57,569 nucleotides of DNA. It comes from a virus. Made by a program: the position numbers and the translations under genes. Shown here one piece after another: positions 1 through 57,569 of this stretch. The first letter of the stretch is position 1, and every line of letters begins with the position of its first letter. The stretch lies in IMG/VR virus record IMGVR_UViG_3300029787_000051, positions 1 through 57,569 of that record; one strand, written 5' to 3'. The notes beneath the pieces are model-generated. The model searched no databases. It was not told where the DNA came from and worked only from the letters and a program-made list of their open reading frames with translations.

Positions 1-33
1 CCAACTATCGTTGAAAAGGTAAAGGCATATTGA
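1..33 (+). CDS. 3' end of the GP88-like cysteine-rich protein (continues from the contig end)
   Basis: The first ten codons plus a TGA are the C-terminal tail (PTIVEKVKAY) of the gene complete at 56841-57470. It is partial here only because the circular genome was opened inside it. Confidence 0.85.
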   Translation, partial: PTIVEKVKAY

Positions 34-132
34 TATGAAAAGAATTGTCCATGTTAATCAACATGTTATCAAAGCTAATCGTAGGTACTACGAAGAGAAG
101 CCTCCGCTTACTTGTAAGACCTACAAGGATAC
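1..132. repeat. Contig-end overlap, left copy
   Basis: These 132 bases recur at 57438-57569. The two copies differ at window positions 79, 88, 94, 97 and 103 only, and all five are silent third-codon changes in the gene starting at 35. Seen directly. The simplest reading is a circular or terminally redundant genome assembled from slightly different members of one population, with a unit length of about 57,437 bp. Confidence 0.93.
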
Positions 133-265
133 CATTTATGGTAGCACCGTAGAATTTTCTGGCGGTGCGAAGGTAGTGTATCGTCCGAACAAACCGCTAT
201 CATGTGGGGCGCACGTGTGGATTGAAACACATGATCCAATAACAGTAGACGGGAAAGAGTTATGA
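35..265 (+). CDS. Hypothetical protein, 76 aa
   Basis: I do not recognise the family. It is a small soluble protein with a basic N-terminus (KRIVHVNQHVIKANRRYYEE), two Cys and no membrane segment. It begins one base after the TGA of the GP88-like gene, and its own stop overlaps the next start as ATGA, so it lies in a tightly packed early operon. All five differences between the two terminal copies of its 5' end are synonymous, which shows the frame is under purifying selection and the gene is real. Confidence 0.8.
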   Translation: MKRIVHVNQHVIKANRRYYEEKPPLTCKTYKDTIYGSTVEFSGGAKVVYRPNKPLSCGAHVWIETHDPITVDGKEL

Positions 266-567
266 AAATTATATACCATAAGCTAATGCTCAAAGTTAAA
301 CACAGGCTATGGTACACTTGGCATTGCACGTTGCGATCCTACTTTGATCGTAAATTCTACAACACCAATTACTATGGCGAGAACCACGCATGGTGGATGC
401 TATGCTGCAACGGTAATGCTGGCGGCTGGCGTACTGATTTTTGTGATAGTCTTGAAGACTATTACACTGGCTGGCGTTACCATGAAAGTGTGTTGGATGA
501 GTTAGGAGCTTTTGGTGAGCCTAATATGTATGATGTTGAAGATCATTCTTGGGATGTCGAACCATGA
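262..567 (+). CDS. Hypothetical protein, 101 aa, aromatic-rich
   Basis: Unrecognised. The sequence is unusually rich in Trp, Tyr and His (for example NHAWWMLCCNGNAGGW), with an acidic C-terminal third. There is no clear signal peptide or membrane helix. It starts by a 4-base ATGA overlap with the upstream gene and overlaps the next start in the same way, implying translational coupling. Confidence 0.7.
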   Translation: MKIIYHKLMLKVKHRLWYTWHCTLRSYFDRKFYNTNYYGENHAWWMLCCNGNAGGWRTDFCDSLEDYYTGWRYHESVLDELGAFGEPNMYDVEDHSWDVEP

Positions 568-728
568 GCCTTGATCCGCAACAGCAAATGACCGCCGAAC
601 AATGGTATGATGAGGCCATCAAAGATGGCTTATCTGAGGGCGAAGCCAAGCACTATGTGAACTGGCAGATTGAAAGCGATGGCGCAGGTTCTTTGCCTGA
701 TTGGAAACAGTGGGGGAGAATGGCATGA
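564..728 (+). CDS. Hypothetical protein, 54 aa
   Basis: A short ORF beginning MSLDPQQQMTAEQWYDEAIK and ending GSLPDWKQWGRMA. It is acidic and probably helical. Its ATG overlaps the TGA of the upstream gene and its TGA overlaps the ATG of the next, so it fills the operon exactly with no gap. That packing is the main support. Function unknown. Confidence 0.65.
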   Translation: MSLDPQQQMTAEQWYDEAIKDGLSEGEAKHYVNWQIESDGAGSLPDWKQWGRMA

Positions 729-988
729 CCGATGACTTTGATCCTAAGTATATGAAAATGCTACACAAATTTGATAAGGATATCTCACGTGAGATTAACA
801 ACGTGCTTGATCCTGACGAAATTCAGACGGCATTTCTAGCGAGTGGTGTACTACTCAAACACGCCATGCAAATATATGCAATGGTTCTCACAGATGATGC
901 CATTGCTAACGTGCTGGACAATGCGTTTGAAACATTGCCAGAACTACGTGCTAACTTCATGGCACCCGAAGACGAAACAATCCATTAG
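725..988 (+). CDS. Hypothetical protein, 87 aa
   Basis: Unrecognised acidic protein (MTDDFDPKYMKMLHKFDKDI). An in-frame ATG at 701 is possible, but the ATG at 725 has a strong GGGGGAGAA Shine-Dalgarno and an ATGA overlap with the preceding stop, so 725 is chosen. The gene ends with TAG at 986-988, and the last G is the first base of the intergenic hairpin at 988-1031. Confidence 0.75.
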   Translation: MTDDFDPKYMKMLHKFDKDISREINNVLDPDEIQTAFLASGVLLKHAMQIYAMVLTDDAIANVLDNAFETLPELRANFMAPEDETIH

Positions 989-1031
989 TATATAGTGATA
1001 CTTAAATGAAATGAAAGTATCACGTATATAC
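988..1031 (+). promoter_or_regulatory. Intergenic hairpin with bulged long stem
   Basis: A 9-bp stem under an 11-base loop (AAATGAAATGA), then a bulged G at 1024, then 7 more bp (GTATATA with TATATAC). There is no U-tract, so it is not a classical terminator. The architecture, including the bulged G after ATCAC, matches the hairpin at 55847-55889. Both are followed 9 bases later by the palindromic box. The loop is different from the other three family members. Confidence 0.7.
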
Positions 1032-1039
1032 GTAAACTA

Positions 1040-1053
1040 GTCCAACGTTGGAC
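1040..1053. promoter_or_regulatory. Palindromic box 1 (GTCCAACGTTGGAC)
   Basis: A perfect 14-bp palindrome, one of six in the early block (4933, 54303, 54808, 55898, 56524). It sits between the hairpin at 988-1031 and the ribosome binding site of the gene at 1078. As DNA it looks like a dimeric repressor or activator site; as RNA it would form only a weak 4-bp stem. What binds it is unknown. Confidence 0.75.
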
Positions 1054-1059
1054 CAACCA

Positions 1060-1075
1060 GTGAAAGGAGATTCAC
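1060..1075 (+). promoter_or_regulatory. RBS hairpin: Shine-Dalgarno in a loop
   Basis: GTGAA and TTCAC form a 5-bp stem whose six-base loop AGGAGA is the Shine-Dalgarno of the gene starting at 1078. Four other early genes have the same arrangement (54828, 55623, 56022, 56545). Confidence 0.55.
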
Positions 1076-1077
1076 AT

Positions 1078-1491
1078 ATGAAAAATTACTTACAGGTTAA
1101 GCTGTTCAAGCTGCGCAAGTTTCTTGGTGTTGCCCGTGTTAGCGGTTACGTTATTACTACGGACAAAGCATACAAGCTACAGCATGGAGCGAATGTTGTA
1201 CGTGAGATCGACAACGTGATCAACCTACGTAAGAACCAGCGCATGTTCTACATTGAGCATCGTGTTACTCGCCATACCAAGCCGACCATTGATCGTACTA
1301 ACAAGTATGATTTCAATTGGCGTGGCGAATACTTTGTTGGCATGACACCTGACGGTAAGTTCTTGCAAGTCAATGACGGCAAGCACGTTGAGTACTACAG
1401 CAATTCCTTCTGGAATGTGTATCGTATTGTGTCACGGCCCGATGCTGCTGGTAAGGTAAGCGATTACATCATTCACAAAGTGGGTGCATAA
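1078..1491 (+). CDS. Hypothetical protein, 137 aa
   Basis: Unrecognised basic protein (MKNYLQVKLFKLRKFLGVAR), rich in Arg/Lys and Tyr, with no membrane segment. The ATG at 1078 is preferred over an in-frame ATG at 1048 because AGGAGA lies seven bases upstream, displayed in a hairpin loop. It is the first gene after palindromic box 1, so it may begin a separately controlled transcript. Its stop overlaps the next start by one base. Confidence 0.75.
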   Translation: MKNYLQVKLFKLRKFLGVARVSGYVITTDKAYKLQHGANVVREIDNVINLRKNQRMFYIEHRVTRHTKPTIDRTNKYDFNWRGEYFVGMTPDGKFLQVNDGKHVEYYSNSFWNVYRIVSRPDAAGKVSDYIIHKVGA

Positions 1492-1709
1492 TGTGGTGGC
1501 TTGTAACCTATCAGGTAGAGCATGTTATCCCTGACTGTGATGCACCCGTACCCGGACAGAAACTACACTGCCGGGTACATGGGTCGCGTAACATACCTGA
1601 TTGGCAAGCGGCAGTGGAATATGTTTTCACTGCTGCGCAAGCCAGTGGTGGTAGGAATCCAGAACTTATTGCGGTAGAGGAGTACCCCAATGGCGCAACA
1701 ATGCACTGA
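1491..1709 (+). CDS. Hypothetical protein, 72 aa
   Basis: Unrecognised small protein (MWWLVTYQVEHVIPDCDAPV) with two Cys and a mixed alpha/beta look. It starts in a TAATG overlap with the upstream gene and overlaps the start of the next by 20 bases. Function unknown; its place in a gapless early operon supports it being real. Confidence 0.65.
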   Translation: MWWLVTYQVEHVIPDCDAPVPGQKLHCRVHGSRNIPDWQAAVEYVFTAAQASGGRNPELIAVEEYPNGATMH

Positions 1710-1989
1710 TGAATATCAGTATATCGCCATAGACTTTTGGTATGGTGGTGAGAAGATGTCTGATCTAATCACGCACTTCAAGCTGACAGATGTAGAACAA
1801 GAGTTCGATCCTATCCCAAAGCGTACCCATCATAGGATACGACAGGCGTTATCGTCTGTTGACATGACAGTATGGAAAGATGGTACAGTGGCAGAAGTTT
1901 ATGTATCAAGCCATCATAAGCCTAGAGGCTGGCGTATGCCTATATGGTATGATCGTGTGAATAATCTTTGGATGGAAAGGGAAGATTAA
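1690..1989 (+). CDS. Hypothetical protein, 99 aa
   Basis: Unrecognised (MAQQCTDEYQYIAIDFWYGG). It has a beta-rich C-terminal half with several Trp. A downstream ATG at 1756 with AGAAG before it is an alternative start. Its TAA overlaps the ATG of the hydrolase gene at 1989. Confidence 0.65.
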   Translation: MAQQCTDEYQYIAIDFWYGGEKMSDLITHFKLTDVEQEFDPIPKRTHHRIRQALSSVDMTVWKDGTVAEVYVSSHHKPRGWRMPIWYDRVNNLWMERED

Positions 1990-2483
1990 TGTTAGCTAAA
2001 GAGCTACTCTTGGTCGGTATGCTTATGGGTGTAACCCATGAGGAAGTTACATGCTTGGCTGAGAACATGTACTATGAGGCACGTAACCAATCGTTTGCAG
2101 GGCAACTTGCCGTTTCAAACGTGGTGATGAACCGTGTCGCTGATGACCGCTACCCCGACACAATCTGTGAGGTTGTGAAGCAAGGGCCAGTGCGTCCATC
2201 ATGGAAAGGTACAGGTAAAATGATACCTGTGCGTAATCGCTGCCAGTTTAGTTGGTGGTGCGATGGTAAGTCAGATGAACCCAGAGATATAGAGACATAC
2301 GATGAGCTATATGATTTAGCTACACATATACTTTATCAGGCTATGCCTTACCTCGACATAACAGAAGGTGCTACGCACTATCATGCTGATTATGTGACAC
2401 CATCATGGGCAGCAACCAAGACCCGAACTGTCGAGATCGAAGATCATATCTTTTACAGGTGGGATTATGCAGACATTCAATAA
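1989..2483 (+). CDS. SleB-like cell wall hydrolase (endolysin candidate), 164 aa
   Basis: Resembles the Hydrolase_2/SleB family, which cleaves peptidoglycan glycan strands. Visible family features are the AENMYYEARNQS segment with the presumed catalytic Glu at about residue 25, GQLAVSNVVMNRV, a YPDTICEVV segment and the CQFSWWCDGKSD motif. The first 14 residues are hydrophobic and could act as a weak signal or anchor. The ATG at 1989 overlaps the upstream TAA and is preferred over 1968. It sits in the early block next to a 3-TM protein, far from the holin and lysozyme of the late block, so timing or use in lysis is uncertain. Confidence 0.8.
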   Translation: MLAKELLLVGMLMGVTHEEVTCLAENMYYEARNQSFAGQLAVSNVVMNRVADDRYPDTICEVVKQGPVRPSWKGTGKMIPVRNRCQFSWWCDGKSDEPRDIETYDELYDLATHILYQAMPYLDITEGATHYHADYVTPSWAATKTRTVEIEDHIFYRWDYADIQ

Positions 2484-2721
2484 GATTACGCCTACACATA
2501 CATACGATTGGTATATTAAGTGGGCGGCAACACTAGTGTTGATGGTTGGTATGATCACAACATCACAAAATATATACCCGCTTAACTTGTTCGTAAACCT
2601 TATAGGTTTAGTTGGGTGGTTAGTTGTAGGTATAGCATGGCATGACCGTGCTTTAATTGCAATCAATGCCGTTGGCATTTCAATCTATTCTGAAGGGATA
2701 CTTGCATGGATGATGAAGTAG
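2467..2721 (+). CDS. Small membrane protein, 84 aa (DUF6552-like)
   Basis: Three hydrophobic segments (about residues 18-35, 40-57 and 62-82) with a conserved-looking YDWYIKWAATL entry and SQNIYPLNLFVNLIGLVGW. It resembles a small phage membrane family I recall as DUF6552, whose function is unknown. It overlaps the SleB-like hydrolase by 17 bases. That pairing would suit a holin-like role, but this is inference only. Confidence 0.7.
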   Translation: MQTFNKITPTHTYDWYIKWAATLVLMVGMITTSQNIYPLNLFVNLIGLVGWLVVGIAWHDRALIAINAVGISIYSEGILAWMMK

Positions 2722-3107
2722 ATGACCTGCTGGATATACCAGCATTTCTTAAACGTGACCCAACTGAGAAGCTCACCGTTCAGCCCATCGAAGATGAGCC
2801 AAAAGAAAAAGGAGAAGAGTCTTGGAAAATTTTGCTGCGACAACATCAAGAAAAGAAACAAGCTCTTGTTGACAGGCGCAATGAACTAGCGCAGCAGCGT
2901 AAAGAAAAAGCGCAAAGAAAGCGTGATAAAGCAGAGGCTTACGAGCGTTTCTTAAGGTGGGTGGATCGTCAAGGAGTAGCCTTTTCTTTTATAGGTATAA
3001 AAAAGAACTTGACTATGGATGAGAAAGCTATAAGATCGTGCTTACGAAAAGCACTTAAGCAAGGTCACGTAGTTAAACATAATCGCAGACTGTACAAGAA
3101 AGGATGA
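2706..3107 (+). CDS. Hypothetical coiled-coil protein with possible C-terminal winged helix, 133 aa
   Basis: Residues 1-35 are acidic, 40-85 are a long Lys/Arg/Glu/Gln-rich helix (coiled coil likely), and the last 50 residues (RWVDRQGVAFSFIGIKKNLT onwards) have the alternating helix-turn pattern and basic wing of a small DNA-binding fold. This last reading is by eye and weak. Its start overlaps the end of the membrane protein gene. It is a possible DNA-binding regulator for the early boxes. Confidence 0.65.
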   Translation: MDDEVDDLLDIPAFLKRDPTEKLTVQPIEDEPKEKGEESWKILLRQHQEKKQALVDRRNELAQQRKEKAQRKRDKAEAYERFLRWVDRQGVAFSFIGIKKNLTMDEKAIRSCLRKALKQGHVVKHNRRLYKKG

Positions 3108-3112
3108 AAATA

Positions 3113-3181
3113 ATGATATCTGTAGCCCTCACTGCACTTGGCTTTTTATTGCTTCATGCTGCTGTAAATAATCTTTATTAG
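3113..3181 (+). CDS. Possible 22-aa single-helix membrane peptide
   Basis: ATG with an AGGA six to nine bases upstream, then a hydrophobic peptide (MISVALTALGFLLLHAAVNN) and TAG. It fills the gap between two genes. Too short to be sure; it may be a leader peptide for the DUF932-like gene. Confidence 0.35.
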   Translation: MISVALTALGFLLLHAAVNNLY

Positions 3182-3194
3182 AAGGAGAACTGAT

Positions 3195-4064
3195 ATGCCT
3201 TTAGATCAAACAAGTGAGTTGCAATTCCTCCCTGAGTTGCCTGATGTTCTGAACTTTGAGCCTGTTGTTGAGCAACAGATGCGCAATGGCAGCAAGGTTG
3301 AGGGACATTTCTGGACTGTCAACCCTCTAACCGATAGGGTTATTGGTACTAGTAAGACACGGCACAAGCCACGCAATTTCGTAGAAATGTGGAATAGCCT
3401 AGACGCTGGACTCGCCGCATCTGATTTGGATGTTAGCGATTGTGATGTTCACATCCATGATGGACCTGATGGTGCAACCATGAGAGCATCAGTTGTCCTC
3501 AAGAGATACGACTTTGAAAGAGTAGTTGGCGAACCCACTAAGCTCTTGGTTAAGGTAGCCGATAGCCACAACCAAACGGTACAACGTGTGGTTAAGGCAT
3601 TACTCTATCGCTTATGGTGTGAGAACGGGCAGAGTTCTATACATGAGAACATTGGTTTCTCACAGAAACATACGATTAACCAAGACCCGATTAAGTTGGG
3701 CGAGGTAGCATCCTCATGGCCTGAGAAGCTGATGAAAGAAGCTGCGCTTCACGCTAAGATGCGTACCTTAAAGGTATCCGATGAAACTACACTAGATTTC
3801 TTTACCAAGAATATAGCCACTAGCCGTGGTGTTACTGGTGTAACTGTCAACAAGCAAGCTCTGAAAGAGACTATGGAAATATGGAAAGGGTACAGGTCAC
3901 TTGGACCTACCGTGTTCCGTATCTACAATACACTCACACACATTAGCTCTCACGTTGAGGCGAAGACAAAAGGTACAAACTTGCACCGCAAGATTGCACG
4001 GGAAGAACAACGCATCGAAGAAGTATTGCGAGGTAATGACTTCCAGAAATTGTTAGCAGCATGA
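3195..4064 (+). CDS. DUF932-like phage/plasmid protein, 289 aa
   Basis: Resembles the DUF932 family of phage and plasmid proteins of unknown function. The middle has the LLYRLWCENG segment, matching the family's R-x-x-C-x-N-G feature, and the C-terminus has RIYNTLTHISSHVEAKT. The start has a strong AGAAGGAGAAC Shine-Dalgarno. The gene overlaps the integrase by ATGA, so the two are probably co-translated. No catalytic residue can be proposed. Confidence 0.65.
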   Translation: MPLDQTSELQFLPELPDVLNFEPVVEQQMRNGSKVEGHFWTVNPLTDRVIGTSKTRHKPRNFVEMWNSLDAGLAASDLDVSDCDVHIHDGPDGATMRASVVLKRYDFERVVGEPTKLLVKVADSHNQTVQRVVKALLYRLWCENGQSSIHENIGFSQKHTINQDPIKLGEVASSWPEKLMKEAALHAKMRTLKVSDETTLDFFTKNIATSRGVTGVTVNKQALKETMEIWKGYRSLGPTVFRIYNTLTHISSHVEAKTKGTNLHRKIAREEQRIEEVLRGNDFQKLLAA

Positions 4065-4957
4065 GGGCAGTTGCTGAACTTGTAGATGATTATCTTTTAT
4101 CCAGCAACTTCAACGCTTTACGTGACAGAACCAAGCAAGATTATCGCAGGTTTATTAGGCAAGCAATCTGCACAGAGGTAGAGGGCGTACTGCTACGGCA
4201 GCGTCCTCTTACCATGAGTGGCTGCAATGCCAAACGTCACTACGAAATGTGGCTAGATAGAGGTGTGCCTACAGCGAACCATATCTCATCTGTTATCAGG
4301 CTCATCTTCAACTATGGTATTGAGATGGGGTACTGCGATAGCAATCCATTCAAAGCCTTCAAGCGACAGGCTACACATACACGTACTGTAATGTGGGAAC
4401 CCGAAGATGTACGTAAGTTCCTTGATGCAGCGTACTCAAAGTTTCACTGGCGTAATGTAGGTATCATTGCCCATACTGCGTACGATTTGTGTCAACGTGT
4501 GGGTGACATGCGTATGCTTGAGTGGAGTTGGTTTGACTTTGATAAACACGTACTGCACTTACAGCAATCAAAGCGTAGGGCAGAGGTACACCTGCCTATC
4601 AACGATGAACTGTGGGACATGTTGCTACAGCAAGAGGTGGACTATGGCTTCCAGAAATACGTAGCACCGAAACCTAAGTCAGATGGTTGGGGGTTCAAGC
4701 CATACTCTGATCAGTATCTGTCAAGGGTAGCGCGTAAGATTATGCAGGAAGCAGAGCTACCAGATACACTACGTATATCCGACTTGCGTAGGACAGGTAC
4801 AGTTGAGATGGTCGAGGCTGGTGTTCCAATGGGACAGATCATGTCTGTTACAGGACACGCTAACCCACAAAGTGTTAAGCCTTACATGAAGGCTACGTAT
4901 ACGGCAGCTAATGCTGCGTTAACAACTAGAAGGTCCAACGTTGGACCAAAGGAGTAG
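4061..4957 (+). CDS. int: Tyrosine recombinase / integrase, 298 aa
   Basis: Catalyses site-specific recombination between attP and attB. The N-terminal 100 residues fit a SAM-like core-binding domain. In the catalytic domain I see R146 (LCQRVGDMRMLEW), K171 (QQSKRRAEVHLP), R243 (SDLRRTG), H266 (TGHANP) and Y275 nine residues later. The position usually held by His before the second Arg is Ser240 (RISDLRR), an allowed but less common variant. It lies in the replication operon with no adjacent intergenic attP. The last codons overlap palindromic box 2. Confidence 0.9.
   Translation: MRAVAELVDDYLLSSNFNALRDRTKQDYRRFIRQAICTEVEGVLLRQRPLTMSGCNAKRHYEMWLDRGVPTANHISSVIRLIFNYGIEMGYCDSNPFKAFKRQATHTRTVMWEPEDVRKFLDAAYSKFHWRNVGIIAHTAYDLCQRVGDMRMLEWSWFDFDKHVLHLQQSKRRAEVHLPINDELWDMLLQQEVDYGFQKYVAPKPKSDGWGFKPYSDQYLSRVARKIMQEAELPDTLRISDLRRTGTVEMVEAGVPMGQIMSVTGHANPQSVKPYMKATYTAANAALTTRRSNVGPKE
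4933..4946. promoter_or_regulatory. Palindromic box 2, inside the integrase 3' end
   Basis: A perfect GTCCAACGTTGGAC that also encodes residues SNVG near the integrase C-terminus. Four bases later comes AAGGAG, the ribosome binding site of the primase at 4959. A box conserved despite lying in coding sequence argues for function. Confidence 0.7.
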
Positions 4958-4958
4958 C

Positions 4959-5735
4959 ATGGATATCAAACAATTTGTTACTGATCTTGATCTCGCACAT
5001 GAAGAAACCAAACGCATGAACTGCCCTGTATGTGGGGGCATTAAAACTTTCACCGCAACTAACAGCATGGGTTCCTTACTCTGGAACTGCTACAAAGCTA
5101 CATGTCATGTAGGTGGGCAGACACGTATCCGTATGTCAGCAGAAGATTTGCAGAAGGTGCATAGTCGCACCAAGAGTACGGAAAGTATTACCGAACTAGA
5201 GCCACCCCCTTACTGGACTATACCTACAACAGAAGATGTACCATCTTTCTATAGGCATTGTGACGCATACAACTTTGACCCCGAAAAGATTGGGCTAACG
5301 TATGATGTCAAAGAGAATCGCATTGTGTATCCCATATACCACAAAGGCATACTCGTTGACGCATGTGGCAAGTCGCTAAGTAAACGGCTACCTAAATGGA
5401 AACGATATGGTAAGTCACAGATACCTTACACATATGGTAGAGATATCACAGGAACTGTGGTTGTGGTAGAAGATTGCATCAGTGCTACTGTTGTGGGTGA
5501 CATAGGCTTGACAGGTCTAGCGTTGCTAGGTACAAACCTACTTGATGTACACCGCACAGTCATATCAAAATACAGCAAGGCAATCATTGCGTTGGATCGT
5601 GATGCGTTACCTAAACTAATGAGCATGGCAAAAGAGCTACGTCCTATCGTAGATAGTGTGCAGGTCATGCGCCTTAACGATGATGTTAAGTACCAGCATC
5701 CAGATGACATGAACTATTTAAGAGGAGAAGTATAG
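4959..5735 (+). CDS. DNA primase, zinc ribbon plus TOPRIM, 258 aa
   Basis: Makes RNA primers at the fork. The N-terminal zinc ribbon has C22/C25 (NCPVCGG) and C44/C49 (WNCYKATCH), as in T7 gp4-type primases. The TOPRIM core has E171-D172 (VVVVEDCISA) and D213-x-D215 (IALDRDA). The ATG at 4959 follows AAGGAG directly after palindromic box 2. The gene ends in TAGTG, overlapping the helicase start, so primase and helicase are split genes of a coupled pair, unlike fused T7 gp4. Confidence 0.88.
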   Translation: MDIKQFVTDLDLAHEETKRMNCPVCGGIKTFTATNSMGSLLWNCYKATCHVGGQTRIRMSAEDLQKVHSRTKSTESITELEPPPYWTIPTTEDVPSFYRHCDAYNFDPEKIGLTYDVKENRIVYPIYHKGILVDACGKSLSKRLPKWKRYGKSQIPYTYGRDITGTVVVVEDCISATVVGDIGLTGLALLGTNLLDVHRTVISKYSKAIIALDRDALPKLMSMAKELRPIVDSVQVMRLNDDVKYQHPDDMNYLRGEV

Positions 5736-6958
5736 TGGAACTATCCCTAATCAGAAGCCTCATGGACAAGCCTTTCTATGAGAATCATAGAGGAGCGCAA
5801 TGCCCAGATAAGCTGTTCTCCAAAGACGTAGGTAAGATCAAGCGTGTCATTGATGTTGCAATGTCTAGGTACAACAGAGATATTACACCCAACGAAGTTG
5901 AAGCATTGTTCTTTAGCAGCAACCCATCCCTAACTACAGCGCAGAAAGAAGACTATACATCTATCTTCAAGCGGGTACGTGCAGAGAAACCTATGGGTGA
6001 AGACGTTGCAGAGGAAGTGTTATCAAAACTATTCCAACAAGTTGTTGGCGAGGAGATTGCTAACATAGGCTTCGACTACGTGAACGGTTCACAGTCTACG
6101 CTTGAACCTTTGCGCAACTTGCTTGAGCAATACAGTGATGACTTCCTACCCAATGTCAATATCGAATGGGATGATATCACAGTTGACAACCTCTTAGCAC
6201 AGAATGATCTTGAAGCTAGGTGGACTTTCAATATACCTACACTTGCCAGCCGTGTTGCTGGTGTAAATGACGGGCATCTAATTGAGGTAGGCGCACGGCC
6301 CAACACTGGCAAGACATCCTTTCATGCATCTCTTGTTGCTGGACCTAATGGCTTTGCATGGCAAGGTGCTAAGTGTATGGTGCTATGCAACGAGGAAGCC
6401 TTCCATCGCGTAGGTGCTAGGTATCTTACGGCTGCATCAGGTATAACCTTGCAAGAGGTTGTGAAGAACAAAGATGCTGCCATTGAATTGTATGATCAAA
6501 TACGTGACAATATTCTAATGAAGGATATAACTGGGCGCGACATGTCTTGGGTTGAGACTGTAGTTAAGTCATATGAACCCGACATTGTTATCCTTGACAT
6601 GGGTGACAAGTTCGCAAACTTCTCCGCATATGCACGTACAGATGAAGCGTTGAAAGCTAACGCAATCTATGCTAGGATCATCGCCAAAGAGTATGGTTGT
6701 GCTATATTCTACATGTCTCAACTAAGTGCAGAGGCAGAGGGTAAGATCACATTGAACCAAGCAATGATGGAAGGATCACGTACTGGTAAGGCAGCGGAAG
6801 CTGACCTGATGGTACTGATAGCAAAGAACCCCTCTATTGAGGGGCAAGATGAAGAGGATCGCCAACGTCACCTTAACGTAGTTAAGAATAAGTTGACGGG
6901 TTGGCATGGTATTGTGCATTGCAATCTTGAATATGAAATAGCGAGGTACGTAGTATGA
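5735..6958 (+). CDS. Replicative DNA helicase, DnaB/KaiC-like RecA fold, 407 aa
   Basis: Ring-type 5'-3' helicase. Walker A is GARPNTGKTS (residues about 186-195), Walker B is VILDMGD near residue 287, and a further conserved element is FYMSQLSAE. It uses a GTG start overlapping the primase TAG (TAGTG), with AGAGGAGAAG upstream. The N-terminal 150 residues are helical and probably mediate primase contact or oligomerisation. Its stop overlaps the next start as ATGA. Confidence 0.87.
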   Translation: MELSLIRSLMDKPFYENHRGAQCPDKLFSKDVGKIKRVIDVAMSRYNRDITPNEVEALFFSSNPSLTTAQKEDYTSIFKRVRAEKPMGEDVAEEVLSKLFQQVVGEEIANIGFDYVNGSQSTLEPLRNLLEQYSDDFLPNVNIEWDDITVDNLLAQNDLEARWTFNIPTLASRVAGVNDGHLIEVGARPNTGKTSFHASLVAGPNGFAWQGAKCMVLCNEEAFHRVGARYLTAASGITLQEVVKNKDAAIELYDQIRDNILMKDITGRDMSWVETVVKSYEPDIVILDMGDKFANFSAYARTDEALKANAIYARIIAKEYGCAIFYMSQLSAEAEGKITLNQAMMEGSRTGKAAEADLMVLIAKNPSIEGQDEEDRQRHLNVVKNKLTGWHGIVHCNLEYEIARYVV

Positions 6959-7659
6959 GTAAGAATGTTTTAATTCCTAAACGTGATGGAGAAAACTTCC
7001 AGTTCTTCACGCCATTCGGCCCTACTGTAGGGTATATGAAGTTAAGTGATGAACTTGTAGGCACACTTAATAGTTTAATTGACGACCATGATAGCGGCGG
7101 CAATATGATGCCTGACTATTCAGATCAGCTTGTCGGTAAAGTTGGAGAAGAACTTTTCATTGAAAAGAAAATTTTAACTGGTCCCATTGGTGAAGAGATA
7201 AAAGATTTTGTAGCAAACTGGTGGTTGTATTCTCGCTCAAGGCAAGAGCTTAAGCAAGTATCCTTTAAGGATGATACAGAATACATGATAGATATTCAAA
7301 GTGGCTGGATAGTTAGGCAGTACCAGCATGAGTATAATCCTATACATATTCACACAGGCTGTGAGTTTTCTTGCATTGGCTACTTAAAGATGCCAGATGA
7401 TATAGAAGATGAGTTCAAAAAGGATTGGGAAGATCATCATCCAACGCACGGCATGACTCAATTTGTTTTTGGCAATCAGCTTGGGCATGTAACTAATAAC
7501 TTTTTTATTAGGCCACAAGTTGGTGACTTCTACTTCTTTCCTGCATCACTACAACATATGGTATACCCATTCTATTGTGAAGGTGAGCGCAGAGCTTTCA
7601 GTCTTAATGTAAACTTTAACTCCAGAGAGAAGGAGATTGGGGATGAAGCTAGTACTTGA
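6955..7659 (+). CDS. 2OG-Fe(II) oxygenase-like protein, 234 aa
   Basis: Resembles the small 2-oxoglutarate/Fe(II) oxygenases (PF13759-like) common in marine phages. Likely iron ligands are H131/H133 (NPIHIHTGCEF) and H201 (FFPASLQHMVYP), with Arg212/213 (GERRAFSLNVNF) to bind 2-oxoglutarate. The core shape x-P-x-V-G-D-F-Y-x-F-P is typical. The substrate is unknown; DNA, protein or small molecules are all possible. It lies between helicase and DNA polymerase and is by eye more A+T rich than both, consistent with later acquisition. Confidence 0.75.
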   Translation: MSKNVLIPKRDGENFQFFTPFGPTVGYMKLSDELVGTLNSLIDDHDSGGNMMPDYSDQLVGKVGEELFIEKKILTGPIGEEIKDFVANWWLYSRSRQELKQVSFKDDTEYMIDIQSGWIVRQYQHEYNPIHIHTGCEFSCIGYLKMPDDIEDEFKKDWEDHHPTHGMTQFVFGNQLGHVTNNFFIRPQVGDFYFFPASLQHMVYPFYCEGERRAFSLNVNFNSREKEIGDEAST

Positions 7660-9694
7660 CGTAGAGAATACCGTTACACATAGGGACGGTAAGCTACACC
7701 TTGATCCATTTGAGCGCGACAATCAGCTTGTTTTGGTTGGTGTGCTTGATGATCACGACAACGAATTTCAGTTTACGTTCCATCACAACGAAGCAGATGG
7801 ATCGTTGATACCATACGAGACAGAAACACTACAAGCTATGCTTGATGATACGGCTGTACTCATAGGTCACAACATTGCCCATGATCTTCTTTGGCTATGG
7901 GAGTGCGGCTTCACGTACGATGGTCCAGTGTTTGATACTATGCTTGCAGAATACATCATGCAATGCGGTGTCAAGCAACCGCTCTCGCTTGAGGCATGTG
8001 CTGAACGATACGAACTAGACACACAGAAGCAGGATACAATGAAGAAGTATCTCGCTGATGGTGTGTCAGTTGCTGACATTCCATATGAGGAACTGTCAAT
8101 GTATCTATCCGCTGACCTCAAAGCTACATACGAGCTATGTCAGGCGCAGCGTAAGCGTTTGCACAGTAATAAGTATAACTCGTTGTGGCCTACCGTTGAC
8201 CTAACCAATGAGGTATGCGTTACACTTGCACGTATCTACCAGCGTGGGTTTACAGTTGATCGTGATCGCCTTGCTTCTGTACGTGAGGAGTTTCTGCAAG
8301 AGCATACACAAATCAAGCGTAGCTTAGATCGCCAAGTCAAACATCTCATGGGTGATACACCTGTCAACCTCTCATCGCCAGAGCAATTGTCTCAACTCAT
8401 ATACAGCCGTGCGCCAAACGAGAAGTCTATGTGGCCTCTAAAGTTTCAGCCTTATGATTCGGCTGATAAGTTTCGCACAACTGTAAAGAAAAATTCATCT
8501 CTTGTTCACAAAACTGTAGCAAAGATGTGCAAAACTTGTAATGGTTACGGTAAGGTATTCAAGAAGAAGAAGGATGGTTCCAACTTCAAGAACCGTACCA
8601 AGTGTCCTGACTGTCTTGGTGCTGGTGTTATCTACAACAAAAGCAACACCGTTGCTGGCTTACGTTTGATTGCACCATCAGCCAAGTGGGTAACGGCAAA
8701 TGGTTTCAGTACAAACAAGATACATCTTGAGGTTCTTGAGAATGCAGCACGATCAAAGGGTCTGCCAGAGGCAGCAGAGTTTCTCTCTAATGTGCGTAGA
8801 CTATCTGCGCTAGAGACATACCTATCGTCCTTCATCGACGGCATTGAGACACATCTCAAGCCAGATGGTAAGCTACATGTACGTCTTACACAACACATGA
8901 CGGCTACAGGTAGGTTCAGTGGCCGTGACCCTAACATGCAGAACATGCCAAGAGGCGGCACGTTTCCCGTCAAGCGTGTGTTTGTATCTAGGTTTACGGG
9001 CGGTAAGATATTTGAGGCAGACTTTGCCCAACTAGAGTTTCGTACAGCAGCGTTTCTATCACAGGACGAGACTGCTATGAAAGAAGTAAAGGAAGGTTTT
9101 GATGTTCACAGTTACACTGCGAAAGTTATATCGGATGCTGGTCAACCTATATCACGGCAGGAAGCCAAGACGCATACGTTCGCTCCCCTATACGGAGCAA
9201 CGGGATTTGGGCGCACTAATTCTGAGGCAGCATATTACAAACACTTCAATGACAAATACAAAGGCGTGGCACAGTGGCATAAGCGGCTGGCTACGCAAGC
9301 TCTAAACGATAGGCGCATTAGTACACCATCAGGTAGGCAGTTTGCTTTCCCCCACGTGCAGCGTAGGGTCAACGGTACTGTCAGTCACTTTACACAGATC
9401 AAGAATTATCCTGTGCAATCATTTGCTACGGCTGATATTGTTCCCATTGCATTACTTGCTATCGAAGATGGGCTTAAGATTCACGATGCACAGTCTTGTA
9501 TTGTGAATACAGTACATGATTCAATTGTTATTGACATGCACCCCGATGAGTTTGAACTCGTTAAAGGTGTACTCAAACAGGTCGAACAGAATCTTGTAAC
9601 TATGATACAGCTACGATGGGGGATAGATTTCAACGTTCCGTTGTTACTTGACGCTAAAGTAGGTGATAATTGGATGGAAACAAAGGAGATATAA
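7643..9694 (+). CDS. polA-like: Family A DNA polymerase with DnaJ-like zinc insertion, 683 aa
   Basis: Replicative polymerase. The N-terminal 3'-5' exonuclease shows LVLDVENT, GHNIAHDLLWL and YLSADLKATY. Between exonuclease and polymerase is a DnaJ-central-domain-like zinc motif, C296-x-x-C-x-G-x-G and C321-x-x-C324-x-G-x-G. The polymerase has motif A with D460 (EADFAQLEFR), motif B (RQEAKTHTFAPLYGATGFG) and motif C with D626 (VHDSIV). This fusion is the signature of HMO-2011-type phages. The ATG at 7643 follows GAAGGAGATTGGGG; the upstream in-frame TTG at 7637 is rejected. Confidence 0.93.
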   Translation: MKLVLDVENTVTHRDGKLHLDPFERDNQLVLVGVLDDHDNEFQFTFHHNEADGSLIPYETETLQAMLDDTAVLIGHNIAHDLLWLWECGFTYDGPVFDTMLAEYIMQCGVKQPLSLEACAERYELDTQKQDTMKKYLADGVSVADIPYEELSMYLSADLKATYELCQAQRKRLHSNKYNSLWPTVDLTNEVCVTLARIYQRGFTVDRDRLASVREEFLQEHTQIKRSLDRQVKHLMGDTPVNLSSPEQLSQLIYSRAPNEKSMWPLKFQPYDSADKFRTTVKKNSSLVHKTVAKMCKTCNGYGKVFKKKKDGSNFKNRTKCPDCLGAGVIYNKSNTVAGLRLIAPSAKWVTANGFSTNKIHLEVLENAARSKGLPEAAEFLSNVRRLSALETYLSSFIDGIETHLKPDGKLHVRLTQHMTATGRFSGRDPNMQNMPRGGTFPVKRVFVSRFTGGKIFEADFAQLEFRTAAFLSQDETAMKEVKEGFDVHSYTAKVISDAGQPISRQEAKTHTFAPLYGATGFGRTNSEAAYYKHFNDKYKGVAQWHKRLATQALNDRRISTPSGRQFAFPHVQRRVNGTVSHFTQIKNYPVQSFATADIVPIALLAIEDGLKIHDAQSCIVNTVHDSIVIDMHPDEFELVKGVLKQVEQNLVTMIQLRWGIDFNVPLLLDAKVGDNWMETKEI

Positions 9695-9695
9695 T

Positions 9696-10697
9696 ATGAG
9701 ACTATCAATATTAAGTGGACTGTTTAGTCTATTAGTAGTAAATGTTACCCATGCAGCAGGAAGTGATCCAATTTCTACTGTAGGTTCATCTACTGTGTAT
9801 CCATTTGCCACTGTTGTAGCAGAGCGGTTTGGTAAACTAACTAAATTTCAAACTCCTGTTATCGAATCAACTGGAACAGGTGGTGGAATGAAATTATTTT
9901 GTAATGGTGTTGGTTATCAACATCCAGATATTACAAATGCAAGTAGGCCAATTAAGAAATCAGAAAAAGAAAAATGTAAATCAAATGGTGTAACTCCTGT
10001 AGAGATAAAAGTTGGTTATGATGGTATTGTTCTTGCAAACAGTAAAAAAGGTACAAAGCTATCTGTAACGACAGATCAACTCTATCGTGCAACAGCAAAA
10101 GAAGTTTGGGATGGCTCTAAGTTTATTATAAATCCCTATAAAAAGTGGAGTGACATTGATCCATCACTTCCAGATTTAGCTATTGAAGTTATGGGTCCAC
10201 CACCTACATCTGGTACGAGGGATGCCTATGTTGAATTAGTACAACATAAAGCCTGTAAGAAATTAGGTATCAAAAAGAAAGGTGATGACGGTTACAAAGC
10301 TAGGTGTAGTGCTGTACGTGAGGATGGTGGGTACATTGAAGGCGGTGAAAACGATAACTTGATTATTCAAAAACTTGTGGGAGAACCAAAACGATATGGT
10401 ATTTTTGGTTTTTCTTTTCTTGACAATAATCTAGATCAACTTTGGGGAACTGCCATTGACGGTGTAGAACCTACGTTTGAAGGTATTGCATCTGGTGATT
10501 ACCCTGTAAGTCGGGGGCTATTCTTCTATGTTAAAAAAGAGCATATTGGTATGGTTCCCGGATTAAGTGAATACGTAAGATTCTTTGCAAGTAAACAGAT
10601 GATTGGTGAAACAGGCGCAACTGTTGATAAAGGTCTTATTCCTTTACCAGATGATGAGTACAAAGCCTTAATCGAAAAGATTAATAAAAATCTTTAA
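9696..10697 (+). CDS. pstS: PstS-like periplasmic phosphate-binding protein, 333 aa
   Basis: Substrate-binding protein of the high-affinity phosphate ABC transporter, so an auxiliary metabolic gene. There is a signal peptide, MRLSILSGLFSLLVVNVTHA, likely cut after the AHA-type site. Phosphate-binding segments are visible: TVGSSTVYPF, ESTGTGGGMK, NASRPIK and PTSGTRDAY. Length is normal for the family. AAAGGAG precedes the ATG. By eye it is more A+T rich than the polymerase upstream, suggesting transfer. It is followed by a hairpin (10718-10740). No transporter permease is present, so it must work with host PstCAB. Confidence 0.88.
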   Translation: MRLSILSGLFSLLVVNVTHAAGSDPISTVGSSTVYPFATVVAERFGKLTKFQTPVIESTGTGGGMKLFCNGVGYQHPDITNASRPIKKSEKEKCKSNGVTPVEIKVGYDGIVLANSKKGTKLSVTTDQLYRATAKEVWDGSKFIINPYKKWSDIDPSLPDLAIEVMGPPPTSGTRDAYVELVQHKACKKLGIKKKGDDGYKARCSAVREDGGYIEGGENDNLIIQKLVGEPKRYGIFGFSFLDNNLDQLWGTAIDGVEPTFEGIASGDYPVSRGLFFYVKKEHIGMVPGLSEYVRFFASKQMIGETGATVDKGLIPLPDDEYKALIEKINKNL

Positions 10698-10717
10698 CAG
10701 ATGCGCTTTTAACTTGC

Positions 10718-10740
10718 CTTATCACATTCCTTGTGATAGG
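10718..10740 (+). terminator. Hairpin after pstS
   Basis: A 9-bp stem (CTTATCACA with TGTGATAGG, one G-U pair) around loop TTCCT, followed by no real U-run. It could be a weak terminator or a 3'-end stabiliser isolating pstS from the gene at 10775. Confidence 0.45.
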
Positions 10741-10774
10741 TTCATTGAACTCAACAACAGAAGGAGTCAAACAT

Positions 10775-11707
10775 ATGACATCACAAATTACAACTATCGA
10801 CACTAACGAAGCTAACTTTGCTGCAATGGCTAAGACTATGGGCATTGCAGTAAGTGAAGGTGATTCTTCTAAGAAGGAGACTAGCACCCTTCCTCGCTTC
10901 CGCATTTGGCATCAGCCAATCATGGGAGTTGCCGATGTTAAAGGCAAGAAGAAGAAGGTTGAGGTACTAGAAGGTGGAACCTTTAGACTTGAAGTTCCTA
11001 ATGGTGAAACCATCTACTCCCCAACCGCAAGCATTCGTGTGTTTATGCAACGCTATATGTATAAGCGTTTCGTAGCTAACCCGAATGCAAAAGAAGGTGA
11101 GTCACGTGGTACGTATCACAAGACTGTCATGGCAGACAACTTGAACATTGACTTGAAAGATAATCAAGGGACGTTCAACTGTGGTAAGCCAGCGGGTTAC
11201 ATCGCAGACTTCAAGGCTTTGCCTGAGAGTATGCAGGACTTGATCCGACAGATTAAACGTGTGCGTGTATTGTTTGGTGAGGTAACACTTGATAATCCTC
11301 ACGATCATAACGGTGATCCACTTGATCATTCTTCCATTCACCCGTTTATCTGGGAGATTGACAATCGTGATGCGTTCAAAACATTGGGCGTACCACTCAC
11401 CAAGATGGGTAACATGAAGCGTCTGCCCTTGCAGCACTACATTACTCTTACGACTAAGGAACAATCGTTGCCAAACGGTAACTCATTCTTCCTACCAGAA
11501 GCGTCACTTGATCTGTCCTTTAGTGAGGACATTTCAGATAGCGACCAAGAAACCTTTGCTGATTTCTTAGCATGGGTTACGAACTACAATGAATACATTA
11601 TGAGCCAATGGGAACTTAATGTAGGGCAAGAAGATGTCAGCGGAGAAGAAGCTATCGTTATAAACGATATCATCGACACCATTGAGATCGAAGAAGCAGT
11701 AGCCTAA
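10775..11707 (+). CDS. Conserved replication-region protein, 310 aa (ssDNA-binding candidate)
   Basis: I do not recognise a family. It begins after a clear AGAAGGAGTC Shine-Dalgarno, has a Lys-rich patch (DVKGKKKKVEV, about 49-59), aromatic segments (FMQRYMYKRFV) and a strongly acidic C-terminus (DIIDTIEIEEAVA). An acidic tail and a location between DNA polymerase and recombination nuclease are what one expects of a phage single-strand DNA-binding protein, but no OB-fold motif can be shown. That role is inference. Confidence 0.75.
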   Translation: MTSQITTIDTNEANFAAMAKTMGIAVSEGDSSKKETSTLPRFRIWHQPIMGVADVKGKKKKVEVLEGGTFRLEVPNGETIYSPTASIRVFMQRYMYKRFVANPNAKEGESRGTYHKTVMADNLNIDLKDNQGTFNCGKPAGYIADFKALPESMQDLIRQIKRVRVLFGEVTLDNPHDHNGDPLDHSSIHPFIWEIDNRDAFKTLGVPLTKMGNMKRLPLQHYITLTTKEQSLPNGNSFFLPEASLDLSFSEDISDSDQETFADFLAWVTNYNEYIMSQWELNVGQEDVSGEEAIVINDIIDTIEIEEAVA

Positions 11708-12571
11708 ATGCAAAACCCAGATGAACTGTCGGTGCATAAATTCTTGAATGATGTCGTAGACAATAAAGCTACGATGGACACTGAAACAATTGATATAATT
11801 GTTGAGGATATTCGGGAAGCATTGTACCGACAGTTCTCTGGCGGTGAGGATAGGTCTAAGTTTCGCTTGCGTATGTCTAACGTAGGCAGACCTTACTGCC
11901 AGCTTTGGTTCGATAAGAACAAGCCAGAGACTAAAGCACCCAAGCCTAATTCATTTGTAATGAACATGATGTTTGGGGATATCATTGAGGCAATCTTCAA
12001 AGGTGTACTACGTGCAGCAGGTGTAAAGTTTAAGAACAGTGAGCGTGTTACGCTACAGTTATCAGACAATACACAGATAGAAGGCACGTATGACCTTGTG
12101 ACAAAAGGCGTTGATGATGTTAAGTCTGCATCTGATTGGTCCTATCGTAATAAATTCAAAGACTTTGCTACGCTAGATAAAGACGATCCATTTGGCTATG
12201 TTGCACAGTTAGCAGGATACGCTAAAGCCAGCGAGGAAGGTGCTGGTGGATGGTGGGTTGTGAATAAAAACAACGGCAGCTTTAAATACATATCAGCTAA
12301 TGATATGGATGTCGCTAAAGAAATCAAAGCTGTTGAAGAGAAGAAGAAGAAACTTGATGACAACGTTTTTGAGAGGTGCTACGATGCAGTTCCAGAAACG
12401 TACCGAAAGAAAGAAACAGGAAACAAAGTGTTAAATCGCTCTTGCAATTTCTGTGATTATCGGTATACCTGCTGGCCTACCCTTCAAGAAAGAGAAGCCG
12501 TAAACTACAGCGGTTATAAGACCGCACCATTAGTGTCTTACGTAGAAATGAAAGGAGAAGTGCATGACTGA
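11708..12571 (+). CDS. PD-(D/E)XK exonuclease, Cas4/RecB-like with Fe-S cysteines, 287 aa
   Basis: DNA end-processing nuclease. Nuclease residues are E94 (FGDIIEAIF), D129 (EGTYDLV), D137-x-K139 (VDDVKSAS) and the Q167-x3-Y171 motif (AQLAGYAKA). C64 (GRPYCQLW) plus C246, C249 and C255 (SCNFCDYRYTC) form the four-cysteine set that holds a 4Fe-4S cluster in Cas4 and AddB proteins. It starts right after the TAA of the preceding gene without a good Shine-Dalgarno, suggesting coupling. No CRISPR genes are nearby, so recombination or DNA degradation is the likely role. Confidence 0.85.
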   Translation: MQNPDELSVHKFLNDVVDNKATMDTETIDIIVEDIREALYRQFSGGEDRSKFRLRMSNVGRPYCQLWFDKNKPETKAPKPNSFVMNMMFGDIIEAIFKGVLRAAGVKFKNSERVTLQLSDNTQIEGTYDLVTKGVDDVKSASDWSYRNKFKDFATLDKDDPFGYVAQLAGYAKASEEGAGGWWVVNKNNGSFKYISANDMDVAKEIKAVEEKKKKLDDNVFERCYDAVPETYRKKETGNKVLNRSCNFCDYRYTCWPTLQEREAVNYSGYKTAPLVSYVEMKGEVHD

Positions 12572-12809
12572 GTTTGACGATCTTGACGTTGAAACGTTGG
12601 AGTCTACTGTTAAAGATTTAACTGAACAGTTGACCCTTGCTAAGAAAGCTCTACGAGAGAAACGTACAGTTGATCTACGCATGGCTATGGAAGCGAAAAA
12701 GCAAGCTGATGCTAATGTGCAGATTGAATTGCGCAATCTTGGATACGGTGCAGTAGGTGCATATAAGTTTCCTACGCACTTAAGCATGGGTAAACTCTTT
12801 GACATCTAA
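12564..12809 (+). CDS. Hypothetical helical protein, 81 aa
   Basis: Acidic then basic amphipathic helix (DVETLESTVKDLTEQLTLAK), probably a short coiled coil, then a Gly-rich tail (NLGYGAVGAYKFP). AAAGGAGAAG precedes it. It overlaps the exonuclease by 8 bases and the resolvase by one (TAATG). It may be an accessory subunit of one of these nucleases. Confidence 0.65.
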   Translation: MTEFDDLDVETLESTVKDLTEQLTLAKKALREKRTVDLRMAMEAKKQADANVQIELRNLGYGAVGAYKFPTHLSMGKLFDI

Positions 12810-13231
12810 TGCCACGGCATTCAACCTACAACGCTAAGAAAGTCGGGAAGTATAGGAGTGGCCTAGAACATTCTGTGTCCTGCAATCTTGATGAATTAAA
12901 TTGTACATATGAGTACGAGACTATAAACATCAAGTGGGAAGATTGTGTTCACCGCTCTTATACTCCCGATTTTATTTTGCCCAATAGTATAATTATTGAG
13001 TGCAAAGGTTTCTTCGGTAAGGAGCAAAGACGTAGGCATCTTGCTATACAGAAAGCATACCCACATTTAGATATTCGATTTGTATTTACTAATAGTAAAA
13101 GTAAGATTTACAAAGGATCAAAAACATCGTATGGTGGATGGTGTGACAAGCATGGCTTTAAGTATGCCGACAAGACAATACCTAAGACTTGGATCAAGGA
13201 GAAACGTAATGACAGAACAACTAAACACTGA
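12809..13231 (+). CDS. T7 endonuclease I-like Holliday junction resolvase, 140 aa
   Basis: Resolves branched DNA before packaging. The catalytic set matches T7 gp3 almost residue for residue: E20 (YRSGLEHS), D54 (SYTPDFILP), E64 and K66 (IIIECKGFF), followed by the basic KEQRRRHLAIQKAYP helix and LDIRFVF strand. The length is close to the 149 aa of T7. It starts in a TAATG overlap. Its last 23 bases overlap the next gene. Confidence 0.88.
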   Translation: MPRHSTYNAKKVGKYRSGLEHSVSCNLDELNCTYEYETINIKWEDCVHRSYTPDFILPNSIIIECKGFFGKEQRRRHLAIQKAYPHLDIRFVFTNSKSKIYKGSKTSYGGWCDKHGFKYADKTIPKTWIKEKRNDRTTKH

Positions 13232-13553
13232 AGACTTCTTTGTACAGATACGCCCACAGCTATCTGATACAAATGAATGGACAGGATCGGTTGATGTTAA
13301 TGTAGTAACAATGCCCGACAATCCTTTGAATGACGTTGACTATTATTCTTTACTAAACCTAGCCAAGTTAGTATGCTCAACCATTCCTGTAATGGAAGAA
13401 GATGATGACTTCCGTATAAAGCTAGAGCGTTGGCTTGAGCAATACGAGAACAGCGGGGGAGATTTTGCTGACGATAAAAGACTAGCTGTTAAGGGCGAAG
13501 AAGGTAACGTAGTGTACCTAGATTTCCTAACTGAGACTGAAGGGAGTGCATAA
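13209..13553 (+). CDS. Hypothetical acidic protein, 114 aa
   Basis: Unrecognised (MTEQLNTEDFFVQIRPQLSD). It is strongly acidic with a beta-rich N-terminus and a helical, Glu-rich middle (PVMEEDDDFRIKLERWLEQY). The ATG at 13209 with GGAGAAACG upstream is preferred; the frame is open farther back but only inside the resolvase. Its TAA overlaps the next ATG. Confidence 0.7.
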   Translation: MTEQLNTEDFFVQIRPQLSDTNEWTGSVDVNVVTMPDNPLNDVDYYSLLNLAKLVCSTIPVMEEDDDFRIKLERWLEQYENSGGDFADDKRLAVKGEEGNVVYLDFLTETEGSA

Positions 13554-13891
13554 TGAAAGAGCATTTGATTGACGTAGAAACAGCACATGCTGCTGCGGAA
13601 GTGGACAGGATGAGAGGTAAAACACAACGTGTACTGCCTTTTAAAGAAGGTGAGTTCATGCACCATGCAAAGGCAGACATGGTTAATAGCCCACCGCATT
13701 ACAACAAGTATGGTGTTGAGTGCATTGATGCAATCAAAGCTACGCTTGATACTAACTTCATAGCCTATTGCATAGGTAATGCAATGAAGTATATTTGGCG
13801 GCACTCTTACAAGGGCAAGCCCAAAGAAGATTTACGTAAGGCCGTATGGTATTTGAATCGTGCAATAGATGAGTTGCCTGATGATACTTAA
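13553..13891 (+). CDS. DUF3310 protein, 112 aa
   Basis: The C-terminal 70 residues carry the DUF3310 pattern: VNSPPHYNKYGVECIDAI, YCIGNAMKYIWRH, KGKPKEDLRKAVWYLNRAI. T7 gp1.7, a nucleotide kinase, contains this domain, so a role in nucleotide metabolism is plausible here just upstream of the ribonucleotide reductase. The start is in a TAATG overlap. The first 40 residues are not part of the domain. Confidence 0.82.
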   Translation: MKEHLIDVETAHAAAEVDRMRGKTQRVLPFKEGEFMHHAKADMVNSPPHYNKYGVECIDAIKATLDTNFIAYCIGNAMKYIWRHSYKGKPKEDLRKAVWYLNRAIDELPDDT

Positions 13892-14042
13892 GGCATACAT
13901 CACGATTGAAGTAGACATAGAAGAATACCCGTCACCAGTTGATGGAGATATTGCCTCTGAGATAAAGGACGAGCTTACAGCTAGTGTCTATGATATCGAC
14001 GGGGTTGAGCTTAAACAGATAAACGTTTTAGGGAGTAAATAA
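13881..14042 (+). CDS. Hypothetical acidic protein, 53 aa
   Basis: ATG overlaps the end of the DUF3310 gene and the TAA ends one base before the reductase ATG. The peptide (MILKAYITIEVDIEEYPSPV) is acidic and reads as two beta strands and a helix. It fills the gap exactly between two solid genes, which is the main evidence. Function unknown. Confidence 0.6.
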   Translation: MILKAYITIEVDIEEYPSPVDGDIASEIKDELTASVYDIDGVELKQINVLGSK

Positions 14043-14043
14043 A

Positions 14044-15948
14044 ATGACAGAATTACCTACCCCATACCAATCCTTTATTCACGTTTCACGTTATGCACGT
14101 TGGCTAGACACAGAACAGCGCAGAGAAACATGGAGCGAAACCGTATCACGTTACATGGAGAATGTAGTTGCCCCTCATGTAAGCGCACCCATAGCTGCAC
14201 AATTGGCTAATGCTATTGAGAACCTAGAAGTGATGCCTTCTATGAGAGCAATGATGACCGCTGGCGCGGCACTTAATCGCTGCCATGTGGCTGGCTACAA
14301 CTGTAGCTACCTACCTATAGATGATGTTCGTAGCTTTGATGAGACACTGTACATTCTTATGTGTGGCACAGGCGTAGGGTATTCCGTAGAGCGTCAATAC
14401 GTATCGAAGCTCCCCTTTGTCCCTGATGACATTGTGCGTATGAATGAGACATATGTAATCGAAGATAGCAAACAGGGATGGGCAAAAGGATTACGTTATA
14501 TAATGACATCCCTATATGATGGTAAGCATTTCACGTGGGATTTATCTAAGATACGTTCAAAGGGTTCACGCCTTAAAACATTCGGCGGTAGAGCATCAGG
14601 TCCAGAGCCGATGAACGATCTACTTAAGTTTGTTACAAACACATTCTATAACGCAAGAGGTCGGCAGCTTACCTCGCTAGAGTGCCATGACATTATGTGT
14701 AAGGTTGCGTCTGCCGTAATCATGGGCGGGGTACGTAGGTCTGCAATGATTAGCCTATCCAACATAGGTGATGGGCAAATGCGTAATGCAAAGACAGGTG
14801 ATTGGTACGCCCCAGAGAACCAGCCTTATCGTGGCTTTGCTAACAACTCTGCTTGCTATACAACGAAGCCTGACATTGGTTCGTTTATGAACGAGTGGCT
14901 CTCGTTGTACACTAGTAAGAGTGGTGAGCGTGGTATATTCAACAGACAGGCTGCAAAGCAGCAAGCGGCTAAGAATAACAGGCGAGATGAGAACCATGAG
15001 TTCGGAACAAACCCTTGTTCGGAGATTATCTTACGGCCTTATCAGTTCTGTAATCTTACAGAAGTTGTAGTGCGTGAGGATGACAATGAAGATACCTTAC
15101 TCAAGAAGGTGGAGTTAGCTACTATTCTAGGTACAATTCAAGCCAAGCTGACAAACTTTAAGTACCTACGTAGGGTATGGTCTAACAACACTGAACTTGA
15201 ACGCTTGCTTGGTGTGTCGCTCACTGGTATATTAGACCACCATGCGTTAGGACATGTGTGTGAAAGTACGAAAGGATTACTGGAGAAGTTAAAGGAGAGG
15301 GCCATTGAAACAAACAAAGATTGGGCCAAGATATTGGGGATACCTGTGTCGGCTGCAATCACTTGCGTCAAGCCTAGCGGTACTGTTAGTCAGCTTACTG
15401 ATTCAGCCTCTGGTATTCACCCTCGTTATAGTGAGTATTATATACGTACTGTACGTGGCGATAAGAGTGACCCCCTCACTGGCTTCCTCATTGCTGAAGG
15501 CGTACCATGCGAAGACGCTGTATCAGACCCTAGCGGAAACACTGCGGTCTTTTCTTTCCCAACTAAAAGTCCCGTAAAATCAAGGAAGCGGCATAACCTT
15601 TCGGCCATACAGCACCTAGAGATATGGAAGATGTATCAGGAGCATTGGTGTGAACATAAGCCATCTATCACCATTAACGTAAAGGAAAATGAATGGCTAG
15701 AGGTAGGAGCATGGGTATATGAGAACTTTGATATCTGTAGTGGCATCAGCTTCTTACCTTACAGTGATCATATATATGCACAAGCTCCTTATACAGAAGT
15801 GAGCAAAGCCGATTACAAAGATGCGTTAGCAAAGATGCCAAAAGACTTTAGCTTAAGTAGGCTAACTGAATGGGAATCAGAAGATGCTACGACAGGTAAT
15901 CAGACACTAGCATGTACGGCAGACTCTTGTGAAATTGTAGACATATAA
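14044..15948 (+). CDS. nrdJ: Class II (adenosylcobalamin-dependent) ribonucleotide reductase, 634 aa
   Basis: Reduces ribonucleotides to deoxyribonucleotides without oxygen or a second subunit. It matches the monomeric triphosphate reductase type: redox Cys87 (AGYNCSYLP) and Cys336 (YQFCNL), thiyl-radical Cys325 and Glu327 (TNPCSEIIL), spaced 11 apart as in the Lactobacillus enzyme, and the C-terminal re-reduction pair C624-x4-C629 (ACTADSCEIVDI). It is about 100 residues shorter than the Lactobacillus enzyme. It needs host or environmental B12. GGGAGTAAATAAA precedes the ATG. Confidence 0.92.
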   Translation: MTELPTPYQSFIHVSRYARWLDTEQRRETWSETVSRYMENVVAPHVSAPIAAQLANAIENLEVMPSMRAMMTAGAALNRCHVAGYNCSYLPIDDVRSFDETLYILMCGTGVGYSVERQYVSKLPFVPDDIVRMNETYVIEDSKQGWAKGLRYIMTSLYDGKHFTWDLSKIRSKGSRLKTFGGRASGPEPMNDLLKFVTNTFYNARGRQLTSLECHDIMCKVASAVIMGGVRRSAMISLSNIGDGQMRNAKTGDWYAPENQPYRGFANNSACYTTKPDIGSFMNEWLSLYTSKSGERGIFNRQAAKQQAAKNNRRDENHEFGTNPCSEIILRPYQFCNLTEVVVREDDNEDTLLKKVELATILGTIQAKLTNFKYLRRVWSNNTELERLLGVSLTGILDHHALGHVCESTKGLLEKLKERAIETNKDWAKILGIPVSAAITCVKPSGTVSQLTDSASGIHPRYSEYYIRTVRGDKSDPLTGFLIAEGVPCEDAVSDPSGNTAVFSFPTKSPVKSRKRHNLSAIQHLEIWKMYQEHWCEHKPSITINVKENEWLEVGAWVYENFDICSGISFLPYSDHIYAQAPYTEVSKADYKDALAKMPKDFSLSRLTEWESEDATTGNQTLACTADSCEIVDI

Positions 15949-15961
15949 AGGAGATATCCTT
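15948..15961 (+). promoter_or_regulatory. RBS-sequestering hairpin
   Basis: AAGGA and TCCTT pair around loop GATA and the stem abuts the ATG at 15962. Here the Shine-Dalgarno is in the stem, so folding would block translation until the reductase is being translated. Confidence 0.4.
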
Positions 15962-16453
15962 ATGATTAAAGAGATTAAGATAACAGACAAGATGCTCTTG
16001 TCGGCGCGTAAGAAAGCTAAAGAGCTTGGACGATTGCACAACTCTATCTCTAAAGGCAAAGGCAATCTTTGTGGATTCTTAGGTGAAGAAGTTGCCATGA
16101 AAGTCTTAAGGAATGGGGAAATTAATAACACATATGAGTATGACATACTCTTAGAGAATGGTGAAACTATAGATGTTAAGTCTAAACACACAAGTGTAGC
16201 ACCTAAAGGTCATTACGATTGTAGTGTATCAAATCATAATATAAAACAAGAGTGTGACTACTATGCATTTGTACGAGTTAAGATGGACTATACAGTAGCT
16301 TGGTTCTGTGGTATGGTACGAAAGAAAGACTTCTTTGAAGAGGCTTACTTTGCTAAGAAGGGTGAAGTTGACCCTGATAATAACTATGTTGTTAAGGCCG
16401 ATTGTTATCAACTTAAAATAGATCAGTTAAGGGAGAATGTTTATGTTGCGTAA
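15962..16453 (+). CDS. PD-(D/E)XK-like endonuclease, 163 aa
   Basis: The pattern E71/E72 region (GFLGEEVAMKVL), D84 (YEYDILL), D92-x-K94 (TIDVKSK) and a following HYDCSVSNHN segment fits the PD-(D/E)XK nuclease fold, in the style of phage VSR or holliday-type endonucleases. The exact subfamily is unknown. It follows the reductase by 13 bases. Likely a DNA-processing or host-DNA-degrading enzyme; this is a motif-level call only, and residue numbers are approximate. Confidence 0.65.
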   Translation: MIKEIKITDKMLLSARKKAKELGRLHNSISKGKGNLCGFLGEEVAMKVLRNGEINNTYEYDILLENGETIDVKSKHTSVAPKGHYDCSVSNHNIKQECDYYAFVRVKMDYTVAWFCGMVRKKDFFEEAYFAKKGEVDPDNNYVVKADCYQLKIDQLRENVYVA

Positions 16454-16652
16454 AGGATTATCAAAATACGATGCGCCCTTAAAGATACAATACTCAAAAG
16501 GGTATAATGCTTTTTGGAGAGGTACGGATAAAGACAACTATCCTTTTAGGAATCCGTATCATCCAAACTCTATGCAGTATAGGGAATGGCAAAGAGGTTA
16601 CAACAAAGCATACTTTGAAAACAAAGAGAAGTATAATGGGCAAACGATATAA
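16443..16652 (+). CDS. Hypothetical protein, 69 aa
   Basis: Tyr-, Asn- and Gly-rich small protein (MLRKGLSKYDAPLKIQYSKG) with repeated Y-N-x-A-(F/Y) patterns (GYNAFWRG, GYNKAYFE). The ATG at 16443 has GGGAGA six bases upstream; an ATG at 16437 is too close to it. It overlaps the end of the endonuclease. Function unknown. Confidence 0.65.
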   Translation: MLRKGLSKYDAPLKIQYSKGYNAFWRGTDKDNYPFRNPYHPNSMQYREWQRGYNKAYFENKEKYNGQTI

Positions 16653-16758
16653 CCATTGGTTTTGGCACTCAGACTTTATGCGTTGGGTATCACGTAAAGT
16701 GGGTGCATTTAATGCGTGGCTATGGAGGCAGATGTGGTCGAAGCACAGAGGGACGTAA
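16636..16758 (+). CDS. Hypothetical Trp-rich peptide, 40 aa
   Basis: ATG overlaps the previous gene. The product (MGKRYNHWFWHSDFMRWVSR) is basic with six Trp in 40 residues and an amphipathic look, so it may bind membranes or RNA. It is short, so real status is moderately likely only from its overlap on both sides. Confidence 0.5.
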   Translation: MGKRYNHWFWHSDFMRWVSRKVGAFNAWLWRQMWSKHRGT

Positions 16759-16895
16759 TAGGAAGTAATCTTAAAAAAGAAGCAGAGGATTTCATGGTCA
16801 AAAAAAATCCCCCGCAAAAAGCAGGGGATAATGATAATGAGATAAAGATTCTTGTTACTATTAATGGTACTAAGGTTACAGCTAAATTGGTTTAA
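16722..16895 (+). CDS. Hypothetical protein, 57 aa, last gene of the early block
   Basis: Starts MEADVVEAQRDVIGSNLKKE and ends ILVTINGTKVTAKLV. It overlaps the preceding ORF and its stop overlaps by four bases the stop of the converging 1236-aa late gene. The late-block terminator hairpin (16801-16827) lies inside its coding sequence and encodes residues KKNPPQKAGD. The open frame through this constrained region, with a sensible beta-hairpin C-terminus, supports a gene. Confidence 0.5.
   Translation: MEADVVEAQRDVIGSNLKKEAEDFMVKKNPPQKAGDNDNEIKILVTINGTKVTAKLV
16801..16827 (-). terminator. Intrinsic terminator of the late (minus-strand) block
   Basis: Read on the minus strand: CCCCTGC, loop TTTTT, GCGGGGG, then ATTTTTTT. 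The stem has one mismatch and is followed directly by a T-run, a classic rho-independent terminator. It lies 65-90 bases past the stop of the last late gene at 16892. On the plus strand there is no T-run, so it acts one way. Confidence 0.85.
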
Positions 16896-19800
16896 TTCTT
16901 GTCTCTCCCTCTCATATAGGGATCAGTCATTAAACCTCTAGGTGTTCTTCCCCTTAGATAGTCTCTGCTTTTTCTTTCTTGTTCTCCATATAACTGGCCC
17001 TTCTCTCGTTTGAAATCATCATACATTTCAAGCCCTCGCCTGTATCCCCCAGAATCCATAATGCTTTGACCAGACTCTCTAAGATAGTCGCTTTCAATAA
17101 GCCTACGTATGTCTTTAGGTATACGCTCAAACTCAAACTTCTCTCCTCTTGAGAATGGCTCACCAGCACTATCACTATCTCCTTGTACTCGTAGAAGCGC
17201 ACGTTCACGCCCGTCATGCATATTTGTTCTAAGCAAAGACTTTAACTCAATAATTTTCTTTTCATTGCTTAGTTCTTTGTACGCTTTTGATTTAATCAGA
17301 GGGAGTGCAGACTGTGTATTATTTTGTCCAGTGTACATCTTTCCCCACCAATCAATTTCCGCATCACCAGTTCCTTGATAAACTTCCCAATGCTTAAGCT
17401 GCAATCGCTTAACCTCTTTTTCAAGAGCGTTAGGCTCGTTCCTGTGTGTCAATCCTAGCAACTGTTTCTCCCACGGGAACCGTGCATATAAAGGATCAGT
17501 TACGAATGTTTTCTCTCCTTGTGTAAACCCACCGCCTCTAGTGGGAGATGTCATTGGTCGTTTCTTTGGTCCAACATCTTCAACGTCAAACCCGAACAAC
17601 CATTTATCTCCTTCTACACCCTTGTCCCTTGAGTAAGCAAGATATCCATTCATTGGATCAGTTACGTGCGGGAAGGAACGTGATGCTTGTTTAGCAAAAT
17701 AGTGCCATCCATTTACATCATTATTGTCGGGTACAATAGAATAGTTCTGTGGGTCAAACTGTGCGTTCATATCCTTTAACATACCAGCGGGTATGGTAAA
17801 AGTATTTAACCAATCTCCTGTTAGCTTACGTACGACTTTAAAATCTTCATCTGTCATATCTTTATGTGTAGCTACATACTCAATAGTTTTATCTAAAAAC
17901 TCTAGTCCACTACCTGTGCGTAGAGTAGACCCCATTACTGCTTTAGCTAAGTTCTCGTAATCAACTTCTCTAAAAACAATCTCTTGGTTCTTAGGTATTC
18001 CCAACCCTTCCAATTGATTTGCTAGTTGTACATTTTCTCTTTGATTAGCATAACGGTATATCTGATCAGCAGCCCATGCATAGATGGCAAATGGGCCTAG
18101 CTGCGCACGTGTATCTACAACTCCTCCAGCAGTATAGTATTCATATGGTCCAGTATTTTCATCACCTGCTCTTGATCTCATCTGCATGGCCCCATATAGC
18201 ATTCCCATACCTGTTACTTGCTTCGACAATATATCTCCTGTTGATCTCTTCGCGCCCGATCTAAAGAAGTCTATTGATCCAATAATAGGAGCGTGAGTAT
18301 ACATAAACTCAAGAGAGTTCATGGTAAATTTAGGAAACGGTATAATCATTGATGCTCCGGGTTGCGAGAAAACTTTAATAAATCCATTAGCAAATTTTCC
18401 AGCAGCAGTTTTTCTTCCAGCATATCCTTTTTGGTACACAAATGAGAGTGTCTCATCTAACGAGTTCTTAATTAATTGAGGATCAAGGTGATTCATTGTG
18501 TGACCGCCTTTAAGAAAGTCCATAAAGGTGTCACCATACTTACTTCTATCTGCTTCGGTAGTATACTTAACATAATTCTTTTTCATTTGATCAGCAAATA
18601 TTGCTCTCTTAAAGGTGTTATCCGAAAGAGTGTTGATGTAATTCATCTTCTTGCCAAGCTCTGCTATGCCAGAGCCAACACCAAAGTTTTCTGCTAGGTC
18701 TGCGTTTGCTCTAAATAGTTGTTGAAAGTTTCCGGGCATCTCTTCGTTAAATATTCTTTTTATAATTTCTGCTTCAGCAGGGTTCACTAGTTCTTTGTAT
18801 ACACGGAAAGGATTGCTTACCCCTACTTTAGGTGCAACATCTTCGCTTGCTCCTAGTGATCTACGTATCCAGTTACCTGTGCCATCTATGCCAGCTTCAA
18901 CAAAGTTATCTAGTGCATAGATAGCTGATCTAAATGCGGCGTTCTCTGTGTTACGAACTGTAGTTGCTAACTGAGAAGTCATTGCACCTAATCGCAGCTT
19001 ATCTACGTTTGTCATAAACTGCCATATGCCTTTATGCACAGATGAACTTTCTCGCGCAGCAAATCTTTTTTGTTCCGCTGTGACTGTACGCATACCTACA
19101 GATTCAAGTGAGGAAAGCCCTTCCATAGTTTCATTAACTAGCTTCTTTTTTAAGGCACTCATCGTTCCTAATTTACTAGCAGCATCATGTAGATCAGCCA
19201 TAAAGAATTTACCTATATCGCCTTGAGTGATGCTATGCTCATCCATTATTCTAGCTATGTCATCTATGCCTAACGCCTCATCGCCGCTTTCCAAAGCACG
19301 TGCTAATGTTTGTGTAATGCGCTCACCCTTTACAGGTGTTACTCTAGACATAATCTTAGCTGATGCAGCAGCAATATTTCTGACTGTCTCAGGGGTCATG
19401 TCTGCCGTTAACTCTAATTGTTTTGCAGCTTGGCCTGTTTCATCTACGTACTCAACTCCTTCATCAGGCTTCTTCTTACGCATAAGGGTATCCATAATCT
19501 TCCCCTTTACACGTTGGCCTGATGCAACTAGAGTCTTATCAAGAGCTTTTTTCTTAGCACTTTCTAATGAGAGTATCTGTCTTTCGATCTCTTTAGCAGT
19601 TGCCCCAAGAGCATCATCTCCAAATACTTCTTTAGTATTATCTATAGCTAAACGCTTGTTCGTTTCTTTGCGTAGGGTACGCATTCCAAATGCTTCTGCT
19701 GTATTAGCACCCTTACTAAATGTAGAACGTGCTGTTAAGCCGCCCCCTAATGCGCCAGCAGTAGCACCTATACCTGCATGAAGGGCAACATCTCCCTTAT

Positions 19801-20602
19801 CTATTTCTTTATTCTGAAGCTCGTCTTGAAGCATCCTTATCTCTGGCGGCACTGGTTCACCAGCGTCTTCTTTCTCTTTAATAAAAGGTTTAATTGTTTC
19901 TTCATCAAAACCTTTACCTGCTATAATCTCACCTTCTTGTCTTTGGGCCTCTTGAAACCCCATTGCAGTACCTTCTATAGCACCTACTACACCAACTCCT
20001 TTTGCAGTAGCTTTATTTCTAGCTTTCTTAAGTGCTAAGTCTTTGACACCTTGTTTGGCAAACTCCATGATTTGTCGTTTACCTAGCTCAAGACCTGTAG
20101 CTACCCCTGCTTTTGTAGCACCTCCAGTAACAGCACTTATCCATGTTGAAGGCGCAGATGCAATTCCCCCTGCATAGTCTTTTACTGTTTCTACATTAAA
20201 CTTCCCTTTTAAATTATTCTCTATCATATCATGCAAGAAGTAGTATCTATTGCGTTGCTCATCCGTACCTGTTTTTAAATGGTACAGATCACGTGCAATA
20301 GTTACTTCATTAACGGTACGGTATCTCCAATGCTCACGCAATTGATCAAGCACAAATTGCGGGTTCTCTAAATCTTTATCAGTATATCCTAAGATTTTAT
20401 TCTCACCGGGAAGTGGTATACCTGATCGTTCTTTTAAAAACTTTCTTCCTTCCTCAAGGAACAGGTTATCCTGTAGTATATCAGGGTCATCTTTTTTATT
20501 TCTTTCTTGCTGCATCCTTTTCATCTGTTCACGCATACGATCTTCTTGGGCAATCTGCCCACCCGTAAATGCTACACTAGATTGGCTACCAGTAATGCCC
20601 AT
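16892..20602 (-). CDS. Large internal virion (ejection) protein, 1236 aa
   Basis: The largest late gene at the end of the block. It has no signal peptide, long helical stretches, several Gly/Ala-rich segments (residues about 165-200 and 270-290, e.g. GAGIGATAGALGGGL-type) that could insert in membrane, and a basic C-terminus. Position after the fibre cluster, and size, match T7 gp16-like inner core proteins that are ejected into the cell to let DNA pass. No lytic transglycosylase motif was recognised. It starts near GGAGAGACTA after the TAG of the 498-aa gene. Confidence 0.7.
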   Translation of the reverse strand: MGITGSQSSVAFTGGQIAQEDRMREQMKRMQQERNKKDDPDILQDNLFLEEGRKFLKERSGIPLPGENKILGYTDKDLENPQFVLDQLREHWRYRTVNEVTIARDLYHLKTGTDEQRNRYYFLHDMIENNLKGKFNVETVKDYAGGIASAPSTWISAVTGGATKAGVATGLELGKRQIMEFAKQGVKDLALKKARNKATAKGVGVVGAIEGTAMGFQEAQRQEGEIIAGKGFDEETIKPFIKEKEDAGEPVPPEIRMLQDELQNKEIDKGDVALHAGIGATAGALGGGLTARSTFSKGANTAEAFGMRTLRKETNKRLAIDNTKEVFGDDALGATAKEIERQILSLESAKKKALDKTLVASGQRVKGKIMDTLMRKKKPDEGVEYVDETGQAAKQLELTADMTPETVRNIAAASAKIMSRVTPVKGERITQTLARALESGDEALGIDDIARIMDEHSITQGDIGKFFMADLHDAASKLGTMSALKKKLVNETMEGLSSLESVGMRTVTAEQKRFAARESSSVHKGIWQFMTNVDKLRLGAMTSQLATTVRNTENAAFRSAIYALDNFVEAGIDGTGNWIRRSLGASEDVAPKVGVSNPFRVYKELVNPAEAEIIKRIFNEEMPGNFQQLFRANADLAENFGVGSGIAELGKKMNYINTLSDNTFKRAIFADQMKKNYVKYTTEADRSKYGDTFMDFLKGGHTMNHLDPQLIKNSLDETLSFVYQKGYAGRKTAAGKFANGFIKVFSQPGASMIIPFPKFTMNSLEFMYTHAPIIGSIDFFRSGAKRSTGDILSKQVTGMGMLYGAMQMRSRAGDENTGPYEYYTAGGVVDTRAQLGPFAIYAWAADQIYRYANQRENVQLANQLEGLGIPKNQEIVFREVDYENLAKAVMGSTLRTGSGLEFLDKTIEYVATHKDMTDEDFKVVRKLTGDWLNTFTIPAGMLKDMNAQFDPQNYSIVPDNNDVNGWHYFAKQASRSFPHVTDPMNGYLAYSRDKGVEGDKWLFGFDVEDVGPKKRPMTSPTRGGGFTQGEKTFVTDPLYARFPWEKQLLGLTHRNEPNALEKEVKRLQLKHWEVYQGTGDAEIDWWGKMYTGQNNTQSALPLIKSKAYKELSNEKKIIELKSLLRTNMHDGRERALLRVQGDSDSAGEPFSRGEKFEFERIPKDIRRLIESDYLRESGQSIMDSGGYRRGLEMYDDFKREKGQLYGEQERKSRDYLRGRTPRGLMTDPYMRGRDKN

Positions 20603-20615
20603 TAGTCTCTCCTAC

Positions 20616-22112
20616 CTAATTCCGCGCATTTTGTCGCGCCATAAGTGCTATTTTTCCTGCCTGAGATTCTCCTATGCTACCTGCTGGCATTACCTGTTGC
20701 CTATAAACATTTCTAGTCATCCAGTTATTGTACTGCTCACGTATCTTTCTGACTTCAGCCATTGAGTTTGCAATATTTTGAGGAAGCGTTGTACGCCCTT
20801 GTAATGTAGCTATTGCGCTAGCATTAGGCGCATTAAATCCCGGTTGCTGCTGCTGCTGTTGTGACCCTCCGGGTCGCGTTTGCGTTGAACTAGATGGCGT
20901 ACTCACAGTACCAATACTCCCATAAGTTCCTGCATCTACAGCATCCCTAATCTTTCTCCTTATGTCAGCATCATTAAGTCCAGTGTCCCTGTTACCCATC
21001 ATGTTAGTATATGAAACAGTAGCTAAATCTAACGCAGCTTGAGCTTTTGTGATAGCATCCCGTTGGGTTGCACGGTTAGGGAATGTCATATTGTTATTAC
21101 TGTCAAACGCTACAGTTACTCCGTACTTGTCAGCTATGGATCGTGTCATATCCTTACGGAATGAATCTAGGTCAGCCCTTGTTATATCTGCGTCACTCGC
21201 TATAATAGCTGCATCTGCACTAGTTTCCATATTTCTAATGTTCTTTTGTAGATTTCTAACTTTACGATCAAGTGTTTTATCCCGCTTCTTAGGATCATAT
21301 GTCATATCACTTATGTCATTTAACAAGTTCTGCGCTGTCGCTTTTGATGTAATAAACTGCTCATCGGCATCGTCTTTAACAGGCGCTTCTTGATCATCTA
21401 AGGTTGCTTTTTTAATATCCGTGTCTAATGGCCTCGTAATCTCAGCTTCATAAGTTGCTGCCTCAATTGCTTGGGTATTCTTAGTAACAGTTTGCTCCTT
21501 TATAGTACGATCAATCCTTGCATCTCCGGGAATTAAACTATAGTCAATTGTTCCCGCTATACGATCTCTAAAAGATAAATCTCCAGAAGCAAGAGCATGG
21601 GCTTCCGCATATTGATCTTTACCTCCGGGCAGCATACCTTGCATTTGGTTAGCTAATCCACGTGTCCTCCAGTTACCTTGCGGTAAGTTTGCATCCGCTG
21701 ATACATTAGGTGTACCAAGAATAATACTATTAACTGAATCAACATAATTAAATTGAGGGTCAGCATCACTAGGGTCAATGGAGACTACATTATTTATCAT
21801 GCTTTTGTATTCAGCGGGAGTAGCAATGGACCTCTGATATTTTAATCTAGCAATAACATCTTGCGCAGATTTTTCACCGCTTTGCGCTACATAAAATGCT
21901 TCTTGTTTTCCTAGCCCAAGCGACTGTAGTTCATTGCCAATGCTTTCATACACCTGTCGTTTCTGTCTACGTGTTTGCCGCTTTTTGTATCCAGTTTGTG
22001 TAAACTTTGCATGGTCTGCGAAAGCCTTTGTTAGCCGTTCACCTGCTTTTTCTTGATCCTTAACAAACTGATCAGCAAATCCTTTACCGAATGCGCCCCA
22101 TGAGAATCCCAT
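20616..22112 (-). CDS. Internal virion / core protein, 498 aa
   Basis: Helical, polar protein. It starts MGFSWGAFGKGFADQFVKDQ with a basic region at 40-55 (KKRQTRRQKRQ) and a Gln-rich low-complexity run (GGSQQQQQQPG) near residue 425. N-terminal GxFxxGFA-type openings are common in inner core proteins of marine podoviruses. It sits between two likely ejection proteins. No enzymatic motif was seen. Confidence 0.65.
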   Translation of the reverse strand: MGFSWGAFGKGFADQFVKDQEKAGERLTKAFADHAKFTQTGYKKRQTRRQKRQVYESIGNELQSLGLGKQEAFYVAQSGEKSAQDVIARLKYQRSIATPAEYKSMINNVVSIDPSDADPQFNYVDSVNSIILGTPNVSADANLPQGNWRTRGLANQMQGMLPGGKDQYAEAHALASGDLSFRDRIAGTIDYSLIPGDARIDRTIKEQTVTKNTQAIEAATYEAEITRPLDTDIKKATLDDQEAPVKDDADEQFITSKATAQNLLNDISDMTYDPKKRDKTLDRKVRNLQKNIRNMETSADAAIIASDADITRADLDSFRKDMTRSIADKYGVTVAFDSNNNMTFPNRATQRDAITKAQAALDLATVSYTNMMGNRDTGLNDADIRRKIRDAVDAGTYGSIGTVSTPSSSTQTRPGGSQQQQQQPGFNAPNASAIATLQGRTTLPQNIANSMAEVRKIREQYNNWMTRNVYRQQVMPAGSIGESQAGKIALMARQNARN

Positions 22113-22619
22113 CTAACCTCTCCTTCCCATTAAACTTTCCTCTTCCATTTCTTCTTGAGGTTCTTCTTCCTCAATCTCTGTATCCATGACTTCTTTATCT
22201 TTATTCTTGTCAAATACCTCTTGCATAGCACGTGTTATTAATACAGAATCATCGTTCTGATTAGCTTTATTTGTTTCGGGTTCAATACCTATCTTGTATT
22301 CAATACCTGCATCTTCAGCCATCCCTCTTAGCCACTCAGTTACAATAGGCGTTGCAAGAATAGCGACATCTACGGAATGTTTTCCTGTCATTACCCCGCC
22401 TAATGTAAATGAGTTAGCCAGAGTAACTAAGGGGTATCCCATTTCAATTACATCAACTATCTGATCATAAATTTCTGGAGTGCTTATTCTTTCAATATAA
22501 AATTCAGCAGCCTCTTCAATAGTATTAAACTGGGGAGGATTCTGCCACGGTCTTGCACCCGGTTCAGCAGTTAAAGATTGTCCGGGTACTGGCGCAGCAA
22601 ATGATGGCGCACGTTCCAT
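22113..22619 (-). CDS. Conserved virion-associated protein, 168 aa
   Basis: The opening is APVPGQSLTAEPGARPWQNP, followed by an EEAAEFYIERIS helix and a GVMTGKHSVDVAILATPIV segment. This pattern recalls a protein conserved beside the internal proteins of many marine phages. The last 35 residues are extremely acidic (EIEEEEPQEEMEEES). Function unknown, probably structural. Start and upstream stop overlap by one base. Confidence 0.65.
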   Translation of the reverse strand: MERAPSFAAPVPGQSLTAEPGARPWQNPPQFNTIEEAAEFYIERISTPEIYDQIVDVIEMGYPLVTLANSFTLGGVMTGKHSVDVAILATPIVTEWLRGMAEDAGIEYKIGIEPETNKANQNDDSVLITRAMQEVFDKNKDKEVMDTEIEEEEPQEEMEEESLMGRRG

Positions 22620-22819
22620 TATACTTCTCCTCGTATACGTCTAATTTCTTGCATATAGTGTACTACTTTATCTTTATCATCCATTGTTTCTTCCTTTGAT
22701 TTTTGTTTACCCATCATAGATAAAGTAGATTCTTTTTTAATAACAGGTTTAGGTTTTTCAGCATCTAATCTTTTATATGCTACCTTAACTGCATTATACA
22801 TATGCATTGGCATTGACAT
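22619..22819 (-). CDS. Hypothetical basic protein, 66 aa
   Basis: MSMPMHMYNAVKVAYKRLDA, Lys-rich and probably all-helical. AGGAGAAGTATA precedes its ATG, the same leader as the next gene. Function unknown; part of the internal-protein cluster. Confidence 0.6.
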   Translation of the reverse strand: MSMPMHMYNAVKVAYKRLDAEKPKPVIKKESTLSMMGKQKSKEETMDDKDKVVHYMQEIRRIRGEV

Positions 22820-22831
22820 TATACTTCTCCT

Positions 22832-25800
22832 TTAAAAAATAAAGTCTATAACACTTCCTACTACAGATGCAGCAGCCGATCCCCATGATTGAGCTTCTGC
22901 TCTTTCTGTAGCTAAGTTACCTAATTCTTTCTCTGTTGTAGCGTTAAGATCAGCAATAGCCATTTGGACAATTCTGGCACGTTCATTCTCTGTTGATGTC
23001 CATGCCCATTCCATTGTATCTCCATAGTATTGCCACAGGTTTTCATACGCCTGTTGAGAAATACCTAGTAAAGCCTTTGCATTCATTTCGTTAGCATTGT
23101 TAATCGAAGCGGTATCTGCTGTAGCTATTGCACGTTTCCATACTGCATTACTTTGTGCAATTACTAGTTGGTTCTGCGCATTAAACTGATCACGTTGGTT
23201 GTTTAGTTCTGCATTAAATCTTTCTACAGTATTTACCTGACCAGCATTAAATTGAGCTTGTGCATTAGCTTGAGTAGCATTAAACTGATTAGTTGCTTGT
23301 CCTAGATTAGCAAAGAACTGATCAGTTTGATTTTGACTAGCAGCATTAAATTGGTTAGCAGCGTTCTCAGCAGCCTTATCAGTAAACATTGCTTGTATTT
23401 GTTCAGCAGCTTTAAATAACTCTGTCTGTTGAGCATTAGCTAAATTAGCCATGTCCATTTGTAGAAGATGTTGTGCGTTTACAACAGCAGCTTGTTGCCG
23501 TGCATCTAAATCTTTTTGTTCTAGGGAAGCTATTGCAGCAGCCTCTTGTATTATAAGAGCTTGTTTATTACGTACATTCTCTAAGTTCATAGTTTGCGTC
23601 ATTGCTGCATTTTCTAGGATAACTTGTTGCTCTGCTGTATGGTTTCTATCCGCTATGTCTGCAATTTTAGTTGCATTAGCTACCCTAGCTTTAAACTCTT
23701 GATCAAACTCCATCCCCATAAAAGCTGCACGTTGCTCTGCATATACCATTTGCATAGCTTGACGGTTACTTAAGTTTGCTAGTTCAAATGTTCCAAACGT
23801 TTGAGCATCGGCTTGTGCAATGGGTAGTGCAGATTCAAGTGCTGATTGTATCATAGCTTGTCCAAAGATACTAGATGCACCGATCCCCCGTGCCGCCATC
23901 TTTTCTGTTACTCCACGTAACGCACCAGCAGCCCATGATGGGGGATTTGAAGCATCAAAGTTTGCAGTTAACTGTGCAAGTTGCCCACGTACTGTTGCTT
24001 GTTCGGTAGGATCAGCAGTTGCTGCTTGCACTCCCTCAATAAATTGAGATGCCTTTTCAGCGTTAGCTGCGCCAGATATTAACTCTCCTTCTTGTATCTC
24101 TCTTGTAGCCGCTGAGTCAATATGTGCTGCAACTCCTGCCGCTGCATTTAGATTACTAACATCAGAACTTGTAGTCATTACTGGTTGGCCCTGTGCATCT
24201 AACACAGGATTTCCATCTGCCCCTATCAGTGGTTTCTTAGCAGACTGCGCTGCATCCATTTTTTGTGCAGTACCTGTTTGCGCTTCTACATCATCTAGTA
24301 CATTATCTACTGCTGTAGTGCCTACTTTTGCATCTGTAGCAGTTACAACATTTGCATCAGTTTCAGTAACATTATCAGCATAGGTTGTTCCAGCTAGTGT
24401 TGGGTCTACAGCAACAGTTCCACCTACCATTCCTGTTGTTTCTGTTAAAATAGTGTTACCATCTGCATCTGTTTCAAATAGCATATTGCCATTTTCATCA
24501 TACAAAAACTGCCCATTCTCATCTATTCTAGGAATAGGATCGCCACCTGCATCTAGATATTGATCAGCACTCTCTTGTATCATAGCAGGAATAATTTGTT
24601 CGCCACCTTGTAGATGAGGATCAACTGCATCTTGTGCAGTCATGCTTCCTATTGTAGCAGGACGAGTTTCGTACCCTGTTACAATTAAGTTACCATCAGC
24701 ATCCGTTTGGTACATAGGCGTTCCATCTTCATTAAATAGAGGAACAGGGTCTTCTGAGTAAACCGTTTGACCTGATTGGAAGGTTGATGCGCCACTATAA
24801 ATAGGCATATTCTTAACAAGATTCTTAACTTCTTCTTCTGTACCACTAGGACGATTATGTGAATACAATGTTTTACCAGTATCCGAATCAAAATACTGAC
24901 CTTTTTTAGCTCCGTAACTATAGACGGAACCTCGCCCACCCATCATGTCTGCTATATATTGGGGAGCATCTACTGAAGAAGAATAGTCTTTCCATTTAAT
25001 TGAATACTTATCTGTGTATGCATCCTTTTCTAATTTTAAAAAGCTATCAAAATCATCGCCTAAAGTTTGTTGGACACCTTCACTCATTTGTTGTTGATAC
25101 TGAGGTATTTGATCGTCAGAGTAACCTTCTGGAGCCTGATAAACAAAACCTTTATCTACAGCAGCTTGAATATTTTGGTTGCTTGAAGGCGTAGTGGGAG
25201 TAGATGGAATGTTTACATTTGGATTACTGCCGTAGTCAGGCGCAGGGGCTGTACCACCCGGTGCGGTAGTAGGAGATGTAACAGCAGAAGCCATAGCTTT
25301 TGCTGGAGCTTGCGCAGATTGCCCTTGTACCAAACCTGTGTCTGTTGTTGTTGTAACTCCTCTACTTGTATTTAAATTCTCTTTTCGTATAGAATCTAAA
25401 AGTTCATTTGATTGAGCCTTAGGTGTAACAAGACGGGGATCAGGTTGATTCATAGGTAACGGGTCTGTGTACTCTTCTTTTGCGTCCTTAATACTCTGTT
25501 GCATTGTTTCGGCGGCTGCTGGAGTACTATTTTGTCTTTCTGTTAGCGCATTCATTTGTTTATTATATTGTGATTGTAGATCAGTCATGTATTGACTATG
25601 TTGACCTTCTAGTTGTGTTTTGTAGGCATTAAGCTGTTCTTCTGGAGTTTGTTCAGATTCTGAATCTATCTGAAAACCTTGCATAACAGGAGGGGGAGTC
25701 ATCATCTCTGCTATAGCAGGTGTTCCAGACATCTGTGCAATATTTGAACTTGGCATTTCGGGAGGAGTATAAGCAGCCATACCCCCAGTATTAAATCCTC

Positions 25801-26002
25801 TTTTAGGGTTTTTCTTTCCCTTTATTTCCATATCTAATTCTTTGTGCAAACCCCCAATAAATTGATTTGCAGGAATTTTATACTGTTCAAACATTGCAGT
25901 AAGGAGGTTTTCAGCATCTTTTCTAAACTCTGGGGTGTTCCCATGTTTAGATTGCATTCTCTGTAATAGTTTAATTTCTTGCATAAAGTCCTTAGTTTCC
26001 AT
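22832..26002 (-). CDS. Large internal/structural protein, 1056 aa, repeat-rich
   Basis: Three parts are visible. Residues 1-330 are Gln/Pro/Ser-rich and carry the motif RGFNTGGMAAY shared with other late proteins. Around 400-620 are repeats of the type DADGN, NEDGT, DENGQ, DENGN and GADGN. Residues 690-1040 are Ala/Gln/Asn-rich helix with FNA at 10-12 residue spacing (QFNATQANAQAQFNAGQ). The C-terminus is a short hydrophobic tail (AAASVVGSVIDFIF). Size and place suggest an inner core protein; the start overlaps the small holin stop (TAATG). Confidence 0.65.
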   Translation of the reverse strand: METKDFMQEIKLLQRMQSKHGNTPEFRKDAENLLTAMFEQYKIPANQFIGGLHKELDMEIKGKKNPKRGFNTGGMAAYTPPEMPSSNIAQMSGTPAIAEMMTPPPVMQGFQIDSESEQTPEEQLNAYKTQLEGQHSQYMTDLQSQYNKQMNALTERQNSTPAAAETMQQSIKDAKEEYTDPLPMNQPDPRLVTPKAQSNELLDSIRKENLNTSRGVTTTTDTGLVQGQSAQAPAKAMASAVTSPTTAPGGTAPAPDYGSNPNVNIPSTPTTPSSNQNIQAAVDKGFVYQAPEGYSDDQIPQYQQQMSEGVQQTLGDDFDSFLKLEKDAYTDKYSIKWKDYSSSVDAPQYIADMMGGRGSVYSYGAKKGQYFDSDTGKTLYSHNRPSGTEEEVKNLVKNMPIYSGASTFQSGQTVYSEDPVPLFNEDGTPMYQTDADGNLIVTGYETRPATIGSMTAQDAVDPHLQGGEQIIPAMIQESADQYLDAGGDPIPRIDENGQFLYDENGNMLFETDADGNTILTETTGMVGGTVAVDPTLAGTTYADNVTETDANVVTATDAKVGTTAVDNVLDDVEAQTGTAQKMDAAQSAKKPLIGADGNPVLDAQGQPVMTTSSDVSNLNAAAGVAAHIDSAATREIQEGELISGAANAEKASQFIEGVQAATADPTEQATVRGQLAQLTANFDASNPPSWAAGALRGVTEKMAARGIGASSIFGQAMIQSALESALPIAQADAQTFGTFELANLSNRQAMQMVYAEQRAAFMGMEFDQEFKARVANATKIADIADRNHTAEQQVILENAAMTQTMNLENVRNKQALIIQEAAAIASLEQKDLDARQQAAVVNAQHLLQMDMANLANAQQTELFKAAEQIQAMFTDKAAENAANQFNAASQNQTDQFFANLGQATNQFNATQANAQAQFNAGQVNTVERFNAELNNQRDQFNAQNQLVIAQSNAVWKRAIATADTASINNANEMNAKALLGISQQAYENLWQYYGDTMEWAWTSTENERARIVQMAIADLNATTEKELGNLATERAEAQSWGSAAASVVGSVIDFIF

Positions 26003-26172
26003 TACTCTTCTCTCCCCTTAAATACTTTCTGCACTGTTTTAGTTTCGTATATACGAATGACTACCCAGATTAGTGATGCCACTGCTGTTACTTCTGGTAT
26101 CCATTGCATTACTGCGCCAATGGTTACACCACCAGCAGATACATCAATCATATTTTTTGTAGGTTCATTCAT
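26002..26172 (-). CDS. Small holin candidate (T7 gp17.5-like), 56 aa
   Basis: MNEPTKNMIDVSAGGVTIGA, then a membrane segment IPEVTAVASLIWVVIRIYET and a basic tail. The WI/LP..A..SLIW..IRIYE pattern resembles small class II holins in T7-like phages and many marine podoviruses, where the gene also follows the fibre genes. It would time lysis together with, or instead of, the 3-TM holin at 48542-48952. It is not separated from the next gene (TAATG). Confidence 0.6.
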   Translation of the reverse strand: MNEPTKNMIDVSAGGVTIGAVMQWIPEVTAVASLIWVVIRIYETKTVQKVFKGREE

Positions 26173-26185
26173 TTTAAGTTCCTAA

Positions 26186-26470
26186 TTAAATGTCAGCTAA
26201 AGTTCCATCATCCTCTGGAACAGATAAGTCTACAATACTAAATTCAGTACCATCCCAGTTAATACTGCGAGTTGTTTCATTAAAATTTTCAATACTAAAT
26301 TGATCAACGAACACATAACCAGCATCTTTTAACATATCTTGTGTATAGGTTTCTTTATCTGTTCTTGTTGAGCCATTAGACATTCTAATTCTTTCTGGTA
26401 TATCTTGCCATAAGATAGGAAACTCTCCGTTTAAAGAAAACATGTAAGTTAATTTCCAACTATCAGTCAT
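26186..26470 (-). CDS. Hypothetical fibre-associated protein, 94 aa
   Basis: The ATG at 26470 overlaps the TGA of the adhesin gene (ATGA), so it is preferred over an in-frame ATG nine codons earlier. The product (MTDSWKLTYMFSLNGEFPIL) has the look of small tail-fibre assembly proteins, with a SINWDGTEFSIVD segment near the end. It may be a chaperone or a cap for the preceding adhesin. Confidence 0.6.
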   Translation of the reverse strand: MTDSWKLTYMFSLNGEFPILWQDIPERIRMSNGSTRTDKETYTQDMLKDAGYVFVDQFSIENFNETTRSINWDGTEFSIVDLSVPEDDGTLADI

Positions 26471-27522
26471 GCTGTTATCAATTCTGAAAATACCCAATGG
26501 TTAGTATTTTGTCCAGAGGAGGATGTTTCGCTATATATAAAGTAAGTTCCGCTATATGCACTATTTGGACCTGTGCCGCTTGAAGGCGTACCAGATTGAT
26601 CAACATTCCATCTACCTGCGCCTGTAGAAGTAGTTGTATTGATTTGGGTAGAGTTAGCAAATGCAGTAGTAATGTTGCTTGTATTTGTAGTTCCAGCCTC
26701 TATCCACCCACCATAGCCACCACCAGCACTATTAGTTTCAAAACCGTAAGTTGTAGTAAGACTACCATCGTTATAATACTGAACGTTATCTATTGCGTAG
26801 TCTCCTCGCCAACCATAGCCCGATGAATATCCCGAATCATGTTTCCATGCAAATCTAAATTCAGTACCCGGAGTTATTGCATACGCATTACTACTCCAGC
26901 TTACCGATATCCATGAAGTACTATTATAGTTACCACCTGTCGTACCAAAAGTATGTAGTATATTACCAGATGTATCAACAACATAATGATAGATAGTACC
27001 TATATGTATGCCATTCCTATTCTCTTTTAAATCAACATATATATCAACATCTGTTCCAACAGCATCCGTTACAGTAACATTACCAGACTCCATCTCAACA
27101 GTCCCGCCCGTACTGCCTGATCTTATCTCTAACTTAAATACATTACTTTCTGATAATCCACCTACTTCTGCTAAGAAAGAAAAGTTTAAAGTTGCAGCAT
27201 TAGATGATAGAGTAAAACCGCCGCTAACACTTCCACCCCCTGTTAAATCTGCATCAGTCATTGCAGTGCCAGACACAGTATTAAAAGTATAATAAAGGGT
27301 AGTTCCGTCTGCAAACCCTGCTGTAACAATAGCAAAGCTCATTGATGCGCCTTCAGATACTGTAGAGGTAGATTCAGTACAACTAATATACTTTTTTGTA
27401 GTAGGCCATTTCTCATAATACATACGTTGATCGAATAGATCAAATATACCAGACGTACTATTTGTTTCAGCGACACCAGTTAACGAGTGTTTAAGTCCTA
27501 TTTTACCTGCATTTCTTCTCAT
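26467..27522 (-). CDS. Adhesin-like tail protein with Calx-beta-like and MAM-like segments, 351 aa
   Basis: Residues about 50-155 (STVSEGASMSFAIVTAGFAD, TGGGSVSGGFTL) read like a Calx-beta/cadherin-type beta sandwich. Residues 165-351 read like a MAM/concanavalin-type domain (RGDYAIDNVQYYND, ending NHWVFSELITA). Both types bind surface ligands in other systems. It is beta-rich, low in Lys and without signal peptide, and lies in the receptor-binding cluster, so a host-range role is likely. Domain names are by-eye assignments. Confidence 0.6.
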   Translation of the reverse strand: MRRNAGKIGLKHSLTGVAETNSTSGIFDLFDQRMYYEKWPTTKKYISCTESTSTVSEGASMSFAIVTAGFADGTTLYYTFNTVSGTAMTDADLTGGGSVSGGFTLSSNAATLNFSFLAEVGGLSESNVFKLEIRSGSTGGTVEMESGNVTVTDAVGTDVDIYVDLKENRNGIHIGTIYHYVVDTSGNILHTFGTTGGNYNSTSWISVSWSSNAYAITPGTEFRFAWKHDSGYSSGYGWRGDYAIDNVQYYNDGSLTTTYGFETNSAGGGYGGWIEAGTTNTSNITTAFANSTQINTTTSTGAGRWNVDQSGTPSSGTGPNSAYSGTYFIYSETSSSGQNTNHWVFSELITA

Positions 27523-27531
27523 ATGACTTAC

Positions 27532-28455
27532 CTACACTGTAAATGTTTGGACAGAACCAGTATATGTAAAGGTAGTATTTAATGATCCATCTGTCCATAC
27601 TTCTACCTTTCCATCAACACCAGCCGTTCCACCTGATTGATTATTTCCAGAACTACCCCCTGATCCTTGCCCACCTGTGCTTCCACCACCCTGTGTGTTA
27701 GTAGTTGAAGTTAGCGCAGGTAAGTCTCCTTGCCCACTAAATCCTACGTACCCTGATCCACCCCCGGCACCAGTGGAGTTAGCTCCTCCTGTCCCACCAT
27801 ACCAGCCAGAACCACCGCCGCCAGCTAGGTTTTGGTTTGAGTATCCACCCACACCAAACGCTCCATTGATACCGCCTTGTGAAGTCTGACCACCAGCAGA
27901 TTGTGTACCGCCCGGACCACCTGTTCTGTTACCGTACTGTCCACTAGTACCAACGTCTGCACCTACGTTACCACCACCATCTGCACCTATTGAGCAGTTT
28001 CCACCGCCACCACCGCCGCCGCCTACTATAATAACTGAACCAGTATCACCACTTAAGCTAGATAATATACCAGTTGCAGTTGCAACATGGGTTGCTCCAC
28101 CGCCAGAACCGCCCCAGTAACCTCCGTTACCCGCTCTTGCTCCACCATTATATCTTGCTGGATGGGTTGTTCCAGTTTGGCTAACGCCGCCTTGACCTAC
28201 TACAATGTAAAATGTTGTTCCAGCCGCTACAGTTTCAAGAGTTCCTTGTGCGTATCCTCCATCACCACCATGATGAGGATTACCATTATTACTGTAGTTA
28301 CTTCCGGGTCCACCTCCTGCACCCCATACCTTAAGGAGTATATCAACACCATCGCCAAATAAATGTCCAACAGTTAGATTATGGACTCCAGCTTTAGCGT
28401 TTAAGCCACTTTCATTTCCAACGTAACTACCATACCTTAGATAATTGAATGCCAT
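27532..28455 (-). CDS. Glycine-rich distal adhesin, 307 aa
   Basis: Nearly 40% Gly in the middle, with many GGxGG runs (VGGGGGGGGNCSIGADGGG). The segment KVWGAGGGPGSNYSN, then GGDGGYAQGTLETVAAGTTF and YIVVGQGGV matches the glycine-rich domain of ALK-type receptors and bacterial homologues. It also recalls polyglycine-II adhesins at fibre tips such as gp38 of S16-like phages. It closes with a beta strand tail (YTGSVQTFTV). A receptor-binding tip is the favoured role. Confidence 0.65.
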   Translation of the reverse strand: MAFNYLRYGSYVGNESGLNAKAGVHNLTVGHLFGDGVDILLKVWGAGGGPGSNYSNNGNPHHGGDGGYAQGTLETVAAGTTFYIVVGQGGVSQTGTTHPARYNGGARAGNGGYWGGSGGGATHVATATGILSSLSGDTGSVIIVGGGGGGGGNCSIGADGGGNVGADVGTSGQYGNRTGGPGGTQSAGGQTSQGGINGAFGVGGYSNQNLAGGGGSGWYGGTGGANSTGAGGGSGYVGFSGQGDLPALTSTTNTQGGGSTGGQGSGGSSGNNQSGGTAGVDGKVEVWTDGSLNTTFTYTGSVQTFTV

Positions 28456-28457
28456 TA

Positions 28458-28832
28458 TTATGCATCGTCTATTTCTTCATACGAACATACCCCTGCTAAA
28501 TCTCCAGCGGCACTAGCGTCTAAATGTATTGCTCTATCTTCTTCTAGATATATAGAAGTATCTTTTGATATTACAACTAAAGTAGAATCGGCAGGAACAC
28601 TTATAGTATTTGCAAGTTTTGCTAGTACGGAACCACTAGCAGTTTTTATAGTAACAGTTATATCAGCAGCGTTTGTCCCGTCAATATTAGATATTACTAA
28701 GCTGTTTATTTTTAACAACTTATTAGACGATGCAGCATTGGTTAATATCGCATCATCAGATGTCGATATATCTGCATCAAAAACTGTCTTTCCATATATT
28801 GAAGTTACGCTAACTACATTAGGTGCTGCCAT
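28458..28832 (-). CDS. Small beta-rich structural protein, 124 aa
   Basis: Starts MAAPNVVSVTSIYGKTVFDA and reads as a beta sandwich (LLKINSLVISNIDGTNAADI, TISVPADSTLVVISKD). Proteins like this occur beside fibre genes in marine phages and also resemble the 122-aa protein at 51023-51391 (both have VPxxxx...VxxxxxLxxGD-like strands). Likely a fibre-attachment or collar component. Confidence 0.6.
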   Translation of the reverse strand: MAAPNVVSVTSIYGKTVFDADISTSDDAILTNAASSNKLLKINSLVISNIDGTNAADITVTIKTASGSVLAKLANTISVPADSTLVVISKDTSIYLEEDRAIHLDASAAGDLAGVCSYEEIDDA

Positions 28833-28843
28833 TTATTCCTTCC

Positions 28844-31800
28844 TTATCCGAATACCATAGCCATAGCTATAGCCTTTCCCGTTGTAATACCACCACCACC
28901 ACCGCCACCAGCAATAGTAATTGTTTTAGTACTTCCTGTTCCGCTTGCGGCAACTCCTGCCCCCACAAAGTTTAAGGTTGTAGCTGCTGTAGATAAAGTC
29001 ACCCCTTCATCTTGAATAGTAGTTGAGCCAGCAGCTACATCTGCAAATGTTATAGCACCACTACCGTCTGTTTGTAATACTTGGTTAGCTGTGCCATCTG
29101 CTGCTGGTAAAGTAAATGCGTTATTAATACGCATTGCCCCACTACTATCTATTTTTAATCTTTCAGTAGTATTATTATATATATGGATTTCGTTATCCAT
29201 AGCCGCTGTGCCAGCGTAGTCACCAATTATTATATTATTAGCACCTGTTGTTACTGCGTCACCAGCGGTCTTTCCTATAAAAATGTTGTTATCGCCAGTG
29301 GTTATAGCGGTTCCTGCTTGGTATCCTACATACACTCCGTACTCTTCTTGTGCGTCATTCGCCGCACCCACCCCTGCTTCAAACCCTATAGCAGTATTGT
29401 ATGCTCTATTTGTAGCATTAGCCCCATTCATTAAGGCTTTAGTGCCTATACCTACATTATAACTATTATTATCCTTAGTTGAAACCATCCCTGCTTTATA
29501 GCCAATGTAAACATTATCTCTATTGCCGCCACCATTACCCGCACTTGCACCTATATGCACACCATACTGCACAACGTCTGCTGTACCACCACCATATGTA
29601 GACCCACTACCAATAGTAACATGGCTATTTAAAAACTTAGAAACACTAACACAGCCATCACCTATAGCTACGGAGCCATAGGATGTTTCCATTAAGGCAT
29701 GAGCATCATGTCCTATAACAACATTGTGATCAGCAGATGTTATAGCGTTTGCTGCACCTACCCCAATGATTGTGTTATCATCAGCAGCATTTAATGTTCC
29801 TGTAGTTACATCACCAATCTTTAAACTACCAACAAAATCAGTGCCATTAAATTTAACATCACTTAAATCATTTAGTGCAGAGGCTCCACCACCGCCTGAT
29901 ACTGTTGCCCATGATACAGCACCTGATCCATTTGTTTGTAGTACCTGATTAGATGTACCATCAGCAGTTGGAAACCTAAAGGCTGAGTTAAATTGTACAC
30001 CACCAGAATTATCAACATGGATACGGCGAGTATTCGTACCAATAACTATTTCACCACCAGCAGTAGCTGAATCTGGGTCTAGTTGATGTCCAATAATAGT
30101 ATTATAATCTGCACTAGTAATGTTGTCACCAGTTTGATAACCAATACATATATTGCCATCTCCTGTAGATAGTAAGTCAAGAGATTCAGCCCCAAGTGCC
30201 GTATTATAGTCTCCAGTTGCTGTTGGGTAGGTAGCACCATATCCTGTTTGGTAGCCTACAAAGGTATTCTTAGTTCCTGTATATATATCTCGTCCAGCTT
30301 CATAGCCAATATAGGTACTACCATCTGCATGTTGCCTATAACCCGCTTTTGATCCTACTGCTACATTATAGTCTTCGCCATCAACACTATTTAAAGCCTG
30401 ATTACCTACAGCAGTATTATCGTCACCTAAGTTTAAGTTTGGCAAAGATTCTTTACCTACCGCAGTATTTCTAGAGCCACTAGTTAAATTTAAGAAGGCA
30501 CCTTTACCTAAAGCACTATTATCATCTCCAGATGTGATAGGTCTGCCACATAAGAACCCAACAAATGTATTACTTGAAGCTCCGTTTAAAGTTCCTGTGT
30601 GAGTATCTCCTATCATTAATGAGTTACTAAAATCGGTAATGTCAAATTCAACATCACTTAAGTCATTTAATGCAGAAGCACCCCCTCCACCTGAGACTGT
30701 GGCAAAAGATAAGGTTCCACCTCCATCTGTTTGTAATACTTGGTTAGCTGTACCATCAGAGGTGGGTACTTTAAATGTCGTTCCCCCAGAAGTTAATCTT
30801 AAATTTGTTCCATCAGATGAGATTGATTCATTTGCATCGGTAAGTTGTATTGTTGGAATACTATTAGTGCTTTCAGTTAATAACAAACCTGTATCATGTA
30901 CGTGCTTTAAAGTTACTTCAATGTTTGCTCCAAAATAAAGTAAAGCTGAATCGCTAGTCCATAGTGTGTTATCCCCAATATATACATCATCACCAAAATA
31001 AGCATCTTTGGCTACACCAATTCCCCCATCAATTACTACTGCTCCAGTTGAACTTGATGATGCATCAACATCACTAAAAAAACGTGCATTACCTTTATTA
31101 CTCATGTCAAGTGTTAAGGCAGTTATAGAAGAACTGTTATCATTTCCTTTAAAATGAATATCAGTATTATTGCCTTGAGCATCTATAGTAATGTCGCCAC
31201 TACTTGTGGCTAAAGTAACAGCAGCATCTCCAGTAGTGATATCATCAGCAGCAGTACTGCCACCAGCATTTACCCAAGTTGTTACACCTGATCCATTTGT
31301 TTGTAGTACTTGTCCATTTGTTCCATTTGATGGTGGAAGTTGGAAAGTTACATCACCAGTATAATCTGAATGTGGAGGAGACTTAATGGTTACTTTATGT
31401 GCGTTGTTCGATTCACAGTAAAAGTCTAGGTAAGCAACATTACCACTACTTGTTCGTATTTGAACCGCACCATCTTGTACGGTTACTCCACCAGTAGACC
31501 CGTTACCGCCTATATTAGCATTGCCAGTAACAGTAAGTGTAGAACCATTGAATGTTAAGTTAGCTTCACCATCAAGTTCGGTAGTAGTTGATCCAATAGT
31601 TACAAGTCTATCAGCAGTTTGATTATTTAATCCTGTAACAATAGCAGTAGATGTTGCAAAAGAAAGTGCGCCTGACCCGTTTGTTTGTAAGATTTGGTTT
31701 GCTGTACCATCACTAGTTGGGAATGTATAAGCATTATTAAACTGAACGGCACCACTAGAGTCTACTGATATTCTTTTATTGCCATCGGCATATAAATGAA

Positions 31801-33997
31801 TCTCTCCACTCATATTTGAGGTGCCGCCATATTCGCCAATTACTATATTATTATGTCCACTAGTAATTGCGTTACCAGCATTTTTACCTATTAAAACATT
31901 ATCGTAACCTATAGTTACTGTTTGACCTGCATAATAACCTATAAGAGTGTTGTAGTCGCCGCTATTAATACTTTCTCCAGCTTGACTACCTATATAAATA
32001 CCATACTCTTCTTGTGACCCTGTTGTACCTTTACCTGCCTGATAACCCAGAGCTACATTCTGTTCGCGTATGTTTGTGTCACTATTATACAACGTTTCAT
32101 AACCAATTGCAATATTATGACTATGATTTGCATCTTGCACTTGACTAAATGCTTTTTCTCCAATTGCTATATTGCCAGTAGTACCCCTAAAGTTTCTCCC
32201 TGCATTATCCCCAATCATAATATTCTTAGTCGTTTGGTCACTGAAGGTTGCATCCCGTCCTGCTTGATACCCAATTAAAATATTACTACTCGCGCCAGTA
32301 TTCCCTTGCAGAACCATGCCAGCTTCTGCGCCTACTGCAATAAGAGTACTACCAGAGTTAGTCATCGTTGCGGCAGCATTATTTCCTATAAATATACTAT
32401 CTATAGAAGAAGCAGTAGATGTACCTTTTCCCGCATTTGTTCCTATAGCTACGTTATTTGTAGTAGAGCTACTTGTTCTATTAGATAATGCGTACTCTCC
32501 AATAGCAATATTATTTGCGGCGTTCCCTACATTTAAGTTTTCTCCAGACTTTACTCCAATAAGGATGTTACCATTAATACCGGGATTACCATTACTACCT
32601 ATATATTTTGCAGCTTCATGTCCTAAGATAATATTACTACTTGAAGTAGATAAATTATTTGCAGCATCATGTCCTATAATAATATTTTCATCGCCAGATG
32701 TAATACCGTTAGCAGCACCTTGTCCTACAATAAAATTATTTGATGCGCTACTAAGACTACCAGTAGTAGTATCTCCTATTTTTAAACTATGGCTAAAGTC
32801 AGTAATATTATACTTTACTTCAGTAAGTTCATTTAATCCTACTGCTACTGCGCCCCACTCTAGAGTACCTCCAGCATTAAAGTTTAATGGTACACGTAAG
32901 TATTGATAACTTCCTAAATTCGTTGATGGACTTGTTTGAGGTATCTTCCAATTAGTTGTTGCAAATGATTTTGCAAATATATCAGCATGACCTGTCATGT
33001 TAATATATCCTGTTGTCGCTCCTGTAGAATCAGTTTCTGCAAACTCAAATCTATCAGACTGTTCGTTCCAAACCATTGCTACATTAGTTGAATCCCCACG
33101 CTCAAAGATAAAACCTGCATCCTCTGATGGACTACCTGTTTGTCCATGATTTAGCTCAATTAGATGATCTTCAACAGTCATGTGAGTTGTACTAATTGTA
33201 GTTGTATCACCTGATACATTTAAGTGTGGTACTGTTACTGTACCATCAGCAGCTATTCGTATAGCGTCTGGATCGCCTACACTACCTATGTATGCATCAT
33301 TAGGTATAAGCATTGCTACATTAGTAGCATCAGTACTCGTTAACTGTAAACGTTTTGCTGTTAGTAATTCTGTACCCGGATTATAGTATAGTTCTGCATG
33401 GTCTGCCTCAATACCAATTGAAGAACCACTAGAAGCTGCATCAGCAGCAAATAACACAGAATTATTTTCGTTTGTAGATGTATTGGCAGTTAGTACAATG
33501 TTAGTAGCAGTTGTTGCTGTTGTTGCAGAACCTGCACTTGTAGCAGTGCTTGCACTATTTGCCGATGTTGCATTACCTTGCAGCGCACCAATAAATGTAG
33601 TGGCAGTTACAGCATTGGTTGATGGGTTAAAAAGAAAACTACTATCTGTTTCAAGACCTATTGATGATTGGTTGCCAGTAGATGCATCAGCAGCAAATAC
33701 GATTGGGTTGTCTTCATTAGTGCTATTATTACCCACTGTAACAACATTAGTCGCTGTTGTTGCTGTTGTTGATGTAGATGAGCTAGTTGCACTAGTAGCA
33801 GTAGCAGCATTACCCTGTAATGCACCAGTAAAAGTAGTTGTAGTTAGAACTTGAGTATTAGGATTATAAGTTAATCCAGTATCTGTTCTAACTTTTTCAT
33901 GCCCATCTACAGAATCTGCAAACAACAAGTTATGCGTAGCATCTTGTGTGTTTGTTGGTTCTAACCAAACATCTGCATCAGCTTGTAAGTAACGCAT
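28844..33997 (-). CDS. Giant tail fibre with repeated beta-solenoid modules, 1717 aa
   Basis: The main receptor-binding fibre. Three large blocks repeat. Each has a LNDLSDV-type linker and SLxIGDxxTG turn (near residues 400, 1115 and 1380), followed by many short N-x-A-I-G-x-x-A-G repeats (NTAVGKESL, NVAIGYxAG style), the pattern of YadA-like left-handed solenoids. Linkers of the form DGTANQVLQTDGSGxLSF occur near residues 766, 896, 1087, 1356 and 1641. ALQGNA repeats lie near the N-terminus. The C-terminus is TTGKAIAMAMVFG, a tip motif I have seen in other marine phage fibres. Confidence 0.8.
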   Translation of the reverse strand: MRYLQADADVWLEPTNTQDATHNLLFADSVDGHEKVRTDTGLTYNPNTQVLTTTTFTGALQGNAATATSATSSSTSTTATTATNVVTVGNNSTNEDNPIVFAADASTGNQSSIGLETDSSFLFNPSTNAVTATTFIGALQGNATSANSASTATSAGSATTATTATNIVLTANTSTNENNSVLFAADAASSGSSIGIEADHAELYYNPGTELLTAKRLQLTSTDATNVAMLIPNDAYIGSVGDPDAIRIAADGTVTVPHLNVSGDTTTISTTHMTVEDHLIELNHGQTGSPSEDAGFIFERGDSTNVAMVWNEQSDRFEFAETDSTGATTGYINMTGHADIFAKSFATTNWKIPQTSPSTNLGSYQYLRVPLNFNAGGTLEWGAVAVGLNELTEVKYNITDFSHSLKIGDTTTGSLSSASNNFIVGQGAANGITSGDENIIIGHDAANNLSTSSSNIILGHEAAKYIGSNGNPGINGNILIGVKSGENLNVGNAANNIAIGEYALSNRTSSSTTNNVAIGTNAGKGTSTASSIDSIFIGNNAAATMTNSGSTLIAVGAEAGMVLQGNTGASSNILIGYQAGRDATFSDQTTKNIMIGDNAGRNFRGTTGNIAIGEKAFSQVQDANHSHNIAIGYETLYNSDTNIREQNVALGYQAGKGTTGSQEEYGIYIGSQAGESINSGDYNTLIGYYAGQTVTIGYDNVLIGKNAGNAITSGHNNIVIGEYGGTSNMSGEIHLYADGNKRISVDSSGAVQFNNAYTFPTSDGTANQILQTNGSGALSFATSTAIVTGLNNQTADRLVTIGSTTTELDGEANLTFNGSTLTVTGNANIGGNGSTGGVTVQDGAVQIRTSSGNVAYLDFYCESNNAHKVTIKSPPHSDYTGDVTFQLPPSNGTNGQVLQTNGSGVTTWVNAGGSTAADDITTGDAAVTLATSSGDITIDAQGNNTDIHFKGNDNSSSITALTLDMSNKGNARFFSDVDASSSSTGAVVIDGGIGVAKDAYFGDDVYIGDNTLWTSDSALLYFGANIEVTLKHVHDTGLLLTESTNSIPTIQLTDANESISSDGTNLRLTSGGTTFKVPTSDGTANQVLQTDGGGTLSFATVSGGGGASALNDLSDVEFDITDFSNSLMIGDTHTGTLNGASSNTFVGFLCGRPITSGDDNSALGKGAFLNLTSGSRNTAVGKESLPNLNLGDDNTAVGNQALNSVDGEDYNVAVGSKAGYRQHADGSTYIGYEAGRDIYTGTKNTFVGYQTGYGATYPTATGDYNTALGAESLDLLSTGDGNICIGYQTGDNITSADYNTIIGHQLDPDSATAGGEIVIGTNTRRIHVDNSGGVQFNSAFRFPTADGTSNQVLQTNGSGAVSWATVSGGGGASALNDLSDVKFNGTDFVGSLKIGDVTTGTLNAADDNTIIGVGAANAITSADHNVVIGHDAHALMETSYGSVAIGDGCVSVSKFLNSHVTIGSGSTYGGGTADVVQYGVHIGASAGNGGGNRDNVYIGYKAGMVSTKDNNSYNVGIGTKALMNGANATNRAYNTAIGFEAGVGAANDAQEEYGVYVGYQAGTAITTGDNNIFIGKTAGDAVTTGANNIIIGDYAGTAAMDNEIHIYNNTTERLKIDSSGAMRINNAFTLPAADGTANQVLQTDGSGAITFADVAAGSTTIQDEGVTLSTAATTLNFVGAGVAASGTGSTKTITIAGGGGGGGITTGKAIAMAMVFG

Positions 33998-34000
33998 TAA

Positions 34001-36355
34001 TTATACCTGTGTCTTTACAGAGATTTCCATTCCTCGTATAGTCATCGTGCCACTGCCATGCAGACACGCATACAGCCCAGCTTGATTAATAAAGCCAGCC
34101 GATTTACTTGTTTCCGCTGCATTAGGATATCCACCAAAATATCCATAATCATGCCCACTGCCCCATTCATAGAACATACGTCTATTTAAAGGCACAGTAT
34201 ACTTTAACGTAGTTTCTCTAATTGTACCTGCTGTAGCATAGTGTCCAAATGCTTCATCGTGAGATACAGCATCTGTCATAGCTAATGTCAAAGATTGATC
34301 AATTGCAACATCATATGTATCAAAGTGACCACCTCTTAAAAAGAATCGGTACTCAGTTGCGGCATCAGTTGAATCAGATGACCAATATATTTTACACTCA
34401 ACTTCATCTTGCCCATGATGCATTAAGTTTTGCATCCATTGAACACGCCCAGTAAATGATTTATTTGTTCCTACTGCATTACCCGGAGAAAATACAGGAA
34501 CAATGGTAGCACCTGTTACTGTTTGTTGTGAGTATAAAGAGTTAGAATTTGGTGTAGTACCTGCTGCAAAGTCTGTATCTCTTGGAACAACTAAACCTGT
34601 CTTCGTAGTTTCTCTTCCAAAGCTATCTCCCCAAAGAAGATTACTTTTTGAAAGTGTTATAGGACGGGCATTATATGCATTAGTAAAAGATATTGATGCT
34701 GGATGCCGTCCTTGTGTAGTCATTGTATTACCATGACTTTTGCCATATGGCATAAAATGTAGACCTGTATTTCTACCAGCCGTTGCTGTGCCATCGTTAT
34801 ATGCCCACCCACATAATGTTCTTGTGGTATCACCATTCTTTGTCCATCTTCCATACGTACCAGCAGTATATACTGGATAGCCAGTATCATAAGCTACTGC
34901 TTCTATACCAACGGCACTACCTGTCCAATACGCATATATAGCTTTAGGAGTTGTATTAGCACTTATAGTAACGGATGGTATGCTACTAAAATTTACTTCT
35001 CTAAATTGATCTTCAATATATATGTTAGCAAATCCAGCCCTATAGGGAACAAGATATAAAGATGTAAGTGATGTTCCTTTTATTGAGCTATCATAATGGT
35101 AAGGGCTATGGTTCTCATCATATTGTGATTGCCAGTACTGCGCTCCATCAGTATTAATTAAAGATAGTATACAGCCATTTACAGGATCGCCGGGACCACC
35201 AGAACCACTGCCAGTACCACTTACATTAGCCCAACTTAACACATTACTACCGTTAGTTTTTAAAAACTGTCCAGCTATCCCATCATCATCAGGCCAAATT
35301 TGGTCGTTAAATTTAAGATCACCAGTTCCATGTGGAAAAATAGAGATATCTCCATTATTGGTAGAAGAAAATTCACCATTTCCACCACTACCTAGATTAA
35401 AGTTTTTTGCAGATATTCGTCCGATATCAGGGCGAATAGTTACATCGTCACTTCCCCCAGTTGCAGTATATATGGTATTTGTTGTAGCACCTGTAGTTGT
35501 TGCATACAATAAACCCTTTTCTGCACCACTAGAAACATCATCAGTAATAGTGATACTAGCTGAACCAGCACTTAATGCTGCCCATGATGTTTGACCAGAA
35601 CCATTAGTTGTTAGAACTTGACCGTTAGTTCCATACCCAGTAGGTAAGGTTCCAGCCGCTGTTGTAATAGCTCCTGTACCTTTAGCAAAGGTAAATGTTG
35701 CTGCACCTGCTTGTGTCCCGCCATCGTTAAATTGAACTTGTGTATTTGTACCAGCAGCAGAAGGCGAAGATGCCGCAACAAAACTTAGAGTACCTTCCCC
35801 ATCAGTTTTAAGTAGTTGCCCTGCTGTACCATCAGATGAAGGATAGGCTAGGCCACTCATATTAACCGTACCGTTTATATCAATAGCTGTGGCGTTAATT
35901 TCTACTTCAGCATCTGCTGTTATATTTAATTTACCATCAACATCTGACTTAATAAAAATAGCGGCATCCCTAAAGTTAACCATTCCATCATTAGCAATAT
36001 ATACATCTGACCACCCCAATGAAGAAGTGCCTAGTGCAATGTCATTATCTGTAACAGGTTTGAAAACACCATCTGCTAATGTTAATTGCTGTGCAGCAGT
36101 ACTAGATACTTCAACATAAAACTCAATAGTATCATTACTATTATTTGTAACTACCTTATTACGCGCATTAGCGTCTGCGATTAAGGGTACGTATCCACCT
36201 TCTCCTGTAGAATTGTCATGTCTGTGTCCTAGTGCGCTCACACCGGGCGAGTCAAATATATCTTTCAGTTTATTAAATTCAGCATTAAGGGGCGCAGCTT
36301 TAACAACTGCCCCTGTAATAATGTCTGCACTAGACTGTCTTGTATATCCTGCCAT
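34001..36355 (-). CDS. Tail fibre protein, 784 aa
   Basis: N-terminal 90 residues (MAGYTRQSSADIITGAVVKA, then ALGHRHDNSTGEGGYVPLI) look like a virion-attachment head. The middle has three or four copies of the linker also found in the 1717-aa fibre (GTAGQLLKTDGEGTLSF, GTNGQVLTTNGSGQTSW, GIAGQFLKTNGSNVLSW). The C-terminal 350 residues are a beta-rich, aromatic domain. The two fibres are adjacent and could assemble in series, the shorter one attaching to the tail. Confidence 0.72.
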   Translation of the reverse strand: MAGYTRQSSADIITGAVVKAAPLNAEFNKLKDIFDSPGVSALGHRHDNSTGEGGYVPLIADANARNKVVTNNSNDTIEFYVEVSSTAAQQLTLADGVFKPVTDNDIALGTSSLGWSDVYIANDGMVNFRDAAIFIKSDVDGKLNITADAEVEINATAIDINGTVNMSGLAYPSSDGTAGQLLKTDGEGTLSFVAASSPSAAGTNTQVQFNDGGTQAGAATFTFAKGTGAITTAAGTLPTGYGTNGQVLTTNGSGQTSWAALSAGSASITITDDVSSGAEKGLLYATTTGATTNTIYTATGGSDDVTIRPDIGRISAKNFNLGSGGNGEFSSTNNGDISIFPHGTGDLKFNDQIWPDDDGIAGQFLKTNGSNVLSWANVSGTGSGSGGPGDPVNGCILSLINTDGAQYWQSQYDENHSPYHYDSSIKGTSLTSLYLVPYRAGFANIYIEDQFREVNFSSIPSVTISANTTPKAIYAYWTGSAVGIEAVAYDTGYPVYTAGTYGRWTKNGDTTRTLCGWAYNDGTATAGRNTGLHFMPYGKSHGNTMTTQGRHPASISFTNAYNARPITLSKSNLLWGDSFGRETTKTGLVVPRDTDFAAGTTPNSNSLYSQQTVTGATIVPVFSPGNAVGTNKSFTGRVQWMQNLMHHGQDEVECKIYWSSDSTDAATEYRFFLRGGHFDTYDVAIDQSLTLAMTDAVSHDEAFGHYATAGTIRETTLKYTVPLNRRMFYEWGSGHDYGYFGGYPNAAETSKSAGFINQAGLYACLHGSGTMTIRGMEISVKTQV

Positions 36356-36360
36356 TTAAA

Positions 36361-38151
36361 TTACCTCGCCTCCATATTAAATAACATAGCAAATCCTTGT
36401 AAACTATGAGATGCATTAGCATCATTAGATGCATATCGAATTGAAACCGATTTTCCAGACCCAGACACAGATTGTTCTACAGCAGGATTTGATGTTTCAT
36501 AGATAGAGTTAGTTGAATCATATGTAAATGTTGTATCTAGACTCGCTATATCTGCAAACACCGTTCCCCCTGTAATGGTAGCAACTGAATAGTTTTCTGA
36601 GTTAAGTGTTTTAATATTGTCATAGTCGTATATCAATGACATATTCAAACTACATTGTCCTTCTGCTTTTATATAAGTAGTTACTTTGTAAATTACCTTA
36701 TCCAACTCTGGATCACCAAAGTCATAATAAGGTGTCTGATATACAGAGGGAATATTTTCAGTATCAAATACGTTACCTTGTTCTTGTTGAAATACTTTTC
36801 CTTCATGCGTACCATGAATTATAAATTCAGTATTTCCAATATACCCACTATCTGCACAGTGTCCCTGTAATCCTGATAGTCTTGAAAACTCGTAGCCTTG
36901 TTGCCGAATACATCCTATTAATCCTGTTGGGTCGGTTAGCTGTGTATCTGTAGAAAATACAATATCATCTACAGCATGAGATGCGGCCACCGTTGAGTTA
37001 ATAGCTCTTGTCACTCCTTCTAGTGTGTACCCATCTGTCGCTTTAGTCAAATAACTAAACTCTTCTCCATTAATAAGAATGTTGCCAGTGTCTGGAAAGT
37101 CTACTGTTTTGTCTAGTATAATAGTTCCCTCACCTGTCATTGCAGTACCAGAGGCAATTGCTGTTCTTAGTTTACTTTGTACTTGATCAGTAAAGAAATA
37201 TCTAAACTGTGATTTGCCTCTTAATAATACTGATCGTAATCCCTGCAAATTAGTATTGTCTATTAATGTTGAAGCAATAGATTGAATAGGTCTAGATATT
37301 GTTTCTAGCTCTACGTCACCAATTTTTTCAGTACCACTAACGGGCCTAATACCATCTGGCCCTAAAAAGATAATATCGCCGCCTATCTCAACAATACTAT
37401 CTTCTGCTAAACATCCTAAGTTATTTGTAACTTCTTCAATTTTAAACGTGTCTATCGAATATCCTGTTAACTTTGAAATAGCATTAGTGCCAAATATAAA
37501 TAAAGAATCACGAAAAGATTTTAAAGCAGTTACTTTGAATGGCAATGTCATAGCTGCTGCGCCATCGGCGGGATCATAATTTGTTTCAGCATCTGGAGCA
37601 GATATATAAATTGTATTAGGTGCAGTAGAATCTCCAGACAGTACCATATGATTAGTAAACCATGCTGCTAACTTTGGCTTTGTAGGAGCATTAGAGTCTG
37701 TAATTTGTGCATACGTTGTACCATTATAGGTAGCAGCTTTATTAATACCATCGGTTAAAATAAATTTAGTAGTTGTTAAAACGTTATAGGGAAGTATCCT
37801 TACTCTATCTACGCCCACCATTGTAGGGCTTCCAGCAGTTGTTATTGCAATCCAATTATTAGTTACAAAATCCCATTCATGTAAATAGTTATTTCCAGCA
37901 ATAGGTTTTCTACATCCAAATATTCCACTACCTACTCCATCTCTAACAATTAGACCTAATACTGGCCCTACTCCCGGTACAATACCAAAGTTATGGGAAA
38001 ACCCATTAATCTTACGATACCCACCCTCCAAAGATGCTTCATAGTTTAATAAACTAATAGCTCCTCCGGGTTTTGCATCTGCCATAGTGAGTATGCTAGA
38101 TGATACATCAAGCCCTCCCTCCATAGCAGTTCTAAATGTTTGCATTGCCAT
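36361..38151 (-). CDS. Tail tube/hub protein (T7 gp12- or P22 gp10-like), 596 aa
   Basis: Beta-propeller-like protein. It starts MAMQTFRTAMEGGLDVSSSI, with GGYRKINGFSHNFG and repeated short strand/turn units (NNYLHEWDFVTNNW, KFILTDGINKAATYNGTTY), typical of podovirus tail tubular B or packaged-DNA stabilisation proteins. It lies directly between the tubular A-like gene and the fibres, the order found in podoviruses. It closes the head and carries fibre attachment. Confidence 0.72.
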   Translation of the reverse strand: MAMQTFRTAMEGGLDVSSSILTMADAKPGGAISLLNYEASLEGGYRKINGFSHNFGIVPGVGPVLGLIVRDGVGSGIFGCRKPIAGNNYLHEWDFVTNNWIAITTAGSPTMVGVDRVRILPYNVLTTTKFILTDGINKAATYNGTTYAQITDSNAPTKPKLAAWFTNHMVLSGDSTAPNTIYISAPDAETNYDPADGAAAMTLPFKVTALKSFRDSLFIFGTNAISKLTGYSIDTFKIEEVTNNLGCLAEDSIVEIGGDIIFLGPDGIRPVSGTEKIGDVELETISRPIQSIASTLIDNTNLQGLRSVLLRGKSQFRYFFTDQVQSKLRTAIASGTAMTGEGTIILDKTVDFPDTGNILINGEEFSYLTKATDGYTLEGVTRAINSTVAASHAVDDIVFSTDTQLTDPTGLIGCIRQQGYEFSRLSGLQGHCADSGYIGNTEFIIHGTHEGKVFQQEQGNVFDTENIPSVYQTPYYDFGDPELDKVIYKVTTYIKAEGQCSLNMSLIYDYDNIKTLNSENYSVATITGGTVFADIASLDTTFTYDSTNSIYETSNPAVEQSVSGSGKSVSIRYASNDANASHSLQGFAMLFNMEAR

Positions 38152-38153
38152 TG

Positions 38154-38891
38154 TTATGCCGTTTGACTAAACGCAAATGAGTTTCTACTCCGCACAATCT
38201 GCTTAGATAATATAGCAGGAGGTTGGTTTAAAAGGAGTCTCCTCATGTCCTCAATCCCATCTTCAAATGCTTTTTCATGTACAGCAGCCGCTTGATTATT
38301 TGTTCTATAGCGCATAAGGTACATCATAGCACCATCTATAATTACATGCTTATACCTATCTGGTATTTTTGTTACAGAAGCAAATACATCCGTAAAATTA
38401 ATCATGTCACTTACTGGAAATGAAAAGTATTTATATTCTACGTTATATGTTTTGTCTGGTATCGGTGTAACACCAAACTTACCATCGGGGGTTGCATATA
38501 CAGAAAAAGGCACTGCATAATCACCAGCAGATGCCTCATCATCTCTAATTCTATAATGTTGTGTGTAATCATCAAAAGATATTTCTGCTAAAAATCTTGC
38601 ACTATTTCCTAGTGTATCATCTGATTTAAGAAAAAAACTTTGCCAATCAGCAGAAGAGTAATCTGATTGAAATGCATACTCGCCTGTGCCTACTACTAAA
38701 GTTTCTGTACGAGTAGTTGCTGTAAAGGGCCATTGTTGCCCTCTTTGTAAAACATAACGACATGCTGCATTAACAGCATCTTTAGCTAAAGTTTGCACAC
38801 TTTTTACGGTAGCGAAATCACTCTCACTAACTTCTACTTCATTAGCTCTGCGTAGTGTTTCGTTTGTTAATGTTCCAAATGTTTCAGCCAT
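38154..38891 (-). CDS. Head-tail connector / tail tubular A-like protein, 245 aa
   Basis: MAETFGTLTNETLRRANEVE, then helices (LAKDAVNAACRYVLQRGQQW) and a beta core (GTGEYAFQSDY), fits the tail tubular A / gp4-type head completion family that binds below the portal. The ATG at 38891 has AAAGGATTT before it; an in-frame upstream start at 38942 would run through a strong hairpin and is rejected. It precedes the tubular B-like gene by two bases. Confidence 0.7.
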   Translation of the reverse strand: MAETFGTLTNETLRRANEVEVSESDFATVKSVQTLAKDAVNAACRYVLQRGQQWPFTATTRTETLVVGTGEYAFQSDYSSADWQSFFLKSDDTLGNSARFLAEISFDDYTQHYRIRDDEASAGDYAVPFSVYATPDGKFGVTPIPDKTYNVEYKYFSFPVSDMINFTDVFASVTKIPDRYKHVIIDGAMMYLMRYRTNNQAAAVHEKAFEDGIEDMRRLLLNQPPAILSKQIVRSRNSFAFSQTA

Positions 38892-38914
38892 CGTAAATCC
38901 TTTAGGTAGAATGA

Positions 38915-38934
38915 GGGTGAGGCGAACCCCACCC
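38915..38934 (-). terminator. GC-rich hairpin between capsid and tail genes
   Basis: Minus strand: GGGTGGGG, loop TTCG, CCTCACCC, an 8-bp stem with one G-U pair. There is no T-run, so it may be a partial terminator or a stabiliser of the abundant capsid mRNA, giving less tail-gene transcript. Confidence 0.6.
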
Positions 38935-38947
38935 CCACTCAAATGTG

Positions 38948-39439
38948 TTACGCAAGCGTATCACGATCAACTTCATCAGCAGCAGTGCTGCCAACATCAT
39001 CAATATCCATGCACACAGCATACATACGGATTTTTCCACCCGTAGTCGTACCTGTTTGAGCTTGGATAAGAATGTCAATGGTATCTTCTGCTGATACCAC
39101 AACAGTCGAACCCGCATTCACTGCTGAATACGCACCCACCGAAGCGGCATCAAAATCGAAGCCATCAACAAAGTTGTCAACGTCACCGCCCGTTACACCC
39201 ATATCTAACGCACAGTCAGTCGAAGTACCAGCGTGAGCTTCAGTAACTTCAAAACCAGCCGCTAAGATAACGGAGTTAGTAGGAACAGTGAGGCCCGGAA
39301 TTACGTCAGCAGCAGCAAGGGCAGTACCCTTATCCGTTACTGCTTGCGCAAAGTCCAGTTCATGTTGGATGAAATAAGGCTTACGCCCAATCCCACTCGC
39401 GTTACGTGCCACAGAAGTAGTGTTATCACCTAGTGCCAT
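38948..39439 (-). CDS. Head decoration/minor capsid protein candidate, 163 aa
   Basis: Directly follows the major capsid gene. The product (MALGDNTTSVARNASGIGRK) is acidic, Ala/Gly/Thr/Asp-rich and beta-rich (PGLTVPTNSVILAAGFEVTE), like decoration or stabilisation proteins. It ends before the GC-rich hairpin, so it shares the capsid's expression level. Family not recognised. Confidence 0.65.
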   Translation of the reverse strand: MALGDNTTSVARNASGIGRKPYFIQHELDFAQAVTDKGTALAAADVIPGLTVPTNSVILAAGFEVTEAHAGTSTDCALDMGVTGGDVDNFVDGFDFDAASVGAYSAVNAGSTVVVSAEDTIDILIQAQTGTTTGGKIRMYAVCMDIDDVGSTAADEVDRDTLA

Positions 39440-39449
39440 AATACCCTCC

Positions 39450-40505
39450 TTATGAGCTTACTTGAGCCGTAACGATGGCCTCTGGACGCAGAATTTTGCG
39501 ACCATACAAATGCATACCACGAACAACATCAGCGAAGCTGTCCGGGTCACGATAGGTTTCCGTCTTATTGATTTGCTCTGCCGTAGCAACAGCGGAATCA
39601 TGCCCACCAATAATCATACCGTAGTTACTGGCATTAGAACCAGCAGTTGCTGGACCCGTACCAATAGAGGGTAGATTTTGGGAAACATATACCCGGAAAC
39701 CATGAAGGTTCTTAATTACAAGCGAATTGCGCAATCCACCAGACTCACCGAAGTCTGCATTAAGAAGGTTAGAATCCTCATCACGGAAAATTTCCATCAT
39801 AATAGAATTGATAACCAACCAACGCCCTGCTTGATCAACATTTTGTTGGTCAAGGAGTCGAGCCATACGAGCAATCAACGTCATGGGGGAAGTTACACCC
39901 GAACCCGGAGCCGTAGTACTGGCCGCTGGCGCACGTGCAACCATGCTTACAGAACTACCACCAGAACCACCGAAGTCACTTGCGTCAACTTTCATTGACC
40001 CAAGCAATTCATCGGAACCAGCCGTAGAAACAGCTTTACTACCATTAATCGTAGTATTAGCCGTATCTGCTGCACCATGAAGGGCAGATTGCTTAAATCC
40101 ACACATATAACCAAGAACATCTTGATCAAACTGATCAGCCAAGCGATAGGCTGCACGGTCTGATGCAAGGTCTTGGAAGTTTACATGTGAATGCGCTTCT
40201 TCAATATCGTCAACCTTAAAAGCAAAGTAGTTAGCTTTGTCGATGGTTAACGAAAAGTCCTCATCGTCAAGGTCTTGCGGAGTGATAGTAGTACCACGTG
40301 CGTAAGACTTAACGGTGATCTCAGGCTCTTTGATGATCTTAACGGAATCACCCATCTGGGCAATCTCGCCAAAATAATCAGAGTTCGTAACTTCTTCTAC
40401 AACAGAAGATTTACGAAAAGCGGTCTGGACCTGCTTAGAGTAGATAACTGGACTAAAGTTACCATTGGGCAGATTGCCATGACCCGCTGCTTTTGCGAAT
40501 GCCAT
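39450..40505 (-). CDS. Major capsid protein, 351 aa
   Basis: Forms the icosahedral shell. It has its own promoter and leader hairpin, follows the scaffold gene, and is followed by a decoration-like protein. Sequence signs are MAFAKAAGHGNLPNGNFSPV, VEEVTNSDYFGEIAQMGDSV, KIIKEPEITVKSYARG and a LADQFDQDVLGYMCGF helix, close in pattern to HK97-fold capsids of marine podoviruses. C-terminal HLYGRKILRPEAIV is also typical of coat proteins. Confidence 0.87.
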   Translation of the reverse strand: MAFAKAAGHGNLPNGNFSPVIYSKQVQTAFRKSSVVEEVTNSDYFGEIAQMGDSVKIIKEPEITVKSYARGTTITPQDLDDEDFSLTIDKANYFAFKVDDIEEAHSHVNFQDLASDRAAYRLADQFDQDVLGYMCGFKQSALHGAADTANTTINGSKAVSTAGSDELLGSMKVDASDFGGSGGSSVSMVARAPAASTTAPGSGVTSPMTLIARMARLLDQQNVDQAGRWLVINSIMMEIFRDEDSNLLNADFGESGGLRNSLVIKNLHGFRVYVSQNLPSIGTGPATAGSNASNYGMIIGGHDSAVATAEQINKTETYRDPDSFADVVRGMHLYGRKILRPEAIVTAQVSS

Positions 40506-40532
40506 TTGTCACTCTCCTTACATTCGACATAT

Positions 40533-40548
40533 GCGGATTAGTATCCGC
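40533..40548 (-). promoter_or_regulatory. Leader hairpin of the capsid mRNA
   Basis: GCGGAT and ATCCGC form a perfect 6-bp stem with loop ACTA (minus strand), about 15 bases before the capsid Shine-Dalgarno (AAGGAGAG). Such 5' hairpins protect highly expressed phage mRNAs. Confidence 0.5.
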
Positions 40549-40694
40549 TATTTAACTATCAACTCCTAGAGGCCAAGTACATTTGTGGTAGAACAAGCAA
40601 TGATCAGTTACTTATTGGCACATGTATTCGGGTGTTCTTGAGTCTTCTTTATCCATACAGGTAATCCATATAGGGGCTGTATAAATTCTTTATA

Positions 40695-40722
40695 GTTATA
40701 TTGATATTAGTAGTAGTGTCAA
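40695..40722 (-). promoter_or_regulatory. Sigma-70-type promoter upstream of the capsid gene
   Basis: Minus strand TTGACA (40722-40717), 16-base spacer, TATAAC (40700-40695). It lies just past the scaffold stop, at the head of a 220-base leader, which holds no gene, before the capsid start. A good match to a host housekeeping promoter. Confidence 0.6.
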
Positions 40723-40726
40723 TTAT

Positions 40727-41584
40727 TTACCTTGCACTACCTGAGACATCATAGATAAATTTACCATTACGAATTGCATCCATGATTTCACTTTGGTTTG
40801 CTTCGTATTCAACGGCAGACATTCTTTCAACATCTGACTCTTTAATAGCTCCAGCATTGCCCGTTGAATCTAGAGAAGTACGTGATCCTTTTGTTTTGAC
40901 ACTTTTAGCTGCATCTCTATTAGAACTAGTACTTTTTTTACCAGTTTTTTCAATATCAGATTTATATAAATCAATTGCTCTTGCCGCAGACTTAGCATCA
41001 CTAGCATTATCATAAAGAGCATCTTGTACCCATTTAGGTTGCTCATCTGCCCAATCGTGAAATGAATCATCTTCTCGTATCTGCGCAAAGTCTGGATGAT
41101 AAGTTAGCAACTCAACCTCTGCTTTTTCTTTTGCATTTTCATGTTTCATTTCGTTTAACTGCTCAAGTTGTTTCTCAATATCAGACTGTTGCTCTTTTGA
41201 TTTCTTTAAAGCAATAGTTTCAACTATAGCAGCTACATCGGGATATTCACTAGCCCATGCTTCAATCTCGTCATCAGACTTAGGCAACTTAATTTCTTTT
41301 TTTGCTGTAGTACTAAGTTGCTCCTCTAAAGCAGAGATTCGTTCTTTTAGTTCACCTTCAGTTTTTTGTGTATGTCTACGCAAGTCGCCATATCTTTTTT
41401 TAAAAGTTTTTTCTTCTGCGCCTTCTGGTTCTTCTTCAATAGTCTCTTCTTTTACTTCACCTCTTTGCACAGCTTTTAGTTCTTCTAGTTCTTCTTCTTC
41501 CATTGCAATTCGTTCTGCATTAGAATACTTTCTATTTTGTACGAAAGCTGATTTTACTTCTTCTATTTGTTCTAGTTCTGGCAT
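40727..41584 (-). CDS. Scaffolding protein, 285 aa
   Basis: Very charged, all-helical protein with an acidic N-terminal third (AMEEEELEELKAVQRGEVKE), a long coiled coil (GELKERISALEEQLS; SDIEKQLEQLNEMKHENAKE) and a basic end. This composition and its position directly upstream of the capsid gene are characteristic of phage scaffolds that guide procapsid assembly and then leave. AAAGGAGAAGTAAG precedes the start. Confidence 0.75.
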   Translation of the reverse strand: MPELEQIEEVKSAFVQNRKYSNAERIAMEEEELEELKAVQRGEVKEETIEEEPEGAEEKTFKKRYGDLRRHTQKTEGELKERISALEEQLSTTAKKEIKLPKSDDEIEAWASEYPDVAAIVETIALKKSKEQQSDIEKQLEQLNEMKHENAKEKAEVELLTYHPDFAQIREDDSFHDWADEQPKWVQDALYDNASDAKSAARAIDLYKSDIEKTGKKSTSSNRDAAKSVKTKGSRTSLDSTGNAGAIKESDVERMSAVEYEANQSEIMDAIRNGKFIYDVSGSAR

Positions 41585-41613
41585 CTTACTTCTCCTTTAC
41601 TGGGGCCACGTAG

Positions 41614-41663
41614 CTGTACATTGTACAGGGGTAGGTAGCCAGCATATGCAACATTATTGTTGC
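41614..41663 (-). promoter_or_regulatory. Intergenic hairpin and palindrome before the scaffold gene
   Basis: The 86-base gap holds a 6-bp hairpin, GCAACA/TGTTGC with loop ATAA (41648-41663), just after the preceding stop. Further on is the palindrome CTGTACA-A-TGTACAG (41614-41628). The first may end or pause transcripts and the second may be an operator or hairpin; neither has a T-run. Confidence 0.4.
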
Positions 41664-41670
41664 GAATTAT

Positions 41671-43326
41671 TTACCATCCTCCGTCTTCGCCGTCTGCGCC
41701 ACCATCGTCACTACTGCTAGTATCGCCACCATCGGAGGCACCACCATCATCGCCGCCGCCGTCACCTTGATCACCGTCATCATCAGGATTGCTACCTTGA
41801 CTAGCCGCAGCGTCTGCTGCGCTAGTGCCAGTAGTACCACTTCCCGGTCCACCACCATGTGGACTATCAGCGTCCGTTGTGGGGCCATCGTCTACAGCGT
41901 CTGAAGGATCAGGATCATCTGAGCGAGTACCATGAGATGGGTCCATGTCATCAACAACTGTATCTGGCTCAAAACCTTGATCAGTACCTAATGTGCTTGA
42001 GCCACCCATTCCACCGGGGCCAGTATCACCCGAATCATCATCATCATAAGTACCGTCAAAATCGAATCCTTTTCCAGCCGCAAGAGCTACGTCCATCTTT
42101 CGCTCTGCTTCTTTTTGTGCATAATAGTCAACCATTTTTTGACGTTCTTCTTTTTCTTCCTTTTCTTTCTCTTCTTTACTAGGCCCAAACAAGAAGCTAA
42201 AAAGCTGTCCTATTATAAATGCAGGAGCGAAAGCAATACCAAATACTTTGCTTGCAACAGTTGAAGCAATAGTACCTACTACCGTTCCTCTTCCTTTTCC
42301 AAATGGATCAGTAACAGCATCTTTTACATCCTCTATTTGACCACTAATAAAATTATCTAATGTTTGCGCAAGAGGAGAATCAGGCCCAAGCGCACCTCCA
42401 ATACCGGGACTACCATGACCCCCATACGGATCAGTAGCAGATGTATCAATACCACCAATACTAAAGTCACCTATTGGCCCACCCGGATCGTCATCAAAAT
42501 CTCCTCCAGTTGGGTTTTCTTCTTCAACTCTTGCCGTTGGTGTTCTAACATCTGTTGGAGTAGCTGCTGCTTGTTGCGCTTGTTCCACTTGTCCTTTTTC
42601 TATAAAACCTGTTGGGGGTGGATATATAGGTTTACCACTTACATGGGGTATGTACATAGTCTCGCCAGTTTCGGGATTTACATATTCTGTTACTGAATAT
42701 CTTTGTTGTTGAGCAAATCCTGTTCCGATTAATTGATTAAAACTAGGTTGAGCTTGATTTTGTTTTTGTATATTTGAATAGTCAACTACAGGCGCACGGG
42801 TCGTTGCAGTATTTGTTCTTCCTGAGAATCTGTTTGTCGTAGTTCCCGTGGTAGGTGCAAACTGTGATCGTTGCGTTGTCAATCCACTACCAGTACCAGC
42901 AGATATACCACTTGGAGTTGTTGTGGTAGTTCCTCTTGCTGTTGCTTTTGGTGAAGGAACAGTAGCAGGTTTTACTAATGCGGTAGGGGATTGCGGAAGC
43001 TGCACTGTTGGGTTATTTGGTAAGTTTACCATTCCACCTGTGTTCATAGGGGTGCCGCCCATTTGCCCCATATTTTCCATCTGCTGCAAGCCTTGTTTAG
43101 CTTTATTACGCATATCCATTAAAGCATCTAGACCATAATATCTTGTTACATCAGCAGGAAAAACAAATTCTCCATGACTTAATTGTGCAGGAATATCATC
43201 ACGAACTTCTTTTTGGGTAGAACCAATAGGTACTTTATTACCTGATACAGGATCAACTGTACCTCCTTGATCACGCAACCCTCCAACTGCAAACAATTCC
43301 ATTTGCTCATGTAAAGAACCAGCCAT
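41671..43326 (-). CDS. Conserved marine-phage virion protein, 551 aa
   Basis: The N-terminal 100 residues carry RDDIPAQLSHGEFVFPADVT, RYYGLDALMDMRNKAKQGLQ and a GQMGG/TPMNTGGMVNLP element. I recall the same block in structural proteins of many marine podoviruses. Then come a Thr/Pro/Gln-rich linker, a hydrophobic stretch (VGTIASTVASKVFGIAFAPA, about 355-385) and a Gly/Asp-rich acidic C-terminus (DGGGDDGGASDGGDTSS). Likely a minor head or internal protein. The exact function is not known. Confidence 0.7.
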   Translation of the reverse strand: MAGSLHEQMELFAVGGLRDQGGTVDPVSGNKVPIGSTQKEVRDDIPAQLSHGEFVFPADVTRYYGLDALMDMRNKAKQGLQQMENMGQMGGTPMNTGGMVNLPNNPTVQLPQSPTALVKPATVPSPKATARGTTTTTPSGISAGTGSGLTTQRSQFAPTTGTTTNRFSGRTNTATTRAPVVDYSNIQKQNQAQPSFNQLIGTGFAQQQRYSVTEYVNPETGETMYIPHVSGKPIYPPPTGFIEKGQVEQAQQAAATPTDVRTPTARVEEENPTGGDFDDDPGGPIGDFSIGGIDTSATDPYGGHGSPGIGGALGPDSPLAQTLDNFISGQIEDVKDAVTDPFGKGRGTVVGTIASTVASKVFGIAFAPAFIIGQLFSFLFGPSKEEKEKEEKEERQKMVDYYAQKEAERKMDVALAAGKGFDFDGTYDDDDSGDTGPGGMGGSSTLGTDQGFEPDTVVDDMDPSHGTRSDDPDPSDAVDDGPTTDADSPHGGGPGSGTTGTSAADAAASQGSNPDDDGDQGDGGGDDGGASDGGDTSSSDDGGADGEDGGW

Positions 43327-43327
43327 A

Positions 43328-43537
43328 TTATTCTCCGTTTACTTCTTCTCTGATATATTTTAATTTACGCATAGCTGCAATTGCACCTTGCATTCTATGT
43401 ACCTCTACAAGATCAGTAGATTTTTCTAATGATATTTGGTACAACTTAATTGTTTCATCAAGATAGTCGAATAAACCATTTAGTAATTTAGTATTACTGA
43501 CTAGGGGCTTGAGGGGGCTGAGTACTTTCTTGTCCAC
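43328..43537 (-). CDS. Small head-region protein, about 69 aa
   Basis: Helical protein (NGLFDYLDETIKLYQISLEK, then EVHRMQGAIAAMRKLKYIRE) between portal and the 551-aa gene. A GTG at 43537 has GGAGG five bases upstream; an ATG at 43552 and a GTG at 43573 are alternatives. Its start lies inside the 3' end of the portal gene. The DxxxEVxRxQGxIxAMRxLxxI pattern recurs in short proteins after portals of marine phages. Confidence 0.65.
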   Translation of the reverse strand: MDKKVLSPLKPLVSNTKLLNGLFDYLDETIKLYQISLEKSTDLVEVHRMQGAIAAMRKLKYIREEVNGE

Positions 43538-45653
43538 CTTGTCCTCCAGCATTACCACTAAAGCCTTGCTCACCGGGAACTGGAGCTTGTCCAGTACCCA
43601 TCATTCCACCACCAGCACCAGTAGGATCAGTTGGGTTTACTCCGGGCGGCGGCGGGGGTCCACCAGATGCAGGAGCATTAGGGTCTTGCCCCATATCTCC
43701 TCTAAATGCTTTTAATAACTCTGCTTGAACAGCAGCTTCATCCATATTATTTGTAACCTTATCTGGGTCTAAGTCCATTGATTTTGCTATTTCACGAATT
43801 ATATAATTAAACTTAGCAAATGGAGCTAGGGCAGGATTACTTGCTACACCCAAGAATTGCATTAGCCGTTGACTACGCACTTCATTAGCCATAAGACTTT
43901 CTGTTCCACGTGAAATTACTTCTAAGTCTCCTCGTATCTCAGGATTAAAATTAAACTGCATATTGAATCTATATAGCCCTTCTCCTAATGGTCTAAGAAG
44001 ATAGTCATCTATGTTTTTAATTACAGTTTTAATTGATCCCGTAGCAGCGTTCATAAGCATACTTATGCCAGAGGCGGTACGTCCTACACCTGTTACACCC
44101 GTTTGACCATGTGCAAAGGATGGGAACCCTGTGCTTTCATCTGCTAGTACTCTAGCTTTGTCAAATAGCTGCATGTTTTCGCCAGCGACATTTGGGAACT
44201 TAGTTCCAAAAATAGCTTGCCCCGGCGCACCGCCCTGTCTACGGAATATTTTTCCGGGATAAACAGAGAGGTCTTGACCGGGAACCAAAGATGTCTCATC
44301 AATTTCAATTAACAAATTACCCGATAACACGGCATTATCTACAGCCATCCTCATAAATCCATTCATAAGAGTTTGGGTATCATCCATATTCTCTGCAATC
44401 CCCACACCAAAGAATGAATAAGGATTAAGCTCATAAGGAACTGCCATATAAGGTATGTTGGCAGGTTTAAAAGGATTGAGTACCATCCTAATAACTTTAT
44501 CTTGGCATACCCATATATTAGTTTGTAACTCATCATAATCTTCTAGCTCTTTTGGTATCTTTATATCATTATCTAAAAGCATCTCTACATCGCAATTGCC
44601 CCAGTACTCCAGTACTTCAAATCTAGATATACCATGATCTGGCGCATAATCGCTTAAGTCTTCTTCCCAGTATTTTTTATCGTAAGATTCTCCAGATTTA
44701 ATAATATCATCAATTATATTAGCTCTAAAGTGAGGACGCTTTTTTAAATCTCTTAGTTGTGACCGACTCATCTTATGACGTTCAATTACGTATTGTGCCT
44801 CATCCATACTTGTCGCGTCAGGATCAGGATAAAAATCCCACACACTTACATGGCTAGTACTAGGAACTGTTTTAAATAAAGGCGTGTATTCGCCCTCCTC
44901 GTCCCAATTTGCATATTCTTTATCAATAGCAAATGGACCTTTCATAACTCCTGTTCCAAATAATGCCATCTCAAATGCTAAACTACGTAGCTGCTTAGAT
45001 GCACCACTTTCCTGTAGCTGATCCATAATTTGTTTTTCCATCATCTTTGCAGCAATCAGTGCAGGAGAGAATGCAATAGCTGTAGGAGTATCCCCAGAAC
45101 CTTGCTCAAGGGTTTCAATATCTTCTAACTTATCTTTTAATGGTCCCAGTTTATCAGTTAGACTTCTAAATGTAGCTCCCGGCTCAAGAGTTTTCCCATC
45201 CCCATTATATCCAAATGGGGAAGTCTCCTCTTCTTCTTCTTCCTTATTTTCTTGCAACTCAGGGGGAAGTTTTGGATCAAAGTGTACATCTTTAGCCACA
45301 CCTTCTGGTAGCTCAGTGGGTTCAATACTTATAGGAAATTTATTTCCTGCAAATAGAACGTCAACAATTTGTCCATATGCGGCTAATGTTTTTGTTTTAG
45401 TTACTTTAATAAATACTCTAGACTTTTCTGATTCAGTAAATTGCACATCGGGACCATATAATCCTCTATAGTTTCTATAGGCTTTTAGCCACCGATCTTC
45501 GTCATTCCATCTATAGTCTTCTGATTTATTAAACCTTTCTTTTATAAAAGGAATAATATTATGTGCGCCTGTATCATCTAAATCACCAAGCTCTGCAACA
45601 TCATCTAATGCTACAACTTCATCATCTAAAGTAATTTCATCATTATCAGCCAT
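43494..45653 (-). CDS. Portal protein, 719 aa
   Basis: Dodecameric DNA gate at the head vertex, and docking site for terminase. Size and position directly after the large terminase are typical. Visible features: FIKERFNKSEDYRWNDEDRW near the N-terminus, TLAAYGQIVDVLFAGNKFPI, DVHFDPKLPPELQ, the core QTLMNGFMRMAVDNAVLSGN, and a Pro/Gly/Gln-rich C-terminal tail. It resembles P22/T7-like long portals of marine podoviruses. Confidence 0.83.
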   Translation of the reverse strand: MADNDEITLDDEVVALDDVAELGDLDDTGAHNIIPFIKERFNKSEDYRWNDEDRWLKAYRNYRGLYGPDVQFTESEKSRVFIKVTKTKTLAAYGQIVDVLFAGNKFPISIEPTELPEGVAKDVHFDPKLPPELQENKEEEEEETSPFGYNGDGKTLEPGATFRSLTDKLGPLKDKLEDIETLEQGSGDTPTAIAFSPALIAAKMMEKQIMDQLQESGASKQLRSLAFEMALFGTGVMKGPFAIDKEYANWDEEGEYTPLFKTVPSTSHVSVWDFYPDPDATSMDEAQYVIERHKMSRSQLRDLKKRPHFRANIIDDIIKSGESYDKKYWEEDLSDYAPDHGISRFEVLEYWGNCDVEMLLDNDIKIPKELEDYDELQTNIWVCQDKVIRMVLNPFKPANIPYMAVPYELNPYSFFGVGIAENMDDTQTLMNGFMRMAVDNAVLSGNLLIEIDETSLVPGQDLSVYPGKIFRRQGGAPGQAIFGTKFPNVAGENMQLFDKARVLADESTGFPSFAHGQTGVTGVGRTASGISMLMNAATGSIKTVIKNIDDYLLRPLGEGLYRFNMQFNFNPEIRGDLEVISRGTESLMANEVRSQRLMQFLGVASNPALAPFAKFNYIIREIAKSMDLDPDKVTNNMDEAAVQAELLKAFRGDMGQDPNAPASGGPPPPPGVNPTDPTGAGGGMMGTGQAPVPGEQGFSGNAGGQGGQESTQPPQAPSQ

Positions 45654-45663
45654 TTATTTTTCC

Positions 45664-47226
45664 TTAATACCCAAATGTTTGGTCTGCTGGATTGTACGTG
45701 TTTTGCTTAGTAGCACTAGGATCATAGTCAAATATGCTAAATCGTGGTCTACTCATAATACCATAACGCAAAGCATCATAAATATGGTCTTCAGATTTAG
45801 TATCTACGTCTTCTGGATTTTTCTTATCAAGAGGTATAGAAGGTATCTGAGCAATTGTATTTACACAATTTTCAAAGAATACTAATCTAGGTTCGTCGGT
45901 GAACTCATCAACTTGTAGTCTTCTATGTACTTCATTCTTACCTGATACCCTACTACCTTTACTCCTATCAGAAGGTCGCCAGCGGCATCCTTTCTGTATC
46001 ATCTGTTCTGCTAGAGAAGGACCAGTATCGCCACGCCTATGCCAAAGACTACTATCCAGAACCCCATAACGTATTTGTCCATCGGTTTCTTCAATCTCGT
46101 TAATCATGTCAGCTAAGTCTACTGCTAACACTTTAGATACATATAACTCTCTATATACAATTAATTGTTCAGATGGTGAAACAGCAAACCAAAGAACAGC
46201 ACTGTATGACCCATATCCGTAGTCGCATGAACGGAAGCGAATCCAGTTATGCGGTATATCGAAAGGCTCAACAACATGTATTTCCCTGTTAAACTCTGTA
46301 AAAGCAGCACCTTCTTTAATATCCCAATCACCTTCTAGTAATTGTTTCCTTTGCGTTTCCGGGAGAGATAGTAGCATAGCCTCATAATCCCCTGCTTGCG
46401 ATAGATAGGGATTGTCAAATAGCCTTGCTGGTATAAATCTCCTTTTAAATAAAGGTTCCCCTTCTCTGGAGTGACCTTTAGGATATCGTAGTTCTGTGCC
46501 TGTTTCAATGTCCGTAGCCCAAAACGATTTGTTATGTGGCGCAGGATCAATAAACATCTTCTTAACCCATCCATGTCCTATACCTCCGGGGTTTGTTGTT
46601 GCCCTCATATAGACGGGTAAATCAGTTGCAATGGAGCGTAGACGAGAGCGCATATAATTCCATGCAAATGGTGTGGGCCATTGAGTCAACTCGTCAAAAC
46701 CTATCCAGCTAAACGCTAGACCCTGATAACGCAAGACATCATCTTCTCTGTCGAGATATGACATCCACAATCTTGCGCCAGAAGGTGCGGTCCATTGCAT
46801 TTTTCTTTCCGACCATTTTATTCCGGGCCAAATCTTGGGGTATAACTCCTGTGACTTCCATATCAACTCTCTAAGTTCTTCTGTTGTGTGACGTAGTAAA
46901 AGCCCACTAAAGGAGGGATGCCCCATGTACCTTAGAGGGTCTGCTAACATAGCGTATGATTTACCGCCACCTGCTGACCCACCATAAAGTACTTCTCGTT
47001 CAACAGCCGCTAGAAAACTTGTTTGCGGCCCCGGATTAGGCTGAAAGATAACATTATGTGTTTCTTCTATATCTTCTGGTATATTTAAAACTTCTTGTAC
47101 TTCGGTACTATCTTGCTTTGGCACCGATTCTTTTTTCTTCGATGCCTTGCGCCGTTTGGATCGCGTCTTGCGCGACTTCGGCAATCCTTCTGAGAGTTCT
47201 AACTTTGTTCTGGTTCTGCTTGCCAT
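45664..47226 (-). CDS. terL: Terminase large subunit, 520 aa
   Basis: Packaging motor and nuclease. Walker A is GGSAGGGKS (82-90), Walker B is FSWIGFDEL with D178-E179, and the coupling motif is MRATTNPGG. The RNase H-like nuclease has SCDYGYGSYS, GVLDSSLW and EDHIYDALRYG. The first 40 residues are highly basic. It overlaps the helix-turn-helix gene upstream by about 120 bases in another frame, which is long for a phage, so the true TerL start could be internal. Confidence 0.92.
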   Translation of the reverse strand: MASRTRTKLELSEGLPKSRKTRSKRRKASKKKESVPKQDSTEVQEVLNIPEDIEETHNVIFQPNPGPQTSFLAAVEREVLYGGSAGGGKSYAMLADPLRYMGHPSFSGLLLRHTTEELRELIWKSQELYPKIWPGIKWSERKMQWTAPSGARLWMSYLDREDDVLRYQGLAFSWIGFDELTQWPTPFAWNYMRSRLRSIATDLPVYMRATTNPGGIGHGWVKKMFIDPAPHNKSFWATDIETGTELRYPKGHSREGEPLFKRRFIPARLFDNPYLSQAGDYEAMLLSLPETQRKQLLEGDWDIKEGAAFTEFNREIHVVEPFDIPHNWIRFRSCDYGYGSYSAVLWFAVSPSEQLIVYRELYVSKVLAVDLADMINEIEETDGQIRYGVLDSSLWHRRGDTGPSLAEQMIQKGCRWRPSDRSKGSRVSGKNEVHRRLQVDEFTDEPRLVFFENCVNTIAQIPSIPLDKKNPEDVDTKSEDHIYDALRYGIMSRPRFSIFDYDPSATKQNTYNPADQTFGY

Positions 47227-47506
47227 TCTTAATACGTTTCATTAAACCTACATGCGAGATTGTACGGCCTGTCTTATTTGTAAGCCAGTTCGCAACTTGT
47301 CTATATGAGTACTGTTTAATATGATCCTTTGCGGCATCAAGGCAATCCAATTCAAAAGAGATTGGTTGCAGTAAATTTTCGTTGTCTTTATCCAATTCAT
47401 ATCCAAACGGAATAACCCTCGCTATTTTTGGCACAGGTAGCCACTCATTATCCTCTTGTATATCTAGAGGTTGCGGTAACTTCCATTTTCCAATCGACTT
47501 ACGCAT
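47108..47506 (-). CDS. Helix-turn-helix protein beside terminase, 132 aa
   Basis: The central segment QYSYRQVANWLTNKTGRT, followed by ISHVGLMKRIKNG, is a convincing helix-turn-helix for DNA binding. Location just upstream of TerL fits a pac/cos-recognition or small-terminase-like role. It overlaps the 121-aa gene by 8 bases and TerL by 119. Which of the two upstream genes is the true TerS cannot be decided by eye. Confidence 0.7.
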   Translation of the reverse strand: MRKSIGKWKLPQPLDIQEDNEWLPVPKIARVIPFGYELDKDNENLLQPISFELDCLDAAKDHIKQYSYRQVANWLTNKTGRTISHVGLMKRIKNGKQNQNKVRTLRRIAEVAQDAIQTAQGIEEKRIGAKAR

Positions 47507-47864
47507 TGTCTTTCGGAGGGAGAAGCATTACGCCACCCTTACTTTCGACTTGTATTTTCTCTGTTTTAATTAGGCCAGTACGATCTAATATCTCTTTAGC
47601 GGCATTCATTTTTTCTTTTATGCCTAATTCAGTGGGATCAACTATACCGCCCACCATTGCTGCTGCTGCTCTTGGCGCATTGCCAGCTAAAAACTCTTGC
47701 GTCTTTTCCATAATCTCGTCTTTAAGACTACTTATAATATCACCTGTTGATGTAGTTGCGGCATATCCCGCCATACGTTTTGCTTCGTTAATGTCGCCAT
47801 TAGCGTCATCAAACAAGACACTGAGAAAAATTTTTTGTTTATCAGTCAGTACTCTATTAGACAT
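47499..47864 (-). CDS. terS: Terminase small subunit candidate, 121 aa
   Basis: N-terminus LTDKQKIFLSVLFDDANGDI with EAKRMAGYAATTSTGDIISS resembles the helix-turn-helix opening of Nu1/Terminase_2-type small subunits. A middle helix (APRAAAAMVGGIVDP) and AAKEILDRTGLIKTEKIQVE at the end match that family well. It would bind the packaging site and present DNA to TerL. The ending MLLPPKD is also typical. Confidence 0.72.
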   Translation of the reverse strand: MSNRVLTDKQKIFLSVLFDDANGDINEAKRMAGYAATTSTGDIISSLKDEIMEKTQEFLAGNAPRAAAAMVGGIVDPTELGIKEKMNAAKEILDRTGLIKTEKIQVESKGGVMLLPPKDNA

Positions 47865-48345
47865 GCCACTCCCCTGTCTTCATAGTATGTGATAATCTAT
47901 TTGCTCTTCGCCCTACTTGATCAGCCCACCGACTATCCATCATTTCTTCGGAGGCCCATGTATAATCTTCCTGCTCAATTGCAGCCCACATATTTTTAAA
48001 TTTAGATAGTCTAGGGATTCCCATATTAAAGCCCATATCTACAACAACACGTTGTCGTGCAGCACTTAAATCTTCTACTACAGGAAAAGCATCAAGCAAC
48101 TCACACACAACAATGTTAATGTCGTTCTTACATAACATGTAGGCATCAGCTTCAGTAATACCATTCTCATAGACCATATCAATGTCCATTTCCATAATTT
48201 CAAGTTCTTCATCTGTAATACCACGATCTTCAAGATTTCTACCAATGCCTATAGTATCTATGCCTAAATGGTCTTGATAGACTTCTAAGCGTAGCCCTTC
48301 ATGCATAGCAATCTGTTTTACAAACTCTTGTTCATCATACTTCAT
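47857..48345 (-). CDS. T4-type lysozyme (GH24) endolysin, 162 aa
   Basis: Cleaves the glycan strands of peptidoglycan at lysis. The catalytic triad is E16 (AMHEGLRLE), D25 (VYQDHLG) and T31 (IDTIGIG), with the 9- and 6-residue spacing of T4 lysozyme (E11, D20, T26). No signal peptide, so it needs a holin. It is next to a small membrane-associated protein and the 3-TM holin, forming a lysis cassette just upstream of the terminase genes. Confidence 0.9.
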   Translation of the reverse strand: MKYDEQEFVKQIAMHEGLRLEVYQDHLGIDTIGIGRNLEDRGITDEELEIMEMDIDMVYENGITEADAYMLCKNDINIVVCELLDAFPVVEDLSAARQRVVVDMGFNMGIPRLSKFKNMWAAIEQEDYTWASEEMMDSRWADQVGRRANRLSHTMKTGEWHV

Positions 48346-48542
48346 ATTTCTGGTGTATTCGATTTCTTGAACACCTTCTTATTATGAACAACATTGGGGA
48401 ATAGAAACGGTACAAATCCATGTATAACTATCTTAAAAAAGTATAGTACTGTCCAACCAGCTTCTTTCATAGACTGTATAAGATGCCCAACATAACCTAC
48501 ATTATGCTTAGACATATGTTCCATATCAAACCATTCTTTCAT
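48342..48542 (-). CDS. Hypothetical membrane-associated protein, 66 aa (DUF6356-like)
   Basis: MKEWFDMEHMSKHNVGYVGH, then one hydrophobic helix (TVLYFFKIVIHGFVPFLFP) and a basic tail. The HxxxxNxxYxxH…IHGxxP pattern recalls the DUF6356 family. It starts in a TAATG overlap with the holin and overlaps the lysozyme by four bases, so it is part of the lysis cassette. It may act as a holin helper. Confidence 0.65.
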   Translation of the reverse strand: MKEWFDMEHMSKHNVGYVGHLIQSMKEAGWTVLYFFKIVIHGFVPFLFPNVVHNKKVFKKSNTPEI

Positions 48543-48952
48543 TACTTACTCCTCTTCATATTTTCTCTGGATACGCCCTTCCATTTTTCCGCTGACCGCA
48601 TCCCACCTAATCCCAATAGGCTTAGAGTTAATGTCATTAATCCTTCTGTTGGAATTATTGGAATTGCTATGTCTGCACCAGAAACGGCTATAACCCATAC
48701 AAATACGGGTTGAAATACGTACTGCCAGCCAAGACCAAAAGCGCATATCCACATGATAGCTGGCCTCGACCCACTTACAAATAGTGAAGGGTGCTTGGCC
48801 TGTTCAATGTTTGCTTGAGCTTGCGCTAGGTCTAGACTGACAACCTGTTGTTTAAGTTCAGCCTCTAGTTTAGTCTTGAGGTCTTTGTCCTCTACAAATT
48901 TATCAAGGACTTTACCTGCAACTCCTACGATGCTATCTGCTAATCCTAACAT
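48542..48952 (-). CDS. Holin, 3-TM family, 136 aa
   Basis: Matches the Holin_3TMs pattern: an N-terminal helical part with KLEAELKQQ, then FVSGSRPAIMWICAFGLGWQ, YVFQPVFVWVIAVSG, a PIIPTEGLMTLTLSLLGLGG segment and MRSAEKWKGVS at the end. It forms holes in the inner membrane to release the lysozyme. Next to the GH24 lysozyme. Confidence 0.85.
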   Translation of the reverse strand: MLGLADSIVGVAGKVLDKFVEDKDLKTKLEAELKQQVVSLDLAQAQANIEQAKHPSLFVSGSRPAIMWICAFGLGWQYVFQPVFVWVIAVSGADIAIPIIPTEGLMTLTLSLLGLGGMRSAEKWKGVSRENMKRSK

Positions 48953-48959
48953 ACTTTTC

Positions 48960-49247
48960 CTAACACTTCCATCTTTTTCTTGCCTGTCGTAAACGGCTAT
49001 TGGGATTTTTCGCTGCTTTTGGAAACTTCTTCATTTGCCCTGCGCTTCTCGCACAATAGCTTTTGCGTCTAGCTGCGCGTTTTCCTGTTGGCTTACTCTC
49101 TGTAACAGCGGTTCTTAATTTACTACCCGGATTATCTCTACGATACTTAGCCACACCTTTTGGTGTCATCCCCGCCCCTTTTTTAGTAGGACGTTTATGA
49201 CCACCTTTAATAGTATGGCCCTTCATTGTACCTTTACGTTTAGCCAT
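48960..49247 (-). CDS. Lys/Arg-rich conserved protein, 95 aa (DUF6321-like)
   Basis: More than a third basic residues. KGVAKYRRDNPGSKLRTAVT, KPTGKRAARRKSYCARSAGQ and PNSRLRQARKRWKC form a pattern common in marine phages that I recall as DUF6321. Two Cys in fixed spacing suggest metal or disulphide. Probably a DNA-binding virion or packaging accessory protein. Start overlaps the next gene's stop. Confidence 0.7.
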   Translation of the reverse strand: MAKRKGTMKGHTIKGGHKRPTKKGAGMTPKGVAKYRRDNPGSKLRTAVTESKPTGKRAARRKSYCARSAGQMKKFPKAAKNPNSRLRQARKRWKC

Positions 49248-49471
49248 TATTTCTTCCTTGATTTCTTCCAGCTAATCCTTGCTGGCCCTTTCTTCTTTTT
49301 AGAAGCAGAGGTACATTGCGCCTTTGTCGGTCTACATGCAGGATAGGGACGCTTTGACTTTGTGGCAGACTTCCTTCCGCAAGGTTTGCCTGTCTTGCAA
49401 TCTACCCACCCTTTTCCTTTATTTCGCCCAAACCATTTCTTTAGGCTATCACTTTTTCTTTTTGCTGCCAC
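49247..49471 (-). CDS. Lys-rich conserved protein, 74 aa
   Basis: Uses a GTG start inside the end of the preceding gene. The LKKWFGRNKGKGWVDCKTGK, PCGRKS and YPACRPTKAQC segments are a recognisable small phage family with four Cys. It is related in style to the 95-aa neighbour, and together they may bind nucleic acid. Function unknown. Confidence 0.7.
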   Translation of the reverse strand: MAAKRKSDSLKKWFGRNKGKGWVDCKTGKPCGRKSATKSKRPYPACRPTKAQCTSASKKKKGPARISWKKSRKK

Positions 49472-49613
49472 TTTTATTCCCCCAGTTTTTTGCGCCTACT
49501 TTGCGGCAGCGAACTAGCGCACCAGACGCATAAGCAGAAGGCCACTTTTTATACCGTGACTTTACCTTAGAGTAACATGCATCTTTTTTACCAGACTTCT
49601 TTTTTGCAGCCAT
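49449..49613 (-). CDS. DUF5872-like protein, 54 aa
   Basis: The KKDACYSKVKSRYKKWPSAY and ASGALVRCRKVGAKNWGN segments match a short conserved phage/virus family (DUF5872 as I recall), basic with two Cys. It overlaps the next GTG start by 23 bases. Function unknown. Confidence 0.72.
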   Translation of the reverse strand: MAAKKKSGKKDACYSKVKSRYKKWPSAYASGALVRCRKVGAKNWGNKSGSKKKK

Positions 49614-49615
49614 TG

Positions 49616-49840
49616 TTAATCCTCTAATACTTCTACTGGATATCGTTTACCATCAATAACTTTAAGACGTAGCTTACCATGTTTACATGCCCATCTTTCT
49701 ACTCCACGTTTTGGAGGATCAGTTCGCTCTATCTTTCTCTTTATCTTTAGGCAATCAGATAAGCTATCTCTAGGCGTGAACTCTAGAAGCTGTCCCGCCG
49801 TTGTATAGAGATATAAAACAAATCCAACAAAGGTTTCCAT
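49616..49840 (-). CDS. Hypothetical protein, 74 aa, N-terminal membrane segment
   Basis: METFVGFVLYLYTTAGQLLE gives a short hydrophobic N-terminus, then a basic soluble domain (DCLKIKRKIERTDPPKRGVE) with two Cys. This layout is common among small phage proteins exported to the periplasm. Start overlaps the upstream stop by one base. Confidence 0.62.
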   Translation of the reverse strand: METFVGFVLYLYTTAGQLLEFTPRDSLSDCLKIKRKIERTDPPKRGVERWACKHGKLRLKVIDGKRYPVEVLED

Positions 49841-50229
49841 TACTTTCCATTATGTGCTTCAAGGCTTCTGGCCTGATCTTTAAGTTCATCAATATTGCTT
49901 TGAGCTTTTTCCATATCTTTTTGTAGTCTGTTGATATTGACTTTATTATGTAACATATCATTTACTTTTGCAGTAAGAGCCTCTAGTTGTCCACTCATAT
50001 GTTCTATCAACATAAAGGCTTCTTTTTCTGTAGAGGATTGTGGTGTGTTAATTCTAAATTCATTGTTCTTTTCTAAATCGGCAGACATAAGCTGTGCCTT
50101 AGTTTCTAGTTTATTTAATCTCTCTACTACACCAAAGTACGCCCACGTTCCTAAAGCTACGGCAGCAACTATAGATATAAGATTTCTTATGGGCATAGCC
50201 ACAGAGGTTTCAGAGGATACTTCAGCCAT
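49840..50229 (-). CDS. Membrane-anchored coiled-coil protein, 129 aa
   Basis: A transmembrane helix (RNLISIVAAVALGTWAYFGV, 15-35) is followed by a long coiled coil (ERLNKLETKAQLMSADLEKN; MEKAQSNIDELKDQARSLEA). The topology is like an i-spanin, with a periplasmic coiled coil, and it is located near other lysis genes. No lipoprotein partner overlaps it. A structural role in DNA ejection is also possible. Confidence 0.68.
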   Translation of the reverse strand: MAEVSSETSVAMPIRNLISIVAAVALGTWAYFGVVERLNKLETKAQLMSADLEKNNEFRINTPQSSTEKEAFMLIEHMSGQLEALTAKVNDMLHNKVNINRLQKDMEKAQSNIDELKDQARSLEAHNGK

Positions 50230-50778
50230 TTAGCAATATGGTCCTGTACACCGATTCTCGTATATCCACCATGCTATGCCTATAAATATCACAACTACGA
50301 CTATCAATTTTCCTGACTCCATCAGCCAGTAGTATACACGCTCCCATAGTGCATCGTCTTTTTCTTTTTTCTTTTTAGCTACTTCTTTATTTTTCTTTTG
50401 CCGTTCTTCTCGCTGCTTTAATCTTTTGTCTCGTTCATCAAGAATTGTGTCCCATGTACCCAATCCCCACTTCCTATCAATTTCTCTTTCTAGATTTCTA
50501 AGGGCAATATCATTTTGCTTCTGCGTAAGTACGTCATTTGCTACTGCGCTTATAGCAGTATCGTCATCATACCCCTCATCTCCAGCACGTATCTTAAGTA
50601 TCTGCTGCATTCGGGTAGATGGTTTATTAGGCTTCTTTCCTGTCTTTTTATTCTCCTCATGCGCCTCTTGATGCCCAAACAGATTATCTAGTGAGTGTGT
50701 TAGGTCTTTCACATCTACACATGTCTCTGCAATTTTTTTACAAGCTGCGATAGAGAGGGCGATTGTTGCGGGGTCCAA
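50230..50778 (-). CDS. C-terminally anchored membrane protein, 182 aa
   Basis: Starts with TTG, supported by GGGAGGAAAG about seven bases upstream. Residues 1-130 are charged and helical (REERQKKNKEVAKKKKEKDD), and the end is a transmembrane helix (LIVVVVIFIGIAWWIYENRC) with a short Cys-containing tail. Proteins of this plan are frequent near the lysis genes of marine podoviruses. Function unknown. Confidence 0.65.
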   Translation of the reverse strand: MDPATIALSIAACKKIAETCVDVKDLTHSLDNLFGHQEAHEENKKTGKKPNKPSTRMQQILKIRAGDEGYDDDTAISAVANDVLTQKQNDIALRNLEREIDRKWGLGTWDTILDERDKRLKQREERQKKNKEVAKKKKEKDDALWERVYYWLMESGKLIVVVVIFIGIAWWIYENRCTGPYC

Positions 50779-50911
50779 ACTTTCCTCCCTTTCTCATTTC
50801 AGTAATTAGAGCCGTATGTCTAGCTCTCCTCATCCATGCTGCTAGTCTTCTACCTTTTTTTGTATTCGGATAGTAGATAGAGCCAACTCTTATATATTTA
50901 CGTTTCTCCAC
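50738..50911 (-). CDS. Possible basic protein, 57 aa, GTG start
   Basis: Reads VEKRKYIRVGSIYYPNTKKG, then RRLAAWMRRARHTALITEMR. It is strongly basic and overlaps the next gene by 41 bases. No good Shine-Dalgarno is visible. It fills an otherwise empty 130-base gap, which gives some support. Could be chance. Confidence 0.35.
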   Translation of the reverse strand: MEKRKYIRVGSIYYPNTKKGRRLAAWMRRARHTALITEMRKGGKFGPRNNRPLYRSL

Positions 50912-51022
50912 ATTTACATGCAGAGATCATCATAGTGTGAATTACATGCCCTACGATAATTGTTATCATACAATGTTTCTCTATTAAAAAATATTAAATT
51001 GAATATATATTTAAACATGTTT

Positions 51023-51391
51023 CTAGCCGCCTGTTGGATTATAATATTCAGTAGCAGATATTGTAATATCAAATGTTGAACCTGCCTCTTTGTATGCACA
51101 AATCTTATCACCTGATTGAAGAGATAAAGTACTTCCATCAACAACAGAAGCTACGTTATATTGAAGGATATCCATGCCATTTATAATGTAAGCGTAGCTT
51201 GTACTTGTAGCGATATACCTTTGAACATATACCTTCTTAGTAGCTGACCCGCCATTACCTAGTAAAAGGAATGTTACTTGGGAGATATACTTTGATGGTA
51301 CAGTATACACTACATCAGCACTCGCACCAGCACTTGTTGATGTAATTGATTTATGCTGTGTGGTGTTACGACCGAACGTGAAATCTACCAT
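51023..51391 (-). CDS. Beta-rich structural protein, 122 aa
   Basis: MVDFTFGRNTTQHKSITSTS then VVYTVPSKYISQVTFLLLGN and SLQSGDKICAYKEAGSTFD. The alternating strand pattern and Ser/Thr richness resemble small neck or decoration proteins. It is followed on the same strand by 110 A+T-rich bases with no confident gene, including the palindrome AAACATGTTT right after the stop. Confidence 0.6.
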   Translation of the reverse strand: MVDFTFGRNTTQHKSITSTSAGASADVVYTVPSKYISQVTFLLLGNGGSATKKVYVQRYIATSTSYAYIINGMDILQYNVASVVDGSTLSLQSGDKICAYKEAGSTFDITISATEYYNPTGG

Positions 51392-51772
51392 TTACTTACT
51401 TCTTTTTCTACGTATAGTTTCGATCTGTCCAGATTCGCGCTTACGCTTTTCATCTTCTAAAGCCCTGTCTCTTATATCTCGCCTATCTGATTCGGGCAAA
51501 GAATTATATAATTGCTTATCCATATTTGTTAATATTCTTTGCATAGGGGTCATGTCTCCCCACTTTAAGCCAGTAGCTACCCCGCCTTTGTTAAATCCTT
51601 TTTTCTTTTTCATCTTATCCATAACAGCACCACCTGCTGCATAGGAGTGCATCTTACTATTAGCCATACCTCCATGCATCATCTTTGTTTTCTTTTTCTT
51701 AGAGACAGGTATCATATGGATATCAATAACTAAAGCCATGTCTTCTTTTTTCTTTTTCCGCTTACTTGCCAT
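51392..51772 (-). CDS. Lys-rich late protein with GGM motifs, 126 aa
   Basis: Very basic (MASKRKKKKEDMALVIDIHM). It contains MMHGGMANSK, SYAAGGAVMDKMKKK and GFNKGGVATGLKWGD, variants of a short GG[MV]A element shared with at least four other late proteins here. The C-terminal third is charged and helical. Overlaps the MscS-like gene by 11 bases. Function unknown, probably virion-associated. Confidence 0.62.
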   Translation of the reverse strand: MASKRKKKKEDMALVIDIHMIPVSKKKKTKMMHGGMANSKMHSYAAGGAVMDKMKKKKGFNKGGVATGLKWGDMTPMQRILTNMDKQLYNSLPESDRRDIRDRALEDEKRKRESGQIETIRRKRSK

Positions 51773-52208
51773 TTTTTAGTTCCTCTATTTCTATAGCATT
51801 TTTTGAAATATGATGGCTCTGTTCCCTATCAATTTTATCTTGACGATCTTGTATTAAATCTATAACAGCTTGCGCCTTTTCGTCTACAGAGTCCATATGG
51901 ATATCTTCACTTACTACCTTCTCTAACTTAAGCCCCTCTATCTTTGTATTTGGTACATGCCTGAGAACTAAGCCACGGCAATCTACTATAGCGAAAACAG
52001 TTTTGCCAATACCAATTGACATGATTGTTGCTTTTGCACCATCTATGAATACGACATCTCCTTGATTAAAAGACTTATCAGCTTTGAACTTTAAACCTTT
52101 AACAATAGACTCTGCATATTCTTTTACTGTTAATGCGGCAATCACACTAACAGCAAACCCTGCCCAAAGAAGTAGGGTATCATTAAACTCAATCGGTGGC
52201 GGGGTCAT
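51762..52208 (-). CDS. Mini MscS-like membrane protein, 148 aa
   Basis: One N-terminal transmembrane helix (TLLLWAGFAVSVIAALTVKE), an amphipathic stretch (YAESIVKGLKFKAD), then FNQGDVVFIDGAKATIMSIG, IGKTVFAIVDCRG and LRHVPNTKIEGL. This matches the pore helix and middle beta domain of MscS mechanosensitive channels (F-x-x-G-D-x-V-x-I…V-P-N-x-K). The sensor helices and C-terminal cage are absent, replaced by a charged coiled coil. Possibly acts in lysis, osmotic protection or ejection; all inference. Confidence 0.65.
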   Translation of the reverse strand: MTPPPIEFNDTLLLWAGFAVSVIAALTVKEYAESIVKGLKFKADKSFNQGDVVFIDGAKATIMSIGIGKTVFAIVDCRGLVLRHVPNTKIEGLKLEKVVSEDIHMDSVDEKAQAVIDLIQDRQDKIDREQSHHISKNAIEIEELKNGK

Positions 52209-52756
52209 TTTTTCTTTTTAGCCATACCACCATAGAACATGCCTACTTTACGCATGTCATTGTGGCCCATTCGCATACCTTGTGCCATACCCCCATGACC
52301 AAACCCGTGCTTCTTCTTCATCGACTTTTTTAAATTGCCAAGCCGTTTAAGCTCAAATTTTTCAACATCAAGTTTTTCTTTTAATTTTTTAACTTGCGCT
52401 TTGCCATAAGCAGTATCTGAAACGCCAGAGTACTTTGAAATCTGTTCTTCTATCTTATCTATCTTTTTCTGCTGCTTCTCTTGCATCTTAGGTATCTTGT
52501 CATAATGTTCTTTACGCCCCGCCTGTGTCTTAGCAACAGCCGAAATTTCAATTTTATCAGCCCCTCTATCCAGAGACTTTGAGGCATCAGCACTTTTTAA
52601 CTGCTTCATCTCTCCTTCGCCAGCAGGTTGAAGAAGGTTAGCATCTCCTTTACCTTGAGTTTTTCGTAGCTTGCGCATAGCCTCTTGCCGACTAGCACTT
52701 CTAGCAGCCTTACTGCCTCTTGCAGCTTTGGATAATGCTTTGCCCATAACGCCCAT
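52205..52756 (-). CDS. Lys/Ala-rich late protein with GGM motifs, 183 aa
   Basis: Highly basic. N-terminus KALSKAARGSKAARSASRQE, a long coiled coil (KQQKKIDKIEEQISKYSGVS), and a C-terminus with HGFGHGGMAQGMRMGHNDMR and ending VGMFYGGMAKKKK, nearly the same end as the 46-aa protein at 53549. Likely binds DNA or packs in the virion. Overlaps the MscS-like gene (ATGA). Confidence 0.62.
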   Translation of the reverse strand: MGVMGKALSKAARGSKAARSASRQEAMRKLRKTQGKGDANLLQPAGEGEMKQLKSADASKSLDRGADKIEISAVAKTQAGRKEHYDKIPKMQEKQQKKIDKIEEQISKYSGVSDTAYGKAQVKKLKEKLDVEKFELKRLGNLKKSMKKKHGFGHGGMAQGMRMGHNDMRKVGMFYGGMAKKKK

Positions 52757-52767
52757 GTTACTTTTCC

Positions 52768-52944
52768 TTATTCAAAATCTTGAACTAACTCTGATTGATT
52801 AGGTGTGGTATTTTTGCCACACTCACATTCTGGCCCACAAGTGCAGCCTTCTTTCCCACACTTAGGACAGATATCTTTTGGCTCATCGTCATAGAATCCA
52901 AATCTACTCATTTCCATTGCCCTCACAAATAACATTCCAATCAT
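52768..52944 (-). CDS. Small zinc-finger protein, 58 aa
   Basis: Eight Cys in CPKCGKEGCTCGPECECG give one or two metal sites. An N-terminal stretch is hydrophobic (MIGMLFVRAMEM). AGGAG seven bases before the ATG at 52944 supports this start; a start at 52911 (MSRFGFYDD) is the alternative and would drop the hydrophobic part. Function unknown. Confidence 0.6.
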   Translation of the reverse strand: MIGMLFVRAMEMSRFGFYDDEPKDICPKCGKEGCTCGPECECGKNTTPNQSELVQDFE

Positions 52945-53011
52945 CCACACACTCCTACAAATGTCACGGCATCAATATAGCGTATCAGGTATACGCCTAT
53001 GATATAGTCAA

Positions 53012-53143
53012 TCATGCCCTGCCATTCTTTATAGACCTAGACTGTGAGGGTGTATACTTTTTTCTATGATTCAGCGGCGGCTTACGATTGCGCCGTTTGA
53101 TAACCCGTTTCCATAAGTTCTTTTCTGGTGCCGTCTTAGCCAT
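53012..53143 (-). CDS. Basic peptide, 43 aa
   Basis: MAKTAPEKNLWKRVIKRRNR, then KPPLNHRKKYTPSQ. About 40% Lys/Arg. It begins at the TAA of the upstream gene (TAATG) and fills the gap to the next gene. Function unknown, perhaps nucleic-acid binding. Confidence 0.55.
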   Translation of the reverse strand: MAKTAPEKNLWKRVIKRRNRKPPLNHRKKYTPSQSRSIKNGRA

Positions 53144-53544
53144 TATGCCTTTACTTCTTTTATGATTCTTCCCGAATCATCTAGTTCTTTAACTAGCTCG
53201 ACTCGCATTATGGCATAGAGGTCGTTAGCATATATCTTCCATACCTCTACCTCTAGACCTGCGTAGTCTACGTAAGATAGCATTTTCTTTTCTAGTCGGA
53301 CCCACCTAGCAGGAATATGCCTACCACACTGTTCAAACATATACTTGTTAAATACAGCATTCGCTGCCTCAAAGGATTCAGTATCTGCGGCAGCTAGTTC
53401 TTTGATGGCTTCCATGTTATTGCATGAAGAGTTTATGTACCCAACGTATCGCTTCTCCGATGCTTCTGCATCCTGTACTGTAGCACAATTACTGATAGGC
53501 ATACTAAAGAGAGTAACCACTAAGATTATAAGAAGACGTTTCAT
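53143..53544 (-). CDS. Exported protein or lipoprotein, 133 aa
   Basis: A signal peptide MKRLLIILVVTLFSMPISNC ends at a Cys that could be lipidated, though the lipobox (PISNC) is poor. The mature part is helical with two further Cys (SSCNN, EQCGR) that may form a disulphide. It might be an o-spanin-like outer-membrane component or an immunity protein. It is an early gene in the late block. Confidence 0.65.
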   Translation of the reverse strand: MKRLLIILVVTLFSMPISNCATVQDAEASEKRYVGYINSSCNNMEAIKELAAADTESFEAANAVFNKYMFEQCGRHIPARWVRLEKKMLSYVDYAGLEVEVWKIYANDLYAIMRVELVKELDDSGRIIKEVKA

Positions 53545-53548
53545 AGCA

Positions 53549-53689
53549 TTACTTTTTCTTCTTAGCTACTTTTTTCTTAGCCATTCCACCATACATGTAG
53601 CCACTCTTGCCCTTCATCTTCTTTGCTTTAGCGGCATCAGCCATACCCTTCTTAGTGTACGGGAAACTCTTACCTCCTACTTTTGGCAT
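53549..53689 (-). CDS. Small Lys/Gly-rich protein with GGM motif, 46 aa
   Basis: MPKVGGKSFPYTKKGMADAA, ending KSGYMYGGMAKKKVAKKKK. AAGGAGTTAAGA precedes the ATG. The M-Y-G-G-M-A-K-K-K end is almost identical to the end of the 183-aa protein at 52205, so the two share a functional or sorting element. Overlaps the upstream gene by 20 bases. Confidence 0.65.
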   Translation of the reverse strand: MPKVGGKSFPYTKKGMADAAKAKKMKGKSGYMYGGMAKKKVAKKKK

Positions 53690-53909
53690 TCTTAACTCCT
53701 TTGCGTTTGTAAGTATTAATTCCTTCAAGCTCCATTGCCTTCTCTATATGAGAAAGAGAATAGCGCACACCCGTATCTGCCTCAATCGCAGCACGGATAT
53801 ACATTACGGAACTATGGGGGATATGTACGGAACCTAATCTATCATTTACGATAGCAGAATAGAATTGTTCTAATAGATTGTCAGACTCCAGTTGTACTGA
53901 TTTTTTCAT
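53670..53909 (-). CDS. First gene of the late block, hypothetical, 79 aa
   Basis: MKKSVQLESDNLLEQFYSAI with a charged helical body (YIRAAIEADTGVRYSLSHIE) and a basic end. The TGVRYSLSHIEKAM part could be a helix-turn-helix, giving a candidate regulator next to the divergent control region. ATG at 53909 used; the TTG nine bases upstream lies in a TTGACA-like sequence. Function unknown. Confidence 0.6.
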   Translation of the reverse strand: MKKSVQLESDNLLEQFYSAIVNDRLGSVHIPHSSVMYIRAAIEADTGVRYSLSHIEKAMELEGINTYKRKGVKNAKSRR

Positions 53910-53931
53910 TATTGTCAACTTTTTCTACATA

Positions 53932-53982
53932 TAAGTGACCATGTAAGTGTTTTTTAAAAAGGGTAAGTGATCACTTTAAGTG
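53932..53982. promoter_or_regulatory. TAAGTG repeats and palindrome AAGTGATCACTT
   Basis: TAAGTG occurs at 53932, 53944, 53964 and 53977, and the third copy is part of a perfect 12-bp palindrome at 53965-53976. They lie 23-75 bases upstream of the first late gene. A cooperative operator for late transcription, or iterons of an origin, are the two readings. Confidence 0.55.
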
Positions 53983-53999
53983 TAAGCATTAAGTCTTCT

Positions 54000-54027
54000 T
54001 AATTATACGTATCTAATTATACGTGTC
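54000..54027. repeat. Tandem 14-bp repeat, two units
   Basis: TAATTATACGTATC followed directly by TAATTATACGTGTC, one base different. The 14-bp spacing is not a whole helical turn. It may be part of the origin or a promoter element. Confidence 0.6.
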
Positions 54028-54257
54028 AATAGGTAAAGTGTCAAACCCTTTATTTTATATCCGCACTGTTGTATATATATCACAGATATGTGTGTGGTGT
54101 GACATACTTGCAACAGTAGTTATGTACGTTGTCTATGTAGTTAACACTTGATTTTACTGATCTGTGTATTTCTACATATATACGTACGTACTACGGGGGT
54201 GTGGCCCCTGCCTGCCCATGCCATGCGCTAGGCATAATGCGCCCGGATAGCGAGGCA

Positions 54258-54300
54258 AGCCGTTGTTCCAGCAGAATAAATCTTCGATTTAACAATGGCT
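54258..54300 (+). ncRNA. Stem-loop of the early leader RNA
   Basis: AGCCGTTGTT pairs with AACAATGGCT over 10 bp with one G-U. The loop contains a second small hairpin, AAATC-TTC-GATTT. It directly precedes box 3. If transcribed it would be part of the structured leader that continues to about 54440. Confidence 0.5.
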
Positions 54301-54302
54301 TA

Positions 54303-54316
54303 GTCCAATGTTGGAC
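54303..54316. promoter_or_regulatory. Palindromic box 3 (GTCCAATGTTGGAC)
   Basis: Same 6-bp arms as the other boxes with centre TG instead of CG. It is flanked by an inverted pair, ATCTTCGAT (54280-54288) and ATCGAAGAT (54324-54332). This is the only copy not close to a ribosome binding site or tRNA. Confidence 0.65.
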
Positions 54317-54334
54317 CTGATGCATCGAAGATGC

Positions 54335-54426
54335 AAAGGATATGCTATCAGTTGTTCTCTGAACAAAGATTATGGATCACGATTTCTACAAAGTAGAGCA
54401 AATGCAAACGTTAGTGCATATCCTTT
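54335..54426 (+). ncRNA. Candidate structured RNA with internal hairpins
   Basis: AAAGGATATGC (54335) pairs perfectly with GCATATCCTTT (54416), 11 bp. Inside are TTGTTC-TCT-GAACAA and TCTAC-AAA-GTAGA. A further hairpin, TTCATG-TTC-CATGAA, follows at 54425. The multi-branched, tight-loop plan looks like a functional RNA or an origin fold. No known RNA family was recognised. Confidence 0.5.
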
Positions 54427-54479
54427 CATGTTCCATGAACCATACCCCACCCCTTAACAATCATCATTCCTTTCTTTAC

Positions 54480-54520
54480 GTAAGTTAATACCTGAGTTCT
54501 TACGAAGGTATATAACTTAC
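54480..54520 (+). promoter_or_regulatory. Conserved-loop hairpin H1
   Basis: Eight bp (GTAAGTTA with TAACTTAC), a bulged A at 54512, five bp (ATACC with GGTAT), and the 14-base loop TGAGTTCTTACGAA. The loop is identical in H2 and H3, while the stems are unrelated. Located just before the first early gene. Confidence 0.75.
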
Positions 54521-54538
54521 TTGAAAGGAATAGATGAA

Positions 54539-54739
54539 ATGGCAACCTTTATCGTAACCAAATCCAATCTCACCGAAGGTGTATTCACCGACATCGAAGA
54601 TGTTGTAGACCACATTGGTTTACCAATAGATCGTGGCGAGTTCACCGCCTTTGGCGATCTTGAGTTCGGCAACGGTTACACCGTTACTGGTCCTACGAAC
54701 CTTCTTTTGGGTTCGGCAATGCGAGTCGATTATTCCTAA
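54539..54739 (+). CDS. First early gene, hypothetical, 66 aa
   Basis: MATFIVTKSNLTEGVFTDIE, then HIGLPIDRGEFTAFGDLEFG. Small, beta-rich, acidic. GAAAGGAA lies upstream of the ATG at 54539; a TTG at 54521 is rejected. It is bracketed by conserved-loop hairpins H1 and H2, so it would be a separately processed early message. Function unknown, perhaps a host-takeover protein. Confidence 0.7.
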   Translation: MATFIVTKSNLTEGVFTDIEDVVDHIGLPIDRGEFTAFGDLEFGNGYTVTGPTNLLLGSAMRVDYS

Positions 54740-54746
54740 CATGGTT

Positions 54747-54786
54747 GTGAGTAACACCTTGAGTTCTTACGAAAGGTGTTCCTCAC
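54747..54786 (+). promoter_or_regulatory. Conserved-loop hairpin H2
   Basis: Five bp (GTGAG with CTCAC), one T-C mismatch, seven bp (AACACCT with AGGTGTT) and the same 14-base loop TGAGTTCTTACGAA (54760-54773). It is followed 22 bases later by palindromic box 4. Confidence 0.75.
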
Positions 54787-54807
54787 TAACCAACACCATT
54801 CAAACTG

Positions 54808-54821
54808 GTCCAACATTGGAC
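54808..54821. promoter_or_regulatory. Palindromic box 4 (GTCCAACATTGGAC)
   Basis: Arms are intact, centre CA. Preceded by AAACTG as in boxes 1 and 5 (AAACTR), and followed by the RBS hairpin of the gene at 54846. Confidence 0.7.
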
Positions 54822-54827
54822 GTAACA

Positions 54828-54842
54828 CAAATCGGAGATTTG
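54828..54842 (+). promoter_or_regulatory. RBS hairpin with GGA triloop
   Basis: CAAATC and GATTTG pair over six bp around loop GGA; CGGAG is the Shine-Dalgarno. It lies three bases before the ATG at 54846. Confidence 0.6.
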
Positions 54843-54845
54843 AAA

Positions 54846-55511
54846 ATGGCTAAGACAACCAACGAACAGAACGAAGTTCTCAACACTCTTGAAGCACAAG
54901 GTGCCGAAATTGCAAAGCAATTCAAGAAAATGGATAGCAGAGATCGTCGTAACGTTACGAAGGATATGCCCCAATACTTGGAGCTTGGCAAACTGTTATC
55001 ACAGTTACGGGGCGAATCGGATGCTGGTCGGATAGCATCTAGCCGTCTGAAGGATTGTGGTATCCACAATATTGACAAGCGGCGTAGGAGCGAAGCTCTA
55101 TGGTTTGCTGATAATGAGAAGTCAGTTAATGACTTCAAGGATAAATCTCGTAAGGGATTCACCAGCATCACTGCTTTGCAGAAAGCATGGAAGGATGCCC
55201 AAGCTGCTGAGTCGGAGACTCAAGAGCCTGAGACTGAGGAAGTCACCGAAGGTGCTAACGAAGGTCTTGCTGAACCTACTGGTTCTGATGCAAACGCTAC
55301 ACCAGTACAGGTAGCGGAATCAGTTATTGCACTCTGCAATAAACATGGCATCGACCTCTCTGAAGTAACAGAGTTACTAATGGAACATGTCTCTGTCATC
55401 GAAGATGAATGCCCATTTGATCCACCATTCTCAATAGAGAATGTTGAGATCACTGGTCCGAAAGATGCGAAAGCATTCGCTAACATGTTCGCCAACAATG
55501 GTCCAATGTAA
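54846..55511 (+). CDS. Early protein of unknown function, 221 aa
   Basis: The N-terminal 115 residues are helical and basic (AEIAKQFKKMDSRDRRNVTK; RLKDCGIHNIDKRRRSEALW). A Glu/Thr/Ala-rich acidic linker follows (ESETQEPETEEVTEGANEGL), then a C-terminal domain (SVIALCNKHGIDLSEVTELL). The plan, a possibly DNA-binding front and acidic linker, would suit a regulator or replication initiator, but no family was recognised. Start 54846 is chosen over in-frame upstream codons because of the RBS hairpin. A hairpin spans its stop. Confidence 0.75.
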   Translation: MAKTTNEQNEVLNTLEAQGAEIAKQFKKMDSRDRRNVTKDMPQYLELGKLLSQLRGESDAGRIASSRLKDCGIHNIDKRRRSEALWFADNEKSVNDFKDKSRKGFTSITALQKAWKDAQAAESETQEPETEEVTEGANEGLAEPTGSDANATPVQVAESVIALCNKHGIDLSEVTELLMEHVSVIEDECPFDPPFSIENVEITGPKDAKAFANMFANNGPM

Positions 55512-55524
55512 AGATGTACATTGG
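55503..55524 (+). promoter_or_regulatory. Hairpin across the stop codon and next start
   Basis: CCAATGTA and TACATTGG pair over 8 bp with loop AAGATG. The upstream TAA is in the stem and the next ATG (55514) is in the loop. Its outer arms, GGTCCAA and TTGG, resemble a split form of the palindromic box. Confidence 0.55.
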
Positions 55525-55636
55525 TCGTAACTGGTCACAGCGCAAGGCATGGTTCATGCTTTGCGTTGTCGAACCCCTTGCATTTTCTAGCCTGATGGCT
55601 AGTATTGTTGTGTTCTTTTCTATAATCGGAGATTAA
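55514..55636 (+). CDS. Possible small membrane protein, 40 aa
   Basis: MYIGRNWSQRKAWFMLCVVE then a hydrophobic helix (PLAFSSLMASIVVFFSIIG). The start is in a hairpin loop and has no clear Shine-Dalgarno, so it would rely on coupling to the upstream gene. It fills the gap to the next gene; its stop is within the next RBS hairpin. Confidence 0.45.
   Translation: MYIGRNWSQRKAWFMLCVVEPLAFSSLMASIVVFFSIIGD
55623..55635 (+). promoter_or_regulatory. RBS hairpin with GGA triloop
   Basis: TAATC and GATTA pair around loop GGA, giving CGGAG as the Shine-Dalgarno three bases before the ATG at 55639. Confidence 0.55.
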
Positions 55637-55638
55637 AA

Positions 55639-55863
55639 ATGACCTTGCTTGCTAGAGATATCCCTCGATCATTCACCTTGCGTGGCATAACAGGTCATGG
55701 CAAGAACCGCATAAGAGAACATGGTTCTGTATGGGTTGAGCAACCTTTAAGCATGTCATGGGACAATGGCATATTAGTTACAAGTGTAGAAACACTTGAT
55801 TCACGTTGGATCAAAGAGATAGACGATCCCAATTTCGAGATCGTTAGTGTAAGTGATAGCTGA
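55639..55863 (+). CDS. Hypothetical early protein, 74 aa
   Basis: MTLLARDIPRSFTLRGITGH, a small basic-then-acidic beta-rich protein ending NFEIVSVSDS. Its TGA (55861-55863) is the first three bases of the conserved loop of hairpin H3, so the hairpin can form only after ribosomes leave. Function unknown. Confidence 0.65.
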   Translation: MTLLARDIPRSFTLRGITGHGKNRIREHGSVWVEQPLSMSWDNGILVTSVETLDSRWIKEIDDPNFEIVSVSDS

Positions 55864-55889
55864 GTTCTTACGAAGCTATCACGTTACAC
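55847..55889 (+). promoter_or_regulatory. Conserved-loop hairpin H3
   Basis: Six bp (GTGTAA with TTACAC), a bulged G at 55883, eight bp (GTGATAGC with GCTATCAC) and the loop TGAGTTCTTACGAA. It shares the bulged G and following GTAAACT with the hairpin at 988-1031. Confidence 0.75.
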
Positions 55890-55897
55890 GTAAACTG

Positions 55898-55911
55898 GTC
55901 CAACGTTGGAC
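55898..55911. promoter_or_regulatory. Palindromic box 5 (GTCCAACGTTGGAC)
   Basis: Perfect 14-bp palindrome preceded by AAACTG and followed by TAACA. It lies nine bases before the 5' end of the tRNA-like element. Confidence 0.72.
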
Positions 55912-55920
55912 TAACATTTT

Positions 55921-56009
55921 GGAAGGCACGGCTGGTGTATGTAATGTCCCTAGAACATTGCAGGTCTACTAGGGTAGGCTAACGCAGGGTTCAATTCCCT
56001 GCCCTTCCA
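55921..56009 (+). tRNA. tRNA-like element, class II, anticodon CUA (amber)
   Basis: Acceptor GGAAGGC pairs with CCCTTCC in six of seven positions. The anticodon arm is AATGT-CCCTAGA-ACATT, putting CTA at 34-36. A long variable arm (GTCTAC-TAGG-GTAGGC, six bp) and a perfect T arm (CAGGG-TTCAATT-CCCTG) follow, with discriminator A then CC. The long variable arm points to Ser, Leu or Tyr identity. Oddities: position 33 is C, not U, and no good D arm can be drawn. It may be a real amber-decoding tRNA, an eroded one, or an attP derived from a host tRNA. Confidence 0.5.
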
Positions 56010-56021
56010 CCTTAATACATT

Positions 56022-56034
56022 TTAACGGAGTTAA
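56022..56034 (+). promoter_or_regulatory. RBS hairpin with GGA triloop
   Basis: TTAAC and GTTAA pair around loop GGA, CGGAG being the Shine-Dalgarno. The same 13 bases recur at 56545-56557. Confidence 0.55.
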
Positions 56035-56038
56035 TTAA

Positions 56039-56203
56039 ATGAAACGTTCAGTTCGCAAGGCAAGCAAACGCCGCAATGTCATGGCACATGCTTTGGAAAA
56101 CCGTGCGTTTCAACAACGTGTTGTCCAGCCTGACAAGGGCAAGGGCGCATTCAACAGGCAGAAGGAAAAGGCCAGTGTCAAAAAAGAAATCGACAACGTT
56201 TAA
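56039..56203 (+). CDS. arfA-like: ArfA-like alternative ribosome-rescue factor, 54 aa
   Basis: ArfA recruits RF2 to ribosomes stalled at the 3' end of an mRNA. The phage protein keeps the family core with the same spacing: N13-x7-to-F22, QRV (24-26), KGKG (31-34), A/S-F/Y and R (38), e.g. ENRAFQQRVV then DKGKGAFNR. E. coli ArfA is 72 aa with a hydrophobic degron and is active only when truncated at about 55; this one stops at 54 and has no degron. GGAG precedes it inside an RBS hairpin. It lies 27 bases after the tRNA-like element. Confidence 0.7.
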   Translation: MKRSVRKASKRRNVMAHALENRAFQQRVVQPDKGKGAFNRQKEKASVKKEIDNV

Positions 56204-56324
56204 CGTTAATCAGAAACGTCTTGACCGTAGTGATTACCGTATGCTACGAAAGGCACGTGATATGCAGCGCAAGAAATTGCGTAAAGCAAAACAGAAAATT
56301 CAATCGTTAACAATCGGAGCGTGA
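56175..56324 (+). CDS. Hypothetical basic peptide, 49 aa, GTG start
   Basis: Frame open from 56076, but a GTG at 56175 with AAGGAAAAGG upstream is the likely start (VSKKKSTTFNVNQKRLDRSD, then RKARDMQRKKLRKAKQK). About 40% basic, helical. It overlaps the ArfA-like gene by 29 bases. Possibly an RNA- or ribosome-binding partner; function unknown. Confidence 0.5.
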   Translation: MSKKKSTTFNVNQKRLDRSDYRMLRKARDMQRKKLRKAKQKIQSLTIGA

Positions 56325-56325
56325 C

Positions 56326-56523
56326 ATGCAAGCTACCTATAAAAATCCTGCCATCGAATCACTGCTGACCAGTATCACTGGTCGTGATCGTGTCGCTACT
56401 GTTGCAAGCAACACTTGCGTAACATGTGACGGTGCTGCTGATACCTTCAAAGATGAGGGATCAAAGCGTGAGTATGCTATCTCTGGCATGTGCCAATCCT
56501 GTCAGGATAGCGTGTTTGGATAG
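56326..56523 (+). CDS. Zinc-ribbon-like protein, 65 aa
   Basis: Two CxxC pairs (NTCVTCDGAADTF and GMCQSCQDSVFG) bracket KDEGSKREYAISG. This C-x2-C…REYxISGMCQxCQDxVFG pattern is a small conserved family in marine phages, function unknown. Its stop TAG is immediately followed by palindromic box 6. Confidence 0.72.
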   Translation: MQATYKNPAIESLLTSITGRDRVATVASNTCVTCDGAADTFKDEGSKREYAISGMCQSCQDSVFG

Positions 56524-56537
56524 GTCCAACGTTGGAC
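56524..56537. promoter_or_regulatory. Palindromic box 6 (GTCCAACGTTGGAC)
   Basis: Perfect palindrome directly after the stop codon of the zinc-ribbon gene, followed by TAACA as in box 5 and then the RBS hairpin of the gene at 56562. Confidence 0.72.
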
Positions 56538-56544
56538 TAACACT

Positions 56545-56557
56545 TTAACGGAGTTAA
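56545..56557 (+). promoter_or_regulatory. RBS hairpin with GGA triloop
   Basis: TTAAC-GGA-GTTAA, identical to 56022-56034 although the genes served are unrelated, so this leader was copied or is strongly selected. Confidence 0.55.
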
Positions 56558-56561
56558 TCTT

Positions 56562-56837
56562 ATGGCTACTGAAATGAATAACGTAGTTGTTACCCATAGA
56601 GGGTGGACTATTAGTATCACTGACCACATTGGCTTTGGTATACATGGTCCTGATTGCAAGACACGTGAGATCGGTATCTGGAATACTGCTGATAGCCATT
56701 CCGAAATTGATGTTGTCGTATATCATTACGGTGATAGTGCGAAGCAATTGGTACATGCAATTCGCTACGCTCAATGGCAAATCGACAAGACTCTTTTCAA
56801 GAGTTGGATCAAATCAACATTCAAGTTTGGAGCCTGA
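56562..56837 (+). CDS. Hypothetical early protein, 91 aa
   Basis: MATEMNNVVVTHRGWTISIT, then REIGIWNTADSHSEIDVVVY and a C-terminal amphipathic helix (AKQLVHAIRYAQWQIDKTLF). Alternating strands followed by a helix. Strong RBS in a hairpin loop after box 6. Function unknown. Confidence 0.68.
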   Translation: MATEMNNVVVTHRGWTISITDHIGFGIHGPDCKTREIGIWNTADSHSEIDVVVYHYGDSAKQLVHAIRYAQWQIDKTLFKSWIKSTFKFGA

Positions 56838-56840
56838 CCT

Positions 56841-57470
56841 ATGCCTAAATCCCCAGTACATATCAGCAAGATGACAGGCAAGCTGGATAGCTTGCGGTCT
56901 ATCAGTACCAACACCGTGACCAACAAGTTTTGCAATGACATGCACAACGCAAAGGCTGAGACTATATGCAAAGTGTGCTACTCTCACGCTATGCTCAATG
57001 GCTTTCGTAAGAATTGCCAAGCATCATTGCAACGCAATAGCGATTTGCTTTCCAAGCAAGTGCTATCGGTTGATGAGTTACCCGTTATCAAAGATAAGGT
57101 GTTCCGTTTCAATGCTCACGGTGAGCTACTCAACATGCGGCACCTACTTAATCTCATTGCCATCGTGCGGCACAATCCTGACACGCTGTTCACGTTGTGG
57201 ACTAAGCGCAAGGATTTGATTAACCGCCTGTTCAAGTATGAGCTATCGGAGAAACCCGATAACATGATACTGATCTTCTCTAACCCGAAGGTTAGTAACA
57301 TCATCCCCGAACATAAAATGCCAAAGCATTTTGACAAGACGTTCAACAACGTGCTTGAGCATGAGGCTGTGCCGTATCAGAACTGCACGGGACAACAATG
57401 CAAGGATTGCCTGTTGTGCTACACTCACGGGACCACTCCAACTATCGTTGAAAAGGTAAAGGCATATTGA
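56841..57470 (+). CDS. GP88-like cysteine-rich protein, 209 aa
   Basis: Resembles the phage GP88 family, function unknown. It has nine Cys: C31, C43 and C46 (FCNDMHNAKAETICKVCYSH), C59, and a C-terminal cluster (NCTGQQCKDCLLCYTHG). The core has RFNAHGELLNMRHLLNLIAI and TLWTKRKDLINRLF. The Cys pattern suggests an Fe-S or zinc site. TGA then two bases then the ATG of the 76-aa gene at the contig join. Confidence 0.65.
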   Translation: MPKSPVHISKMTGKLDSLRSISTNTVTNKFCNDMHNAKAETICKVCYSHAMLNGFRKNCQASLQRNSDLLSKQVLSVDELPVIKDKVFRFNAHGELLNMRHLLNLIAIVRHNPDTLFTLWTKRKDLINRLFKYELSEKPDNMILIFSNPKVSNIIPEHKMPKHFDKTFNNVLEHEAVPYQNCTGQQCKDCLLCYTHGTTPTIVEKVKAY

Positions 57471-57569
57471 TATGAAAAGAATTGTCCATGTTAATCAACA
57501 TGTTATCAAAGCTAACCGTAGGTATTACGAGGAAAAGCCCCCGCTTACTTGTAAGACCTACAAGGATAC
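57438..57569. repeat. Contig-end overlap, right copy
   Basis: Second copy of bases 1-132, 127 of 132 identical. See the left copy. The differences are C, T, G, A and C at 57516, 57525, 57531, 57534 and 57540, all silent. Confidence 0.93.
57472..57569 (+). CDS. 5' part of the 76-aa hypothetical protein (cut by the contig end)
   Basis: Same protein sequence as the gene at 35-265 over its first 32 codons, with five silent differences. It is the same gene read again in the overlap. Confidence 0.85.
   Translation, partial: MKRIVHVNQHVIKANRRYYEEKPPLTCKTYKD

Follow-up and report, generated by a model that had tools for sequence, protein, structure and literature searches.

Leader elements in the early region

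The stretch of DNA analysed here (57,569 nucleotides; hereafter the window) is the circular genome of an HMO-2011-type phage, a type that is among the dominant marine viruses. Its early region contains four stem-loops (at 54480, 54747, 55847 and 988), six palindromic boxes and several hairpins with a Shine-Dalgarno (SD) sequence in the loop, and the order hairpin, box, SD and gene is often, but not always, followed. An SD hairpin was defined as GGAG flanked by arms of 4 bp or more, ahead of an ATG. The hairpins, boxes and SD hairpins reported in the initial annotation were all found at their positions; elements absent from it are marked as new in the following list.

54480..54520, + strand: leader hairpin 1, loop GAGTTCTTACGA at 54494-54505, internal bulge in the stem, 36.5 bits
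54747..54786, + strand: leader hairpin 2, loop GAGTTCTTACGA at 54761-54772, 40.5 bits
55847..55889, + strand: leader hairpin 3, loop GAGTTCTTACGA at 55862-55873, 38.1 bits
988..1031, + strand: leader hairpin 4, loop AAATGAAATGA at 1004-1014, structural frame as in hairpins 1-3
54303..54316, unstranded: box GTCCAATGTTGGAC, in the divergent early/late region (new)
54808..54821, unstranded: box GTCCAACATTGGAC, after hairpin 2
55898..55911, unstranded: box GTCCAACGTTGGAC, after hairpin 3
56524..56537, unstranded: box GTCCAACGTTGGAC, hairpin-less, ahead of gene 56562
1040..1053, unstranded: box GTCCAACGTTGGAC, after hairpin 4
4933..4946, unstranded: box GTCCAACGTTGGAC, ahead of the primase start (ATG 4960) (new)
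54828..54842, + strand: SD hairpin CAAATC-GGAG-ATTTG, ahead of ATG 54846
1060..1075, + strand: SD hairpin GTGAAAGGAGATTCAC, ahead of ATG 1078
56545..56557, + strand: SD hairpin TTAACGGAGTTAA, ahead of ATG 56562
55623..55635, + strand: SD hairpin TAATCGGAGATTA, ahead of ATG 55639 (new)
56022..56034, + strand: SD hairpin TTAACGGAGTTAA, ahead of ATG 56039 (new)
54846..55511, + strand: 221-aa early protein, whose presence matches that of the box across relatives
55921..56009, + strand: tRNA-like cloverleaf, long variable arm, CUA anticodon loop, fold z -3.2

Hairpin 1 precedes the gene start at 54539, and its loop sequence, GAGTTCTTACGA, has exactly three exact occurrences in the window, all on the + strand (54494, 54761 and 55862). 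At hairpin 3, the TGA at the loop edge doubles as the stop codon of the gene before it. The window has five SD hairpins where 1.1 are expected, and one more at 1060; HMO-2011 also has five, again with 1.1 expected. The tRNA proposed at 55921 was not confirmed: the cloverleaf folds, but neither ARAGORN nor Rfam calls a tRNA.

The order hairpin, box, SD and gene is likewise present in HMO-2011, CRP-1 and two contigs (L121 and L182), with differing sequences. The host of HMO-2011 is Puniceispirillum marinum IMCC1322, and those of CRP-1 and CRP-345 are the Rhodobacteraceae strains FZCC0023 and FZCC0042, respectively. The initial annotation had grouped the three elements into a single cassette. The order does recur, but the elements are separable and differ in distribution: many types of phage have the hairpin, whereas the box is limited to one HMO-2011 subclade.

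Distribution and covariation of the leader hairpin

The 14-base loop gave 134 matches in viral contigs, and in 47 of these at least six of the seven flanking pairs were complementary, with a bimodal distribution. In the stem alignment, 90.3% of the cells were paired (52.0% after shuffling), the covariation score was 0.92 (0.19 after shuffling), and double changes were seen in 9 of 10 pairs. The leader hairpin is far beyond chance, and its structure is well supported. The stem is about 17-20 bp long (median 17 ungapped pairs), almost perfectly Watson-Crick and free in sequence. At least 31 viral contigs have the hairpin; a whole-record scan matched 31 of 33 records, with up to six copies each, and many carriers beyond the window phage are phages known solely from environmental sequences. 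The earlier proposal of a repeated, exchangeable leader unit ahead of unrelated early genes was thus borne out, as both recurrence in relatives and massive stem covariation were found.

Model R1, for which a single loop type had served as training set, had no matches in the HMO-2011 or CRP records, whereas a de novo scan recovered hairpins in both; the null result was a blind spot due to that training. With Rfam 15, no gathering-level match was obtained over the hairpin in the window, and in 20 hairpin loci the output was limited to one tRNA outside the hairpin and to weak microRNA matches that covered the stem alone and scored far under their thresholds. A genome scan for prophage or host occurrence with an 18-mer gave seven matches, about as many as chance would give, and in no case was there a proper stem. 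When cultured relatives of other hairpin phages were sought, DNA matches in the phage collection were absent for four hairpin contigs (L029, L059, L222 and L208) and short for a fifth (L119). No protein common to all hairpin phages was seen when 1,253 ORFs were clustered by BLAST; the ORFs came from 22 records, of which several are incomplete. A literature text search with the loop sequence returned unrelated papers only, and no promoter, hairpin or terminator is mentioned in the genome papers searched on HMO-2011-type phages and roseophages. The hairpin is a putative control element not described before, and one that is probably read in messenger RNA.

Structure of the loop

The loops have a common frame: the U-A pair is followed by (G/A).A and A.G mismatches in tandem, then by two pairs that covary, and an apical loop of 3-6 nt closes the structure. 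Pair 4 was Watson-Crick in 30 of 37 distinct loops (shuffled mean, 15.3; none of 20,000 shuffles reached 30) and pair 5 in 24 of 37 (shuffled, 15.7; p 0.0005), and no Watson-Crick excess was found at pair 6 of these loops. The loop of hairpin 4, AAATGAAATGA, fits the frame with A.A, A.G, A-U, U-A and the triloop GAA. In an unbiased sample of 150 loci picked by gene homology, blind to hairpins, U-GA...GA-A was the commonest loop frame among 266 long inverted repeats and was in the sense orientation in 11 of 12. An inner loop helix, GTTC-TTAC-GAAC, suits many type-A copies but fails for the window copies and other loops, and this model was dropped for the tandem G.A frame because the latter explains nearly all of the 37 loops. 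The 3-nt bulge of a K-turn, between the stem and the G.A pairs, was absent in 37 of 37 loops. At pair 5, C-G alternates with U.G; at the first mismatch, the only change is from G to A. Both patterns are RNA-like.

Position of the hairpin and promoter search

The hairpin is on the sense strand, after the preceding gene and ahead of the SD that serves the early gene to follow. An SD with a start codon was located 27-96 nt past the loop in 66 of 79 hairpins (median 44.5), compared with 14 of 79 on the antisense strand and 31% at random positions, and in 16 of 16 loci with several copies all copies were on one strand. An intrinsic terminator was ruled out: of 89 hairpins, one had TTTT no more than 10 nt from the stem. 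A sigma-70 promoter with the loop as the -35 element, or with a -10 element at a fixed offset, is not general; in the PWM profile, the mean score around the hairpins was not above that of shuffled sequences. Strong -10 elements were restricted to some families, at -30 to -10 relative to the loop centre; in one family and a few others such an element lies within the 5' arm, and transcripts from that promoter would begin close to the loop, without the complete stem. By eye, TTGATA...TATAAC was seen in CRP-1, CRP-345, HMO-2011 and L182.

Is the hairpin read as DNA or as RNA? The stem shows no preference for G-U pairs, although an RNA helix would allow them: 3 G-U, 5 A-C and 29 other mismatches were counted among 464 cells, and a G-U control drawn from terminator stems was too noisy for an RNA-versus-DNA call. 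A DNA hairpin must therefore be considered. RNA polymerase might use the inverted repeat, extruded or single-stranded, as a hairpin promoter or entry site and begin transcription at or just past it. Besides the strictly Watson-Crick stem, in which G-U is no better than A-C, the gathering of strong -10 elements in the 5' arm in some phages would agree with this, and an operator-like box for each unit in the HMO-2011 clade would be sensible if the promoter sat in the hairpin. However, pair 5 accepts U.G and the mean sigma-70 score was not above shuffled. The virion RNA polymerase of N4 uses DNA hairpin promoters with a 5-7 bp stem and a 3-nt loop. Like these, the leader hairpins are repeated upstream of early genes, but their stem and loop sizes are different, and a virion RNA polymerase was not recognised here. 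No match to phage single-subunit RNA polymerase (PF00940) was found in 15 records, nor in control genomes, so that, for want of a positive control, this absence is a weak point against the DNA reading. On balance, we consider a DNA-level element rather unlikely.

Possible functions of the leader RNA

We give an even chance to the composite reading, drawn from sequence comparison, that the hairpin is a cis-acting RNA leader stem-loop of phage early transcripts, for processing or factor binding, supplemented by a DNA operator in one clade. The long stem may be a structure-specific processing or stability signal, as read by RNase III in the T7 early region, and RNase III-like cuts would divide the polycistronic early mRNA into parts that are translated separately. 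In T7, RNase III acts on long double-stranded RNA stems. The leader hairpins resemble these in having a stem of about 20 bp, one per gene unit, between early genes and just 5' of the next ribosome-binding site; T7 sites, however, have no conserved loop. A tandem G.A loop frame plays no part in RNase III recognition, which needs no conserved loop, and the internal mismatch varies in position, unlike that of a tuned RNase III site; both points count against this reading. A factor that many hosts have in common would recognise the folded loop, given that no shared phage protein was seen.

An alternative possibility, unlikely but deserving attention, is that the hairpin is solely a translational operator or 5' mRNA stabiliser, where a protein or the ribosome on the hairpin by the SD would tune translation or decay without cleavage. 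The SD is close by (the median above, from loop to start), and leader hairpins are the translational operators on which T4 gp43 and other phage proteins act (PMC3014915). However, the genes served are unrelated, one unit is ahead of the tRNA-like element, and a shared phage protein was not found. The operator of the MS2/R17 coat protein is similar in that a non-canonical element lies two base pairs below the apical loop (a tetraloop in MS2/R17) and before a start codon, but it has a bulged A in place of the tandem G.A, and MS2/R17 is an RNA phage with unrelated proteins.

We consider it improbable that the hairpin serves nut/put-type antitermination, in which an RNA hairpin would load a factor onto RNA polymerase during early infection and cause terminator read-through. 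The leader hairpins share with the lambda nut/boxB and HK022 put RNAs the early leader position, folded loops and sense orientation, and the repetition, the sheared G.A in the folded loops and the clustering in the early region would suit such a role. However, a copy before nearly every gene exceeds the need, loop types differ within one phage, and no N-like protein was identified. Lambda boxB has a 5-bp stem with a pentaloop, in one copy per operon. In contrast, the leader hairpins have long stems (17-20 bp), up to six copies and a tandem G.A followed by 2 bp and a 3-6 nt loop; the short stem and GNRA-like pentaloop of lambda nut are absent from them.

The palindromic box and the 221-aa protein

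With up to three mismatches to GTCCAACGTTGGAC, six box sites were found in the window against 1.06 expected, and none of 100 shuffles reached six. The centres AATGTT/AACATT and GCTGTC/GACAGC were found as reverse complements; there are 4-10 copies, and the dyad is used in either orientation. The box thus looks like a double-stranded DNA operator. Within the HMO-2011 subclade to which it is confined, it is also found without the hairpin. At least two boxes were found in 18 of the 313 loci compared, and all 18 have the gene for the 221-aa protein or are HMO-2011 itself. The 221-aa early protein is a candidate box-binding regulator, judged from this association, which may also be caused by common descent alone. 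A related-locus search with the protein as query returned nothing, homologues being found among the loci already compared. Its structural model had a mean pLDDT of 65 and no confident match among solved folds; the best match, to a TetR-type regulator, had a Z of 4.3, under the noise level for helical models.

In the HMO-2011 subclade, the box would be a second, independent layer of control, a double-stranded DNA operator bound by the 221-aa protein, which would hold down its own unit and other early ones. The SD displayed in a small hairpin loop may be a third feature, acting locally on translation.

Proposed exchange of leader units

The initial annotation compared the leader units to the early promoter stem-loops (PeSLs) of T4-type phages, which combine an early promoter and a terminator (Arbiol 2010 and Comeau 2014, as cited in PMC4503421 and PMC5931544). 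Both are small intergenic stem-loop units repeated before variable early genes and tied to gene shuffling. The likeness is weak: the present hairpins lack the terminator U-run (found in 1 of 89) and a consistent promoter, have a conserved folded loop, and belong to phages that are not T4-like.

The RNA leader units may swap between genes and phages as short modules. In one phage, L182, the same slot has differing loops (AAGTTCTTACGA, GAGTTCTTACGA and GATACTTTAGTGA). That the inverted repeats are retained only for promoting gene shuffling, with no regulatory role, would agree with the exchange of loops and stems between slots and with the small variable genes downstream, but we regard it as very improbable, since the covarying loop pairs 4 and 5 and the strict sense orientation would be left unexplained. 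Returning to a regulatory RNA, we tentatively propose, at slightly less than an even chance, a new widespread class of structured RNA. Its members would be universal leaders of early genes across many marine phages that are unrelated; a conserved host factor or RNase would recognise them, and they would spread as an exchangeable module. In uncultured phages, a conserved, covarying leader element recognisable from sequence provides a handle on the early gene units. It also gives a defined target at which a host or phage factor could act, and it lets the exchange of RNA control elements as modules be tested. The cultured carriers HMO-2011, CRP-1 and CRP-345 open the hairpin to experiment.

Early-region elements of the window

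The window DNA polymerase shares 63% identity with its counterpart in Puniceispirillum phage HMO-2011 and 52-60% with those of roseophages CRP-345, CRP-1, CRP-603, CRP-2, and CRP-207. Because the first 133 bases of the record (1-133) recur with few differences as the last 133 (57437-57569), its ends indicate a circular or a circularly permuted record whose assembly drew on variants. Early genes occupy the plus strand from about 54480 through the record ends to about 16800, and late genes occupy the minus strand; the start of the early unit holds all of the elements reported in the window.

The initial annotation described four leader hairpins (at 54480, 54747, 55847, and 988), a 14-bp palindromic box, and small hairpins displaying the Shine-Dalgarno (SD) sequence GGAG before the start codon, and all of these were found where it had placed them. 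There are exactly three copies of the loop GAGTTCTTACGA in the window; since the hairpin at 988 also matches the common loop frame (see below), the four hairpins form one family. The box has six sites in the window (1.06 expected), including two previously unlisted ones at 4933 and 54303. In the window as in HMO-2011, GGAG flanked by inverted arms and followed by ATG occurs some five times as often as expected, and these SD hairpins cluster in the early leader region.

Structure and distribution of the hairpin

The 14-base loop is present in at least 119 viral stretches, and among the matches listed, 47 of 134 occurrences have at least six of seven complementary flanking bases, with a bimodal distribution. 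Stem sequences of hairpins sharing this loop are wholly different from phage to phage; in 30 aligned copies, pairing was found in 90.3% of cells (52% when shuffled, 31-47% when slid), with double changes in nine of ten stem pairs. These copies were collected via their loop, and because the contigs compared here are mutually related, none of the counts represent independent events. Whole-record scans gave one to six copies per record, and in all 16 multi-copy loci every copy lies on one strand. When genomes from 84,980 species of bacteria and archaea were searched with one 18-base version of the loop, the matches stayed at chance level, and the element therefore looks phage-specific as far as this version is concerned.

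In HMO-2011, CRP-1, CRP-345, contig L121, and others, a de novo inverted-repeat scan revealed hairpins of this kind whose loops differ in their interior. To avoid selection by loop sequence, we fetched 150 loci through homology to two window genes; among their 266 long inverted repeats, the loop frame found most often was U-GA...GA-A, and the sense strand carries 11 of the 12 framed hairpins (AA...GA counted in), a modest sample. In 37 distinct loops, positions 4 (A-U 17, G-C 12, C-G 1, U.U 5) and 5 (U-A 17, C-G 6, U.G 5, A-U 1) covary as base pairs, and position 6 does not. Read from this covariation, the predicted structure is a stem, U-A, [G/A].A, A.G, two pairs, and 3-6 nt of apical loop; in some loops a single base bulges out after the 5'-side GA. 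A change from G to A at the first mismatch is one that a sheared pair should tolerate, and the observed variation would fit such a pair. In two related contigs, the hairpins at L318 87 and L320 283 share the inner stem and differ in the loop (GAACTTTAGTGA, AAACGTTAGTGA); thus, in this clade, the stem changes more slowly than the loop.

An SD sequence and a start codon lie 27-96 nt 3' of the loop in 66 of 79 cases (median 44.5), compared with 18% for antisense and 31% for random positions. Taken together, the sequence comparisons demonstrate a hairpin conserved in structure, with covariation, together with its orientation, position, and recurrence. A role as a terminator was rejected.

Cassette order and exchange

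The order of hairpin, box, SD, and gene is found twice in HMO-2011:

5-43, hairpin; 61-74, box; then SD; 94, ATG
1203-1243, hairpin; 1262-1275, box; 1288 or 1291, ATG

CRP-1, L121, and six L182-type contigs share this order. In L182, the full set of hairpin, box, and SD accompanies each of five or more small early genes, the loop in a given slot varies, and additional genes have the box alone. The proposal of an exchangeable control unit gains support from this recurring order and from the differing loops. The parts are separable, since many phages carry hairpins with the main 14-base loop and lack the window's box. Around the hairpin of G022 lie six copies of a palindrome unlike this box, GTCAA-N4-TTGAC (L171 8419-9024); the two palindromes have a common 5-4-5 design and differ in sequence.

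Hairpins in leaders, and leader cassettes that can be exchanged, are already known in kind, from the T4 PeSL and the T7 processing hairpins. No Rfam family covers the present hairpin, its loop sequence has no occurrence in the searchable literature, and elements of this sort go unmentioned in the HMO-2011-type and roseophage genome papers that were consulted.

The box and its candidate regulator

The box centres are mutual reverse complements (AATGTT/AACATT, and CTGT/ACAG in HMO-2011), as would be expected of a double-stranded DNA dyad. Among the loci compared, 18 have at least two boxes, and all of these have a homologue of the 221-aa early protein (window gene 54846..55511, plus strand) or belong to HMO-2011, in which gp74 is the syntenic gene, and CRP-2, CRP-603, CRP-207, CRP-3, and HTVC033P have neither boxes nor a homologue. 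Furthermore, a box lies within the coding sequence of this protein in L182, L235, L231, L233, L257, L214, L194, L121, CRP-1, and CRP-345; unlike most relatives, the window gene has no internal box. The simplest reading is that the protein is a candidate box-binding autoregulator, while the co-occurrence could also reflect shared descent. Its predicted helical structure gave no confident fold match.

Possible function of the hairpin

We infer that the hairpin acts in RNA. The U.G at pair 5, a substitution pattern like that of a sheared pair, and the location beside the SD argue for this, and the stem, in which G-U is lacking, argues against it. The most likely role, at about even probability, is that of an RNA leader element that would act on transcript processing or stability, with its loop read by a common factor. 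A pure translational operator, for which the location beside the SD would also be suitable, and an antitermination site both rank below this role. So does a promoter formed by a DNA hairpin, which the stem without G-U would favour; overlap with promoter sequences is not general, TTGACA and a -10 element overlapping the 5' arm in a few families only. Some HMO-type copies have a promoter-like combination of TTGATA in the loop and TATAAC in the 3' arm.

tRNA-like elements near the hairpins

The putative tRNA at 55921 has a good cloverleaf fold, but neither ARAGORN nor Rfam calls it. Contig L140 has a clear tRNA (1961-2034, minus strand; Rfam 71.7 bits) on the strand opposite to its hairpin and roughly 450 bases away. 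Directly 3' of the window's tRNA-like element, which has a CUA (amber-reading) anticodon loop, is a 54-aa early gene (56039-56203) with an above-cut-off Pfam match to ArfA, alternative ribosome-rescue factor A (E 4.5e-7); the two may form a phage ribosome-rescue or suppression unit.
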